Source of the DNA: Candidatus Methanoperedens sp.
Lineage (GTDB): Archaea; Halobacteriota; Methanosarcinia; Methanosarcinales; Methanoperedenaceae
Assembly: GCA_012026835.1 (NCBI GenBank)
Contig: VEPN01000021.1
Location: 1 to 49,809, forward strand
Direction: 5' to 3'
Length of the DNA: 49,809 nucleotides
Shown here piece by piece: positions 1 to 49,809 of the stretch (position 1 is the stretch's first letter; every line of letters begins with the position of its first letter). Made by a program: the position numbers and the translations under genes. A model generated the notes under the pieces. The model made no database searches and was not told the DNA's origin. It saw only the letters and a list, made by a program, of their open reading frames with translations.

Positions 1-76
1 GGTGAACGGAATAGCCGCTATATCGACTGCATCAAAAGGTCTTTTGTCAAAATATTTCCCAATTTTATTCGGGTGA
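1..76 (+). CDS. Possible 3' end of a gene entering the window
   Basis: The first bases are open from the window edge and read as an alanine/serine-rich tail ending ...KYFPILFG before TGA at 74-76. After this stop the DNA becomes strongly AT-rich and non-coding, which would fit the end of a gene. Only about 25 residues are visible, so no family can be named and chance is a real alternative. Confidence 0.2.
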   Translation, partial: VNGIAAISTASKGLLSKYFPILFG

Positions 77-383
77 AAATAGCATGATTGACTATATTAC
101 AACGAAGATAATATATAAAGTTAATCGTTAGCTGCGCCATATTAGCTAAACAACAAGTTAATGCCCCCTCCGGAAAATTTGGGGGGCACTCGAGGAAAAA
201 TAAAGCTGAGCAGTTTTGTTTTATTTTGAAAACTACGTATAATTTTTTGTAATACGCCAATTTAACGAGATCATTTCTAATTCTGTTGGTAGTTATCAGA
301 GGACAATATATAAAAGTTACTCTTATATTTTCAGTATTCAAATAAACTTATTGCATTTCAGACTTTTCTGAAATATTGATTTA
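77..383. other. AT-rich intergenic region with one hairpin
   Basis: No convincing gene is seen. An open frame on the minus strand (18-341) has unlikely composition (many Tyr, Ile, Cys, Asn), no ribosome binding site and no family resemblance. One clear structure is the inverted repeat TGCCCCC (162-168) / GGGGGCA (182-188) with a 13-nt loop. It could be a terminator-like hairpin or a small RNA element. A TACGTA hexamer at 234-239 matches the boxes nearer the next gene. Confidence 0.4.
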
Positions 384-466
384 TACGTACTAATAATAAT
401 GAAAATATACGTATATATCGAAAACTATTTAAGCATACGTGCAAATTATGAATTAATGATACGTAT
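384..466 (+). promoter_or_regulatory. Promoter with four TACGTA-type boxes, probable autoregulatory operator
   Basis: Boxes with an ACGT core are centred at about 386.5, 410.5, 438.5 and 462.5, so spaced 24, 28 and 24 bp. The second extends to a 12-bp palindrome (405-416), the fourth to 8 bp (459-466) and covers the start codon; the third is imperfect (TACGTG). A TATA-like TATTTAA (426-432) lies between boxes two and three. Boxes bracketing the TATA element and start fit repression by the downstream ribbon-helix-helix protein. That role is inference. Confidence 0.5.
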
Positions 467-998
467 GGAATCTGAGAAAAAGAAATTAACATTATCAATA
501 AATTCAGAAGTAATTGAAAAAGCGAAAAAGTTGGGCCTCAATCTTTCTGAAATCACTGAAAAAGCATTAAAAATATCTTCGTTAGGTTCAGATGACGAAA
601 TAGTTACACCTGATAAATTGCGTGAAATTTATACTGATGTCCTTAAAGAAATATCACCTATCCTAATAAAATGGAATATCAAATTAGAAATCGGATCCGA
701 GAATCCCTTGTTAGAATTTAGCGATTCTACTGGAAAAAAAAGCTATGAAAATGTTAATTTTACGTATATTTTATCGCCATATGAAGTTAGACGATGGTGT
801 GAACTAACTCCTGAGGAACCTGATGATATTTGGCAACTTGATAATGAAAATTTACCAGTTTCTATGTTTTACTGTCCTGAAAAAATTATTATTAATTTAG
901 TTGATGAATTATATGATAAAGCTAAGAAAAATAAAGAGGTTCTGGATAAGTTGCAGGTTTTAAAAAATATTTTAGAGTTATCTAGGCTGTCAAAATAA
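465..998 (+). CDS. CcdA-like antitoxin with a long uncharacterised C-terminal domain
   Basis: The first ~35 residues after the chosen start (MESEKKKLTLSI...) follow the CcdA antitoxin pattern: a short beta strand, then helices reading EVIEKAKKLGLNLSEITEKAL, a ribbon-helix-helix DNA-binding fold. Classical CcdA is about 70-80 residues; this one has roughly 130 more residues of unrecognised, acidic sequence, perhaps toxin-binding or sensing. The start at 465 is preferred over 399 because the upstream stretch would run through the TATA element and operator boxes. It lies 21 bp upstream of a NYN nuclease gene. I infer an antitoxin role; a plain regulator is the alternative. Confidence 0.6.
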   Translation: MESEKKKLTLSINSEVIEKAKKLGLNLSEITEKALKISSLGSDDEIVTPDKLREIYTDVLKEISPILIKWNIKLEIGSENPLLEFSDSTGKKSYENVNFTYILSPYEVRRWCELTPEEPDDIWQLDNENLPVSMFYCPEKIIINLVDELYDKAKKNKEVLDKLQVLKNILELSRLSK

Positions 999-1019
999 TC
1001 TCGCTAATGGTGATATGAA

Positions 1020-1601
1020 ATGTCTGCAACATCTATATTTATAGATTGGTCAAATATTTTCGTTTATGCAAAGAACCTGGGGGTTAAAATAGACCCGTTG
1101 AGACTATGTAACCTGGTATCTAATAATGAACCTATAATACATAGACATTATTTTTCTGCCGAAGACCCAAATAATGTAGGGCAACAGCGTTTCCATAATG
1201 GATTAAAGCAGCGTGGATTTCTTGTGCATACTCATGAATTAGTAGAAAGGCCAGGAAGAATATACTGCCCTAACTGCCATATCGAAGTCAATTATAAGTG
1301 CACAAATTGCAGTACACCTGTAACCTTACCGCCACATAAGTCAAAGAGAATTGATATTTTGATTGCACTTAAGTTACTACAGACCTCCCATTTATATGAA
1401 AAAGCGATATTAATAAGCGGCGACCAAGACTTCATTCCTGTAATTGACCATCTTCGCCAGGAAGAAGGCAAGAAAGTTACAATCGCATCTTTCGGGGAAC
1501 CATTATCATATGAATATCGCGCATCTTGCGATGAGCTAATAATATTGGATGAACACATTGAAGAAATAAAACAGATTGTTGAACCACGTGGAGGGCTATA
1601 A
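1020..1601 (+). CDS. NYN-domain (LabA/DUF88-type) nuclease with zinc-ribbon insertion, putative toxin
   Basis: It opens with FIDWSN, the first acidic strand of PIN-like NYN domains, followed by a mid-domain KRIDILIALKLL and the strand ISGDQDFIPVIDHLR, then KVTIASF. These supply the acidic residues expected of a metal-dependent RNase. Between the first and second acidic motifs sits CPNC...CTNC (about residues 82-98), a zinc ribbon also known in some LabA-like proteins. A GGTGA ribosome binding site (1009-1013) precedes the ATG. Its tight link to the CcdA-like gene suggests a toxin-antitoxin or RNA-processing pair; the toxin role is unproven. Confidence 0.75.
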   Translation: MSATSIFIDWSNIFVYAKNLGVKIDPLRLCNLVSNNEPIIHRHYFSAEDPNNVGQQRFHNGLKQRGFLVHTHELVERPGRIYCPNCHIEVNYKCTNCSTPVTLPPHKSKRIDILIALKLLQTSHLYEKAILISGDQDFIPVIDHLRQEEGKKVTIASFGEPLSYEYRASCDELIILDEHIEEIKQIVEPRGGL

Positions 1602-1630
1602 GCCTTATGAACTGACGTTCCACCACGTGG
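1584..1630 (+). terminator. Paired CCACGTGG palindromes at the end of the NYN gene
   Basis: Two copies of the self-complementary octamer CCACGTGG lie at 1584-1591 (inside the last codons) and 1623-1630. Flanking bases extend the pairing to a stem of roughly 13 imperfect pairs with a loop of about 25 nt. It could stop transcription or protect the 3' end. No long T run follows, so the terminator reading is tentative. Confidence 0.3.
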
Positions 1631-1872
1631 CAATTTATGTTACTTTACTATTACAAGATTGCCAGATATATAATTTTCGCTTCAAAAATTGATAATATTG
1701 TATATATGCCCTGATGGAACGGTGCGCCCGGTGAATTGGGGAGGTTGAACAACACTGCGAACCGCGCAGAGTTTAGATTAACAGTCTCAAAATATGGAAA
1801 AAACTAATATAACATCAGATATAAAAGCACCAAACCCAAAAGTACCCAATAATCCATTCTCACTACCTGTTC
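1631..1872 (+). other. Intergenic leader with a 34-codon frame before the NucS-like gene
   Basis: This stretch has two TATA-like elements (around 1664-1672 and 1819-1826) and a small GC-rich patch with CTGCG/CGCAG arms near 1756-1770. An open frame of 34 codons (1794-1898, MEKTNITSDIKAPNP...) runs into the next gene in another phase. A single indel near 1890 would join it to the downstream reading frame, so it may be the original N-terminus; no homolog can be recognised to prove it. Confidence 0.3.
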
Positions 1873-2616
1873 ATGATGTTCAAACACCACCTTTATAAAA
1901 CCGCACAGAGCCCCCCGGAAGAGATAGAACATATCCGGGAATTGCTTGAAGAAGCCAGGAAAAAGCATACCATAGACTATGATATCATCGATATTGGCAC
2001 ATTGACAGGAGAGCAAAAAGAACAATTACTGGAATCTATTCGCATAATCAGCAGGAAAAGCGGGAAAAGCGTTGTAAGTAAAGGCAAGGGCGCACTCCCC
2101 ATTTCTCGTTCAGGCCAGCCCGGGAATATGGGGATACTGGTGCAGCTTGAAGACGGGAAACCAAAAGATGTTTTTCCCCATGTGAAGAACGGGAAAAGGA
2201 TTGACTGTATAATGTATTTGAATGGGCTGGTCAGGGCGGAAAGCATCCACGAATTAATGGAAAACGAGAGTATTTCAGAGCAGGATATCTCAAGGATGAT
2301 AACGTCCCTCCCGGAATTAATAGAGGACGGGCTGGTATTCCTTGAAACCGAGGTCGAGATCGAGGGGGGAAGAATTGATGCAGTGTTCGGGGATAAGAAC
2401 GGGAACGTGTTACTGGTTGAAATAGAGCAAAGATCAAAAGATAATGCAACAGGCCAGGTCCAGAGGTTCAAGATACCGTATTCTGAGAAATTCGAGGTTC
2501 CTCCCGGCAATATCAGGCTGGGAATAGTCTGCACCGATATCGGGGAAAGCAGATTGAAGGCCTGTAAAAGTGCAGGAATAGAAGTTTATAAGCTTAACCT
2601 CGTGAAACTGGCCTGA
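1873..2616 (+). CDS. NucS/EndoMS-like (DUF91) nuclease-domain protein
   Basis: The C-terminal third carries a PD-(D/E)XK core: GRIDAVFGDKNGN (acidic strand one), VLLVEIEQRS (the ExE strand) and GQVQRFK (the helix glutamine), as in the NucS/EndoMS C-terminal domain. The N-terminal ~130 residues are helical and charged and do not match the NucS DNA-binding half clearly. The active-site triad is D...E-x-E rather than the usual E-x-K, which may weaken or change catalysis. Two ATG codons open the frame (1873, 1876). DNA repair or restriction-type cleavage is the family expectation; the substrate here is unknown. Confidence 0.6.
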   Translation: MMFKHHLYKTAQSPPEEIEHIRELLEEARKKHTIDYDIIDIGTLTGEQKEQLLESIRIISRKSGKSVVSKGKGALPISRSGQPGNMGILVQLEDGKPKDVFPHVKNGKRIDCIMYLNGLVRAESIHELMENESISEQDISRMITSLPELIEDGLVFLETEVEIEGGRIDAVFGDKNGNVLLVEIEQRSKDNATGQVQRFKIPYSEKFEVPPGNIRLGIVCTDIGESRLKACKSAGIEVYKLNLVKLA

Positions 2617-2669
2617 TTTTTTCAGGATAATCTTTTTATTATACTGACTCTTTAATGTACAGGAGTCAA

Positions 2670-3494
2670 ATGACAAACCTTGAAAACAAGAAAATCGGAT
2701 TTATCGGTACTGGAAAGATGGGCGAGGCCCTGATCAAAGGCATCCTCCAGGCCCGGCTCATCCCGCATTCCATGATATATGCAAGCGATATGGACACCCT
2801 GAAACTGCAATCGCTTGAAAGGGATCATAAGATCAATGCCTGCCGGGATAACTGCGCGTCGGTTACCAGTTCGGATATTATTATAATCGCGGTCAAACCT
2901 CAGATAATCCCTGATGTCTTAAAGGAAATCAGGAATTCCATAAAGAACCAGCTCATTATATCAATCGCCGCGGGCGTTCCGATAGAGACATTTGAAAATG
3001 CCCTTCCTGCCGGCACTAAAGTAATAAGGGTGATGCCAAACATTGCCGCCACTGTTAAAGAAGCGGCATCAGCCATCAGCCCCGGAAGCGCTGTATCAAA
3101 GGAAGATATATCGATTGCAAGTGAGATATTTAATGCCGTAGGGCGCAGCGTGATATTGCCAGAACGCCTGATGGATGCTGTCACGGGCTTATCGGGAAGC
3201 GGACCGGCATATATTTTCATGATCATTGAAGCGCTTGCGGATGGGGGCGTGCATGAGGGCCTTGACAGGAACACGGCAAGATTGCTTGCTGCCCAGACTG
3301 TGCTGGGCGCGGCCAGAATGGCACTGGCAGATAGCATGCATACCGGAGAACTCAAGGACATGGTGACATCCCCCGGAGGTACTACGATAAGGGGCATCAG
3401 GGTCATGGAAGAAAAGGGCATCAGGGTCGCAATGATGAACGCAGTGATCGCAGCATGCGAGCGTTCAAAGGAACTTGGCAAAAAACATGGTTAA
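2670..3494 (+). CDS. proC: Pyrroline-5-carboxylate reductase
   Basis: NAD(P)H-dependent last step of proline synthesis. The N-terminal Rossmann motif GFIGTGKMGEAL follows directly on the start; later motifs are ITSSDIIIIAVKPQ-like, RVMPNIAATVKEAAS, and the family signature VTGLSGSGPAYIFMIIEALADGGV with TSPGGTTIRGI in the C-terminal dimerisation domain. Length (274 residues) is normal. The start at 2670 is chosen because AGGAG lies four bases upstream and TTTTATTATA (2633-2642) is a good TATA element; an ATG at 2655 is possible but has no ribosome binding site. Confidence 0.95.
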   Translation: MTNLENKKIGFIGTGKMGEALIKGILQARLIPHSMIYASDMDTLKLQSLERDHKINACRDNCASVTSSDIIIIAVKPQIIPDVLKEIRNSIKNQLIISIAAGVPIETFENALPAGTKVIRVMPNIAATVKEAASAISPGSAVSKEDISIASEIFNAVGRSVILPERLMDAVTGLSGSGPAYIFMIIEALADGGVHEGLDRNTARLLAAQTVLGAARMALADSMHTGELKDMVTSPGGTTIRGIRVMEEKGIRVAMMNAVIAACERSKELGKKHG

Positions 3495-3540
3495 ACATTG
3501 TAAATGTTTAAAAATATGGGGTATGCAGAGCATACCCCAT
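3491..3540 (+). terminator. Two tandem hairpins between proC and mtxX
   Basis: Hairpin one has 9-bp arms TTAAACATT/AATGTTTAA with a GTA loop (3491-3511) overlapping the proC stop. Hairpin two has 10-bp arms ATGGGGTATG/CATACCCCAT with a 5-base loop (3516-3540). The second ends on the first possible mtxX ATG (3539) and could hide it. They may end proC transcription or control mtxX translation. The word GGTATGCAG recurs in the hairpin at 42268-42311. Confidence 0.5.
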
Positions 3541-3565
3541 GCCAGGTAAAGCGGGGCGTCGGTTT

Positions 3566-4375
3566 ATGAGCATCCTTTCAGATATCAAAAGGAAAGCAGG
3601 GATCAACCACGCAAGGATAGGGCTTGGGGTCGGGGAAATCCCGGAAGGGCTTATCAGAAATGCAGAAGGGGCCAGCGAATTTGCAGATGTCGTTCTTATC
3701 GGTGATGAGAAAAAGATCAAAGCTTCCGGCACCGGGCTTGAAATAATCCATTCTACCGAGCCTTCCAGGACACTTGTTGAGTTAATGGCAGAAGGGGAGA
3801 TCGACGGGGCGGTAAGGGGTACGCTCAGCGCAACAAAGACCCTTTCCATATTGAAAAGAAAGCTGGGCATGAAAAAATTGTACAGGATCGCGCTTCTTGA
3901 AACAGCAGACGGCACGCCTTTTTTCCTTGCACCTGTGGGGATCGATGAAGGGAATTCTGTCGATGATAAGATTGAACTGGTAAAAAGAGGTGTCTCTCAT
4001 ATCGAACGCCTCGGCATCAAGGCAAAGGTCGGGATACTGTCGGGCGGGCGGCTTGAAGATGTCGGAAGGGATGTACAGGTGGATAAAACGCTTGCAGATG
4101 CAGAAGCTGTAACAAAAAAATTATGTGGCACAGGCGTTGATGCAAGGAATTATTCAATATTGATAGAAGACGCAATTACAGGGGCTAATTTTATAGTCGC
4201 ACCTGATGGGATATCCGGCAACCTGGTTTTCAGGACACTTGTATTCCTTGGCGGGGGGCACGGTTACGGCGCTCCCGTTCTGATGGAAAAGGTATTCGTG
4301 GATACATCCCGCGTAAAAACTGATATCTCAAAAGCCATAATGCTGGCAAGCGCAATTGCAAGACCGGAAATTTGA
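3566..4375 (+). CDS. mtxX: Methanogenesis marker protein 4 (MtxX)
   Basis: MtxX is a conserved protein of methanogens and relatives with a phosphotransacetylase-like fold and unknown reaction; it was named for sequence relatedness to methyltransferase gene clusters. Visible features are an N-terminal [26 protein letters not shown], the central [23 protein letters not shown]-type strand-loop region, [15 protein letters not shown] and a C-terminal [23 protein letters not shown]. Start 3566 ([10 protein letters not shown]) is preferred to 3539 because 3539 lies in the hairpin stem. It overlaps or abuts the next gene, suggesting co-transcription. It supports a methanogen or ANME origin. Confidence 0.85.
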
Positions 4376-4386
4376 GTCATGCGAAT

Positions 4387-5181
4387 ATGTCCCTAAGAGA
4401 CCTGCTGGAAAACAAACTGCCTGATGAAGAACTTTTACTTGTCCCGCAAGGTTTTGAGGTCATCGGTGACATCGCGATCATCATTATCCCGCCTTCTCTT
4501 GATTATAAAAAAAATATTATCGCACAGGCACTTATGTCCCACAGGCAGGATATCAGGAGCATCCTTCGGAAGATCAGTAAGCTTGAAAGCGAAAAACGAA
4601 TTGGGGATTTCGAATTATTGCTTGGGAGCAGCACAGAGACTATCCACAGGGAAAATGGTTGTATCTTTCATCTGGATATTGCAAAAACGTTTTTTTCCGG
4701 GAAATTAGCGTATGAAAGGGCACGAATAGCAGAATCAGTCAGAGACGGCGAAGATATCCTTGTATTATTTGCAGGTGTAGGGCCGTTCTTGATTCAAATA
4801 AAGAAAAAAAGGAACGTCAATATCACAGGAATTGAAAGTAATCCTGTGGCATGCGCATATCTAAGAAAAAATGCACTGGCCAATAATATCGATACCGGAA
4901 TAATACTTGGCGATGCGAATTCGGCAGGGAATCTTTTCAAAAAAAAATTTGACAGGATCGTTATGCCCACGCCTTATGGCCATGACCATTTCCTGAATGT
5001 ATCAAGTACGGTATTAAAACCCGGAGGACTCGTCCACTTTTATACATTCAAGAAAGATTTCGAGATCGGGCATTTTAAAAGAGTGCTTGAGGAGAGGGGA
5101 TGGAAAATAAATTTTATCAGGAATTGCGGTGCAGTGGCTCCCAGGGTGAACAGGTATGTTTTTGACCTGCAATTACATTGA
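4387..5181 (+). CDS. Trm5/TYW2-family tRNA G37-modifying enzyme
   Basis: A class I SAM-dependent fold with the Met-10+ family marks FFSGKLAYERARIAE, the SAM loop VLFAGVGPF, GIESNPVACAYLRKNA and LKPGGLVHFYTF. Trm5 makes m1G37; TYW2 transfers the aminocarboxypropyl group in wyosine synthesis. The protein lacks the extra N-terminal domain of long Trm5 forms and has MPTPYGHD where Trm5 has an NLP motif, so the exact reaction is uncertain. A TTG at 4372 overlapping the mtxX stop is an alternative start. Its 3' end overlaps the convergent MFS gene by 9 bp. Confidence 0.75.
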   Translation: MSLRDLLENKLPDEELLLVPQGFEVIGDIAIIIIPPSLDYKKNIIAQALMSHRQDIRSILRKISKLESEKRIGDFELLLGSSTETIHRENGCIFHLDIAKTFFSGKLAYERARIAESVRDGEDILVLFAGVGPFLIQIKKKRNVNITGIESNPVACAYLRKNALANNIDTGIILGDANSAGNLFKKKFDRIVMPTPYGHDHFLNVSSTVLKPGGLVHFYTFKKDFEIGHFKRVLEERGWKINFIRNCGAVAPRVNRYVFDLQLH

Positions 5182-6618
5182 TTTGTGTTTATCTTCTTTT
5201 CCGCGCATGGCTGATACGATGATCGCAGGCACAGTTATCAAAGCAGACAGAATAAATGCCCTGGTTATTCCGCCTGTAAAAGCTTCCTGCACGGCCACGG
5301 GCATATGCGCCCCACCTGTAACGAACATATCCATCATCTCAGTAATAGAAATTGTTCCCATGATAAGAGGAAAAGCTATTCCCATACTCAGCACCATGCC
5401 GGCGCTGTTGAAAAACGCCCTCATGGATGAGGCTACGCCGCGCCGCTCTTGAGCCACCGACGACATGATGGCGCTTGTGTTTGGAGGCTGGAACAGTCCG
5501 GAGCCGAAACTGTTGATGAACATCCACACTGCAAGTATCCAGTAAGGCGTATCGTAATGCATAGTCGCAAGACCCAGGAGACCGATTAGAGATATGACCA
5601 GTCCTACCGTGCTGATAATCCTGGAGCCGTATTTATCCGAGAGTACCCCGCCTATCGGACCTGTTATCGCAAGACCGATGGCAAGAGGAATTGTGAGTAT
5701 GCTGGCCGTGAGCGGGTCATAGCTCCGCGGTCCCTGGAAGAAAAGGATGAGGAGAATCATCACCGCTCCCCTGGCGATGGAATTCAGGAGATTGCTTAGC
5801 TGCCCGTAGGAGAAGATTCTTATTTTGAAGAGGTTCAGATCCATCAGCGGATAGATTGCCCTTTTCTCAACGCGCAGGAAAGCGGCAAAACTTGCAATCG
5901 CTACAACAAGTGACAGGAGCATCGGAGGCGAGGTCAGGCCGAGAACAAACCCTGCTGTGAGATATATCATGGATGCGATAAAGGCGATGGTAAATAAGAC
6001 CATTCCCTTAAGGTCGAAGGTTTCCCCTTTTGGCAGTTCTGCTACATCTTTTAATTTGAGATGCGCCCATATTGTTGTGACAACACCGATAGGGACATTA
6101 ATAAAGAAATTCAGCCGCCAGTCTATTAATGTGAGAAAGCCTCCGAGTATCGGGCCCACAACAAATGCAGCAGCCATTATCATGCTTAAGATTCCCATTG
6201 CTTTTCCCAGTTCACTCCGCCTGAAGGCGTCGGTTACTATTATTGTCCCATTAGCCACAAGCATCGATCCCCCCACAGCCTGCAGCACCCGAAAAGCGAT
6301 AAGCTGGCCAATGCTGGCAGAAAGACCGCAAAGCAGCGAACCGATCGTAAACACAGCCAGCCCGTAAACATACAGCTTTTTCCGTCCATAGATATCAGCG
6401 AGCCTGCCCCAGGCCGGAGCAAGTATTGTGAGAAGAAGAGTATAACTTATCAGCACCCACATTATCCCGAAGAGGTCGGTGTTCAGTTTCACCATCATAG
6501 TGGGAAGAGCGATTATCAGGGTGCTGGCATTCAATATCCCGACAAGCATTCCGAGGGAAGTTACTGAAAGGGCTGTCCATTTATAGTTTTCTGGAATGTC
6601 TTTACCATTAGAGATCAT
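5173..6618 (-). CDS. MFS drug efflux transporter, DHA2 (14-TM) type
   Basis: A proton-driven multidrug exporter of the EmrB/QacA class. Seen are the loop motif GRLADIYGRKK after TM2, GILNASTLIIALPTM in TM1, RVLQAVGGSML in TM4, the antiporter-like VVGPILGGFL motif in TM5 and a length of about 480 residues with 14 hydrophobic segments. The ATG at 6618 has GAGG six bases upstream (6624-6627); an ATG at 6630 is also possible. The promoter carries the TGCGA-N5-TCGCA palindrome shared with the ABC exporter at 9-10 kb, which suggests common control by the Lrp-like protein at 10111. Confidence 0.9.
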   Translation of the reverse strand: MISNGKDIPENYKWTALSVTSLGMLVGILNASTLIIALPTMMVKLNTDLFGIMWVLISYTLLLTILAPAWGRLADIYGRKKLYVYGLAVFTIGSLLCGLSASIGQLIAFRVLQAVGGSMLVANGTIIVTDAFRRSELGKAMGILSMIMAAAFVVGPILGGFLTLIDWRLNFFINVPIGVVTTIWAHLKLKDVAELPKGETFDLKGMVLFTIAFIASMIYLTAGFVLGLTSPPMLLSLVVAIASFAAFLRVEKRAIYPLMDLNLFKIRIFSYGQLSNLLNSIARGAVMILLILFFQGPRSYDPLTASILTIPLAIGLAITGPIGGVLSDKYGSRIISTVGLVISLIGLLGLATMHYDTPYWILAVWMFINSFGSGLFQPPNTSAIMSSVAQERRGVASSMRAFFNSAGMVLSMGIAFPLIMGTISITEMMDMFVTGGAHMPVAVQEAFTGGITRAFILSALITVPAIIVSAMRGKEDKHKSM

Positions 6619-6656
6619 GTTAATCCTCATAAAATGCAGGGTATCTTTAGATAATT

Positions 6657-6691
6657 CTCATATATTTATGATTATGTGCGAAAAAATCGCA
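6657..6691 (-). promoter_or_regulatory. Promoter of the MFS gene: TATA box plus upstream palindrome
   Basis: On the minus strand the palindrome TGCGATTTTTTCGCA (6691-6677) is followed after 8 bases by TAAATATATGAG (6668-6657), a TATA box about 30 nt before the start codon. The same arrangement with the same 8-base gap occurs at 10064-10098. A palindrome just upstream of the BRE/TATA region is a typical site for an archaeal Lrp-family activator. Confidence 0.7.
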
Positions 6692-6721
6692 TTATATGAA
6701 ATGCAGGTTAAAGGATTTTAA

Positions 6722-6853
6722 TTCCACGAGTCTAATTACTGTCTCAGGCGGGAACAGTACAAGTTCACCGAATCCGGGCTAACCAGCGTGAAGAGCGACC
6801 TTGTCGATGCCCCATACGTGAACGAATTCCCCCTAATCCTTGGTGCAGACTGA
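6722..6853 (+). pseudogene. Fragment resembling a molybdopterin oxidoreductase (formate dehydrogenase-like) gene
   Basis: Frame 6722-6853 reads ...QYKFTESGLTSVKSDLVDAP, then YVNEFPLILGAD before TGA. The block PYVNEFPLIL resembles the (E)YPLILTTGR junction at the start of the molybdopterin-dinucleotide-binding domain of bis-MGD enzymes. There is no start codon and both flanks are missing, so it would be a relic of a lost gene. The match rests on about 12 residues and is tentative. Confidence 0.35.
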
Positions 6854-6896
6854 TCTGCACTGTTGAAATAGGGCTGCACACGCAGTTTATCGGTGT

Positions 6897-7841
6897 TCAG
6901 TTATTTTTCATCTTCAAAACTACCTTGCCTCTGGGGTGCCCGGTTTGCAGAAACTCAAGTGCCTCTCTTGCCTGATCAAGAGGGAATATCTTATCAACAT
7001 GCACTTTTATAACGCGTTTCTCTGCCAGTTCAGCCACCTTGGACAACCGTTCACTGTTCACTTGGGTAAATTGTCCTATGGCGTTCACACCGTATTGTTT
7101 CATGAGTAGAGGATTGGGTTGCTCTAACATGGAAACTATTATGCCGCCTTTCTTGAGTATTTTGAAAGATTTTTCGTACGTGTCGCCGCCCACAGTGTCA
7201 AATACTGCTTCATAGTTATGTAAAATATCATCAAATGACTGGTTTTTATAATCTATAACTTCATCTGCTCCCAGTTCCCTGGCATACTGCATATCTTTCG
7301 CACCCACCGTTGCGGCTACATAAGCTCCCAGGTGTTTGGCGAGCTGGATGGCGACTGTCCCGATGCCGCCAGCGCCGCCGTGGATGAGAATCTTCTTTCC
7401 CCTGGAAAGCCCTATATGATCGACAAGTGCCTGCCAGGCGCTTACTCCTGTAAGCGGCAAAGCGGCGGCTTCAACATGATTGATGTTCTCTGGTTTTCGC
7501 GCGGTGACTTTTATGTCTGACAAAACGAATTCCGCAAATGACCCTGACCCGCCTCTTAATGCACCGGCCTGCCCGTAAACCTCATCTCCTTTCTTGAATC
7601 CTGAAGCCCCTCCACCGACTTCCACTACGACGCCTGAAAAATCCCCACCCAGAGTTGCCGGGAATTTCAATGGTATCATCTGCGCCATATACCCCTCGCG
7701 GATTTTCCAATCTACAGGATTAACTCCGGCTGCATGTACCTCGACGAGAAGATGTCCTTCCGACACAGCCGGTTCCGGTGCATTATTATTGATCTCGACA
7801 ACCTCGCTGCCGCCGTATTTTTTAATTTGTGCTGCTTTCAT
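6897..7841 (-). CDS. NADP-dependent quinone oxidoreductase / zinc-independent MDR alcohol dehydrogenase
   Basis: Medium-chain dehydrogenase/reductase of the quinone oxidoreductase group. It has the GroES-like N-terminal half (LLVEVHAAGVNPVDWKIREG, LGGDFSGVVVEVG) and a Rossmann domain with ILIHGGAGGIGTVAIQLAKHLGA, then LGADEVIDYKN and AVFDTVGGDTYEKS. The catalytic and structural zinc cysteines are absent, as usual in this group. Start 7841 (MKAAQIKKYGG) has GGGAGG upstream; longer frames read through the previous gene. It sits 17 bp after the VOC gene and probably shares its mRNA. It likely reduces quinones or reactive enones. Confidence 0.88.
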   Translation of the reverse strand: MKAAQIKKYGGSEVVEINNNAPEPAVSEGHLLVEVHAAGVNPVDWKIREGYMAQMIPLKFPATLGGDFSGVVVEVGGGASGFKKGDEVYGQAGALRGGSGSFAEFVLSDIKVTARKPENINHVEAAALPLTGVSAWQALVDHIGLSRGKKILIHGGAGGIGTVAIQLAKHLGAYVAATVGAKDMQYARELGADEVIDYKNQSFDDILHNYEAVFDTVGGDTYEKSFKILKKGGIIVSMLEQPNPLLMKQYGVNAIGQFTQVNSERLSKVAELAEKRVIKVHVDKIFPLDQAREALEFLQTGHPRGKVVLKMKNN

Positions 7842-7858
7842 ATTCCTGCCTCCCTTAA

Positions 7859-8338
7859 TCAGGACATTTTGGCAAACGCTTCCTTTGAACCTTCTTCTAT
7901 CTCTTCCCGGGAAAGATCTTTTATGTGTGTAGCCAGCGACCACCTGTAACCGAATGGATCCACGATACCACCGGCGCGATCGCCCCAGAAAGCGTCCATC
8001 AATGGCATAATTACGGTGGCGCCTGAGGATACGGCCTTTTTAAACACTGCATCGACATCCTCGACATACATGAATATCCCGGCGCTGGCGCCGCCACCAG
8101 GCGATTGCGGCGAGACGACGTTCATTTCAGGGAACTCATCCGACAACATCAGTATCGAATCACCGATTTCAAGTTCGGCATGAACGATGGTTTTGCCATC
8201 AGGGCCGTAAAAGATACTGCGGACCCTTGCTCCAAATGCCTTCTTGTAAAATTCAATTGCCTGCGCTGCATCGCGCACAACGAGACTGGCTGTGAGCGTG
8301 TGGAAACCTTCCGGAATGGCTTTAACTTTTCCTTTCAT
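7859..8338 (-). CDS. VOC-superfamily (PhnB/glyoxalase-like) protein
   Basis: A vicinal-oxygen-chelate fold with paired beta-alpha-beta modules: TASLVVRDAAQAIEFYKKAFGA, GPDGKTIVHAELEIGDSILML, then FMYVEDVDAVFKKAVSSGA and DRAGGIVDPFGYRWSLATH, the typical PhnB/YdcE-type end. Length 159 is normal. A strong GAGGAGGT lies before the ATG. It heads a two-gene unit with the quinone oxidoreductase. Family members include glyoxalases, bleomycin-binding proteins and demethylases, so the substrate cannot be told. Confidence 0.85.
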   Translation of the reverse strand: MKGKVKAIPEGFHTLTASLVVRDAAQAIEFYKKAFGARVRSIFYGPDGKTIVHAELEIGDSILMLSDEFPEMNVVSPQSPGGGASAGIFMYVEDVDAVFKKAVSSGATVIMPLMDAFWGDRAGGIVDPFGYRWSLATHIKDLSREEIEEGSKEAFAKMS

Positions 8339-8440
8339 TTTGACCTCCTCTACTTCCCTGAATTAAAGTTGATTCTCATCCTATAAAATTGTTTAGGTGT
8401 TAATAATTTCGTTCGAAAAATTTCTTCCAGGCGATACTAA

Positions 8441-9190
8441 TCATATCTCTATTTTCGAAAACAGATAACTACCAACCACAAGGAACAACGCTGTGATAAC
8501 TGAAAGCACTGCAAAATCAGTTATAAAACCAAAGTGCACCTGGCCCACAAGGGCGCCTCTTAATCCATCAACTCCATATGACAGAGGGTTCAGGCTTGCC
8601 GCAATGAAAATCGAACGGGGGAGTCCCTCAAGCGGAAACAGCGCCCCGGACAGGAAAAATATGGGCATCACAAGGAAATTCATGACCATCTGGAAGCCCT
8701 GCATATCCTCAAGCAGCGATGCTAAAGCAGTCCCCATAGCTGTAAAGAGTAAAGCTGTCAGCGCCATTATTAAAAAAGCAATGGGCAGGAGCGTGATATT
8801 AGTGGGCCTGAATCCTGCTGCAAGTGAAATAAAAAATACGATAATACCTTGAATAGTTGCAACAGTCGCGCCTCCAAGAGTCCTTCCTATCATAATATTG
8901 AGCCTCGAAACAGGAGCAACAAGCGTTTCTTTCAGGAATCCGAACTGCTTATCCCATATTATCTCTATCCCTGAAAAGATCGCAGTAAAAAGAATGCTCA
9001 TTGCAATAACTCCGGGAGCGAGGAATTCAAGGTAATTTCCCTGTCCTGCTTTCTGGAATATTGGGCCAAACCCGTATCCCAGCGCGACCAGGAAAAGAAG
9101 GGGTTGGCCGAGTGAGCCGATGATCCTTGAGCGCGAACGGACATATCGCTTGAGCTGCCTGAGCCAGAGTATGTAAACTGTTCTTATCAT
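8441..9190 (-). CDS. ABC-2 type exporter permease (DrrB/NodJ-like)
   Basis: Six hydrophobic segments and the family order of motifs: QLKRYVRSRSRIIGSLGQPLLFL at the N-terminus (broken by the first TM), FLAPGVIAMSILFTAIFSG, WDKQFGFLKETLVAPVSR, and FFLSGALFPLEGLPRS with a final helix pair. Together with the ATPase gene it forms a drug or lipid exporter in the cytoplasmic membrane. The ATG at 9190 overlaps the ATPase stop (TAATG) and has GGAG seven bases upstream; a GTG at 9202 is less likely. Confidence 0.9.
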   Translation of the reverse strand: MIRTVYILWLRQLKRYVRSRSRIIGSLGQPLLFLVALGYGFGPIFQKAGQGNYLEFLAPGVIAMSILFTAIFSGIEIIWDKQFGFLKETLVAPVSRLNIMIGRTLGGATVATIQGIIVFFISLAAGFRPTNITLLPIAFLIMALTALLFTAMGTALASLLEDMQGFQMVMNFLVMPIFFLSGALFPLEGLPRSIFIAASLNPLSYGVDGLRGALVGQVHFGFITDFAVLSVITALFLVVGSYLFSKIEI

Positions 9191-10005
9191 TATTTGCTCC
9201 ACATCTTGCGGTTCATCCGCATCTGATCGATGCTTCCTGCCTCTTCCTCGCGTATTTGTTTACCTGTCAGGGACAGGAAAGCTTCTTCCAGTGTCTTTGC
9301 ACCGGTCTTATTCTTCAATTCTTCCGGCCTTCCTTCTGCAACGATCCTCCCGTGGTCTATGATCGCCACGCGGTCGGCAACTCGCTCCGCTTCGTCCATA
9401 TAATGTGTCGTGAAAAATACTGTAATACCTGCTGTGCCATTTAAGTCTTTCAGGTATTTCCAGATATGATTGCGCGTCTGGGGATCAAGACCGATGGTTG
9501 GCTCATCCATGAACAATAGTTCCGGAGTATGCAAAAGTCCGCGCGCGATCTCAAGCCGCCGTTTCATCCCTCCTGAGAAGTGTTTCACAAGATCGTTTTT
9601 CCTGTCCCACAGTTCAACGAAATTAAGAAGTTCTTCAATCTTTTTCCTTAAGATCTTATCAGGCACCTTGTACAGCACGCCATGGAATTCCATGTTTTCA
9701 TAAGCAGTAAGCTCCTCATCAAGGCTCTGGTCCTGGAACACTATCCCGAAAGAGCGCCTCACAGCGTCCTGGTTTTTAATTGGGTCGTAGCCGTTCACGA
9801 GCATGGTCCCGGTCGTGGGGTGAAGAAGAGTTGTGAGCATCTTTATTGTTGTTGTTTTTCCTGCGCCGTTGGGTCCGAGGAATGCGAAGGTCTCACCGCG
9901 TTTTACTGAAAAGGAAATATTATCTACTGCAGTAAAGTCGCCGAACTTTTTTGTGAGATTCCTGACCTCGATTGAGTAATTTTCTGTATTATCATTTTGG
10001 AGCAT
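9190..10005 (-). CDS. ABC exporter ATPase (DrrA-like)
   Basis: Shows Walker A GPNGAGKTTTIKML, Q-loop FGIVFQDQSLDEEL, signature FSGGMKRRLEIARG, Walker B LLFMDEPTIGLDP and the switch histidine in FFTTHYMDEAERV, followed by the DrrA/CcmA-type C-terminal tail with KTLEEAFLSLTGK. The start at 10005 (MLQNDNTENYS) is chosen because the next upstream ATG at 10068 lies inside the TATA element. It is translated with the permease via a one-base overlap and stands divergent from an Lrp regulator whose likely operator lies between them. Confidence 0.92.
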   Translation of the reverse strand: MLQNDNTENYSIEVRNLTKKFGDFTAVDNISFSVKRGETFAFLGPNGAGKTTTIKMLTTLLHPTTGTMLVNGYDPIKNQDAVRRSFGIVFQDQSLDEELTAYENMEFHGVLYKVPDKILRKKIEELLNFVELWDRKNDLVKHFSGGMKRRLEIARGLLHTPELLFMDEPTIGLDPQTRNHIWKYLKDLNGTAGITVFFTTHYMDEAERVADRVAIIDHGRIVAEGRPEELKNKTGAKTLEEAFLSLTGKQIREEEAGSIDQMRMNRKMWSK

Positions 10006-10063
10006 ATCAATCTCATCATTGTTAGATAAATTAATATAGGATATCAAAGCATACGATAGTATA

Positions 10064-10098
10064 CTCATATATTTAACAATATCTGCGAAAAATTCGCA
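10064..10098. promoter_or_regulatory. Divergent promoter with palindromic operator between ABC exporter and Lrp gene
   Basis: CTCATATATTTA (10064-10075) and TGCGA-AAAAT-TCGCA (10084-10098) are separated by 8 bases, exactly as in front of the MFS gene at 6657-6691. For the ABC operon (minus strand) the palindrome is upstream of the TATA box, an activator position. For the Lrp gene (plus strand, ATG 10111) it falls at or near the transcription start, a repressor position. Lrp proteins often autorepress while activating neighbours. Confidence 0.7.
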
Positions 10099-10110
10099 AG
10101 AAAAGGAATT

Positions 10111-10566
10111 ATGGACGAGACTGACAAGAAGATAATCGAACTGTTACGGCAAGACGGAAGACTGGATGATGTGGAAATAGCCCGGAAAATCGGGATTTCA
10201 CACGATACCGTTAAACGAAGAAGGAAAAAACTCGAAGATGCCGGTTACATTAAGATCCAGGCCAATATCAATCCGCGTATGCTCGGATATACGAATGTCT
10301 TTATCCTGGGGATAACTCTGGCTCCGGGCATTGATGTCAGGAAAATAGCAGGAAAACTTGCTTCCAAGAAAGAATTCTTTTTTGTGGCGCTTTCGCTGGG
10401 TCCTACTCATTCTATAGTTGCTTCATGCTTTGCCCGGGATCAGATAATTCTCAATAAACTGGTCGAAGAATTAAGGACATGGAAAGAAATAGAAAAAATC
10501 GAAACCAATATCCTATACGAAGTTTTAAAATCCGGATACCATGATATTCCAGTGACATCCCTGTAG
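10111..10566 (+). CDS. Lrp/AsnC-family transcriptional regulator
   Basis: Starts with the family signature MDETDKKIIELLRQDGRLDD, followed by the HTH IARKIGISHDTVKRRRKKLEDAGYI and a RAM-type ligand/oligomerisation domain (VFILGITLAPGIDVRKIAGKL, FFFVALSLGPTHSIVAS). Length 151 is typical. It is transcribed away from the DrrAB-like exporter with the TGCGA palindrome 12 bp before its start. The same palindrome precedes the MFS efflux gene, so it probably governs an efflux regulon. The effector is unknown. It ends with TAG. Confidence 0.9.
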   Translation: MDETDKKIIELLRQDGRLDDVEIARKIGISHDTVKRRRKKLEDAGYIKIQANINPRMLGYTNVFILGITLAPGIDVRKIAGKLASKKEFFFVALSLGPTHSIVASCFARDQIILNKLVEELRTWKEIEKIETNILYEVLKSGYHDIPVTSL

Positions 10567-10640
10567 GAACTATATTCAGTATTCATGAAATTTACCTGGC
10601 AAAAGGTATATTTAATCCCGGGAAAATCATTGTTCAGCCC

Positions 10641-11018
10641 ATGTTCATAAAAGACCTGGAAGATTGTGAAGAATTTATAGCAGCGGATAATTCAATACTG
10701 CGTGAACTTTTGCATCCTGACAAGGCAGACCTGGCCGTCCGCTATAGCCTGGCTCATGCTATAGTCATGCCCGGCCAGGCCACGAGACCGCACAGGCTGA
10801 AAACATCAGAGGTATATTACATTATGGAAGGCGAGGGCATAATGCATATTGGCGATGAATGTGAAAGAGTACATCCGGGCCAGGCTGTTTATATCCCGCC
10901 GGATTCAAGACAATATATTGAGAATACCGGGAAGATCGAATTGAAGTTTTTGTGCATAGTTGACCCTGCATGGCGGAAACAGGATGAGGAAGTGTTCTCA
11001 GTTGATCAATTATTTTAA
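10641..11018 (+). CDS. Small cupin-domain protein
   Basis: A single cupin barrel: first motif MPGQATRPHRLKTSEVYYIMEGEG gives a metal-binding His and Glu (HxxxxxE-type spacing), second motif HPGQAVYIPPDSRQYIENTG with the usual YIPP turn but no clear second-motif histidine. Length 125 is that of stand-alone cupin_2 proteins. It has its own spacing from the Lrp gene (74 bp). Possible roles are sugar or small-molecule binding or isomerisation; nothing in the sequence decides. The reduced ligand set may mean binding rather than catalysis. Confidence 0.8.
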   Translation: MFIKDLEDCEEFIAADNSILRELLHPDKADLAVRYSLAHAIVMPGQATRPHRLKTSEVYYIMEGEGIMHIGDECERVHPGQAVYIPPDSRQYIENTGKIELKFLCIVDPAWRKQDEEVFSVDQLF

Positions 11019-11111
11019 AGCCCCGGATAAAGAAACCGGCAAATCAGGCGGTTGAAGGATCACATGCTCGATAACATATAAACATTAGAATTATCAAAAG
11101 GATGAAAAGAT

Positions 11112-11522
11112 ATGGTTTTTGACGTGAAGACCCAGGCAATGGTAAATCTAACCATTCAGGTTTTGCTCATAATAACGATGTCTGGCGCGGTATATCTTGC
11201 AAAGAAAAGGAATCTTGGAAGACATTGTACAATCATGAGAATTGCCGTCTTGTTACAGATAATAGCGATAGCCAGCGTAATGCTGCCCTCGATGCTCGGT
11301 TACATTGAATACGAACCTCTGGGTATATTCTTCAACTTCGAAATGGGAATCCACCATACACTTGGACTTGCGGTCATTGTCATATGGATATACATAAACC
11401 TGGTATTCGCGGGAGTTATGAGGATAAGGGTGAGGCTTGTGACAGCCATGAGGTTAACATTAGTATCATGGATATTGGCGCTCATCTTTGGTCTCCACAT
11501 GTACTTATTGATATGGATGTAA
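11112..11522 (+). CDS. Four-helix membrane protein with conserved-looking histidines
   Basis: Four hydrophobic helices with short loops (residues about 10-32, 44-62, 78-104, 112-135). Histidines sit near helix ends: GRHCTIM after TM1, GIHHTLGL at the start of TM3 and FGLHMYLL in TM4. This resembles small DUF420-like or cytochrome b561-like membrane proteins, where such histidines can bind heme, but no signature is decisive. It lies 67 bp upstream of a lipoprotein gene and may work with it. Confidence 0.6.
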   Translation: MVFDVKTQAMVNLTIQVLLIITMSGAVYLAKKRNLGRHCTIMRIAVLLQIIAIASVMLPSMLGYIEYEPLGIFFNFEMGIHHTLGLAVIVIWIYINLVFAGVMRIRVRLVTAMRLTLVSWILALIFGLHMYLLIWM

Positions 11523-11589
11523 TAGTTTGAAAGTCTTAAGCAAAAACTTATTAACAAGTTTATTCAATTATTATTGGGAGTGATACAAA

Positions 11590-12453
11590 ATGAACAAAAG
11601 TCTTTCAATCTTACTAATATTTGGAATATTTGCTATCTTATCTATTAGCGGTTGCACTCAGCAACAACCAGCCGTAAATCAAACGCCAGGAAAACAAACA
11701 CCAGTAGAACAACCTGCAATAGAACAACCAGTAATTAAACTCTCCTCTGAAAATTATATTGTGGATAACAGTGGAAAAACTCTCTATATGTTTGCAAATG
11801 ATATTATGGGAGATAGCAAATGCACAGGCAGTTGTATTAATATATGGCCTGTTTTTTACCAGGAAAAAATAGCTGTTTCTTCTGGACTTAACTCTTCTGA
11901 TTTTGGAGCAATAACAAGGGACGATGGAATGGAACAAACAACCTATAAAGGATGGCCATTATACTATTTCTCCAGTGATATAAATCCAGGTGATATTAAA
12001 GGAGAAGGATTTAACAAGTTATGGTTTATCGCCAAACCAGATTATACAATTCTTATCACAGATAAAGACAATATGAAATACATAGTCGATGCAAAGGGAA
12101 ATACCCTGTATAACTTTTCTAAAGATATGCCTGACGTGAGCAATTGCAAAGGTAACTGCTTACAGACCTGGCCTGTATTTTATGCTGAGAATATTGTTGC
12201 ACCATCTATTATGAATATTTCTGATTTCGATGTTATAACTAATAGTGAAGGGTCTAAACAAACAACATATAAACACATGCCATTGTACTATTACATTAAT
12301 GACACAAAACGTGGTGATACTAATGGTCAGGGTGTTATTAACGCCTGGTTCGTTGTGGATCCTGAGGCAAAACCATTAACTATACCAGTATCAACGACCA
12401 TTAAACCGACACCTGCCGCAACACAAATAACCTACGGAGGTGGCGGATACTGA
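11590..12453 (+). CDS. Secreted lipoprotein with two Yx(FWY)xxD repeats (COG4315-like)
   Basis: An N-terminal hydrophobic stretch ends with the lipobox LSISGC, so the protein should be exported and lipid-anchored. A Pro/Gln/Glu-rich linker follows, then two homologous units of about 105 residues. Each holds GKTLYMFANDxxG-type sequence (Y-x-F-x-x-D), a C-x3-C pair, WPVFY, TTYKGWPLYYF and W-F-hxxP; the second copy reads GNTLYNFSKD and TTYKHMPLYYY. The family is a secreted repeat of unknown function. GGGAGTGA precedes the ATG. The four paired cysteines suggest disulfides or metal binding. Confidence 0.85.
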   Translation: MNKSLSILLIFGIFAILSISGCTQQQPAVNQTPGKQTPVEQPAIEQPVIKLSSENYIVDNSGKTLYMFANDIMGDSKCTGSCINIWPVFYQEKIAVSSGLNSSDFGAITRDDGMEQTTYKGWPLYYFSSDINPGDIKGEGFNKLWFIAKPDYTILITDKDNMKYIVDAKGNTLYNFSKDMPDVSNCKGNCLQTWPVFYAENIVAPSIMNISDFDVITNSEGSKQTTYKHMPLYYYINDTKRGDTNGQGVINAWFVVDPEAKPLTIPVSTTIKPTPAATQITYGGGGY

Positions 12454-12578
12454 TTTAGTTTTTGACAAATATATTAGCCACCGGGGCGCAAAGATCAAAC
12501 TCTTAAGGCCTAAACAGAGAAATAAGCGCTCTGCGCCTCCGTGTCTCAGTAGCTATTTTGCTTTTTAATTTAACAACA

Positions 12579-13958
12579 CTACTTTATCAGCCTAAATATC
12601 CCGTCTGTCAACTTTTCAAAAGGCTTAACAACAAAAAAGGCATACTTACCTAATCTCTTCCTTAGACCGAATTGAGCCTGACCTTTCAGGATTGCAAATT
12701 TCATCTTGGTCTCAGAGAACTCAGCATCGAAGATAAGTACATGATCCGAAATAAGTCCTCCAGACGAAACCCAATCTTTCTTGATCTTATGTTTAACCCT
12801 CTCAAACAATGCAGTCCCGGGGAGCGGATATGGCATGGTGAATGAAAGGTAATCCAGTGGAAGGGAAGTGGCAAATCGAATTGTATCAAGGACAGTCTCG
12901 TTAGTCTCGCCCGGATAGCAGAGGATAAAGAATGCACCAGTTCGAATCCCTACGTCGTGGGCCGAATTAACTGCTTTTCGTGCAGCTTCAACTGTTATCT
13001 TCTTGTTCATAGTTTTAAGTATCAGGTCGTTACCCGATTCGATTCCAAACAATATTCTGTCGCATCCTGCTTCCTTTATAATTACAGCCAAATCCTTATC
13101 GATTGAATCCACCCTGCCCAGACATTCCCATTCAAAATCGAGCCCTCTTTTTCTGATCTCTTTGCAGATTTCAAAAACACGTTTCTTATTAAGAGTGAAT
13201 ACATCATCAGCAAAATGAATCCGGCCATAACCGAATGAGAGCGCCTCTTCTACTTCATCCAGGACATTTGAGGGTGATCTTTCGCGATATGACACTCCAA
13301 ATACTGCATTACTGCAAAACTCGCATCTGAAGGGGCATCCTCTGGTTGTAAAGACAGTAGTGGTTGAAGACCCTGTTTTTCTCATCCCGTAGTCGATATA
13401 TTCCTTGTTAGGAAACAGGTCTCTTGCTGGAAACGCTATTCTATCAAGGTCATCTTCTAATTTACCCGGCTCTGTATAAACAATTTCCCCCGCTTCACTA
13501 CATCTCACCCAGCTATTGTTATTTTTTCTATATAAGATACCTGGAACAGATTCTGGACTGCCTCCATTCTCATATATCCGGAGGATATCCAGCATGGTTT
13601 TTTCCCCTTCACCTCTCACCACTATATCAAAATCATTCATGAAAGATGCGGGGTCGCTTGATGGAAGTGGACCTCCTGCAACAAGGAGATCACATCTATT
13701 TCGTAATTCTGTTGCGAATTTGATGCTTTCATGACGCATGCTCACCATACAATATATCCCAACGACATCTGCACGAGAATTCTTTGCTTTTTTCAGCGCT
13801 TCCTCTTTTGCCATAAAAGTGCAGTCCAGAATATCGACATCATATCCATTGTTCCTGAGGCTTGACGCAACGTAGCCAAGACCAAGGGGTGGGAACCGAA
13901 AAATTGATCTATTGTTCCAGTAATTAAAATACGGGTATATGAGAAGAACTCGTGTCAT
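12579..13958 (-). CDS. B12-binding-domain radical SAM protein
   Basis: The N-terminal ~130 residues form a cobalamin-binding-like Rossmann fold (RVLLIYPYFNYWN, PPLGLGYVASSLRNNGYDVDILD, VRGEGEKTMLDIL). The radical SAM core follows with TTRGCPFRCEFCSNAVFG, giving the CxxxCxxC cluster ligands, then GIESGNDLILKTMNKK and PYPLPGTALFERV. It belongs to the large BchE/MiaB-like group whose members methylate or rearrange substrates. No SPASM domain is apparent. Its 5' end overlaps the 274-residue unknown gene by 4 bp (ATGA), so the two are almost certainly cotranslated and may act on one substrate. Confidence 0.88.
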   Translation of the reverse strand: MTRVLLIYPYFNYWNNRSIFRFPPLGLGYVASSLRNNGYDVDILDCTFMAKEEALKKAKNSRADVVGIYCMVSMRHESIKFATELRNRCDLLVAGGPLPSSDPASFMNDFDIVVRGEGEKTMLDILRIYENGGSPESVPGILYRKNNNSWVRCSEAGEIVYTEPGKLEDDLDRIAFPARDLFPNKEYIDYGMRKTGSSTTTVFTTRGCPFRCEFCSNAVFGVSYRERSPSNVLDEVEEALSFGYGRIHFADDVFTLNKKRVFEICKEIRKRGLDFEWECLGRVDSIDKDLAVIIKEAGCDRILFGIESGNDLILKTMNKKITVEAARKAVNSAHDVGIRTGAFFILCYPGETNETVLDTIRFATSLPLDYLSFTMPYPLPGTALFERVKHKIKKDWVSSGGLISDHVLIFDAEFSETKMKFAILKGQAQFGLRKRLGKYAFFVVKPFEKLTDGIFRLIK

Positions 13959-14779
13959 TTTTTCGCACCAATTCTTATGTCATAGGCAAAATTTAGTATC
14001 CGCGGAGAAATAGAATATGCAATCCCGGACCATGCAAGGCGGTTTGCAACGAGTTCTCTTCCATAGAACATCCTTGATCCATGTATCCTGGAAAGTGTGA
14101 ATGTCAATTCATCATATGGATCAATGAATGAAACATCATCGCAAAAGGTTTCCTGCCATGAACCTATCGCATTCCCAACGAGATTTGTCCCCTCTGAATC
14201 GCAATAGGTGTCGAAATAGTTAGCTCCTTGCTCATTCATAAATATAACCTCCGTACATCCTTCATTTTTTATCCTCCTCAAATCTGTGCTGACATGAATC
14301 ATGCCATCAGTGCTTATCTCATAACCCACACTTGCCAAACCTGTAGATGCAACTTTTTCAAATCTTGTCTCCACTGAAAAAGCTCGTCTTATCACAATTG
14401 AACCCTTCTTAAGTAATTCTCTTGAAAAAGGATATTTTCGATGAAACCATGAAAGATATTCTTTTATCCTGCAAATAGTTCTGCTCTCAATCCTCCTACC
14501 TTTAACCACTATAATTTCTGCCAAGTTAAAATCGTAATCGATCTTCACATCAACCCTATCAGCAAATTTCTTGACTTTTATGCACCCACCTCCAGGGAAT
14601 ATGGTCTTTTGGCCGTACTTCAAAATGGGTACACCAAAACCAACACCTTCTTCAGACAGATCTTTGTTTCCATGAAAAAGTACTAGACCCTTTTGTATCC
14701 TGCATGAAGGATAAGTCTGTTTTTCTTTTTCAGGTTCTTTGATTTGGAGAGATATATCCCCTCCAATTTTAATCATCAT
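13955..14779 (-). CDS. Unknown protein paired with the radical SAM enzyme
   Basis: A soluble 274-residue protein with many short predicted beta strands (GFGVPILKYGQKTIFPGGG, VDVKIDYDFNLAEIIVVKG) and a conserved-looking middle IVIRRAFSVETRFEKVASTG. There is no signal peptide, membrane helix or recognised motif. It is the first gene of a two-gene unit with the B12-radical SAM protein (ATGA overlap). The beta-rich architecture recalls carbohydrate- or lipid-active proteins, but I cannot assign a family. Start is one of two adjacent ATG codons. Confidence 0.7.
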   Translation of the reverse strand: MMIKIGGDISLQIKEPEKEKQTYPSCRIQKGLVLFHGNKDLSEEGVGFGVPILKYGQKTIFPGGGCIKVKKFADRVDVKIDYDFNLAEIIVVKGRRIESRTICRIKEYLSWFHRKYPFSRELLKKGSIVIRRAFSVETRFEKVASTGLASVGYEISTDGMIHVSTDLRRIKNEGCTEVIFMNEQGANYFDTYCDSEGTNLVGNAIGSWQETFCDDVSFIDPYDELTFTLSRIHGSRMFYGRELVANRLAWSGIAYSISPRILNFAYDIRIGAKK

Positions 14780-14792
14780 CTTTCAGATAATT

Positions 14793-15091
14793 TCAATCGC
14801 AATGCAATAAATTATTCGCATCATAATTCTTGGCTATTCTTTCAACTGCTTCTTCTTTTGCGAGTTTCGAATGGTCATAAAACATATTCTTTAGGGCTTC
14901 TTTTGGCCAGTTCGGATTAGCATCGTTTAAAAATGTGCGATTTCATCAGTATTTGCATACCATCTTTTCTCAGCGTCAGCAGCTTTTGCGTTATCTCCTG
15001 CCTTTGCTTCTCCTCCATAAGGTTGTCCTTTAAAAAAATTAGAGAATTGGTTTGAATCTTGCTTAAGGTGCCGGAGACGTAAATGGTCATC
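14793..15091 (-). pseudogene. Decayed gene of a family often mis-named acetylglutamate kinase
   Basis: Minus-strand frames read QPYGGEAKAGDNAKAADAEK, RWYANTDEIAHF, then after a shift LNDANPNWPKEALKNMFYD and AKEEAVERIAKNYDANN before TGA (14793-14795). The A-E-x-x-W-Y-x-N-x-D-E-I-A-x-F-L-x-x-A-N-P-N-W pattern fits a helical family of about 160-180 residues found in bacteria and archaea. The frame breaks at the homopolymer 14929-14933, where one added T restores it; the 5' half is missing. It is a pseudogene or carries an indel error. Confidence 0.6.
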
Positions 15092-15193
15092 TTACAAATG
15101 TGTTAAAAGCTAAAACTCCCTTGAAATTCTGAACAAAAGCAGTCTTGAAAAATGTGAATTGTATGCAATAATTAAAGGCATGGATAAACATAA

Positions 15194-15211
15194 ATATGTG
15201 TTTGCACATAT
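15194..15211 (+). promoter_or_regulatory. Operator of vapBC
   Basis: Perfect inverted repeat ATATGTG/CACATAT with a 4-base spacer, overlapping the TATA region (ATAAATATG at about 15189-15197). The antitoxin ATG at 15221 lies about 28 nt after the TATA element, which implies a leaderless transcript. VapBC complexes usually bind such palindromes to repress their own promoter. Confidence 0.65.
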
Positions 15212-15220
15212 ATTACAAAT

Positions 15221-15445
15221 ATGCCAACAATGACTTTATCAGTTCCAGACGATCTCTACACCGTTATCAAACAACACAATGAAATAAAATGGAGCGTCAT
15301 TGCAAGAAATGCCATGTGGGAGTATGCCCGAAAAATCCAGTTAGTAGATAGCATACTGGAAAAAAGTGAATTAACAGAAAAAGATGCTGCAGAGATCGGG
15401 AAACTTATAAAAAAGTCCATACGAACACAACACGAAATAGAGTGA
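15221..15445 (+). CDS. vapB: VapB-type antitoxin
   Basis: Begins with the strand MPTMTLSVPDDLYTVIKQHN, followed by KWSVIARNAMWEYARKI, a ribbon-helix-helix DNA-binding domain, and a charged helical tail (SELTEKDAAEIGKLIKK) that wraps the toxin in this family. Length 74 is typical for archaeal VapB. It ends 3 bp before the toxin ATG. It should neutralise VapC and repress the operon through the palindrome just upstream. Confidence 0.85.
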   Translation: MPTMTLSVPDDLYTVIKQHNEIKWSVIARNAMWEYARKIQLVDSILEKSELTEKDAAEIGKLIKKSIRTQHEIE

Positions 15446-15448
15446 AAA

Positions 15449-15859
15449 ATGAGACTGGTTATAGACACCAATATTATTATATCCTCCCTCATATCTAACT
15501 CCAAACGTCGTTATATTTTAATGAATTCAAATATCGAATTTATAGCGCCGGAATACACTTTTACTGAACTTTTAAAACATTCAGATATCATCAAAAAGAA
15601 ATCAAAACTCACATCAGAGGATTTGCAATATGTAATGGATATGCTATTCTCTCGAATCACAATTTATCCAAAAGATGAATATGCCGATTGCTATGTTTAG
15701 GCTAAAGATATCATGAAAGACATTGATCCCGATGATGCTCCATTTATGGCGCTTGCTATGAAAACCAAAGTTGATGGGATATGGAGCGAGGATAAAGGAT
15801 TTCAAGAACAAAACCTCATAAAAGTATATACTACAAAACAACTTTTGGAGCTATTATAA
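15449..15859 (+). pseudogene. vapC: VapC PIN-domain toxin interrupted by an in-frame TAG
   Basis: The frame reads VIDTNIIISSLIS (first Asp), FTELLKHSDII (Glu) and reaches TAG at 15698-15700, codon 84. The same frame continues without further stops: DIDPDDAPFMALAMK (Asp) and IWSEDKGF (Asp), to TAA at 15857-15859, 136 codons, the normal PIN-toxin length. All four acidic residues are present only if TAG is read through. A GAG-to-TAG change is the simple explanation and would inactivate the RNase. Readthrough or pyrrolysine is possible but poorly supported. Confidence 0.8.
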
Positions 15860-15945
15860 ATATAGACCTGCGCCTGAAATAAATACAAAGTCTCTGCGAA
15901 CCGACAGAAATGCAAAAGCATCGAGCATCCCCGGATTTCCAATCC

Positions 15946-17550
15946 TCACTCAATCTTCGGCTTATAGAACAGAGTGACCCTGGCCTCTCCGGGAGGGACG
16001 TTCATCTTCCTGAAAAGCAGGTAATCGGGTGAAAGATAATGGGGTATATCCTCAAACGTGAACCAGTACCAGGACATCTTTGCGCTGTCAAGCCTCTTAT
16101 ACTCGCTGCCGAGCCGCTCCTGTACAATATCAGGTTCGTGGAGTTCATCAGTGTCCTTCACTACAATGAGGGGGGCATTAAGTTCAGCAGAATCGATGTT
16201 CACCTTCCATTTAACATTAGGATAATGGCGCAGGTACCACAGGAACTGGGTCTCTATCCCGTCATCAGCGACCTGTACCTCGGTTGACTGGTTACGGTAC
16301 TGCCTGGATGTTTCAGCTATCTTTCCCAGGAATTCAGAAAACCTCTGGGGAGGCTGTGCCGCCTGTATTAAAGGCCCTGCCGTGTTCGTATAACCATAGT
16401 AGTTCAGGAAAATGCTTGAATATACAAAATAAGAAGAACTCACAACAAGAAAAACGACAGCCGCCGCCCGGACCTTTGGGTTATATATTATTTTTCCTGA
16501 CAGTACCTCCCCGATATAAGCTCCCGCGATAAGCACCAGGGGCAGCAGGGGGTTAAGAACTAACCACGGTACTTTTTCCTGAATATAGGAATAAACTATC
16601 AGATTGGCCATTGCCCAGTATCCCAGAAAAATCATGAGAATGGCGTTCTTCCTGTAATAATGGAAAATCCCGGCTATCCCGAAAACCAGTACCGGGAGTT
16701 CATAAAGCGCGATTATCGGGATATAGAAATACAACGGGCCGCCTATGCGCTGTATCGAGTGCATCTGGTACCAGTGTGATACTGCTTTTACAAAAGCAGC
16801 TTGCGTGCCGTTAAGATCGAGCAATTTTCCCGTATAATAAAGTGAGAATATTACAAGAACAGCAGAAATGATAAAAGAACCCTCTGCAATTAGAATTAAT
16901 GTTCCTGTATCACGGTTCCTGATTTTTGCGATCAGGCCCCTGTACCATCTTTCCCTGACGATGAACAGAATCAGGAACAAAACCATAAGCGCCATTATTA
17001 TATACGCATTCTCTTTAAGTGCCGCCATTGAAGCAAGGGCGACCGCACCTATAAACAGGTAAAAAATCCGCAGGATAGAATACCCTTTTCCTGCAAGTCC
17101 TTCCGCATATTTGACAGCACATACCAGCGCCAGCAGGGTGAAGAAAGAGATGAAAATATCTTCCCTGTAAAAGCGGGAGTAATACAGGAACGATGAAGAC
17201 AGGGCAAAAAAGAAAGCGCTGATTACAACCCCGGATTTTCCAATATACTTGCGCAGCGGCACAAGTAAGAATAGCATCGCCCCGCCAAAAACTGCCGGCA
17301 GGAGGCGGGATGCGTATATGGTGTCCCCGTAATGCCTGTAAATTTCAGATGTCACGTAGTACATGAAAGGGCCGTGAAATGCAGGGTCATAGGAATAAGT
17401 GCCGTCATTGAACAATTTATATGTGAAATAACCAACGGCAGATTCATCGTGGTGGAAAACCCTTTCATCAAGATGGTAGAACCGCAGGAAAAAAGCAAGG
17501 GCAACTATAAGAATAAATACAAAAACTAAAACAATATCCTTTTTATTCAT
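15946..17550 (-). CDS. Agl23-type membrane glycosyltransferase-like protein (TIGR03663)
   Basis: A polytopic protein of 534 residues with about 10-12 hydrophobic helices and a C-terminal soluble tail. After TM1 comes FHHDESAVGYFTYKLF, the Asp-Glu motif of GT-C fold enzymes on the outer face, and SRFYREDIFISFFTLLAL follows in a later loop. This matches archaeal proteins annotated as flippase-activity-associated Agl23. It likely acts in S-layer or lipid-linked glycan assembly. It stands alone, transcribed away from moaD. Confidence 0.85.
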   Translation of the reverse strand: MNKKDIVLVFVFILIVALAFFLRFYHLDERVFHHDESAVGYFTYKLFNDGTYSYDPAFHGPFMYYVTSEIYRHYGDTIYASRLLPAVFGGAMLFLLVPLRKYIGKSGVVISAFFFALSSSFLYYSRFYREDIFISFFTLLALVCAVKYAEGLAGKGYSILRIFYLFIGAVALASMAALKENAYIIMALMVLFLILFIVRERWYRGLIAKIRNRDTGTLILIAEGSFIISAVLVIFSLYYTGKLLDLNGTQAAFVKAVSHWYQMHSIQRIGGPLYFYIPIIALYELPVLVFGIAGIFHYYRKNAILMIFLGYWAMANLIVYSYIQEKVPWLVLNPLLPLVLIAGAYIGEVLSGKIIYNPKVRAAAVVFLVVSSSYFVYSSIFLNYYGYTNTAGPLIQAAQPPQRFSEFLGKIAETSRQYRNQSTEVQVADDGIETQFLWYLRHYPNVKWKVNIDSAELNAPLIVVKDTDELHEPDIVQERLGSEYKRLDSAKMSWYWFTFEDIPHYLSPDYLLFRKMNVPPGEARVTLFYKPKIE

Positions 17551-17612
17551 TAATCTAATTTGGTTTAAACTTATTCATAGCATTTATGGTTTTAAAGGTA
17601 TATCCTTAAGCC

Positions 17613-17888
17613 ATGCCAAATATCCGGGTAAAACTTTTTGCCAATTTCAGGGAATTTGCAGGAACAAAAGAGCTTGAGCTGGAAGGTAATACAGTCGCGG
17701 AAATTCTTGAAATACTATGTGCAAAGTTCCCGGGAATGGAAAAAATGATTTTCAAAGGTGGAAAAGTGCATCCGTATATAAACATTTTTTTGAATGGAAA
17801 AGATATAAAAGATATACTTGAGCATGGAGGAACAACTCTGCACCAGGATGATGAAATCGCGGTTTTTCCTCCTGTGTCTGGTGGATGA
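17613..17888 (+). CDS. moaD: MoaD/ThiS-type ubiquitin-like sulfur carrier
   Basis: A 91-residue beta-grasp protein: IRVKLFANFREFAGTKELEL, the middle INIFLNGKDIKDI, LHQDDEIAVFPPVSGG. The C-terminal Gly-Gly is the site that is adenylated and thiocarboxylated to supply sulfur to molybdopterin synthase; archaeal relatives can also act as SAMP protein modifiers. It overlaps moeA by 4 bp (ATGA), which ties it to molybdenum cofactor synthesis. Confidence 0.9.
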   Translation: MPNIRVKLFANFREFAGTKELELEGNTVAEILEILCAKFPGMEKMIFKGGKVHPYINIFLNGKDIKDILEHGGTTLHQDDEIAVFPPVSGG

Positions 17889-19081
17889 TGTTTAAGAAAG
17901 TAACAAGCGCTGACCACGCAAGAGAAATATTCCTGAAGGCGATAGCTCCTTTACAGGGAGATGAAGACTCATCTATCGAAGAAAGCGATGGCAGGATATC
18001 TGCAATGGATGTAGTTGCGCCTGTCGATGTACCCCATTACCGCCGTGCAGCTATGGATGGGTTCGCTGTCAGGGCGTCGGATACGCTGGGCGCTGGAAGC
18101 AATTCCCCCGTCATGCTAAAACTGGGAAAGGATGTTGAAAAAGGTGTGTGCGCAAGGGTACATACAGGTTCACCAGTCCCACAGGGCGCCGATGCTGTAA
18201 TAATGCTTGAAGATACTGTTCTACATGACAGTATGGTTGAGATATTTGCCCAGGTACATCCCTTCAAGAACGTGGGAGAAATAGGCGAGGACATACAAAA
18301 AGGTGAAACCGTAATTGAGGAAGGGCACAGGCTCCGTCCCTGCGATATCGCGGTTCTTGCCTCGCTGGGAATTGAGAATATAAAGGTTGTAAAAAAGCCC
18401 AGCGTTGCAATAATTCCTACTGGTGAGGAACTTGTCCCCCGCAGGAAAAGGACACTCCGGGACGGTGAGGTATATGAGACCAACGGGTTGATGGCAGACC
18501 TGTATATCAGGAAATGGGGGGGCATAACCCGGCTTCATGAGATAGTGACCGATAATCCAGAAAAAATAAAAGAAGCCATCACTTCTTCCCTTGATACAGA
18601 TATGATCATAATCAGCGGGGGGACATCGGTCGGGAAAAGGGATTATGTTCCTGCCGTTGTTGAATCTATGGGAGAACTGCTCGTCCACGGTGTTGGCATC
18701 AGTCCGGGCAAACCTGCTGCTCTCGGGATGATCAACGGGAAACCCGTTGTGTGCATGCCAGGATATCCTGTCGCCGGGATAGTGGCGCTCTACTGGTTTG
18801 CGCAGCCTGCTCTCTGGAAAATCGGACGTATCCCGGATGAACCGCAAAGGTGCGTTCGTGCCATACTGGCTGAGAAAATAACCTCAAGAGCAGGTTATAA
18901 GACTTTCACCCGTGTCAGGCTTGAGATACCGCATGCGGGGTCTTATAGGGCCATCCCGCTTGCAACATCAGGAGCAGGCATACTAAGTTCTGTCTCGAAA
19001 GCTGATGGCTTTGTAATAATACCTGAAAATGTCGAAGGGCGAAGCCGGGGAGAGGAAGTGGAGGTGGTATTGATTGATTAA
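17885..19081 (+). CDS. moeA: Molybdopterin molybdenumtransferase MoeA
   Basis: Inserts molybdate (or tungstate) into adenylylated molybdopterin. Motifs are YRRAAMDGFAVRA, VHTGSPVPQGADAVIMLEDT, IPTGEELV, ISGGTSVGKRDYVPAVVE and ISPGKPAALG with CMPGYPVAG, and a C-terminal beta domain (TRVRLEI...ILSSVSKADGFVIIPE broken by a linker). Length 398 is normal. It is cotranslated with moaD. Together with moaB at 35325 and a molybdoenzyme relic at 6722, it shows that the cell makes Mo/W cofactor. Confidence 0.95.
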   Translation: MMFKKVTSADHAREIFLKAIAPLQGDEDSSIEESDGRISAMDVVAPVDVPHYRRAAMDGFAVRASDTLGAGSNSPVMLKLGKDVEKGVCARVHTGSPVPQGADAVIMLEDTVLHDSMVEIFAQVHPFKNVGEIGEDIQKGETVIEEGHRLRPCDIAVLASLGIENIKVVKKPSVAIIPTGEELVPRRKRTLRDGEVYETNGLMADLYIRKWGGITRLHEIVTDNPEKIKEAITSSLDTDMIIISGGTSVGKRDYVPAVVESMGELLVHGVGISPGKPAALGMINGKPVVCMPGYPVAGIVALYWFAQPALWKIGRIPDEPQRCVRAILAEKITSRAGYKTFTRVRLEIPHAGSYRAIPLATSGAGILSSVSKADGFVIIPENVEGRSRGEEVEVVLID

Positions 19082-19084
19082 GGC

Positions 19085-20692
19085 TTATTCCGGTTTCAGG
19101 AGTTCCCCGGCTTTAGATATGCACAGGCGATAGGAAACAGTTGATATCAGCGCTGTTAATGCAAGTGTTACAACGGAGACGAGCATAAAATGAAGGACAT
19201 TGCCAGTTTTGATTAAAAAATATATCCCGAAAGGCGCAATGAGGACACCCGCAGCAAGAGTTCCCAGGAACATTCCCAGCAGCGCGCCGGAAATACTTAT
19301 GAAGCGGTTCCTTACGGTTTCAGTGAAATCAGGGAACATAATGCCCACAGTTAATCCTATAAATGACTCTGTAAGGACAAGGGCGACCAGGACAACGAGA
19401 AAAGCTATCGCAGTTCTTGATGCCGGATGTCCAAGGAAGACTATCCCGGTCCAGAATACCAGTGCAAGAGGCAGGGATATGAAAAGGTTTGCGCTTATCT
19501 TTGCCCTGACAAATCCCCCTGGCGATAACGGGGATGACTGGATGTTCCAGAAAGCAGGCCCCTCCTGCCCGATGCTTACCGAAGAGTTCATGTAGGCAAA
19601 AAACATGGCCCCGAAAGCCAGCGGGAAGGCAAGGAACATGGCGTCCCTGGACAGGGAGAAGCCATTTCTTGAAAAAAGGGAAGGGATTACCATTGTGGCT
19701 ATCATCACCGCAGGGACTGCCAGGTAATTCGCCATCTCCCTTCGTCTTGTGAGCGACTTGAAGTCCTTCCTGATGACAGCGCTTTCGGCAGGATTCAAAC
19801 CCAGCCTGCCGAGAATTCCTGGCTTTGGGGCATACGTACCAGTTGATAGTTTGACCGACACCGGCACAGGCACCCAGTAAACCTGTCTTAACCTGACGCT
19901 GACCAGAAAGAGTACACCTGAAAATACTATTGTGAGAAATGCATAAAGGGATGCCAGCATCAGGTCTGCGCCCGTGAAGCCTGTTATGGCAAGCGAGGGC
20001 CACAACAGCGGAATATACGATGCAACCGTAGCTGCGCCTGTTACTTTCTCAAGGATAAAGAACATGACCTGCGGATTAAAGAGAAGCTGCATGGCTACAA
20101 ATGAGGAGATGAGAACAATCATTCTCAGGAACAACACCGTTTTCCCGCTGCGCTTATACAAAATTGATGAAACCCTGTTCGTGTACGCTTTCAGCACTTC
20201 CAGTCCAAGTGCCCCGATAAACATCGCAAAAAGGCTCATTGCAGCGGTCATTATCCATGCGCCGAAAAGCCCGAACTTCAGGATTATCCCGAGGGCTCCG
20301 CCCAATCCGAGGGCAAGGAAAGGGGAATAAGCATAGACCAGGGATAGCGATGATGCCAGAACGTACTCTGAAGCAGATATGGGCAGGTAGTTGACCATAT
20401 CTGTTGACATGAAGCCTGTGGAATAACTCATTTCCAGCATCAACCCCGCAAGCATAAGCATAAAGAGAAGGAACATCGGCAGGTTGATCATGACCCGGAT
20501 TGCAAGGGTGGGGTCGGTCAATACTATGGATAGCGCCCGCCCAAATACCAGAGCAATGATGAACGCAATGATATCTATGAGCAATATGACAGATGTCTTT
20601 CTCAGGAAATCAAACATACTGCTTTTGCCGCTTGCCCTTACCTGCGAGAAGGTGAACACTTTTACCAATCGGTATACGGTTTTCAGGTTCAT
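19085..20692 (-). CDS. Large ABC-2-type membrane component of an exporter
   Basis: A 535-residue protein with about 12 hydrophobic helices and a cytoplasmic central part (LNPAESAVIRKDFKSLTRRRE), as in large ABC exporter membrane subunits. Charged residues are confined to short loops. It overlaps the upstream ATPase gene by 4 bp (ATGA), so the pair encodes one transporter. The substrate is unknown. The pair may be the distal part of the HTH/MGWC operon that begins at 24278. Confidence 0.82.
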   Translation of the reverse strand: MNLKTVYRLVKVFTFSQVRASGKSSMFDFLRKTSVILLIDIIAFIIALVFGRALSIVLTDPTLAIRVMINLPMFLLFMLMLAGLMLEMSYSTGFMSTDMVNYLPISASEYVLASSLSLVYAYSPFLALGLGGALGIILKFGLFGAWIMTAAMSLFAMFIGALGLEVLKAYTNRVSSILYKRSGKTVLFLRMIVLISSFVAMQLLFNPQVMFFILEKVTGAATVASYIPLLWPSLAITGFTGADLMLASLYAFLTIVFSGVLFLVSVRLRQVYWVPVPVSVKLSTGTYAPKPGILGRLGLNPAESAVIRKDFKSLTRRREMANYLAVPAVMIATMVIPSLFSRNGFSLSRDAMFLAFPLAFGAMFFAYMNSSVSIGQEGPAFWNIQSSPLSPGGFVRAKISANLFISLPLALVFWTGIVFLGHPASRTAIAFLVVLVALVLTESFIGLTVGIMFPDFTETVRNRFISISGALLGMFLGTLAAGVLIAPFGIYFLIKTGNVLHFMLVSVVTLALTALISTVSYRLCISKAGELLKPE

Positions 20693-21462
20693 TTGAGCAG
20701 CGCCTCAACTATATTTTTTACATCCCCTGTCCCTGTCAGCTTGAGGAATAGCTCTTCAAGAGTCGAGCCTGGCATGCCTGCCTGGCTTCGAAGGTCAGAG
20801 GCTGTACCTTCAGCCAGCACCGTTCCCCCTGACATTATTGCCATGCGGTCGCATACAGCCTCTGCTATCTCAAGAACATGCGTGCTGAATATGGTGGAGA
20901 CACCTTCTTTTGAGAGCTGGTGTATCAGGTCTTTCACTATCCTTGCAGACCTTGGATCAAGACCGTTCAGGGGTTCATCCATGACAAGGAGTTTAGGCTT
21001 ATGGATCAGTGCTGCCGTTATTACGGCCTTCTGCTTCATACCCTGCGAGTAGCCGCTTAACATCTCGTTTTCCCTTCCTTCAAGCTCAAAGGCCCGGAGG
21101 AACTCACCTATCCTTTCTTTCTTTGCCTGCGCATCCATCTGGTGGATATCGGCTATGAAATCCAGGTATTCGATAGCTGTCAGGAATTCATACACCCGTG
21201 GGGTTTCAGGCACGTAGCCCACGATGCGCCTTACCTGAAGTGAATTGTTCCTGACATCTATACCATCAACTTTAATAGTCCCTGCATCAGGCTTAATCAA
21301 TCCCAGGATCATTTTCATCAGCGTGGATTTTCCTGAGCCATTGGGCCCGAGCAGTCCGAAGACCTCACCACTTCCTATCGCGAGGCTTACATTATCCAGA
21401 GCTTTCAATGAACCAAAATATTTTGAAACCGAATCGATTTCAAGAACACGAGTATTTTCCAT
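20689..21462 (-). CDS. ABC exporter ATPase
   Basis: Walker A GPNGSGKSTLMKMILG, Q-loop region VGYVPETPRVYEFL, signature LSGYSQGMKQKAVITAAL, Walker B LLVMDEPLNGLDP and switch H in FSTHVLEIAEAV. The GYSQGMKQK variant of the signature is common in ABC-2 exporters. GAGGT lies upstream of the ATG. It is coupled to the membrane subunit gene. A 104-bp gap with an 18-codon frame separates it from the Yip1-like gene upstream on the same strand. Confidence 0.93.
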   Translation of the reverse strand: MENTRVLEIDSVSKYFGSLKALDNVSLAIGSGEVFGLLGPNGSGKSTLMKMILGLIKPDAGTIKVDGIDVRNNSLQVRRIVGYVPETPRVYEFLTAIEYLDFIADIHQMDAQAKKERIGEFLRAFELEGRENEMLSGYSQGMKQKAVITAALIHKPKLLVMDEPLNGLDPRSARIVKDLIHQLSKEGVSTIFSTHVLEIAEAVCDRMAIMSGGTVLAEGTASDLRSQAGMPGSTLEELFLKLTGTGDVKNIVEALLK

Positions 21463-21478
21463 TTTGTTTACCTCGGAA

Positions 21479-21535
21479 TTATTTTATTCCCTGCCAATTG
21501 GGCTTCCATTCTACTTCGGTCACATTTAATGTCAT
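21479..21535 (-). CDS. 18-codon frame resembling the start of the MGWC genes
   Basis: Reads MTLNVTEVEWKPNWQGIK. A very strong GGAGG lies immediately upstream. The first eight residues match the start of the Yip1-like protein just upstream in the operon (MSINVTEV), with the DNA agreeing apart from mostly silent changes. It may be a decayed paralog, or a leader whose ribosome-binding site feeds the ATPase gene 16 bp further on. Expression is unproven. Confidence 0.4.
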   Translation of the reverse strand: MTLNVTEVEWKPNWQGIK

Positions 21536-21566
21536 GCCTCCCTCCTTATTTCCGGAATTAAAATCA

Positions 21567-22295
21567 TCATAATATGCTGCTGCGGAGAATCGATGCAAGT
21601 GACAGGATGTTAAATACCAGCGGGATTCCTGCAACGACCGCCGATTTTACAGGTGTGAGCCCGTGAATCCTTTGCACGCCGAAAAAGAGGATTGCTGAAA
21701 CCATGACCTGCATAATTATCGCGATTAGGGTTGAGGCAAGCATGTAGGAATTGCCATATATCTGCATATAACCCGTTGGATTTTCTGGAGATATTGTAAC
21801 TGTCATGGGTTCCATTATCAGAAGCAATGCAAGGCTGGCCATGCCTGCAAAAAGGAAGGGAATAAAACTGTAACCAACTATCGTCATCATCTGGGGATAG
21901 AATTTACCTTTCCCTCCCAGAACCTTTGAGACTATATGGATTATTCCTGTCCCCACAATCCATAAAATGAAAGCAGATACCGGTGCGCCCATAACGATAA
22001 ATTTTTTCATTATTGACATAAGGTTTCCCATATCGAAATTCCCATATCCCTCGAACACATATGTTATTTTTTCAGTCGATATATACACACCGAGCGTGTT
22101 CAGGATGGCATATATCCCCACTATCACCAAAGCGCCCTTCATCCCCTGCATCTCTGATATTTTCCTGATGGCTCCGCCGCCTGAGGCGCCTGCCGGTATG
22201 TTATCGAACTGCACTGGTTTTCTTGTATCGAATGCGTTCGCATTCGGACACCAGCCCATCATTTTTCTTATGACTTCAGTTACATTTATTGACAT
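21567..22295 (-). CDS. Yip1-like membrane protein with N-terminal MGWCPN module
   Basis: Residues 1-17 (MSINVTEVIRKMMGWCPN) are the shared module of this gene cluster. After a Gly-rich linker come five hydrophobic helices of the Yip1 type, including FILWIVGTGIIHIVSKVLGG and YPQMMTIVGYSFIPFLFAG, where the latter pattern is characteristic of Yip1-family proteins in prokaryotes. ATG 22295 has AGGTGG five bases upstream; a GTG at 22304 is less likely. It follows the DUF1673-like gene by 10 bp and precedes the ABC exporter genes. A membrane role in export is an inference from neighbours. Confidence 0.75.
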   Translation of the reverse strand: MSINVTEVIRKMMGWCPNANAFDTRKPVQFDNIPAGASGGGAIRKISEMQGMKGALVIVGIYAILNTLGVYISTEKITYVFEGYGNFDMGNLMSIMKKFIVMGAPVSAFILWIVGTGIIHIVSKVLGGKGKFYPQMMTIVGYSFIPFLFAGMASLALLLIMEPMTVTISPENPTGYMQIYGNSYMLASTLIAIIMQVMVSAILFFGVQRIHGLTPVKSAVVAGIPLVFNILSLASILRSSIL

Positions 22296-22305
22296 ATAAA
22301 CCACC

Positions 22306-22923
22306 TTAACTTCTTAAACCGTCATCCCCGATATCCACAGCATAAAAAGATGTTCTGTCCTGGATCAACATTTTCCTGTTTTTCCGTTCCCAGTAAACCA
22401 CTAAAAAGTACTGTGCCCAGGTGGACAAAATGAAGCCTGTGAAAGTGGCGTAAATACCGCCCAAACGGACATATGTTTTTACGGTGTAATAGCCTATTGC
22501 CACTATCCCGGCAATTATAAGCCCGAATATTATTACATAGCTCATAAACTTCTTTCTTCTACTTACCCGGACATTCCTGAATTCCCCGGCAGCGGCTTTG
22601 TTCAGCCTGCGCCATTCGGTTACTCCTGTAAATATGCTAAAGACCAAACCGTAGATTAGTCCTGACAGAAAAAACTCAGGGCTGTTTCGCGCGTATGAAT
22701 TATAAAAAACCATTGCCATTAGCGTAAGGCTAACTGAGACCTGTAAAACCCTGTTGCGGTATTTGTTGCTCCATCCAAGAGCAGCCTGAGTTAACCCGCC
22801 GCCGCTGCCAGGCGCATTTACCGTAATGCTGTCAAATTGTAAGGTCTTCCTGTTCTCTGCCATATCCACATTCGGACACCAGCCCATCAGCTTCTTTATA
22901 GTCTCAACTACGTTTACCAGCAT
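22306..22923 (-). CDS. DUF1673-like membrane protein, full-length form, with MGWCPN module
   Basis: N-terminus MLVNVVETIKKLMGWCPN, then a linker VNAPGSGGG, GWSNKYRNRVLQ, two pairs of hydrophobic helices and an end WAQYFLVVYWERKNRKML...YAVD. The layout fits DUF1673, a family described mainly from Methanosarcina. Start 22923 has GGTGA just upstream; longer frames would run through the 59-residue gene. The paralogs at 26515 and 25455 each lack a different part of this architecture. Function unknown; probably a small membrane sensor or complex component. Confidence 0.7.
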   Translation of the reverse strand: MLVNVVETIKKLMGWCPNVDMAENRKTLQFDSITVNAPGSGGGLTQAALGWSNKYRNRVLQVSVSLTLMAMVFYNSYARNSPEFFLSGLIYGLVFSIFTGVTEWRRLNKAAAGEFRNVRVSRRKKFMSYVIIFGLIIAGIVAIGYYTVKTYVRLGGIYATFTGFILSTWAQYFLVVYWERKNRKMLIQDRTSFYAVDIGDDGLRS

Positions 22924-22924
22924 T

Positions 22925-23104
22925 TCAATCACCCGGCCTTTTATTCCTATGGAAAAAAGCAACAAGTATGAAAGTTGCAACCGGGCCAAGTAGAAGGGAT
23001 ATAAGGAACCAGTTGAGGCCGCTCCTGTTCTTTCCCTGGGCCAATCCCGCATTGATCAATGCAAGGCTTCCCCATCCGACAACGTAACCGGATTCCGGGG
23101 TCAT
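22925..23104 (-). CDS. 59-residue membrane protein
   Basis: A short gene hidden in the gap: MTPESGYVVGWGSLALINAG, then LAQGKNRSGLNWFLISLLLG and a final helix ending in basic residues. Two hydrophobic segments separated by a basic QGKNRSG turn match a widespread type of small two-helix membrane protein. The ATG overlaps the previous stop by 4 bp (ATGA) and the TGA is 1 bp before the next ATG, so translational coupling on both sides supports it as real. Confidence 0.7.
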   Translation of the reverse strand: MTPESGYVVGWGSLALINAGLAQGKNRSGLNWFLISLLLGPVATFILVAFFHRNKRPGD

Positions 23105-23835
23105 TGTCGGATCACCTTCATGTACTGTTCAATACTGGTGCGCATCCGGTCGGCAGTGTTGTTATCGGTTATTATCGAATAGTATGGCGATAACTCAAAC
23201 CACCAGTTGTTCTTCCCGGACTCAATATACACCTGTGTATCCAGATCATGATAGCGCCTTTTTTGTTCCCTGTCCAGCAAGAAGATAACAGGAAGTATAG
23301 GCACTGCTGCTGCAATGATTTTCCATTCTTTAAATATTATTCCAGATAGCCCTAAAATCAGGATTAATACGATTATTAAAATCCATATCTTATTTGAATA
23401 TTTATTACTGCCCCGTTTGAAGGACTTGATCGATATTATGTCCCTGTAGTTCAGGGTGATGTTTTTTAGACGGAAGGAGTTGTAGTGTATACCATTTTCA
23501 TCAATGCAAATGCTTGCCTGAAAAGTTTTGATGTATAAAATGTAACAAAGGGTACTCATCGCAATACTGCCCGTAAGCAAAACCGGATAATCCAGATAAC
23601 GTGATAAGTTAAAAAGTAAAGTGAAACCAATTACAGAAAACAGGGTCAACAGGGCTCCATTGGCAGAGAAGATAACATTGCCTGACTGGAACGGTTGGCC
23701 ATTTGTCCCCTTCTTGATCGGACTGATTGGTGGGTGTGCAAATTCTAAAACCTGTTTTGGTTTGTATGTCCATGAATTTACAGACAGGCACCAGCCCATC
23801 ATTTTCCTGATATTTTCCGTTACATCCGTTGTCAT
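23101..23835 (-). CDS. Membrane protein with MGWC module and PH-like middle domain
   Basis: Begins MTTDVTENIRKMMGWCLSVN, the cluster module with CLS instead of CPN. Two hydrophobic helices (about residues 55-100), a beta-rich section (ICIDENGIHYNSFRLKNI, LNYRDIISIKSFKRG) that resembles bacterial PH-like domains, then two more helices and a soluble tail. It overlaps the HTH gene upstream and the 59-residue gene downstream by 4 bp each. The same architecture is seen at 25835-26518. Function unknown. Confidence 0.7.
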   Translation of the reverse strand: MTTDVTENIRKMMGWCLSVNSWTYKPKQVLEFAHPPISPIKKGTNGQPFQSGNVIFSANGALLTLFSVIGFTLLFNLSRYLDYPVLLTGSIAMSTLCYILYIKTFQASICIDENGIHYNSFRLKNITLNYRDIISIKSFKRGSNKYSNKIWILIIVLILILGLSGIIFKEWKIIAAAVPILPVIFLLDREQKRRYHDLDTQVYIESGKNNWWFELSPYYSIITDNNTADRMRTSIEQYMKVIRQ

Positions 23836-24278
23836 GCCAGCCCCCTCAATTTCTCGAATAACTCCTCCGCAAGCTTCGTGGGGTCATCGGTCCTCTCAAG
23901 CTTGAGGTTCATCTCATCAGCAAAATCCCACAGCAATTCGATGCACTGCGTATACCTCGTGCAGGCGCCGCAGTTCCCTTCATGCTCATACCACACCTGC
24001 ATCCCGTGCTTTGCTGAGACAAAAATGATTGCAGGCGCATTGAAAGGGACAGAATGCCCGAACAGTATGCCGCGCTTTGCATTCACCCTCTCCACTTCTA
24101 TCTGGTTCGCGCGCGCCATCTCAAGAAGCGTCTTTTCAATTCTCTCATCCATAGTGAGAAGCGCCCTGGAGACAGCCTGCTTCGATATGTTGAACAGACG
24201 TGCGATGTTCACATTCAGAAGACCGCTGCGCCGCAGCTTCCAGAACTCGAACTGTTTATCGTTCAGGGGGAGAAACAT
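23832..24278 (-). CDS. HTH regulator with cysteine motif, copy A
   Basis: Residues 5-60 form a helix-turn-helix (NDKQFEFWKLRRSGLLNVNI, ISKQAVSRALLTMDERI) like archaeal Tfx or sigma-4-type domains. The rest has AIIFVSAKHGMQVWYEHEG, then NCGACTRYTQC, a CxxC...C set that could bind metal or form a disulfide, and a helical end. It differs from copy B (27021-27467) at about ten of 148 residues. It starts an operon with overlapping stops and starts. Its promoter puts the TATA box about 25 nt before the ATG (leaderless). Confidence 0.8.
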   Translation of the reverse strand: MFLPLNDKQFEFWKLRRSGLLNVNIARLFNISKQAVSRALLTMDERIEKTLLEMARANQIEVERVNAKRGILFGHSVPFNAPAIIFVSAKHGMQVWYEHEGNCGACTRYTQCIELLWDFADEMNLKLERTDDPTKLAEELFEKLRGLA

Positions 24279-24311
24279 GAGTCAATATATGTATGTTTAC
24301 TATTTAAAGAT
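24279..24311 (-). promoter_or_regulatory. Promoter of operon A
   Basis: On the minus strand CTTTAAATAGTAAAC (about 24310-24296) is a TATA element that places the start of transcription at or very near the ATG (24278). The block is nearly identical to 27468-27500 in front of copy B, so both operons probably respond alike. Confidence 0.6.
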
Positions 24312-24335
24312 TGTTGATTCTTAAAAAAGCATGGG

Positions 24336-25376
24336 TCATTTTACTGACCCTGCAACCTTCATCGTCTCTTCTTCGCCAAAAGTTGTGGATAGCATTAATT
24401 CGATATTGCCGTTATTCCAGACAAGCATATTGGAACCCGGCATGGATATCAGCTTCCCTTCAACACCGTTGATGCTGACCTTTTCAACTTCGCCAAAATC
24501 CGGCTGTGGGGTATTATCAACCGTTCTTTCAGTGAGAACAAACGTGCTCGAACCGTTCACATATAAGAGAGATACGCTTTCTTTATTATCAAATTTGAAT
24601 ACCGTGGCGTTGCTAAATTTATAACCTGAAGGCAGGTACGAAGGCGAAAGAATTGTGAAATTGACTTCTTTCCTGGCTTCCTCAAGCGTCATTTGTTTGA
24701 ATTCCGGGGGCTCTCTTTCAACAATCTTTGCGCCTTCAGGCATCTTGAGCTCGAATTCGCCATCCGGTATGCCGGTGTTGAATTTTATATCTCGGTATTC
24801 CACGGAAGTTATGAGCTTATCATTTTTATCAAATATCTCTATCTTAAGAGGCATCCAGGTTTCGCTGTCCACCCACATGCTGTAGTGTATGCCCATGAGC
24901 TTGCTGTTGTCTTTGGGTGATGCCTTGATGAGATATACGCTTCGCCCCTCAAAGTTTTCCGTTCCCTGGTAGGATATATCAGTCTGGTTCAGGATTTCCT
25001 TAATGAACCGGGTGTAATCCGGCTCATACGACCGTTCTGTCTCTGGAATAGCCATCCTTGTCACTTCATTTTTACCGGGGTAGTAATTCCATATAGTCTT
25101 GCCGTCATTGACCATAATCTGCCCTGCCATTTCGGCAGGTTCAAGATATTCAAACCTGCTCTTACCCGGCATTTTATTCATTATTTTTGCTTTTGCTATC
25201 TTGCTTTCATTTCCAAAAGCATATGATGTTACCATTGTAGCAGAAAAATCCTTAATGCTTTCCTGCTTCTCTTTCATCTGCTGTGCTATTTGTTCCGCTG
25301 ACATATTCGCAGTACATCCCGAAATGAGAGATACGACAATGATTGCCAGCAGAACTAATCCTGTTCTTTTTATCAT
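24336..25376 (-). CDS. LolA-like lipoprotein with DUF4367-like C-terminal domain
   Basis: Lipobox SLISGC after a hydrophobic start predicts a lipid-anchored exported protein. Residues about 30-220 follow the outer-membrane-lipoprotein-sorting (LolA/LolB-like) pattern: SIKDFSATMVTSYAFGN, PGKSRFEYLEP, NDGKTIWNYYPGKNEV, YSMWVDSETWMPLKIEIFD. The C-terminal part (YLPSGYKFSNATVF...VSINGVEGKLIS) looks like DUF4367. Archaea lack an outer membrane, so it probably binds lipids or hydrophobic ligands at the cell surface. It lies between the two MGWC operons on the same strand. Confidence 0.82.
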   Translation of the reverse strand: MIKRTGLVLLAIIVVSLISGCTANMSAEQIAQQMKEKQESIKDFSATMVTSYAFGNESKIAKAKIMNKMPGKSRFEYLEPAEMAGQIMVNDGKTIWNYYPGKNEVTRMAIPETERSYEPDYTRFIKEILNQTDISYQGTENFEGRSVYLIKASPKDNSKLMGIHYSMWVDSETWMPLKIEIFDKNDKLITSVEYRDIKFNTGIPDGEFELKMPEGAKIVEREPPEFKQMTLEEARKEVNFTILSPSYLPSGYKFSNATVFKFDNKESVSLLYVNGSSTFVLTERTVDNTPQPDFGEVEKVSINGVEGKLISMPGSNMLVWNNGNIELMLSTTFGEEETMKVAGSVK

Positions 25377-25454
25377 TTTGTTCCTCCTTTTTATTTTTGT
25401 TAAAACGTGACCCTCATCCCGTTTTTCATCACGTCGATAACTGTTTGATCTGGG

Positions 25455-25823
25455 TCATTTGCTGTTATCTACAGCGTAAATATCCTTTTTACCTAATACC
25501 AATGTCTTACAGTTTTTCTTTTCCCAGTAAACTATCTCAAAGAATTTTATCCAGATAATGAATAGAAAACCGGAAGTAAAAGCCAAAGTTTCCTCCCTGC
25601 CGAAAGTATGCCCGGAGTACCAGAACAAAATCGGGCTTGAGACGAGAGTGATAGCTATAACCACTTTGGCTTTTCTGGAATAATTCATCTTTCCCAATAG
25701 CGCCATTTTGTCCAGGGTCTTCAATCCGAATTGCAGTTCCAGGATTCTTTTATTATTTGTAATCATACTCGCATTCGGGCACCAGCCCATGATTTTCCTA
25801 ATGCCTTCAGTAAAAGCAGTCAT
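25455..25823 (-). CDS. Short MGWCPN/DUF1673-like membrane protein, internally shortened
   Basis: Starts MTAFTEGIRKIMGWCPNA, so the N-terminal module is intact. It then passes quickly to the C-terminal half known from 22306-22923: two hydrophobic helices, FTSGFLFIIWIKFFEIVYWE, and YAVD at the end. About 80 residues of the middle are absent relative to the full form. It is the last gene of operon B, 11 bp after the previous stop. It could be a natural short variant or the product of an in-frame deletion. Confidence 0.65.
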   Translation of the reverse strand: MTAFTEGIRKIMGWCPNASMITNNKRILELQFGLKTLDKMALLGKMNYSRKAKVVIAITLVSSPILFWYSGHTFGREETLAFTSGFLFIIWIKFFEIVYWEKKNCKTLVLGKKDIYAVDNSK

Positions 25824-25834
25824 CTTATCCTCTC

Positions 25835-26518
25835 TTATATTGGCTTATTTTCAGCAAATTCTTTCAATATCAAAAATTCATGTTCATTGCGGGGGTAGAG
25901 CAATATGTCACCGCCATCTGCATTGATTTTTATGATCTTCGTGTTATTATATATCCGGATGCTAAAATATAGGATGTATACCCATAGAAATATTGAAATA
26001 ATGAACATGTTAGTCCATATCGGGCCTTTGAGAGTGAATAATAAGAAAACCAGTTGCATAGAGGCCAAAATTAACAAAGCCAAATGCCGAAGTTTGTTCC
26101 TGCTGGCACTATTCTCAATTATTTCCATGCTGCGGATGCTATTTTTAGGGATCAGGACTTCTTTTGATAATGGCGCGCTTATTTTCAATGTTCCATTTCC
26201 TATGGATGCCTTTGACCTGCCAAATATAAAAACAAGAGCAATATATACAAAAAATGAAGGGAACACATACATGTATGTGCCTGCCCTCTCACTTCCGATC
26301 AAAACCAGGGCTATGAAACCCAGAAGAACTGCCAGCATGCGCCATTCATAGATGCTCTGGATAGGCACATCCATCTTCCTGACAGTATTATCGCTGGCAG
26401 GAGGTTTATTGGAATAGGAGTAATCTGAAATAAACACATAATCAATACCCGGGTCTGCCTTTTTCAACGGGCACCAGCCCATCAGTTTCTTTTTGATGTT
26501 CCCGATTGCTGCATTCAT
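25835..26518 (-). CDS. Membrane protein with MGWCP module, paralog of 23101-23835
   Basis: Opens with AIGNIKKKLMGWCPLKK. A linker, two hydrophobic helices, a beta-rich middle (IGNGTLKISAPLSKEV, IPKNSIRSMEIIENSAS), two further helices and a soluble tail with ILLYPRNEHEFLILKEFA. The order of parts equals that of 23101-23835, although sequence similarity is low outside the module. It overlaps its upstream neighbour by 4 bp (ATGA). Function unknown. Confidence 0.68.
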   Translation of the reverse strand: MNAAIGNIKKKLMGWCPLKKADPGIDYVFISDYSYSNKPPASDNTVRKMDVPIQSIYEWRMLAVLLGFIALVLIGSERAGTYMYVFPSFFVYIALVFIFGRSKASIGNGTLKISAPLSKEVLIPKNSIRSMEIIENSASRNKLRHLALLILASMQLVFLLFTLKGPIWTNMFIISIFLWVYILYFSIRIYNNTKIIKINADGGDILLYPRNEHEFLILKEFAENKPI

Positions 26519-27024
26519 GCTTTGCCCCCCGCGTCCAGCGCCTCGATAGCAGGTTTCTGGAGCCTGTGCACGATTATTATCTTGTTATTTTTCCGTTCCC
26601 AGTACACAATCTGGAAATAATTTATCCATGCTGTTAAAAATAAACCTGATGTAAAAGCCCCGGTCTTTCCTGCAGCGTGGAAGAGATGATTGGAATACCA
26701 GAGAAAGAGAAAGCTAAAAATAATTATAATCGCCAGCACAATAACCCCTTTCCTTGTAACCTTGATCGACCCGCGGAGCACCATTTCGTCTATCGAACGC
26801 AATCCCGATGACCAGGTTACTGCCCAGAACAGAGTCCCTGCAAAAATTGCTGCAAGGAAAAATTCAGTATTACTCATCCCCTCCCCGTCGATGAGCCATG
26901 CAATGGCTGGTAGAGTGAGCAGGACAGAATATAGCATCGCCCTGTGGCGGAATCTATTCCACCATCTGGCGGCGGTGCGATTTGACCCGCCATCAGGTTC
27001 ATTTATCGCGATGTCAATCATCAT
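26515..27024 (-). CDS. DUF1673-like membrane protein lacking the MGWCPN module
   Basis: Compared with 22306-22923 it begins directly at the linker (NEPDGGSNRTAARWWNRFRHR) and keeps four hydrophobic helices plus FTSGLFLTAWINYFQIVYWE near the end. The whole MGWC module is missing, although the start codon is coupled to the HTH copy B stop by ATGA. This suggests the gene was trimmed from its 5' end, perhaps by recombination behind the regulator. Whether it still works is unknown. Confidence 0.68.
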   Translation of the reverse strand: MMIDIAINEPDGGSNRTAARWWNRFRHRAMLYSVLLTLPAIAWLIDGEGMSNTEFFLAAIFAGTLFWAVTWSSGLRSIDEMVLRGSIKVTRKGVIVLAIIIIFSFLFLWYSNHLFHAAGKTGAFTSGLFLTAWINYFQIVYWERKNNKIIIVHRLQKPAIEALDAGGKA

Positions 27025-27467
27025 ACCAGCCCCCTCAACTTCTCAAATAGCTCCTCAGCAAGCTTCGTCGGGTCATCAGTCCTCTCAAGCTTGATCTTAA
27101 TCTCGTCAGCAAAGTCCCACAGCAGCTCAATGCACTGCGCATACCTCGTGCAGGCGCCGCAGTTCCCTTCATGCTCGTACCACACCTGCATCCCGTGCTT
27201 GGCAGAGACAAAGATAATAGCGTCAGCATTAAATGGCACAGAGTGGCCGAAGAGGACGCCGCGCTTTGCATTCACCCTCTCCACTTCTATCTGGTTCGCG
27301 CGCGCCATCTCAAGCAGCGTCTCTTCTATCCGCTCATCCATTGTTAGAAGCGCCCTTGATACCGCCTGCTTTGAGATATTATGCAGGCGCGCGATATTCA
27401 CATTCAGAAGGCCGCCGCGCCGTAGCTTCCAGAACTCGAACTGTTTATCATTCAGGGGGAGGAACAT
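27021..27467 (-). CDS. HTH regulator with cysteine motif, copy B
   Basis: Same 148-residue architecture as copy A: HTH (NDKQFEFWKLRRGGLLNVNI, ISKQAVSRALLTMDERI), VSAKHGMQVWYEHEG, NCGACTRYAQC, helical end. The few differences include F29H next to the HTH turn and NAPA to NADA. It heads operon B, followed by three membrane-protein genes joined by ATGA overlaps. The high similarity at both protein and DNA level points to a recent duplication or gene conversion. It may be autoregulatory or sense redox or metal state through the cysteines. Confidence 0.8.
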   Translation of the reverse strand: MFLPLNDKQFEFWKLRRGGLLNVNIARLHNISKQAVSRALLTMDERIEETLLEMARANQIEVERVNAKRGVLFGHSVPFNADAIIFVSAKHGMQVWYEHEGNCGACTRYAQCIELLWDFADEIKIKLERTDDPTKLAEELFEKLRGLV

Positions 27468-27500
27468 GGGTCAATATATGCACGTTTACTATTTAAAGAT
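27468..27500 (-). promoter_or_regulatory. Promoter of operon B
   Basis: Near-identical to 24279-24311: the minus strand carries CTTTAAATAGTAAAC as TATA element about 25 nt before the ATG at 27467, implying a leaderless mRNA. The match with copy A stops within a few bases beyond this block, which marks the edge of the duplication. Confidence 0.6.
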
Positions 27501-27649
27501 TATGAGTTGTAAAAAGAGGGTTTATATACTCCAGCCTTTACCACAAGTGTTATTTTATTTTGTTTTTTTTAATACTCATGATTAACATATATGCCTTGGT
27601 ATCGTAAGATTAAAATATTAAGAACTCTTATTATGATATGGGAGCAAAC

Positions 27650-28027
27650 ATGAAATCTATTGAGATAAAACAACTTGACGAGAAAAATGAAGAGATCGCA
27701 GACGCTCTTATTGCCATAGGCATGAGCAGGAATATTGCAAGAACACTCAGCTATCTTCAGAACGTGAACGAAGCCACATCAGTGAACCTTGAAAGGGGGA
27801 CAGGGCTGCGGCAGCCGGAAGTCAGCATTGCCATGAAGCAACTGAAAGAACGTAACTGGATAGTTGAGCGCGAAGAGAAAAAACCAGGCAAAGGGAGACC
27901 ATACAGAATTTATTCTCTCAAAATCGGGTTTAACAACATAATTGCCGACCTTGAAAAGCAGAAGAGAAAATCGGCAGATGAGGTACAACTCAGGTTAAAG
28001 AGATTGAAGGAATTGGGAAAAGAGTAA
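27650..28027 (+). CDS. TrmB/MarR-like winged-helix transcriptional regulator
   Basis: After a short N-terminus comes ALIAIGMSRNIARTLSYLQN, typical of TrmB-like archaeal regulators, then the winged helix ERGTGLRQPEVSIAMKQLKE and WIVEREEKKPGKGRPYRIYSL, and a coiled C-terminal helix for dimerisation. There is no sugar-binding domain. The ATG at 27650 has GGGAG upstream; 27638 is the alternative. It is divergent from operon B and could control it, though its own target cannot be read. Confidence 0.75.
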   Translation: MKSIEIKQLDEKNEEIADALIAIGMSRNIARTLSYLQNVNEATSVNLERGTGLRQPEVSIAMKQLKERNWIVEREEKKPGKGRPYRIYSLKIGFNNIIADLEKQKRKSADEVQLRLKRLKELGKE

Positions 28028-28082
28028 ACCGAATCAATAAAGTATATATTGCAATCCTTCATATTCAGATGAGGTGATAACG

Positions 28083-28382
28083 ATGCAGGCTGAAGTTTCA
28101 ACGTTGTTCGGTTTAAACATGTACACTATTAAGGGTATTTACATCGGAAAAGTAAATGATGTTATGCTTGAAGTTAACGATAAAAAAGTTACAGGTCTTG
28201 CAGTGGGGAAACTGAATCCGGACGTGTTTGATACTTCTTCCAGCAAGGGAGTGGTTATCCCGTACAGGTGGGTCACAGCCGTGGGTGATGTCGTTCTTAT
28301 CAGGCATGTCAAGGACCAGTTTAAGAAACCCGAAGACATGGCTGAAGATTATGAAATTAGTGAAGACGAGGAAGAACAATAG
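28083..28382 (+). CDS. PRC-barrel domain protein
   Basis: A small beta-barrel protein: GLNMYTIKGIYIGKVNDVML, KVTGLAVGKLNPDVF, GVVIPYRWVTAVGDVVLIR, then an acidic tail. PRC-barrel proteins of this size are common in euryarchaea and are linked to RNA metabolism or membrane association. GAGGTGAT before 28083 (not 28074) sets the start. It ends with TAG about 30 bp before thg1 and may share its transcript. Confidence 0.85.
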   Translation: MQAEVSTLFGLNMYTIKGIYIGKVNDVMLEVNDKKVTGLAVGKLNPDVFDTSSSKGVVIPYRWVTAVGDVVLIRHVKDQFKKPEDMAEDYEISEDEEEQ

Positions 28383-28412
28383 GTCTTGGGCGACATTTTT
28401 CCTGAAAATGAG

Positions 28413-29138
28413 ATGAAGGAGAGGGAAATCTATTCCGACCTGCGCATATTTCCCCCCTTTGCAGTAAGGATTGATGGTAGAGGCTTTCGGCGCGCTCTTG
28501 AAATACTGGAACTGAAAAAACCGTATGATGAAAAGTTTGCCCGCGCCATGGCAAATTCTGCGGAGGTCTTATTTAAGGAAAGCGGTTTAAATCCATTGTT
28601 CGCCTTTGCGTTCTCAGATGAGATAAGTTTCTTTTTTTTTGAGATGCCTTATAATTACAGGATTGAGAAGGTCGATTCGATAATTCCAAGCTTTATTTCT
28701 TCAGCGTTTACCATCCAGTTTGACCTGAAAAATCCCCTGGCATTTGATTCAAGGGTCATCCTGCTGGGAAAGGAGGATATTTACAGGTATCTTTTATGGA
28801 GACAGGCTGAGACCTGGAGAAACCATGTAAGTTCTTATGGATATTATACTCTGCGAAACACGGGGTTGAGCGAGAGTGATGCTGCGGGCCGTTTAAAGAA
28901 CATGAAGGCAGGCGAGATACATGAACTTGTGTTCAGCCACGGCATTAATCTTGCAGAAACTCCCGCCTGGCAGAGATGCGGCATACTGGTTTACAGGGAA
29001 ATGTTTGAGAAACAGGGATATGACCCCATCAAAAAAGCCGGGGTCAGGACACAAAGGACCAGGATAATCCAGGAATGGAATACACCAATATTCAAGACCC
29101 AAAAAGGGCAGCAACTTATTCATCGACTCGTATCATGA
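28413..29138 (+). CDS. thg1: tRNA(His) guanylyltransferase (Thg1)
   Basis: Adds or repairs the G-1 residue of tRNA(His), or acts as a 3'-5' polymerase in archaea. Motifs are PPFAVRIDGRGFRRA (first metal Asp), AFAFSDEISFFFF (second metal Asp), LLWRQAETWRNHVSSYGYYT and LRNTGLSESDAAGRL. Start 28413 (MKEREIYSDL) matches the usual N-terminus; a TTG at 28386 is possible. In Methanosarcina acetivorans this gene has an in-frame UAG read as pyrrolysine; no TAG interrupts it here. Confidence 0.92.
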   Translation: MKEREIYSDLRIFPPFAVRIDGRGFRRALEILELKKPYDEKFARAMANSAEVLFKESGLNPLFAFAFSDEISFFFFEMPYNYRIEKVDSIIPSFISSAFTIQFDLKNPLAFDSRVILLGKEDIYRYLLWRQAETWRNHVSSYGYYTLRNTGLSESDAAGRLKNMKAGEIHELVFSHGINLAETPAWQRCGILVYREMFEKQGYDPIKKAGVRTQRTRIIQEWNTPIFKTQKGQQLIHRLVS

Positions 29139-29215
29139 TATTCGGGTCAATTTTTGCCTGTATCAATACATTATATAATCAATAAAATAGTAGCTCCCGA
29201 TTTGAGGTATCCATA

Positions 29216-30190
29216 ATGGAGATCACACCTGTACTCATTGCAGCTTTTGCAGTAGCTGTTTTCATGGGGCTTAATATCGGTGGCAACAATGCCGCCGCCG
29301 CAATGGGAGCAGCTTATGGTGCAAAGGTGCGCACAAAATACCAGGCAGTAATATTGATAGGTGTATTCTCCCTGCTGGGGGCTGTGTTCAGCGGCGGGGA
29401 AGTGATAAAGACTCTGGGCAAAGGGATTCTCCCATCCGGGACAATACTGATGGAAGGGGCCATTGTGGCCGTCGCTGCCGCCGGTATAACCGTATTCCTT
29501 GCAAATATTCTGCGAGTTCCCATATCCACAAGCCAGGCAGCCGTGGGAGCCGTGGTCGGGATCGGGCTCTTCTATGCTCCCTCAAAAATAAACACTCCTC
29601 TTCTCGGGTATATTGTGAGCTGGTGGGTGGTCACCCCGCTTCTTGCCTGGCTGCTTGCGTATATTATGGGCAAATACCTTTACACCGATATTCTTGTCTG
29701 GCTTGCAGACCACCATGAATCAGATATCTCGATACGTAAATCCCTGAACATACTTTTGACGATTTCAGGCTGCTATGTTGCGTATTCAGCAGGTGCAAAT
29801 AACGCGGCGAACGCTGTCGGCCCCATTGTCGGTGCGGGCGGGATGGAGCCCTTTTACGGTTCCATATTTGCCGGCCTTGCCATCGGTCTTGGCGCCCTTC
29901 TCATGGGCGGCCGTGTTCTTGATACCGTGGGAAAGGAGATCACCGAACTCTGCGTAATCAGGGCAACATTCGTTGAGTTCACATCAGCCATAATCGTCCA
30001 TATAGCTTCGATCCTTGGGGTCCCGGTATCGCTCGGGGAGATAGTAGCTGCCGGAGTGATAGGGATAGGATGTGCCAACAGCGGCATGCATATAGTAAAA
30101 GGGGAAGTTGTAAAGAAAATAGCGATCGCATGGGTAATCTCACCACTCCTTGCAGGGGTAGTGGCATTTGTTTTAATGAACCTGATTTAG
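29216..30190 (+). CDS. pit: PiT-family inorganic phosphate transporter
   Basis: About ten hydrophobic helices with the two PHO4 signature repeats, GGNNAAAAMGAAYGAKV near the N-terminus and AGANNAANAVGPIVGA near the middle. 324 residues is a standard length for archaeal PiT proteins, which import phosphate with a cation. It has its own promoter region (TTATATAATC before the start). The last 18 bp overlap the convergent kinase gene. It ends with TAG. Confidence 0.93.
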   Translation: MEITPVLIAAFAVAVFMGLNIGGNNAAAAMGAAYGAKVRTKYQAVILIGVFSLLGAVFSGGEVIKTLGKGILPSGTILMEGAIVAVAAAGITVFLANILRVPISTSQAAVGAVVGIGLFYAPSKINTPLLGYIVSWWVVTPLLAWLLAYIMGKYLYTDILVWLADHHESDISIRKSLNILLTISGCYVAYSAGANNAANAVGPIVGAGGMEPFYGSIFAGLAIGLGALLMGGRVLDTVGKEITELCVIRATFVEFTSAIIVHIASILGVPVSLGEIVAAGVIGIGCANSGMHIVKGEVVKKIAIAWVISPLLAGVVAFVLMNLI

Positions 30191-33100
30191 GTATTTTGGT
30201 ATTTCAACAACAAAAACCGCCCCGCCTTCGGGATTATCTTCCACCCATGTCCTGCCGTTATGCAGTTCTACAATTCTCATGGCAATTGCAAGGCCCAGGC
30301 CTGAACCCTTAACACCAGTCTTATCCATACGATTGAACCTCTCAAATATCCTGGCTTTATCCGTGTCGTTTATGCCTTCACCGAAATCAATTATTTTTAT
30401 CCTCCAGGACTTTCCGCCGTCTTCCCCTTCCAGAACGACCTTTTTACCCATGGAAGCATATTTTATAGCGTTGGATATAAAATTTTCAAAAACTTCCCCA
30501 ATTATCCTGTTGCACCTGGCTGGCATGCTCCGGGTAATGTAATTTTCAATCTCCATTTCCTTGCCGGTTGCAAGTGGAACAAGAGTTTCAATAACTTTTT
30601 CGGTTAAAACTTTCAAATCAGTATATTCCAATTCAATGCTTTCCAGACCCTCAAGCCTGGAGTACCGGGTAGCGTTATCGATCAGATCCATTCCCTTTAC
30701 AAGATTTCTTTTAACGGTCTCCAGGTAAGCTATTTTCTCAGGATTTGTCTCACTTTCCTTAAGGATTTCAATATAGCCATTTGCAGTGTTGAGAGGATTT
30801 AAAAGGTCATGGTGCATAATATCAATAAAAAGTTCTTTCATGCGGTTGGATTCTTCAAGCTCTTTTGTATATTTCGTTATTGCTTCCTCGGCAAGTTTAC
30901 GCTTAGTTATATCCCTGTCAAATGCAAGTATATATTTATGATCTCCAAGTTCAAGTAATCCTGCATTCATCTCGACTGGAAATACAGTGTTGTCCTTCCT
31001 GCGGTGGTAAATATCTTTTTTGATCTTCTCCCCTTTCAGCATGCGCTGGATGAGTTCAGGAGCGATTCTGGCAATATCAGGTGTGTCAAGTTCTGTTATT
31101 TTCATAGCCAGTAGTTCATTGATAGAATACCCATGCATTTCTGCTGCCGCCTGATTTGCAGCCACTATACTACCTGCTTTTTCTTCCTCTGTATCCAGGA
31201 TAAAAATGGCGTCACCCGCATTTTCGAACAGCGTCCGATAACGCGTCTCACTCTCCTTTAGAGCCTCCTCTGCCCTCTTGCGATCTGTGATATCTTTGAT
31301 GACACCAACCATAGCTATGGGCTTACCTTTTGTGTCTTTAACCATGGACGTTGTAAGCCAAATAGGTATATCCCGCCCGTCCTTATGTCTTACCATGAGT
31401 TCCCCCTCCCAGGTACCAGTCTCTTGGATAGAGGGAAGAATCACCCTGGTAGCAAACTGGGAATCAACATTCAGCTCATTGACGTGCTTCCCATTAAATT
31501 CCAATCTGGAAAAACCATAGATCTTCTCCACCGCCTTGTTGGAATAGATTATATGTCCATCCAGGTTTACAATTTGAACACCGTCCGGGGCTTCTTCCAC
31601 GGCATTTGAGTACAGCCTGAGCGCCTCATCAATGCGCTTTCGTTCCGTGATGTCACGTACATATTCGATAGCCCCTCTCATCTGCCCGGTTGTTGAATCT
31701 ATCATCGGGAAACTATAAATTTCCACCCATCCGATATTCTCTCCATGAGCACCACTTTTTGGAACGACCTCATGTGCAGATTCGCCGGTTTTAAGTGTTT
31801 TAATGGCGGGGCAGGACTCACATGGTTCGCTCCGGCTGTGATAGGCTTCGTAGCACTTCTTACCAACCAGTGGTAAGTTATGCGGATACCATTTTTCAGC
31901 CGTAGGGTTTGTGCGGATAATATTCATGTCCTTATCAATGATGCCAATACCATCCTGTATACTTGCAAAAATGCTTTCTAAGAAGCGTTCAGCCTCCCGT
32001 ATTTTCTCTTCTGCCCGCCTGCGGTCTGTGATGTCTCTTACGACCTTAATTCCTGCCACGATTTTACCTGTCGAATCCCTCAAAGGTGAAGTCGTAAATT
32101 CAAAGTAGGAAGTTACCCCATCTGTGACCAGTTTTTTTTCCGCCCTGTGTATCTTCCCATCTTTTAAGGATAGTTCAACAGGGCAGTCTTTACAGATTGT
32201 ATCCTCATTCCCATAAGTTTTATAACAGTACTCGCCAACACGGTTCCCAAACAAATCGTTCTGTATCTGGTTTTGATAAGTTATTTTATAATCAGTATCC
32301 TGGATAATAATCCCGTCACCTATGGCCGAAATAATTGCATTTGACTTGTTTTTCTCTTCCTCTGCTCTTGTGATGGCCGCCTCAAGTGCCTTCTCCACCT
32401 GCTTGCGTTCTGTAATGTCCCTGATTATCGCCATTTCAGCAAGTTCCCCATCGTATTCGATTAGAGACGCATTTATTTCAACGGGTATGTTTTTACCGTC
32501 TTTTGAGATTAGTTCTATTTCACATTTATTCGGGACATCCTCTCCTGCTATTCTTCTTTTATACCTTGCAAGCACAAATCCTTTGAAATCAGGGTAAATA
32601 AAATCAATGAATGGCTTTCCTATTGCATCTTTAATACTGAATCCTGTAATTTCAGCCATCCTTGTATTTGCGAATTTTAGCATGCCATCCTGGACAATAA
32701 CAATGCCGTCATTTCCTTTTTCAACAAGGGTCGAATACTTTTTTTCACTTGCCTGTAATGCTAGTTCTGCTCTCTTGCTCTCTGTTACATCTCTTGCAAT
32801 CCCCATGCTTGCGACCCGGCCCTGATAGGTTATGAGCCCAATTCTCATACTGGCAGTGATTCTCGTTCCATTCTTGCAAAAGCCACGTATCTCGTATTCA
32901 TCAGGAACTTTTTCCCCATATAACCTCCTCAGATAACGATCTTCAACCATTTCTATATCTTCCGGCGCTATAAATTGCCTGAAATCCATGCCGATCATTT
33001 CTTCCTTGGTGAACCCGGCAATCCTGGCATAAGCTTCATTTACATATTGGAATTTTGCATCCTGGATAATGAATACGCCATCCTGGATATTTTCAACCAG

Positions 33101-33577
33101 CATGCGGTATTTCTCTTCTGATTGGATTAGTGTATTTTCTGCATGCCTGCTCTCGGTAATGTCGCGTGCCGTGGTAATGAGGAATCTGTGGCTGCCAACA
33201 TCCAGCAAATCCACATTCAATAATGCTAAATAAATTATTCCGTCTTTGCGTTTCAGCCTGACCTCAAAGTCCCGCACGTTTCCATCCTCAACCAGTGCCC
33301 TTATTAGCAACTTGCGCTCTTCCGGATCAACATACGTAACGCCGACACCTGTTTTTTTTAGTTCTTCCAGTGTGTAGCCGCTCATTTCCTGCATGGCTCT
33401 ATTCGCATCAAGGACGTTGCCCTCAAGATCTGCGATCCCTATTCCCACAGGAGCGGCATCAAATAAAAAACGGTACTTCTCATCAGAGTTCCTCAGCGCT
33501 TCCAGTGCTTTGGTATTCTCTATATTTTTCCTCTTCATTGCTTTCCTGGCAGTCATTTGCGCGTTTTTTGTAGTCAT
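30173..33577 (-). CDS. Cytoplasmic histidine kinase with seven PAS domains
   Basis: No membrane helix is present. Seven PAS/PAC units of about 125 residues follow each other, each ending in RDITERK-type linkers. PAS 4 holds YCYKTYGNEDTICKDCP and PAS 5 KCYEAYHSRSEPCESCP, paired C...CxxC sets that may bind metal, heme or sense redox state. Then MHHDLLNPLNTANGYIEIL (phospho-acceptor His), EVFENFISNAIKYA (N box), DFGEGI and GSGLGLAI (G boxes). No receiver domain is attached. Multi-PAS kinases of this type are typical of Methanosarcinales. Partner regulator not in the window. Confidence 0.92.
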   Translation of the reverse strand: MTTKNAQMTARKAMKRKNIENTKALEALRNSDEKYRFLFDAAPVGIGIADLEGNVLDANRAMQEMSGYTLEELKKTGVGVTYVDPEERKLLIRALVEDGNVRDFEVRLKRKDGIIYLALLNVDLLDVGSHRFLITTARDITESRHAENTLIQSEEKYRMLVENIQDGVFIIQDAKFQYVNEAYARIAGFTKEEMIGMDFRQFIAPEDIEMVEDRYLRRLYGEKVPDEYEIRGFCKNGTRITASMRIGLITYQGRVASMGIARDVTESKRAELALQASEKKYSTLVEKGNDGIVIVQDGMLKFANTRMAEITGFSIKDAIGKPFIDFIYPDFKGFVLARYKRRIAGEDVPNKCEIELISKDGKNIPVEINASLIEYDGELAEMAIIRDITERKQVEKALEAAITRAEEEKNKSNAIISAIGDGIIIQDTDYKITYQNQIQNDLFGNRVGEYCYKTYGNEDTICKDCPVELSLKDGKIHRAEKKLVTDGVTSYFEFTTSPLRDSTGKIVAGIKVVRDITDRRRAEEKIREAERFLESIFASIQDGIGIIDKDMNIIRTNPTAEKWYPHNLPLVGKKCYEAYHSRSEPCESCPAIKTLKTGESAHEVVPKSGAHGENIGWVEIYSFPMIDSTTGQMRGAIEYVRDITERKRIDEALRLYSNAVEEAPDGVQIVNLDGHIIYSNKAVEKIYGFSRLEFNGKHVNELNVDSQFATRVILPSIQETGTWEGELMVRHKDGRDIPIWLTTSMVKDTKGKPIAMVGVIKDITDRKRAEEALKESETRYRTLFENAGDAIFILDTEEEKAGSIVAANQAAAEMHGYSINELLAMKITELDTPDIARIAPELIQRMLKGEKIKKDIYHRRKDNTVFPVEMNAGLLELGDHKYILAFDRDITKRKLAEEAITKYTKELEESNRMKELFIDIMHHDLLNPLNTANGYIEILKESETNPEKIAYLETVKRNLVKGMDLIDNATRYSRLEGLESIELEYTDLKVLTEKVIETLVPLATGKEMEIENYITRSMPARCNRIIGEVFENFISNAIKYASMGKKVVLEGEDGGKSWRIKIIDFGEGINDTDKARIFERFNRMDKTGVKGSGLGLAIAMRIVELHNGRTWVEDNPEGGAVFVVEIPKYLNQVH

Positions 33578-33679
33578 AGCTAATCTAATAGCCTATGAGC
33601 ATGACTATTGAATAAAGTACTCCTATCTCTATCCACTATGAACGAGGACACATTTATGTTTTTTGATATGTAACTTTTT

Positions 33680-34672
33680 TTAATCGGATTTCATAACAGA
33701 TTCTGTAATTGCTCTTGAAACTTCATCTGTTGAACTGGAACCTCCAAGATCCGGGGTAACTATTCCATTCATAAGTACATTATCCACAGCCATGCTGATA
33801 ATGCCTGCTTCTTTTACCTTTCCCATCCATTCAAGCATCATCCTGGCGCTCAGGATGGCAGCTATGGGATTGGCGATCCCCTTTCCTGCGATATCAGGAG
33901 CGCTGCCGTGGATGGGTTCAAAAAGCGCATAGTGATCCCCGATATTTGCACTTGCGCACAGGCCAAGCCCGCCCGCTATGGCCGCGGCTTCATCACTCAG
34001 GATATCACCGAAAAGGTTTGTAGTCACTATTACATCATACTTTTCCGGGCGAAGGATTATATCGTATGCCATTGAATCCACAAGCTTTTCACTATATGCG
34101 ATACCGTTTTTCTTTGCGATGCCTACGCAGATATCGCGGAAGAAGGAATCCGATTTCAATACGTTTGCCTTGTGCACAATGGTTATTTCTTTTTTCCTCC
34201 CTTTTGCCAGGATGCATGCGCTTTGGGCTATCCTCTGGCTCCCCTTGCGAGTTATGACCCTTGTTGTGTAAGCAGTATCCTCGTGAAGTTCCTCGATCCC
34301 TGAGTACATCCCTTCTGTGTTTTCCCTTACGATGACAAAATCGAATTTTTTGGCGCATGGCAATTTGACTTTTTTAAGGGGTGCAAAAGGGCGTATGTTG
34401 GCATACAGGTCAAGCTCTTTCCGCAGGCGCACAAGCACGCTTTTGTAATTGGGATCAGGCGGTGTGGTAATAGCCCCGAACAGGACGCAGTCACATTCTT
34501 TGATGATACTGATATCCTCATCCGTTATGGCGCTTCCCGTAAGCTCCCATTTCCCGTAGCCTATTTCAAGAGGTATTTTTTCGATTTCAAGACCAAGGGC
34601 ATCAAGCACGTTCAATGCAGCAGGTATTACCTCCCTGCCGATGCCGTCACCCGGGATTACTGCGAGCTTCAT
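33680..34672 (-). CDS. Isopropylmalate/homoisocitrate-type dehydrogenase (LeuB/AksF family)
   Basis: Beta-decarboxylating dehydrogenase: N-terminal AVIPGDGIGREVIPAAL, RKELDLYANIRPFAPL, VIVRENTEGMYSGIE, the catalytic HKANVLK lysine, VTTNLFGDILSDEAAAIAGG metal ligands and PIHGSAPDIAGKGIANP nucleotide site. In methanogens this family serves leucine (LeuB), or coenzyme B synthesis (AksF); the sequence alone does not separate them. It is the third gene of a unit with relB and relE, coupled to relE by ATGA, an odd arrangement for a biosynthetic gene. Confidence 0.9.
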   Translation of the reverse strand: MKLAVIPGDGIGREVIPAALNVLDALGLEIEKIPLEIGYGKWELTGSAITDEDISIIKECDCVLFGAITTPPDPNYKSVLVRLRKELDLYANIRPFAPLKKVKLPCAKKFDFVIVRENTEGMYSGIEELHEDTAYTTRVITRKGSQRIAQSACILAKGRKKEITIVHKANVLKSDSFFRDICVGIAKKNGIAYSEKLVDSMAYDIILRPEKYDVIVTTNLFGDILSDEAAAIAGGLGLCASANIGDHYALFEPIHGSAPDIAGKGIANPIAAILSARMMLEWMGKVKEAGIISMAVDNVLMNGIVTPDLGGSSSTDEVSRAITESVMKSD

Positions 34673-34932
34673 TTTTCATAAACATGCTTTCGATGTTCAA
34701 CATCTATCACGAAGACTATGAGTTTTTCGTCTTGTATTTGATATACTATTCTATATTTCCCTGTACGAAATGACCACATACCTTTAAGTTTTCCTTTCAG
34801 TGGTTTACCTTTATACGGATTCTGGCTTAATTCCCTGAGACCTTCAACGACCCTATCTTGTATAGGTCTTTCAAGCCTGGAGAAGTCCCTATCAAACCTA
34901 TGCGATAGAATAAGTTTATACTTCATACCCAT
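34669..34932 (-). CDS. relE: RelE/ParE-family toxin
   Basis: An 87-residue protein with the RelE fold order: YKLILSHRFDRDFSRLERPI, GLRELSQNPYKGKPLKGKLKG, MWSFRTGKYRIVYQIQDEKL, IVFVIDVEHRKHVYEK. The central R-x(6)-R-I-V-Y segment and the C-terminal HR-x-x-V-Y are the usual ribosome-dependent RNase marks. It overlaps the antitoxin gene and is coupled to the dehydrogenase gene at 34670. Start may be 34932 or the second ATG at 34926. Confidence 0.9.
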   Translation of the reverse strand: MGMKYKLILSHRFDRDFSRLERPIQDRVVEGLRELSQNPYKGKPLKGKLKGMWSFRTGKYRIVYQIQDEKLIVFVIDVEHRKHVYEK

Positions 34933-35128
34933 GTTTCTTTAAGAAGTCCTCGAAATTAATAACTCTGCCTGCTGTTATGTCCTGTAAACCATCTTCTATT
35001 GCCCTCAAAGTCTCACTATCATTGAGTATCTCAAGAGTCTCTATTGTAGATTCTATTTCAACGTCAATCTTTTTTAATGTTTCAATAAAGATCTCGGTTG
35101 TATTTTCTGCTTCAGCCGCTGAAGTCAT
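34916..35128 (-). CDS. relB: RelB-like antitoxin
   Basis: A 70-residue acidic, helical protein: an N-terminal helix, then LNDSETLRAIEDGLQDITAG and VINFEDFLKKHGYEV, the common tail of archaeal RelB-like antitoxins. Its 3' end overlaps relE by up to 17 bp, the typical antitoxin-first order. The DNA-binding part is small; partner neutralisation is the expected role. It is the first gene before relE and the dehydrogenase. Confidence 0.8.
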   Translation of the reverse strand: MTSAAEAENTTEIFIETLKKIDVEIESTIETLEILNDSETLRAIEDGLQDITAGRVINFEDFLKKHGYEV

Positions 35129-35324
35129 TTCTTATCCTCTTTATGCCTTCCTACAATTATCTTCCATTGTATTTGAGTCTTTATGGTCTGATAAGCCCTC
35201 TTCCACAATCCTTATTTCATCTTCTTTATTATTACATTATAATTTAAAATAAAATATAAATATATTTAATATAAATGGTTCTGCTGCGTACTATTATATA
35301 CCTTTTGACATATAACAAATCCTT

Positions 35325-35858
35325 ATGGATACTTCGCTTCTTCATAAAGAAAGTGTGCAGAGTTCTTACAAATGCGCGATACTGACAATAAGCACTTCGC
35401 GGTTTGAAAAGTACGGGAAAGCGGACAGGCCTGAACGCGCGGAGGATGCGTCCGGAAAACTTATATGGGGAATGTTCCAGGTACAGGGGAGCAGTGTAGT
35501 ACATTACGAGTTGATCCCTGATAATATCGATATGATAAGGGAGTCTGTCAAGAATTGCTTATATTCGGAGGCCGATATAATAATATCAACAGGCGGGACA
35601 GGTCTTTCACCCGCGGATGTCACTATCGAAGCAGTGTCGCCTTTCATTGAAAAGGATATGCCTGGCTTTGGGGAACTGTTCAGGCATAAGAGCATTGAGC
35701 AGGTCGGGAACTCGGTAATGCTGACCCGTGCAGTGGCCGGTGTTGCACGCGGGAAAGTCATATTCTGCCTTCCAGGTTCGCCAAATGCCGTCAAGCTTGC
35801 CCTCGAACTCATACTTCCTGAGATGGGGCATGTTCTCAAACATGTGAAGGGACAGTAA
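35325..35858 (+). CDS. moaB: Molybdopterin adenylyltransferase MoaB/Mog
   Basis: Adenylates molybdopterin before metal insertion. Shows CAILTISTSRFEKYG, IIISTGGTGLSPADVT (the MPT-binding loop) and VIFCLPGSPNAVKLALELIL. A short hydrophilic N-terminal extension precedes the domain. TTATATACC (about 35293-35301) lies about 28 nt before the ATG, implying a leaderless mRNA. Its stop is directly followed by the ATG of an MFS gene, so this molybdenum gene shares an operon with a pump and a methyltransferase. Confidence 0.92.
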   Translation: MDTSLLHKESVQSSYKCAILTISTSRFEKYGKADRPERAEDASGKLIWGMFQVQGSSVVHYELIPDNIDMIRESVKNCLYSEADIIISTGGTGLSPADVTIEAVSPFIEKDMPGFGELFRHKSIEQVGNSVMLTRAVAGVARGKVIFCLPGSPNAVKLALELILPEMGHVLKHVKGQ

Positions 35859-37241
35859 ATGGAATACAAGTGGAAGGCGATGTTCACTGTCTGGATAGCC
35901 ATTTTTATGGCCACTCTTGATGGCAGCATTGTAAATGTGGCTCTCCCGACCCTCACAGACTATTTCAGGACAGATATTACGACCATTGAATGGGTGATAA
36001 TGGGTTATCTTTTGATAATTACAAGCCTTCTATTAAGTTTTGGGAGACTCTCGGACATTCTTGGCAGGAAGACTATCTTTACAGTTGGGATTGCGATTTT
36101 TACCGCAGGTTCGGGATTATGCGCTATTTCAAACACTGTCGGCCAATTGATATTTTACAGGGTAATACAGGGCATCGGGGCCTCAATGGTGATGGCTACC
36201 GGGGTAGCCATAATCTCACATGCGTTTCCCCTGAAAGAAAGAGGTAAAGCAATGGGGTTTATAGGTACTGTAGTGGCGATAGGCTCAATGACCGGCCCTG
36301 TAGCAGGCGGGTTCCTGATAGAAAATGTCGGCTGGCAATCAATTTTTTATATCAATATACCTGTGGGTATCATCGGCATAGTTATGGCTTCCGCCATCCT
36401 TCATAAAGATAAGACTCTGGGGGATTCAGCCTTTGATGTTCCCGGAGCTATCACACTTTTTATAGGTCTTGTAGCATTACTGCTGGCATTGAGCGAGGGC
36501 CAGGAACTTGGCTGGATATCAGGTTATATTATTGCTCTTTTTGGCTTATCAATCTTGTTTTTTATATTTTTCACATATATTGAAAATAGGGCAAAAGAAC
36601 CAATTATAGATTTGCGGCATTTCAGGAACAAGCCTTTTGCGGCAGCTAATATCAGCGCTCTTATTGTCTTTATTTCAATGTTTGGGGTCATACTTTTATT
36701 GCCTTTTTTTCTTGAAGAAGAGCTTGGATATTCACCGCAGGAAGTGGGCATAGTGCTCATCGCCGTTCCTGTGGTGATGTCTGTGGCATCCCCTGTCAGC
36801 GGCTGGTTATATGATAGAACGAAATCAAACATCTTAAGTTCAATTGGTCTTGGGATAGCAAGCCTGTCCACCCTCTCACTTGGTTTTCTCTCATCGTCAT
36901 CAAGTTTCCTGGATGTCGCTTCGCGCATGGCAATTTTTGGTCTCGGGATGGGCCTTTTCCAGGCACCGAATAATAGTATTATAATGAGTTCACTTCCCAA
37001 AGAGAAGCTTGGAATTGCGGCAGGGACCCTGGGGACGATGAGGAACATGGGTATGGTCATAGGTGTGGCCTTAAGCGGCGCTGTGTTCAGTACGAGATAT
37101 GTTTACTACGGCAATATCGAGAGTTCATTCCTGCCTGCTTTCCGGGACACTTATATCGTTTCTGCGATTATATGCGGGATTGCGGTATTCACGTCGCTTG
37201 TGAGGGGAAGGACTGAAGATGAACAGGATATTTCTTTATAA
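35859..37241 (+). CDS. MFS drug efflux transporter, DHA2 (14-TM) type, second copy
   Basis: EmrB/QacA-class exporter of 460 residues. Motifs are IFMATLDGSIVNVALPTL in TM1, GRLSDILGRKTIF in loop 2-3, RVIQGIGASMVMATGVAI and TGPVAGGFLIENVGW in TM4-5. It begins on the base after the moaB stop and ends 5 bp before the MidA-like gene. Similar in type to the pump at 5173 but without the Lrp palindrome in front. The substrate is unknown. Confidence 0.9.
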   Translation: MEYKWKAMFTVWIAIFMATLDGSIVNVALPTLTDYFRTDITTIEWVIMGYLLIITSLLLSFGRLSDILGRKTIFTVGIAIFTAGSGLCAISNTVGQLIFYRVIQGIGASMVMATGVAIISHAFPLKERGKAMGFIGTVVAIGSMTGPVAGGFLIENVGWQSIFYINIPVGIIGIVMASAILHKDKTLGDSAFDVPGAITLFIGLVALLLALSEGQELGWISGYIIALFGLSILFFIFFTYIENRAKEPIIDLRHFRNKPFAAANISALIVFISMFGVILLLPFFLEEELGYSPQEVGIVLIAVPVVMSVASPVSGWLYDRTKSNILSSIGLGIASLSTLSLGFLSSSSSFLDVASRMAIFGLGMGLFQAPNNSIIMSSLPKEKLGIAAGTLGTMRNMGMVIGVALSGAVFSTRYVYYGNIESSFLPAFRDTYIVSAIICGIAVFTSLVRGRTEDEQDISL

Positions 37242-37246
37242 CAACT

Positions 37247-38341
37247 ATGTCCTTATCAGATATTATAATAAAAGAGATTTTGCAAAAAGGCCCCATTTCC
37301 TTTTGCGATTTTATGGAAATAGCCCTGTATTATCCGGGACTTGGGTACTATACTTCATCTAAAGAAAAGATAGGAAAGAAGGGAGATTTTTACACAAGCC
37401 CCAACTTATCTTCCGCATTCGGAGAAATGATAGGCAGGCAGCTTGAAGAAATGTGGCATATCCTGGGGGAAAAAGAGTTCACTGTCGTTGAGATGGGGGC
37501 GGGTACAGGTCTTCTTTCCGGCGATGTGTATGGATATCTAAAGAAAAACCCAGAATTATTCAAAGAACTCGATTATTGTATAGTTGAAAAAAGTCCTGCA
37601 ATGAAGGAAGAGCAAAAAAAGTTGCTGGGTGAAAATGTAAAATGGTACGATTCCTTAAAAGAGATCGAAGGAATAAATGGTTGTATTTTTTCAAATGAAC
37701 TTGTGGATGCATTCCCTGTTCACCAGGTGTTAATGGAAAAAGAACTCATGGAAGTTCTCGTAGATTACGATGATGGTTTTTTTGAAATACTGGAACCGGC
37801 TTCAGGTGACCTTAAAGATTATTTCTCTGAACTGGAAGTTATCCTGCCTGAGGGATACAGAACCGAGATAAATCTTGATGCAATAAAATGGATAGAGGAC
37901 ATCAGCTCATCTCTTGATAAGGGATTTGTTATAACAATAGATTACGGTTACCCCTCATACGAATTATACCAGGAATACAGGAACAGGGGAACTATCATGT
38001 GTTATCATGAACATATGGCGAATGAAACGCCATATAAGCATATAGGGCAGCAGGACATAACCTCACATGTGAATTTTTCGGCCCTGGCGCGCTGGGGTAA
38101 TAAAAGCGGACTGGATCTATGCGGTTTCACTGACCAGTCCCACTTCCTCATGGGACTCGGTATCGAAGGATACCTGAAAAAACTGCAGGAGGATGAGCCA
38201 GGCAACTATATAAAAAAAATGCTCCAGGTAAAAACTCTTCTTTTTGAGATGGGCGAGACATTCAAAATCCTCATCCAGAGAAAAAAAACAAATAGCTGTG
38301 AGCTGTCTGGATTGAAGTTTCCCGCCCGCTGGAAAATTTAA
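37247..38341 (+). CDS. NDUFAF7/MidA-family SAM-dependent methyltransferase (DUF185)
   Basis: Shows the family order GDFYTSPNLSSAFGEMIGRQ, the SAM loop VVEMGAGTGLLSGDV, FSNELVDAFPVHQVL, ITIDYGYPSYELYQ, RGTIMCYHEH and QQDITSHVNFSAL. 364 residues is a normal length. In mitochondria NDUFAF7 dimethylates an arginine of the complex I subunit NDUFS2 during assembly; an archaeal target could be the related Fpo/Nuo D subunit, but that is inference. It is the third gene of the moaB-MFS unit. Confidence 0.9.
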   Translation: MSLSDIIIKEILQKGPISFCDFMEIALYYPGLGYYTSSKEKIGKKGDFYTSPNLSSAFGEMIGRQLEEMWHILGEKEFTVVEMGAGTGLLSGDVYGYLKKNPELFKELDYCIVEKSPAMKEEQKKLLGENVKWYDSLKEIEGINGCIFSNELVDAFPVHQVLMEKELMEVLVDYDDGFFEILEPASGDLKDYFSELEVILPEGYRTEINLDAIKWIEDISSSLDKGFVITIDYGYPSYELYQEYRNRGTIMCYHEHMANETPYKHIGQQDITSHVNFSALARWGNKSGLDLCGFTDQSHFLMGLGIEGYLKKLQEDEPGNYIKKMLQVKTLLFEMGETFKILIQRKKTNSCELSGLKFPARWKI

Positions 38342-38456
38342 AAAGACAAAAAATCCGCCTTTCTGTCTCCGCCTAATTATGATGATAATTATTTATATTA
38401 ACATAAGAATAAATTATATATACTCATACTTACACCACTATTCCTCAGGAACAATC

Positions 38457-38759
38457 ATGAAAATTCGAGACGTAATACAGGAATTCGTGCCCTGTGAAGT
38501 ATGTGGAAACAGAGATATAAAAAATTTTTATTTTCACGTTTTAGTACATAAGGGATCTCAGCCATTTGTAAAATGCGGTGAGTGCGAAGAGGAATTTTAT
38601 TCCACAAGGGCAAGGGAAATTATTACGAGAGTCGAAAATGCAAGGAGGATAAAGGCGCGTGCGGCTCTTGAGCCCGGTATTGAGCCCGGTAGCAGGAAAT
38701 TAGTTGACCCGAATGTAGAAAACACGCATCCGCTTTTGAAAATATTGTCCCAGGTTTAG
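38457..38759 (+). CDS. Small zinc-ribbon protein
   Basis: MKIRDVIQEFVPCEVCGNRD starts at 38457, with CxxC followed by KCGECEEEF, giving a four-cysteine zinc ribbon over residues 13-44; a basic helix (RARAAL) and a proline-rich end follow. An upstream in-frame ATG at 38379 would add a Tyr/Ile-rich tail translated from AT-rich leader DNA and is unlikely. The ribbon suggests nucleic acid binding or a protein adaptor; no specific family is recognised. Ends with TAG. Confidence 0.7.
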   Translation: MKIRDVIQEFVPCEVCGNRDIKNFYFHVLVHKGSQPFVKCGECEEEFYSTRAREIITRVENARRIKARAALEPGIEPGSRKLVDPNVENTHPLLKILSQV

Positions 38760-38830
38760 TTCTTTCCTTTTTACATCAGGTCCATTCTGAATCAAAATAC
38801 TTTTCTATCATAGATAATAATTAAGACAGC

Positions 38831-39643
38831 ATGAAATTATTTGGCGTCCTTGGAGACCCTATATCTCACAGCCTTTCTCCTGTCATGCATAATGCCGCTT
38901 TCAAATCCCTCAAGATGGATTGCGAATACCATGCTTTCAGGGTTAGTACATCAGCTCTTTATAATGCAATACATGGGGCATATGCACTTGGCTTTGGCGG
39001 GTTGAACCTCACAATACCGTTAAAAGAAAAAGCTCTGGAAATAGTCAGGCCTGTGCCCCTTGCAAAAGAGATAGGGGCTGTGAACACGGTTGATTTTAAG
39101 AAAGGGATTACAGGATACAACACTGACGGGCTGGGAGCCAGAATGGCACTTGAAGGAAACGGTATCAGGATCAGGGGAAAAAAGGTGCTGCTTCTTGGTG
39201 CAGGGGGCGCAGCAAGGGCAATCGCCCTTACGCTTGCAAAAGAAAAGGCAGATTTAACAATTGTCAACAGAACTGCTGACAGGGCTGAAAAACTGGCATA
39301 TGATATTAAAGCAGGCAAAATCCGGGCAGGCAGCTTTGAAGACCTTAAAGAACTTGTCATGAATTGTGATATTCTAATAAATTCAACCTCTGCCGGAATG
39401 TACCCGAATATATCTGAAACCCCCGTGACCTCGGATATGATGAACAGCGACCTCACGGTATTCGATATAGTCTATAACCCTGTGAATACACTGCTGCTTC
39501 GGGAAGCCAGAAAAGCAGGAGCAAAAGCCATCGACGGTGTAATGATGCTTGTTTACCAGGGTGCGGAGGCGTTTAAAATCTGGACTGATATTTACCCGCC
39601 TGTCGATGTTATGGAAAAAGCAGTGAGGGAGAAACTCTTATGA
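38831..39643 (+). CDS. aroE: Shikimate 5-dehydrogenase
   Basis: Reduces dehydroshikimate with NADPH in aromatic amino acid synthesis. N-terminal substrate motif SHSLSPVMHNAAF, NLTIPLKEKA with the catalytic Lys, NTDGLGA with the Asp, then GAGGAARAIALTLA and the NADP-selecting NRTADRA, and the C-terminal DGVMMLVYQGAEAFKIW. 270 residues is normal. It overlaps tyrA by 4 bp, so both are cotranslated. Confidence 0.96.
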   Translation: MKLFGVLGDPISHSLSPVMHNAAFKSLKMDCEYHAFRVSTSALYNAIHGAYALGFGGLNLTIPLKEKALEIVRPVPLAKEIGAVNTVDFKKGITGYNTDGLGARMALEGNGIRIRGKKVLLLGAGGAARAIALTLAKEKADLTIVNRTADRAEKLAYDIKAGKIRAGSFEDLKELVMNCDILINSTSAGMYPNISETPVTSDMMNSDLTVFDIVYNPVNTLLLREARKAGAKAIDGVMMLVYQGAEAFKIWTDIYPPVDVMEKAVREKLL

Positions 39644-40941
39644 AAATATTAATTATCGGCGGGACTGGCGATACAGGCAGGTGGTTTGCGAAGTTTTACA
39701 AAAAACACGGATTTGATGTCGCAATATGGGGAATAAATAAAAGAAAAGATATAGCGCAGGAACTGGGTGTGCAGTTTGCCGATGACCTTGATAATGAAAT
39801 TAAAACCAGCGATATAGTCATGATATCTGTTCCGATAAACATAACAGAGGATATCATAGAGAATATCGCGCCAAAAGTACCTGCCGCAAGCCTGCTCATG
39901 GACATCACATCCATCAAAACAGGGCCAGTGGCTGCAATGTTAAAATATGCCCCACCTGGTGTTGAGATCCTTGGGTCGCATCCAATGTTTGGTCCCTCAA
40001 TCCCTGATATCAGGGGGCAGACAGTTATTTTTACCCCGGCCGGGGAGAGATGTTCAAGATGGTTCCCTGTAATAAAGAAACTTTATGAGGACAACGGCGC
40101 GCATATCGAAATAATGGATGCGGCGCAGCATGACAGGATGATGGCCGTGGTGCAGGGCCTGACGCATTTTGCTTTGATATCTATAGGCTCTGCATTCAGG
40201 GAGCTTGAATTTGACGTGGCGAATTCAAGGAGGTTCATGAGCCCGATGTATGATATCATGCTTGACCTTGTGGGAAGGATACTTGCACAGAACCCTTATT
40301 TATATGCAATGATACAGATGAACCCTGAAGTTGTGAAGGTCCATAAGGCATATATCGACCAGTGCAACCTGATGGCTGATTTTGTCAAAAGGAAGGATAT
40401 CGAAGGTTTTGTAGGCCTCATGAATAAAGCCTCATCTCATTTCGGGGATACGGAATCTGCCCTCAGGAGATCAGAGAAACTTATCGGTACAAAAATCGCA
40501 GAACATGAGGAACTTGTGCGCTCCATAGGCAAGGAGCGTGCTGTAAGGCATATTTATTCAGGTGTGGTTCATCACGGATTTATCAAAAAAGTCACACCAA
40601 GAAAAGTATTACTTGAACGTTCAGGTAAAGTGACCGAGTTTTTAATAGAAAATGTCAGGCTTTTAAATGAAGATGAATTGTCTCGCTGGAAAGCCGTTAA
40701 TTTAAAAAATGTCATACGTGATATCTCGGTTTTTATCCCGCACGGTTCAGACCCCGATATTATAAAAAACGTGGTTAGCACAACAGGGGGAATCGTATCG
40801 GTTGAAATTATAGATATTTATAGAAAACAAAACATGACAAGTGTTACATACAGAATCACAATATTAGGAGATAATGATACATTATCTGTCCAGAATATGG
40901 TTGAAACTATTTTAAAAGGCATAGGTTGTACTGTCAGATGA
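39640..40941 (+). CDS. tyrA: Prephenate dehydrogenase with C-terminal regulatory region
   Basis: Rossmann start ILIIGGTGDTGRWFAKFY, NAD region VMISVPINITEDI, GSHPMFGPSIPDIRGQ and AQHDRMMAVVQGLTHFAL are hallmarks of TyrA. The dehydrogenase core covers about residues 1-280. A further ~150 residues end in a beta-alpha region (VVSTTGGIVSVEIIDIYRK, SVTYRITILG) that resembles an ACT-like regulatory domain, likely for tyrosine feedback. It follows aroE with a 4-bp overlap. Confidence 0.93.
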   Translation: MKILIIGGTGDTGRWFAKFYKKHGFDVAIWGINKRKDIAQELGVQFADDLDNEIKTSDIVMISVPINITEDIIENIAPKVPAASLLMDITSIKTGPVAAMLKYAPPGVEILGSHPMFGPSIPDIRGQTVIFTPAGERCSRWFPVIKKLYEDNGAHIEIMDAAQHDRMMAVVQGLTHFALISIGSAFRELEFDVANSRRFMSPMYDIMLDLVGRILAQNPYLYAMIQMNPEVVKVHKAYIDQCNLMADFVKRKDIEGFVGLMNKASSHFGDTESALRRSEKLIGTKIAEHEELVRSIGKERAVRHIYSGVVHHGFIKKVTPRKVLLERSGKVTEFLIENVRLLNEDELSRWKAVNLKNVIRDISVFIPHGSDPDIIKNVVSTTGGIVSVEIIDIYRKQNMTSVTYRITILGDNDTLSVQNMVETILKGIGCTVR

Positions 40942-40981
40942 ATTTATTAGCATTAAATCCAGCAAAGAGGAAGTTGATAAT

Positions 40982-41218
40982 ATGGTTGAAAAGACTACCA
41001 AAAGACCGGATATCAGGAAACTGAAGATAGGAGATGTCCTGCATGTCGGGACTGATGATAAGGAAGAGATATTTAAAGTTACAAAACTTGGCGAGAACAC
41101 CTATATCCTTGACCAGGGGGGAGAACTCAGAGAATATGGCAGGGCTGTAATGGCCAAGAATATTTACGGGTTCGCCGAGAAGTATAAGGCGGTTTACTGG
41201 GTTACTCATGAGGAGTGA
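40982..41218 (+). CDS. Small unknown beta-rich protein
   Basis: A 78-residue basic protein: KLKIGDVLHVGTDDKEEIFK, VTKLGENTYILDQGGELREY, FAEKYKAVYWVTHEE. The strand pattern suggests a small barrel, similar in feel to KOW, SH3 or Tudor-like folds. GAGG lies upstream (about 40967-40970). It follows tyrA by 40 bp and may be cotranscribed. No family can be named. Confidence 0.65.
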   Translation: MVEKTTKRPDIRKLKIGDVLHVGTDDKEEIFKVTKLGENTYILDQGGELREYGRAVMAKNIYGFAEKYKAVYWVTHEE

Positions 41219-41483
41219 GTCATATTCGATGAGTCGGGTAGAACTGCAACTGGTTTTGTTGGAAATTCCATAATATAAATTATATGTTATATGCGTTGAG
41301 AAAAGCAGCAAGATAAGACAAATTCAATACATTCAAAGCATATAGAAATGAAAAAAATCAATGAAACCAAAGATATTATATATTTTATAAATTAACCACC
41401 TAAAAACCGATAGCTAATTTTAAAAAATATTTCAAAAGGCTTATATAGTCCGAATTCTTGGTTGGCACCATTAGGTGGATTGT
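41219..41483 (+). promoter_or_regulatory. Intergenic region with promoter of the surface-protein gene
   Basis: The 265-bp stretch is AT-rich and has no coding signal. TTATATAG (41441-41448) is a good TATA element; transcription would start near 41470. AGGTGG (41473-41478) is the ribosome binding site for ATG 41484. Further upstream only low-complexity A/T tracts are seen. Confidence 0.55.
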
Positions 41484-42254
41484 ATGAATAAAAGTATTGT
41501 GCTATTATTATATGGTTTTCTGACCATGATTATTTTTGCAGGAGTAGTAAGTGCTGAACCGAGCGTAACTATAGAACCGTCCTCTGCACATAGAGGTGAT
41601 ACAGTAACTATATCAGGTGCAGGTTGGATGCCAGGTGAAACTTTGAATATTTATGATGAAGAAGGTAATTTTTTCTTTGAATGGGTATTTGATATACATC
41701 CCGTTGTCAAAGAGGATGGTACTTTTTCTGTTATAACAGATGTACCAAAAGGTTTTTCACAAATATCTATTGGTATCTATGATTTTAGCTTTAGTGGTTC
41801 AGAATCGGAAGAGCAGACATGGGCAAGTCTTGAAGTTTTGCCCGGTATAATCTGGGTTGTACCTTCAAGTGGCCCTCCCGGAACTAAAATTGATATTTAT
41901 GGAGACCTTTTTTCTGATTCTGGAGGACGTACTGAAGATGTAAGTTTTGATTCAAGATTCTTATGGGGTCGAGAAGGTCCTGATGATGGCCAAGGGTGCC
42001 AAAATTTGGTTGACCATATTGGCTTTTATATTAATATTGGAAGCAGTGTTGGAGCATGTCGAGATAATTATTATATTCCAGGAGATGCAACACCCGGTTG
42101 GCATAAAATTACAGTTCACGATGATGGCGGTGTTTCAGCCGATTTCTATGTTACTTCACCTACATATATCCCAGAATATCCTACAATAGCGCTTCCAATA
42201 GTTGCATTGATTGGATTTGTGTTTATATTGCAGAGATATCAAATCAATAGATAA
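41484..42254 (+). CDS. Secreted surface protein with PEF-CTERM-like sorting tail
   Basis: Signal peptide SIVLLLYGFLTMIIFAGVVS followed by A-E cleavage. Two immunoglobulin/TIG-like domains: VTIEPSSAHRGDTVTISGAG and WVVPSSGPPGTKIDIYGDLF with GDATPGWHKITV. The end IPEYPTIALPIVALIGF plus basic QRYQINR has the PEF-CTERM layout (motif, helix, basic tail) with Tyr in place of Phe, a tail removed by archaeosortase. Start 41484 fits the AGGTGG site. It is probably anchored on the cell surface; its ligand is unknown. Confidence 0.82.
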   Translation: MNKSIVLLLYGFLTMIIFAGVVSAEPSVTIEPSSAHRGDTVTISGAGWMPGETLNIYDEEGNFFFEWVFDIHPVVKEDGTFSVITDVPKGFSQISIGIYDFSFSGSESEEQTWASLEVLPGIIWVVPSSGPPGTKIDIYGDLFSDSGGRTEDVSFDSRFLWGREGPDDGQGCQNLVDHIGFYINIGSSVGACRDNYYIPGDATPGWHKITVHDDGGVSADFYVTSPTYIPEYPTIALPIVALIGFVFILQRYQINR

Positions 42255-42267
42255 TATTATTTGAAAA

Positions 42268-42311
42268 GGTATGCAGGGGTATTACAAAAAGCATACATCA
42301 AACTGCATACC
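42268..42311 (+). terminator. Hairpin downstream of the surface-protein gene
   Basis: Perfect 9-bp arms GGTATGCAG (42268-42276) and CTGCATACC (42303-42311) enclose a 26-base loop, followed by GATTCTTTT. It stands 14 bp after the stop codon. The arm word is shared with the hairpin at 3516-3540, so it may be a dispersed element as well as a terminator. Confidence 0.5.
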
Positions 42312-42390
42312 CGATTCTTTTATGATTGCAAGGGGCATGATTCATCTATTCGATAAGTCGGATGGCCTACCTTATGACATCACACTAAAA

Positions 42391-43197
42391 CTACGCTACT
42401 CCTTTAGAATTTTTATAAAACAATACCATTACGAATAAGATAATAGTGGCGAACACTATCGCCCCTCCTGTGGCTATGTTAAAATAATAAGAGCTTATCA
42501 GGCCTGCTATTACTGAAAATATCGCAAATATTATTGAAAATAATATTGTTTCTCTGAAATTGCCGGCAATGAGCAGGCTTGTTGCCGCTGGAACAACAAG
42601 CAGCGAGGAAACCAGCAGGACCCCAACGATTTTTATTGATATGACAACTGTTATCGCAGTCAGGACAAACAGCGCATTATTTAATTTCTCAACAGGGATT
42701 CCACTGACCATCGCAGATTCTTCATCAAACGTAAGATAGACCAGCTCTTTATAAAAAAGAATTATGGCTCCTACGGTCAGGATGCCCAATATCAGGATTA
42801 TTTGCAGGTCTGTTTCATCCACAGTAAGGATGCTGCCAAAAAGATAGCTGAACAGGTTAACATTAAAACCGTTTGCAAGACTTAACAGGATAACGGCTAC
42901 AGCAAGACCTGCCGAGAAAAATATTGCTATAGCCACATCTCCCCGAACTTCTGTTTTTCGCAGGCGGCTAATGCCCAGGGCGCTGGCCACGGCGAACAAC
43001 AGGGCTGAAATGAGAGGATAAACGTTTAAGAATAAACCCAGGGCTACCCCGCCCAATGCGATATGGGCCAGCCCGTCACCGATCATAGAGAGCCTTTTTA
43101 AAACAATAAAAGTACCAACAGCAGAGCATATTATTGCGATCATCATACCAGCGACCAGGGCCCGCTGCATAAAACCATATTGGAATATTTCAAGCAT
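42391..43197 (-). CDS. znuB: Zinc/manganese-type ABC transporter permease
   Basis: ABC-3 family permease with about eight hydrophobic helices: FMQRALVAGMMIAIICSAVG near the start, VLKRLSMIGDGLAHIALGGVAL (broken by TM2), RGDVAIAIFFSAGLAVAV and SSLLVVPAATSLLIAGNF. This is the membrane part of a metal importer with the genes at 43199 and 43932. GGAG six bases before ATG 43197 supports that start over 43209. Metal choice among Zn, Mn or Fe cannot be fixed by the permease alone. Confidence 0.9.
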   Translation of the reverse strand: MLEIFQYGFMQRALVAGMMIAIICSAVGTFIVLKRLSMIGDGLAHIALGGVALGLFLNVYPLISALLFAVASALGISRLRKTEVRGDVAIAIFFSAGLAVAVILLSLANGFNVNLFSYLFGSILTVDETDLQIILILGILTVGAIILFYKELVYLTFDEESAMVSGIPVEKLNNALFVLTAITVVISIKIVGVLLVSSLLVVPAATSLLIAGNFRETILFSIIFAIFSVIAGLISSYYFNIATGGAIVFATIILFVMVLFYKNSKGVA

Positions 43198-43198
43198 A

Positions 43199-43939
43199 CT
43201 AATCTCCATGCAAATGGTGTATTGTTTTCATTCCCTCTATTGGAATACCTGTGAAAAACTCGGCAGGATGGCATCCCGGAAAAAGTTTTTTGTTCATGCA
43301 CGCAAGCTTTCCTACGCGGGAAGTCACTGTACCGATATCGTGGGTAACAAGTACCAGGGTGATTCTTCGTTCCTTGTTTAATCTCTCTAAAAAATCGTAA
43401 AATTCTTTTTGCACCCTGACATCCACGCCTGCCGTGGGTTCATCAAGAATCAATAACTCAGGTTCACTTGCCAGCGCCCGTGCTATGAATATCCGCTGTT
43501 TCTCCCCGCCTGATAATGCACCTATCCTTTTATTCCTGTATCCTTTCATGCCTACAGTCTCCAGGGCATATTCTATTATTTCAAAATCTCTTTTATCAAG
43601 CTTTCTCAATAATCCTTTTTTTGAAAACCTGCCCATCGAAACAACTTCAAATACACTCAAAGGAAAATTCGGGTCAAAATTTATGGCATGCTGGGCGACA
43701 TATCCTATCTTATGCCAGTCCCTGAAATGATGAATATCTTCACCGAACAGTTTTATTGTGCCGCTTTTCGGTTTTATCAGCCTGAGCATTATCTTCAGCA
43801 GTGTTGTTTTGCCTGAGCCGTTGGGGCCGATAATCCCTAAAAAATCTCCGCGTGAAATAACAAGGTTAATATCTTCAAGAACGCTTATGCCTTCACTGTC
43901 AAAATTTATGTTAGTTATCTCAATTATTTTTTCATCCAT
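43199..43939 (-). CDS. znuC: Zinc/manganese-type ABC transporter ATPase
   Basis: Walker A GPNGSGKTTLLKIMLR, Q-loop IGYVAQHAINFDPNFPLSV (characteristic of metal importers), signature LSGGEKQRIFIARALA, Walker B LLILDEPTAGVD and switch LVLVTHDIGTV. ATG 43939 overlaps the upstream lipoprotein stop by 8 bp; the longer frame to 43957 lacks a site. The C-terminal part is histidine-bearing (IHHLHGD), possibly metal-sensing. Confidence 0.92.
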   Translation of the reverse strand: MDEKIIEITNINFDSEGISVLEDINLVISRGDFLGIIGPNGSGKTTLLKIMLRLIKPKSGTIKLFGEDIHHFRDWHKIGYVAQHAINFDPNFPLSVFEVVSMGRFSKKGLLRKLDKRDFEIIEYALETVGMKGYRNKRIGALSGGEKQRIFIARALASEPELLILDEPTAGVDVRVQKEFYDFLERLNKERRITLVLVTHDIGTVTSRVGKLACMNKKLFPGCHPAEFFTGIPIEGMKTIHHLHGD

Positions 43940-44837
43940 TCTCCACCTCAAGCGCAAGCTTAAGATTTTTCACATTCTCACGCATTAAACTAAAGTAGTT
44001 CTCCCCTTGTTTTATCTGGTCTTCTGAAAGTCCCTCTACAGGGTTAAGTACAAGTGTTTGCGCTCCCGTTTCTTTTGAAATAACATCAGATAGTTTTGGG
44101 CTTACCAGAGTCTCAAAAAAAATATATTTCACTTCGTTCTCCTTTGCAATCCTTATTATCTCTACAATCTTTGCCGGACCGGGCTCAATCTCAGGAGAAA
44201 GTCCTGCAATTGCGATTTGCTTTAAACCATACCTCCTGGCAAAATAGCTGAATGCACTGTGAGAACTGATAAAAACTTTCTTCCTGGCAGGAGCCAATTC
44301 TTTTGAAATATATGCATCCAGATCACCCAGGTCCTGCATAAGTGCCCTGGCATTGGCACTGTAATAATCACTATTTTGCGGATCTGCTTTTATAAACGCT
44401 TTCTCGATGGCTCCTGCCTGCTGTTTTGCCAGCACAGGATCAAGCCAGATATGCGGGTCTGTCACACCTCCTTCATTAACCAGTCCAATCCCTTCACTTG
44501 AATCCACAATTATTAATCCGGATCTGGCATTTTTCAGTATTTTATCTACATAAGGTTCAAGACCTGCCCCGTTATAAACAAAAATATCAGCAGATTGTAT
44601 CCTGATAATGTCCTTTGGGCCGGGTTCCCAGTCATGCGGCTCCACTCCTGCGGGAACCAGTACCGATACTGCGGCTTTATCACCACCGATGCGCTGTGAG
44701 AATTCATAGAGGGGATAGAACGTGGTAACTACATTTATCTTTCCGGTTTTTGGCGGCTGTTCGATGCACCCTGTAGTGCCCACAAATAATACAAATACAA
44801 AAATCAGAATAAATGCAGATTTTGCAGGTTTCATCAC
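43932..44837 (-). CDS. znuA: Metal-binding lipoprotein of ABC importer (ZnuA/TroA-like)
   Basis: Lipobox FVGTTGC. The cluster A-I binding-protein fold shows VVTTFYPLYEFSQRIGGD, PAGVEPHDWEPGPKDI (His 1), TDPHIWLDPVLAKQQA (His 2), ISSHSAFSYFARRYGL (His 3) and the linker helix. The His-rich loop often seen in zinc forms between His 1 and His 2 is missing. Presented at the cell surface to ZnuB/C. The regulator gene lies 7 bp upstream, so the four genes form one operon. Confidence 0.92.
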   Translation of the reverse strand: MMKPAKSAFILIFVFVLFVGTTGCIEQPPKTGKINVVTTFYPLYEFSQRIGGDKAAVSVLVPAGVEPHDWEPGPKDIIRIQSADIFVYNGAGLEPYVDKILKNARSGLIIVDSSEGIGLVNEGGVTDPHIWLDPVLAKQQAGAIEKAFIKADPQNSDYYSANARALMQDLGDLDAYISKELAPARKKVFISSHSAFSYFARRYGLKQIAIAGLSPEIEPGPAKIVEIIRIAKENEVKYIFFETLVSPKLSDVISKETGAQTLVLNPVEGLSEDQIKQGENYFSLMRENVKNLKLALEVENG

Positions 44838-44844
44838 AGCGGCC

Positions 44845-45270
44845 TCAGGGACAGCAGCAGCACGTATCCCGGCTTATCCTGGTTCCGCACGGGCTGTGGT
44901 CAGGATGGGAGAAATTCTTGCATAATGTGTCAACCACATCTTTCGTAACAAAATATTCAAATCTTCCGGCAGCCTGGCATGCGGTTTTTGCATCCATTCC
45001 CATTCCTACCAGCATGCACACTATAAGCCCATGCCGCCTGTTCAGGAATTCAGCGTACCTGATACCTTTTTCTGTCAGGGAACAGCCATGATAGGGTGCA
45101 TAGGTTATTAAATCTGTTTTAGCCAGTTCAAGCAATATCTTGGTTGTCGTGGAAGGATCGACATTGAACTTCCCTGATATCTCAGTGGTCTTTGCACTTT
45201 TTCTTTCTTTGATGAATTTCAGGTAGTCTATTTTTTTCGGGGAAAGTTCCAATCCATTTATACCTATCAT
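44845..45270 (-). CDS. DtxR/MntR-family metalloregulator with Cys-rich tail
   Basis: Winged helix: SPKKIDYLKFIKERKSAKTT, ISGKFNVDPSTTTKILLELA, DLITYAPYHGCSLTEKGIRYA. A dimerisation helix with RRHGLIVCMLVGMGMDAKTA, EYFVTKDVVDTLCKNFSHPD follows the DtxR layout, including Cys/His/Glu positions for metal. The end GTRISRDTCCCCP is an unusual tail of four consecutive cysteines. It leads the metal-uptake operon and likely represses it through the overlapping palindromes at 45274-45297 when metal is plentiful. Confidence 0.85.
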   Translation of the reverse strand: MIGINGLELSPKKIDYLKFIKERKSAKTTEISGKFNVDPSTTTKILLELAKTDLITYAPYHGCSLTEKGIRYAEFLNRRHGLIVCMLVGMGMDAKTACQAAGRFEYFVTKDVVDTLCKNFSHPDHSPCGTRISRDTCCCCP

Positions 45271-45273
45271 AGT

Positions 45274-45297
45274 TCCAAATTTGGAGTCACTCCAAAT
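45274..45297 (-). promoter_or_regulatory. Overlapping metalloregulator operators
   Basis: TCCAAATTTGGA (45274-45285) is a perfect 12-bp palindrome. ATTTGGAGT/ACTCCAAAT (45279-45287 and 45289-45297) is a second inverted repeat around one central base. They share the middle half-site, giving three TCCAAA-type half-sites within 24 bp, 4 bp before the regulator ATG. This position covers the transcription start and fits repression by the DtxR-like protein. Confidence 0.75.
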
Positions 45298-45353
45298 ATA
45301 ACTATCGGTTAATCCGTAACTCTTCCTATTTTACGTAATACTCAAATTAATGT

Positions 45354-45611
45354 TCAATTTTTCAATAATAGCAATCCATAGACCTTATAATAAAGAAGCA
45401 GAGCAATAAAATTCACAAACATCCACCCTTCCATGGCAGAATCATCCCTCATATAACTGCGATCTGCATTCAACACATTTTTGAACGTGAAAAAAGCAAA
45501 AAAAGATTTATTTGCTCGTTTTTTTTCTTTATCATATTCGCTTCTGATTTTGTAGAGATAATAATATTTTCCAAGTTTTCTTATTTCTGTCCCTTTTGTC
45601 TTGTGTTTCAT
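45354..45611 (-). pseudogene. Internally deleted IS1634/IS4-type transposase remnant
   Basis: The first ~34 residues (KTKGTEIRKLGKYYYLYKI, YDKEKKRANK) match the N-terminus of archaeal IS1634-like transposases. The reading then jumps to the typical C-terminal segment FKNVLNADRSYMRDDSAMEG, WMFVNFIALLLYYKVYGLL. The whole DDE catalytic core is missing, so 85 codons remain of a protein usually over 450. Direct repeats TACGTAATA lie at 45332-45340 and 45646-45654 around it. Confidence 0.7.
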
Positions 45612-45634
45612 TACCTAGTCAGGATGTCTCATAA

Positions 45635-45654
45635 TATTACGTATATACGTAATA
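45635..45654 (-). promoter_or_regulatory. 20-bp perfect palindrome upstream of the transposase remnant
   Basis: The 20 bases read the same on both strands and contain two TACGTA cores. It stands 24 bp before the remnant's start and next to a TATA-like CTTTATATATTGC on the minus strand (about 45653-45665). It could be an operator or the end of the lost element. The core matches the boxes in front of the CcdA-like gene at 384-466. Confidence 0.45.
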
Positions 45655-45726
45655 GCAATATATAAAGATTTCGTTTTCTGTTGGCGGGTTTTAAAAAATA
45701 TTGGGTAAATCAGGCGGAGTTAGGGA

Positions 45727-45840
45727 TTAATGACTGTTCTGAAGTGTTAGGTTTTTTCCAATACTCTCCTCACCAACTCCACCCCCTCCGCAGCCCAACA
45801 TTTCGCGCACAATCGCACCAGAATTCACACCCATGTCTGG
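45727..45840 (-). pseudogene. Fragment resembling the C-terminal (DHHA1) end of alanyl-tRNA synthetase
   Basis: One minus-strand frame reads DMGVNSGAIVREMLGCGGGG before losing similarity and stopping at 45727-45729. GVNSGAIVREM followed by a Gly run is the pattern of the DHHA1 domain at the end of AlaRS. Other frames here also lack early stops, so the assignment is uncertain. Similar tail fragments appear at 47675 and possibly 48769. Confidence 0.35.
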
Positions 45841-45861
45841 GCGCTCTCGCCTGCCATGCAA

Positions 45862-46069
45862 TCATAAGATCAAATTCAATGAATATGAGCCGTCACTATT
45901 TCTAACTATCAATTTCTTCTGGATGAGAAATTCTATGTGCTTATCGATATCATCCGCGCCAAATTCATGAACTATCTCCTCTTCAGTAGCATTTCCCTTC
46001 TTCAGACGGTCAAGTATCATTTGTGACGAGTTTCTCCATTTCCCTTTTCAGATATTCACGATCGAACAT
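45862..46069 (-). pseudogene. Small winged-helix-like gene with a frameshift
   Basis: Two overlapping frames: MFDREYLKREMEKLVT from ATG 46069, and MILDRLKKGNATEEEIVHEF, KHIEFLIQKKLIVRNSDGSY to TGA at 45862-45864. Removing one base from the triplet run at 46020-46022 joins them into a 68-residue protein with a winged-helix-like second half. Either a recent frameshift, an indel error, or two coupled small frames; the continuity of the protein pattern favours a frameshift. Its location next to the ATPase suggests a former partner. Confidence 0.45.
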
Positions 46070-46070
46070 C

Positions 46071-46194
46071 TCAGTTCACCTTTATGCTGTTAAAGATATC
46101 CATGTATTCATTCCATGGAAGCACAAAGTTGTTGTTCTTCTTTTTTGTCCTGACATATTCCAGAAGCGAATCTATATGCTCTGATGAGAGAGGG
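46071..46194 (-). pseudogene. Out-of-frame coding stretch at the end of the ATPase gene
   Basis: In the phase reached by adding one T to the run at 46195-46199, the DNA reads FPLSSEHIDSLLEYVRTKKK, NNNFVLPWNEYMDIFNSIKV to TGA at 46071-46073. It has protein-like composition but no start codon. It may be a lost C-terminal extension of the ATPase or the end of a small partner gene. The next gene would start 2 bp after its stop, as in an operon. Confidence 0.4.
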
Positions 46195-47632
46195 AAAAAT
46201 CCTCCAGATCAAAAACCGTAAAGCCTCTGTCCCTCAATTCTTCTTTTCGTTCAATTTTCTTTGCAATGATTCCGAAGTATTCCTTTCTATCCGTTATATT
46301 CCAGTCGACTAACGTTGCTTTTTCTTTTAAGGTTTCCAGGATTTTTTCTGCATCTTTCAATTTCAAATCCTGCCACTTGCATTCACAGAACAGGATATGC
46401 TTTGTTCTTTCGGAAAGAGCTACGAGGTCTATCTCCACAGCTTTTCTCCCGGTTTCATCCCTGCTCATGCCCCACCAGTTCCCGATTTTTGAAAAACCGG
46501 ATTGAAGCTTGTTTTTACGGTTAAGTTCCCATAAAAATTGCTTTGACATATCCTCGAATCGCCTGCCGTGATATTTTGTGATATCATTCTCAATAATATT
46601 CTGAATCTCTTCGTAATTCCCTATTTCAAAAAGAGTCAAATTCTTATGAATATACCTGAACCAGAATGCCATAACAGGATTGCGTATTTTATATATGCCT
46701 TTTCGCGACTTCCTTATATCCTCGGTTACAGGAACGCTCCTCTCTACGGCTTCGTATGTATCTACAAGGTCGCTGAGATACCTTGTAATGGAAGTCATAT
46801 TCAGCCCGGCATACGTGGCAATTTCATTCAATTTTGTGTGACCGGTAGCAATTGCTTCAAGAATTGTGTAGTATGTGCCCTTCCTTTTGCCAAACTCCTG
46901 CCTCAATATATCGAGGACTTCCATCCCGAAAGGTGCGTTCTCCCTGAGGAAGAAAAATGTTATAATATCAAGAAGCGGTTTTCTTTCAAGCTCGAAGTCC
47001 TCTATGGCAACATAATATTTAGGCATGCCTCCGAATACCGAATAGAACTCAACTGCATCCGCCTCTTTTGAGTTGCCCAGTGCTGAAAGCATTTCCTTTG
47101 CGTGCATATAGGACAAAGGCAGGAGCTTAATTTTTATTTTTATCCTCCCATATAAAGGTGCTTTCATGTCTTCAAATGTTTTTTTGATAAGACCCATGAC
47201 CGAACCCAGGAAAATGAATTGAATCGGTAAATTCTTGTTTTCATCAAATTTTCGCTGGAGCATTGAATAAAAAGCAGGGTATATATCACGAAAGTTCTGG
47301 AATTCATCAAAAACGATAACCATGCCCTTGCATCTATCGAATAATATGTCGATGAATTTTTCCCAGGTATCAATGCTTGCAAGGGTATCAATGATCTTCC
47401 TCCTTTTGAACTCTTCTTCAAATTCGCCAAGCAGGGCTTTGGAGGTTTTGTTATCATAAACGAAAAAATATATTGATGGTTTATTTTTCATGAATTCTTT
47501 GACAAGCTCTGTTTTCCCCACCCGTCTCATGCCATAGATGATAGTGGAGAAGAGGCGCTTCTTTGATATAGAGTAGCCCGATTCGAGTTCTTTAAGCTCG
47601 GAGCTTCGGTCTATGAATTCCATAGTATTCAC
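46172..47632 (-). CDS. Archaeal-type AAA ATPase with DUF234-like C-terminal domain
   Basis: Walker A GMRRVGKTELVKEF, Walker B MVIVFDEFQNF, sensor-like FIFLGSVMGLIKK, then a winged helix (TKLNEIATYAGLNMTSITRY), and a C-terminal nuclease-like part EIDLVALSERTKHILFCECK with D...E-x-K spacing as in DUF234. These ATPases occur in many copies in archaea with large strain variation; a defence or mobile-element role is suspected but unproven. 486 residues is full length. The last codons overlap a frame that may be a displaced extension. Confidence 0.85.
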   Translation of the reverse strand: MNTMEFIDRSSELKELESGYSISKKRLFSTIIYGMRRVGKTELVKEFMKNKPSIYFFVYDNKTSKALLGEFEEEFKRRKIIDTLASIDTWEKFIDILFDRCKGMVIVFDEFQNFRDIYPAFYSMLQRKFDENKNLPIQFIFLGSVMGLIKKTFEDMKAPLYGRIKIKIKLLPLSYMHAKEMLSALGNSKEADAVEFYSVFGGMPKYYVAIEDFELERKPLLDIITFFFLRENAPFGMEVLDILRQEFGKRKGTYYTILEAIATGHTKLNEIATYAGLNMTSITRYLSDLVDTYEAVERSVPVTEDIRKSRKGIYKIRNPVMAFWFRYIHKNLTLFEIGNYEEIQNIIENDITKYHGRRFEDMSKQFLWELNRKNKLQSGFSKIGNWWGMSRDETGRKAVEIDLVALSERTKHILFCECKWQDLKLKDAEKILETLKEKATLVDWNITDRKEYFGIIAKKIERKEELRDRGFTVFDLEDFSLSHQSI

Positions 47633-47674
47633 TTAGTGTATTATTCATTTGGTGAATATAAAGTTTATCCAGAA

Positions 47675-47787
47675 TTATCCTATTTTCTCCCTCACCATCT
47701 CCTTCCCCCTCTCCAGCGCCTCCTCAATCCTCGTGACATCCGTCCCCCCGCCCTGCAAATCGGGCACAAATCCGGCGTTATCCACCT
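47675..47787 (-). pseudogene. Fragment resembling the last codons of alanyl-tRNA synthetase
   Basis: Minus strand reads AGFVPDLQGGGTDVTRIEEA, LERGKEMVREKIG and TAA (47675-47677). P-D-L-(A)-Q-G-G-G-T-D followed by a helix with IEEALE is the C-terminal end of many archaeal AlaRS proteins. The sequence upstream changes frame and is lost. GC content is clearly higher than that of the neighbours. No ATG precedes it in frame. It sits between the ATPase and the MNT/HEPN pair. Confidence 0.45.
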
Positions 47788-47944
47788 TACGAATAGGCAG
47801 CCGCATACTGTGAATCTATAAACCTTCGCCATTTCCTCACCTTCATGTAAAAAGATATGGATTTCGTGTACATATTTTATTATGTCGTATACTTGAATAA
47901 TAATTTTATATCAGTATCGCTATCAGATAATATGTGAGACCTTG

Positions 47945-48346
47945 ATGAAACCTGATGAAATATATGAACTTGTAAATAATAGCATGGAGAGATTGAAAAA
48001 TATGCAAGGATTTGAAAAAGTCAGGTTCATTATGCTCTATGGTTCATCGGTCGAAGGTATCCCCCGCGAAGAGTCGGATATTGACTTGTGTATTGATATT
48101 GATGCAGATACCGATTATGAACGCTCAAATTTCAGGCTGAAGGTTATTTCAGAGCTTCCAGATATTTTCGATGTGCAAATATTTGAGCAGCTTCCCGTGT
48201 ATGTGAAAAAGGAAATTATCAAGGGTAAGGTGATTTTTTGCCGTAATGAAGAGTATTTATACGAAACTGCGATTTCCGTGATAAAGGAATTTGAGGATTT
48301 CAAATATCGGTTTTATGATTATATTGGGGAAAGGGTGATTGCATGA
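47945..48346 (+). CDS. mntA: MNT-type nucleotidyltransferase antitoxin (MntA)
   Basis: A minimal nucleotidyltransferase with GSSVEGIPREESDIDLCI, giving the GS...DxD catalytic motif, and a later DVQIFEQLPVYVKKEI. In MNT/HEPN (type VII) systems the MNT protein AMPylates a tyrosine of the HEPN toxin and blocks it. It overlaps the HEPN gene by 4 bp (ATGA). ATG 47945 is preferred to the TTG at 47942. Length 133 is normal. Confidence 0.9.
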   Translation: MKPDEIYELVNNSMERLKNMQGFEKVRFIMLYGSSVEGIPREESDIDLCIDIDADTDYERSNFRLKVISELPDIFDVQIFEQLPVYVKKEIIKGKVIFCRNEEYLYETAISVIKEFEDFKYRFYDYIGERVIA

Positions 48347-48768
48347 GGACTGAGATAATAAGGACTAAAATTGTAGAGATACAGGAAAGCCTGGAGCTTA
48401 TAAGGGAGAATTTGCCTGATAGTTTTGAGGAGTTCGCGTCGCTTGGGCTTTTGAAAGATGGAATGTATAAGCGGATTGAGTTCAGCATCGAGAATATTTT
48501 TGATATATGTGCAATCATTAACACAGACCTCAGGCTTGGGATACCACGTTCTGATGACGACATTCTGGGGATTCTGGTCAGGAATGGGATTATTGATGAT
48601 GAGATGAGGGCAAAGCTGAAAGGGATGAAGGGCTTTCGGAATATTATCGTGCACAGGTATGCGGGAATTGACGATAGGCTTTCTTATGAGTTTTTAAGCG
48701 AGAGGCTTGTGGATTTTGAGGAGTTTATAAGAAAGATAAATGAATTCATAAAAATTCAAAGTAAATGA
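48343..48768 (+). CDS. hepT: HEPN-domain toxin (HepT, DUF86)
   Basis: An all-helical protein of 141 residues. The RNase motif R-x4-H appears as GFRNIIVHRYAGID, with the tyrosine right after the histidine that is the AMPylation target in known systems. SIENIFDICAIINTDLRLG and DDILGILVRNGII are typical DUF86 helices. Expected to cut tRNA or mRNA when free of MntA. It is directly coupled to mntA. Confidence 0.9.
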   Translation: MRTEIIRTKIVEIQESLELIRENLPDSFEEFASLGLLKDGMYKRIEFSIENIFDICAIINTDLRLGIPRSDDDILGILVRNGIIDDEMRAKLKGMKGFRNIIVHRYAGIDDRLSYEFLSERLVDFEEFIRKINEFIKIQSK

Positions 48769-48816
48769 TTATCCAAGCCTCTTCCTCCCTATCTCCAACG
48801 CCTCGTCTATCTCCAC
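48769..48816 (-). pseudogene. Short C-terminal fragment (KVEIDEALEIGRKRLG), possibly AlaRS-like
   Basis: Fifteen codons on the minus strand end at TAA 48769-48771 and resemble the end of the 47675 fragment (I-x-E-A-L-E-x-G-x-x-x-x-x-x-x-G, stop). The GC-rich patch stands out from the AT-rich surroundings. It is short enough to be chance. Confidence 0.25.
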
Positions 48817-48895
48817 CTTTTATCCCCGTCTTTCCTTTATAGGTTTGATAAAGAAAAACCTTTTATTATTAAGTAATAGTTTATATTCGATAAAA

Positions 48896-49809
48896 ATGTT
48901 GAGAAGTTTCAAAATTCGGGAGGTTATTCAAAAAATATCAAAGTTCTCAACTTTTACCACATTCTTGTTTATAATTACAGAGATAACACTTCTATTCACC
49001 TTCATCGTCTTATTTGATATTCAGCCAGTGATCGAATATTTATTGACTAATGATACCAATTTTTTGAATCTCAACGAAGATTTATTTTCCAAAATTCCAA
49101 TTGTTGAGCTACTTGTTGCGATCATCGGAGCTTTGAGCGCAATTTTAGCAATTGTTTTTTCGCTAACCATAATCAGTATAGAGAGCGTTTCAGAAAAATA
49201 TACTCCATATATTATAGAAAAATATAGAAAAAATAAAAAAACAAGATATACCTTGTATGCTTTTATTTTAGTGATTGTAGCCTCTTTATTCCTTCTTCTT
49301 GTACAGGGATTACTCGTCGCTTACTATGTGTTATTTTATATGTTTTTGATTATTATTGGATTTATTGTGTGTTTTATTTTACTAATTGATTATTTTTATT
49401 TTATTTTTGATATTATTAATCCGATTAAATTATCATCCATGCTTGTTGAAGAAGTTGTTAGTAATATCAAAGACAGTAAGAAAGAAGAGATTGAAACAAC
49501 TATCATCGCTATGGGTGATATTTCAATTAAATCTCTTCAAAGACATGAAGAGGATATTGCAAACCATTACATCAACGAATTATATAAATTATTCTTACGC
49601 ACTATTTCTGAATTTCAAAAATTAGACACTATGCATACAATTCTTGATTCTTACCAGCATATGCTTGGTTATTGCATAGAATCCAAGAGTGAATTGAGGT
49701 TAGGAATTCTGAATATTTATCTTGATATTCCTCGGCAAATTTATTATGTTGAAAATATTAATAAGTTTGATAAAGAAGTTTTTTCAGAATATCACACATA
49801 TTTAAATAG
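48896..49809 (+). CDS. DUF2254-like membrane protein, cut by the window end
   Basis: Open from ATG 48896 to the last base, at least 304 residues. Two N-terminal helices (TTFLFIITEITLLFTFIVLF; LLVAIIGALSAILAIVFSL), then ESVSEKYTPYIIEKYRKNKK, two more helices, and a soluble helical domain. The FSLTIISIESVSEKYTP segment after TM2 is the DUF2254 pattern. A TATA-like TTTATTATTA (about 48861-48870) about 28 nt before the ATG suggests a leaderless start. AT content is higher than in core genes, in line with transfer. Function unknown. Confidence 0.7.
   Translation, partial: MLRSFKIREVIQKISKFSTFTTFLFIITEITLLFTFIVLFDIQPVIEYLLTNDTNFLNLNEDLFSKIPIVELLVAIIGALSAILAIVFSLTIISIESVSEKYTPYIIEKYRKNKKTRYTLYAFILVIVASLFLLLVQGLLVAYYVLFYMFLIIIGFIVCFILLIDYFYFIFDIINPIKLSSMLVEEVVSNIKDSKKEEIETTIIAMGDISIKSLQRHEEDIANHYINELYKLFLRTISEFQKLDTMHTILDSYQHMLGYCIESKSELRLGILNIYLDIPRQIYYVENINKFDKEVFSEYHTYLN

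Follow-up and report, generated by a model that had tools for sequence, protein, structure and literature searches.

A B12-binding radical SAM gene and an overlapping partner gene of predicted carbohydrate-enzyme fold in Candidatus Methanoperedens and other archaea and bacteria

B12-radical SAM enzymes are numerous, but few have known substrates, and radical SAM enzymes that work with partner proteins are already known. Two described systems offer the closest comparison for the gene pair examined here. In the apramycin pathway, the radical SAM diol-dehydratase AprD4 acts on the pseudodisaccharide paromamine together with its partner AprD3, an NADPH-dependent reductase (PMC5461906). In the synthesis of the cyclitol ether of hopanoids, the step of HpnJ comes after those of HpnI, a glycosyltransferase, and HpnK, a deacetylase (PMC12583986). 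A search of the open-licence PubMed Central literature found no paper on the pair, on its supersandwich partner protein or on the fusion described below.

The pair is located in a stretch of 49,809 nucleotides of a Candidatus Methanoperedens genome (contig VEPN01000021.1), which was analysed as a whole and is here called the window. The partner gene precedes the gene for the B12-binding radical SAM enzyme (hereafter rSAM) on the minus strand and the two have the four bases ATGA in common (Table 1), the junction reading ...GCGAAAAAATGACACGA..., in which the TGA of the partner and the ATG of rSAM are interlocked. The overlap suggests that the two genes are translationally coupled, and it is not a product of chance, since comparable overlaps are found in relatives that belong to several phyla.

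Table 1. Positions in the window of the gene pair, its sequence features and the two nearby genes considered
Feature	Coordinates	Strand	Description
Partner gene	13955..14779	-	274 aa; supersandwich of galactose-mutarotase-like type predicted; helical insertion in residues ~100-134
B12-binding radical SAM (rSAM) gene	12579..13958	-	459 aa; PF02310 and PF04055 domains
ATGA stop-start overlap	13955..13958	-	Partner TGA shares bases with rSAM ATG
B12-binding domain of the rSAM gene (PF02310)	13584..13895	-	Pfam
CxxxCxxC cysteines, [4Fe-4S]/SAM site	13314..13337	-	Residues 208-215; invariant in alignment A3 (21 sequences)
DUF420-like four-helix membrane protein	11112..11522	+	136 aa; about 1.06 kb away from rSAM, on the other strand
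Secreted Lipoprotein_15 repeat protein	11590..12453	+	PF03640, 162.5 bits

The rSAM protein matched the B12-binding domain PF02310 with 65.7 bits (cut-off 32.1) and the Radical_SAM domain PF04055 with 107 bits (cut-off 29.5), and the motif C208-x3-C212-x2-C215 was invariant among the 21 aligned sequences of A3. With a B12-binding domain at its N-terminus, ahead of a radical SAM core that contains CxxxCxxC, the protein has the complete architecture of class B radical SAM enzymes and is predicted to bind cobalamin. It fitted none of the curated NCBIfam families, and the models for BchE, HpnJ, PhpK, ApyD and AprD4 were all matched far below their cut-offs. The highest score was obtained with BchE, the anaerobic Mg-protoporphyrin cyclase (TIGR02026, 161.6 bits), yet this is a third of the cut-off of 481.35; the BchE model was matched by all 21 members of A3, as were 14 other models. 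HpnJ (TIGR03471) was second with 149.1 bits against a cut-off of 577.6, and HpnR and a ladderane radical SAM model were also among the matches.

The AlphaFold2 model of rSAM (pLDDT 92.5) had its best VIA match in the paromamine complex of AprD4 (Z 33.1; 3.1 A over 423 residues), followed by MgmA (30.7), OxsB, CysS and TsrM, whereas Foldseek placed TsrM and MgmA above AprD4. AprD4 was also the best match in PDB when rSAM was searched as a single sequence, but a sequence profile put AprD4 (126 bits) and the protein methylase MgmA (125 bits) on a level, and the closeness to AprD4 is not unique. The 2 proteins are alike in size, in their full-length fold and in having a dedicated partner, and the substrate reported for AprD4 is sugar-like. 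They differ in that their sequence identity is about 21% and that rSAM scored only 95.5 bits against the equivalog cut-off of 500 of the AprD4 model (NF033070). Furthermore, AprD3, a reductase, is unlike the partner in the window, which is predicted to be a supersandwich protein. HpnJ resembles rSAM as a B12-radical SAM enzyme in a pathway with a glycosyltransferase, and it was the best NCBIfam match of a relative of rSAM, L061, which belongs to the beta-propeller type described below; apart from the large difference in score, no supersandwich partner appears in the available description of HpnJ.

The partner protein had no match in Pfam, NCBIfam or the PDB sequences. When 24 members of its family were compared with Pfam the lowest E-value was only 0.019, and the family profile gave a single meaningless match among the PDB sequences (E 2.9). 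The AlphaFold2 model, inferred from an alignment of 11 rows, had a pLDDT of 85.6 and a pTM of 0.83 and contained 18 strands. Its top Foldseek matches were HI1317 (1jov, E 6.5e-5, probability 1.00), GH129, GH2 beta-galactosidase domains and YeaD. In VIA-align the best match was the GH2 protein 3dec (Z 15.0, 193 residues at 3.1 A), others being chains of polysaccharide lyases and of GH174, GH38 and GH36. Carbohydrate-active enzymes, as judged by title, filled 49 of the 50 rows listed. The predicted overall fold of the partner is thus the galactose-mutarotase-like supersandwich of carbohydrate-active enzymes. Sugar binding is likely from the modelled fold but not certain, because the periplasmic domain of YidC, which is not a carbohydrate protein and was also among the Foldseek matches, has the same fold, and because the five leading Foldseek matches had modest TM-scores (0.34-0.50). 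The sequence-only reading of this DNA had described an ATGA overlap between a B12-radical SAM gene and a gene for a beta-rich protein with no known motif. Both open reading frames, the overlap and the beta-rich character were borne out, as was the absence of a motif at the level of sequence searches, whereas the modelled fold proved to be a recognizable one.

An alignment of 24 family members with identities down to 23% (A2) contained twelve invariant positions: E44, G45, G47, G49, E183, F189, W208, F227, G240, E242, W250 and G252. Aldose 1-epimerases and mutarotases have a conserved catalytic histidine and glutamate. None of the invariant or nearly invariant columns of A2 was a histidine, so that the usual mutarotase chemistry is unlikely for the partner and, as judged by the catalytic histidine, it is unlikely to belong to these enzymes. 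While HI1317, YeaD and the beta-galactosidase domain have the same overall fold, the partner is at most 14% identical to such supersandwich proteins among the matches listed, and it differs from them by the missing invariant histidine, by the helical insertion and by its near-constant radical SAM companion gene.

To describe the pairing we tallied 49 non-redundant loci with 50 partner genes, after removal of redundant loci (L070-L074, L076, L083, L084, L090-L098, L100, L102, L109-L121 and L123-L136). An rSAM match followed the partner on the same strand, with its start no more than 439 bp further on, for 45 of the 50 partner genes. This count includes L153, in which the rSAM match ends after about 58 codons, and L103, in which it begins 439 bp on and in another frame. 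A script check of the junctions identified a stop-start overlap of 4 nucleotides in the rSAM frame in 32 of the 45 linked pairs, 25 with ATGA and 7 with GTGA. The five genes without rSAM were those of L028 and L160, at contig ends, L106 and L107, in which the partner match is itself truncated and the assemblies are full of short frames, and L027, a second partner copy in genome G005 with 427 bp to the contig end and no rSAM there; contig ends or truncated copies hence account for four of the five exceptions. Outside the tally, rSAM was the next gene in all of eight more Chloroflexota loci with short flanks. Three small partner fragments were also kept out: L099 in genome G117, with a piece of an rSAM match adjoining, L101 in the same genome, with none, and L122, a fragment of 43 positions elsewhere in the genome of L082, likewise without rSAM. 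The expectation from the sequence alone that the partner would always adjoin a B12-radical SAM gene was nearly correct, and the contrary pattern that it had named, a partner common without the radical SAM gene, was not seen.

The distances in the partner and rSAM trees were correlated with r = 0.919 in a mirror-tree comparison of 37 of the 45 linked pairs, a value that is raised by shared species history, while the maximum of 1000 label permutations was 0.335. Broken or partial loci (L021, L089, L103, L105, L108, L153, L163 and L165) were left out of this comparison, and G030, with a truncated rSAM, was kept out of the tree. In both trees, which were inferred with FastTree and whose topology was read without support values, the member from Dehalococcoidia was placed beside the Methanoperedens/ANME-2 group, which fits a transfer of the pair as a unit. 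We consider the pairing of the 2 genes and their co-inheritance to be well supported.

The partner family is rare and patchily distributed over Methanoperedens, ANME-2, Methanothrix, Asgard archaea, Actinomycetota and Chloroflexota. A single-sequence search identified it in 10 of 60 genomes, its own included, all from the same genus, and in a sample of 392 genomes of the phylum a profile of 11 rows (A1) matched 10, its own again among them. A single-sequence scan of a named genome collection gave no match, and it took the alignment scan with A1 to recover 20 loci from the same collection, in Methanoperedens, ANME-2, Methanothrix, other Methanosarcinales, a Lokiarchaeota, a Dehalococcoidia, several Actinomycetota and a Thermoleophilia. 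The A2 profile of 24 rows was used to search the phyla that contain the Thermoleophilia, Lokiarchaeota and Dehalococcoidia genomes; it matched 6 of 396, 11 of 227 and 18 of 350 genomes, respectively, each count including the genome on which the search was centred. No relatives of the partner were found in the plasmid and viral collections. This distribution implies a family that is either old or widely transferred, but rare.

The pairing is one-directional, in that rSAM also occurs without the partner. Partnerless relatives of rSAM were found in G023 (81% identical, in a genome that is 74% complete), in G025 (58%) and in a group with 50-52% identity in G018, G017, G008, G013 and G030. The A2 profile matched none of 12 genomes of the same genus, these among them, that contained a partnerless rSAM or had no partner match, whereas the same profile matched 12 of 12 in another search that served as a control. 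In four of the five genomes of the 50-52% group, the contig of G030 being cut, rSAM was preceded by a gene for a protein of ~1400 amino acids and by a nucleotidyltransferase-like gene, a label given from sub-threshold Polbeta/NTP_transf_2 matches. Two of the ~1400-aa proteins contained a GT2 domain and FG-GAP repeats by Pfam, and a sub-threshold PMT/EpsG-like region was also seen; on these matches a CobN/BchH-like chelatase was rejected as the product of the gene. The partner domain was not found in these propeller proteins with the A1 profile, and a profile of the Chloroflexota domain described next gave only marginal matches in L058, L060-L065 and L153 (E 0.00067 in L153, 0.00078 on the other strand in L061 and 0.026 in L064).

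In Chloroflexota (17 genomes) the partner matches were located within open frames of 1194-1527 amino acids. The partner domain was C-terminal in all six loci with wide flanks, in which the overlap with rSAM was GTGA in five and ATGA in one, and rSAM was the next gene in all 14 of the 17 genomes in which the locus was examined. A profile comparison between the Chloroflexota domain, which is without the helical insertion, and A2 gave a probability of 99.9 and an E-value of 8.6e-34. Both fusion proteins tested, in L168 and L169, contained a GT2 domain by Pfam. The GT2 domain of L168 was 39% identical to that of the Methanoperedens propeller protein in L062, the middle regions of the 2 proteins were 27% identical (blastp, E 4.9e-25), and the genes upstream of them were 28% identical (E 1e-47). 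We refer to the middle region as GT-C-like on the basis of the sub-threshold PMT/EpsG matches in L062. These likenesses point to a single operon type consisting of a nucleotidyltransferase-like gene, a gene for a GT2-GT-C-X protein and rSAM, in which X is the partner domain in Chloroflexota and a beta-propeller in Methanoperedens. The beta-propeller variant of the operon belongs to a subclade of rSAM in Methanoperedens, and the Chloroflexota fusion group and the Methanoperedens propeller group were neighbours in the rSAM tree. A topology script favoured a C-terminus outside the membrane by 0.6-3.1 units in five of five fusions, but it placed the GT2 domain outside as well in four of the five, which deprives this preference of weight. 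The fused partner domain may be outside the membrane in Chloroflexota, and if it is outside the cell, a direct hand-over to a cytosolic rSAM would be impossible there.

Other neighbours of the pair varied. The DUF420-like protein in the window scored 20.7 bits against a cut-off of 30.5 for DUF420/CtaM (PF04238), while that of the actinobacterial locus L082 passed with 32.2 bits, and a search of the genome identified a single copy, the one adjoining the pair, with the match at 11112-11519. Such a protein was encoded less than 4 kb from the partner in 18 of the 49 loci, a count that includes three weak matches (L077, L082 and L089) and one fragment (L023), and that is not independent because the profile was built from such neighbours. 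In 12 loci the gene was located directly upstream of the partner on the same strand, and the protein may be a member of the unit. Counting the window, the cluster of the Lipoprotein_15 protein (C3) was present near the pair in 7 of 30 loci, the others being five Methanoperedens loci and that of G391, which is a weak association.

Glycosyltransferases are not a constant neighbour. The GT-C gene at positions 15946-17550 of the window is Agl23-like (TIGR03663, 319.8 bits); in the nine further Methanoperedens loci compared, some of them cut short close to the pair, no homologue adjoined the pair, and we take the position of the gene to be due to chance. A GT87-like membrane gene was located directly upstream of the partner in the actinobacterial loci L077, L082 and L089, in which the proteins are 63-70% identical and only that of L089 passes the Pfam cut-off, and L088 and L152 had GT87 genes above the cut-off within about 3.5 kb on the other strand. 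The second partner copy in G005 is adjoined by a GT2 and a nucleotidyltransferase-like gene. Among 13 neighbour genes scanned in the Methanothrix, other Methanosarcinales and Asgard loci, the only glycosyltransferases were two GT4 genes about 2 kb from rSAM in the Asgard locus L162. It was also noted that an acyltransferase gene (PF01757, 74 bits) is located directly upstream of the partner in L085, and that a COX1 gene adjoins the pair in L151, the only locus in which COX1 adjacency was examined.

Co-inheritance, the overlapping genes, the predicted fold of the partner, the architecture of rSAM and the fusion to a GT2-containing protein together lead us to favour, tentatively, a system of two components: the partner would hold a substrate that bears a sugar, and rSAM would modify this substrate. 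AprD4 with AprD3 on paromamine and HpnJ after HpnI and HpnK are precedents for this reading. The substrate would be a glycan, a nucleotide sugar or a sugar linked to a lipid, which the partner would bind in a cleft and present to rSAM; E44, E183 and E242 as well as W208 and W250 are probably located in this cleft. The 5'-deoxyadenosyl radical and cobalamin of rSAM might then bring about a C-methylation, a dehydration or a ring rearrangement, and the product would serve a glycoconjugate of the membrane or surface that GT2/GT-C glycosyltransferases help to make. The earlier suggestion of an enzyme with its substrate-binding partner is plausible in this light and is sharpened here towards sugar-bearing substrates. 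The unusual lipids or modified natural products that it named as frequent outcomes of such pairs are conceivable here.

The same observations can be read in other ways. The partner could be a separate enzyme, such as an epimerase, a lyase or a glycosidase-like protein, that acts before or after rSAM in the same pathway without physical contact; the three glutamates and two tryptophans that are invariant have the appearance of catalytic residues, the paralogue in G005 has no rSAM over the 427 bp to the contig end, and in Chloroflexota the domain sits in a GT2-containing protein. Genes that overlap so tightly and are inherited together so strictly are better explained by a shared complex, and we consider a separate enzyme unlikely. 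GT-C enzymes use polyprenyl-linked sugars as substrates, which, along with the four-helix membrane protein near the pair in 18 of the 49 loci, the HpnR, HpnJ and ladderane matches of rSAM and the precedent of other B12-radical SAM enzymes that act on lipids, would suit an rSAM that modifies an isoprenoid chain or a polyprenyl carrier, with a partner that only stabilizes the enzyme or positions a lipid-linked head group. This reading is rather unlikely, given that there was no lipid-binding fold among the top matches of the partner model, that rSAM matched a sugar enzyme best in VIA and that in Chloroflexota a GT2-containing protein carries the partner as a domain.

A modification of tetrapyrroles or heme by a BchE-like rSAM together with a CtaM/DUF420-type membrane protein appears improbable to us. 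Its main support is that DUF420 includes CtaM, which is proposed as a chaperone for heme O/A (PMC4958251). In addition, BchE was the best NCBIfam match of rSAM and was matched throughout A3, DUF420-like genes adjoin the pair in distant lineages, and COX1 is found beside it in L151. Set against this, the BchE score is far below the cut-off, the DUF420-like protein of the window is below threshold, the COX1 adjacency comes from one locus, and both the partner fold and the fusion to the GT2-containing protein point to sugars.

Going beyond the two-component reading, the pair could represent an undescribed radical pathway for the modification of glycans or glycolipids in archaea and bacteria, in which a supersandwich module recognizes the sugar for a B12-radical SAM enzyme, a proposal that we regard as conceivable but doubtful. 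As judged from sequence comparisons, the module is free in archaea and Actinomycetota, fused to GT2/GT-C in Chloroflexota and replaced by a beta-propeller in the Methanoperedens subclade. The near-constant partner of sugar-enzyme fold and the glycosyltransferase fusions narrow the hunt for a substrate to sugar-bearing molecules and provide a concrete pair to purify. If right, the proposal predicts that methane-cycling and Asgard archaea modify glycans or glycolipids by a radical reaction that is new, and anaerobic methane oxidizers and Asgard archaea, among others, would carry a modified surface sugar that has so far not been seen chemically.

The Agl23-like gene lies about 1.17 kb upstream of the gene for the 274-amino-acid partner protein, and no homolog was found at the corresponding place in the other Methanoperedens loci compared. 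The PIN-domain-like reading frame, which we take to be VapC-like, is interrupted by an in-frame stop after 83 codons and looks like a decayed toxin gene.

Features in the window and in related loci
Feature	Location	Strand	Description
PIN-domain-like reading frame	window 15449-15886	+	in the gap that separates the Agl23-like gene from the partner gene
Agl23-like flippase-associated GT-C protein	window 15946-17550	-	TIGR03663, 319.8 bits
Partner paralog	L027:428-1255		second in genome G005, about 30% identical
Methanoperedens protein, ~1,400 aa	L061:3863-8116		GT2 domain, membrane region, FG-GAP β-propeller repeats
Methanoperedens protein, ~1,400 aa	L062:8622-12830		GT2 domain, membrane region, FG-GAP β-propeller repeats

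Ahead of the second partner copy in G005 lie a GT2 gene and a DUF420-like gene of divergent sequence, and no radical SAM gene was found in the 427 bp that separate this copy from the contig end.

Broken reading frames were noted in several relatives. In 3 genomes that all belong to another genus (G108, G134, and G140; loci L105, L106, and L107), the frames were mostly short and the partner gene was split or truncated, which is probably due to assembly indels. In G561 (L153:8479-9803), the radical SAM frame downstream of the partner stops after about 58 codons, and the stretch after the break contains an open frame of 168 amino acids.

In 2 actinobacterial loci (L077:8828-13210 and L089:8442-12752), the pair is followed by 2 further, different radical SAM genes, one of them on the opposite strand, giving 3 such genes in a row; Pfam support for the B12-binding and radical SAM domains of the row was obtained in L077 only. 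A sugar-dehydrogenase-like (GSDH) gene is located downstream of the radical SAM gene in 2 related actinobacterial genomes (L151:1-10000, with a match of 77.1 bits, and L088, whose copy is 84% identical), and a COX1 gene adjoins the partner in L151.

The ~1,400-amino-acid proteins, encoded in 2 of the Methanoperedens loci where a β-propeller replaces the partner domain, have a nucleotidyltransferase-like gene and a B12-binding radical SAM gene as neighbors.
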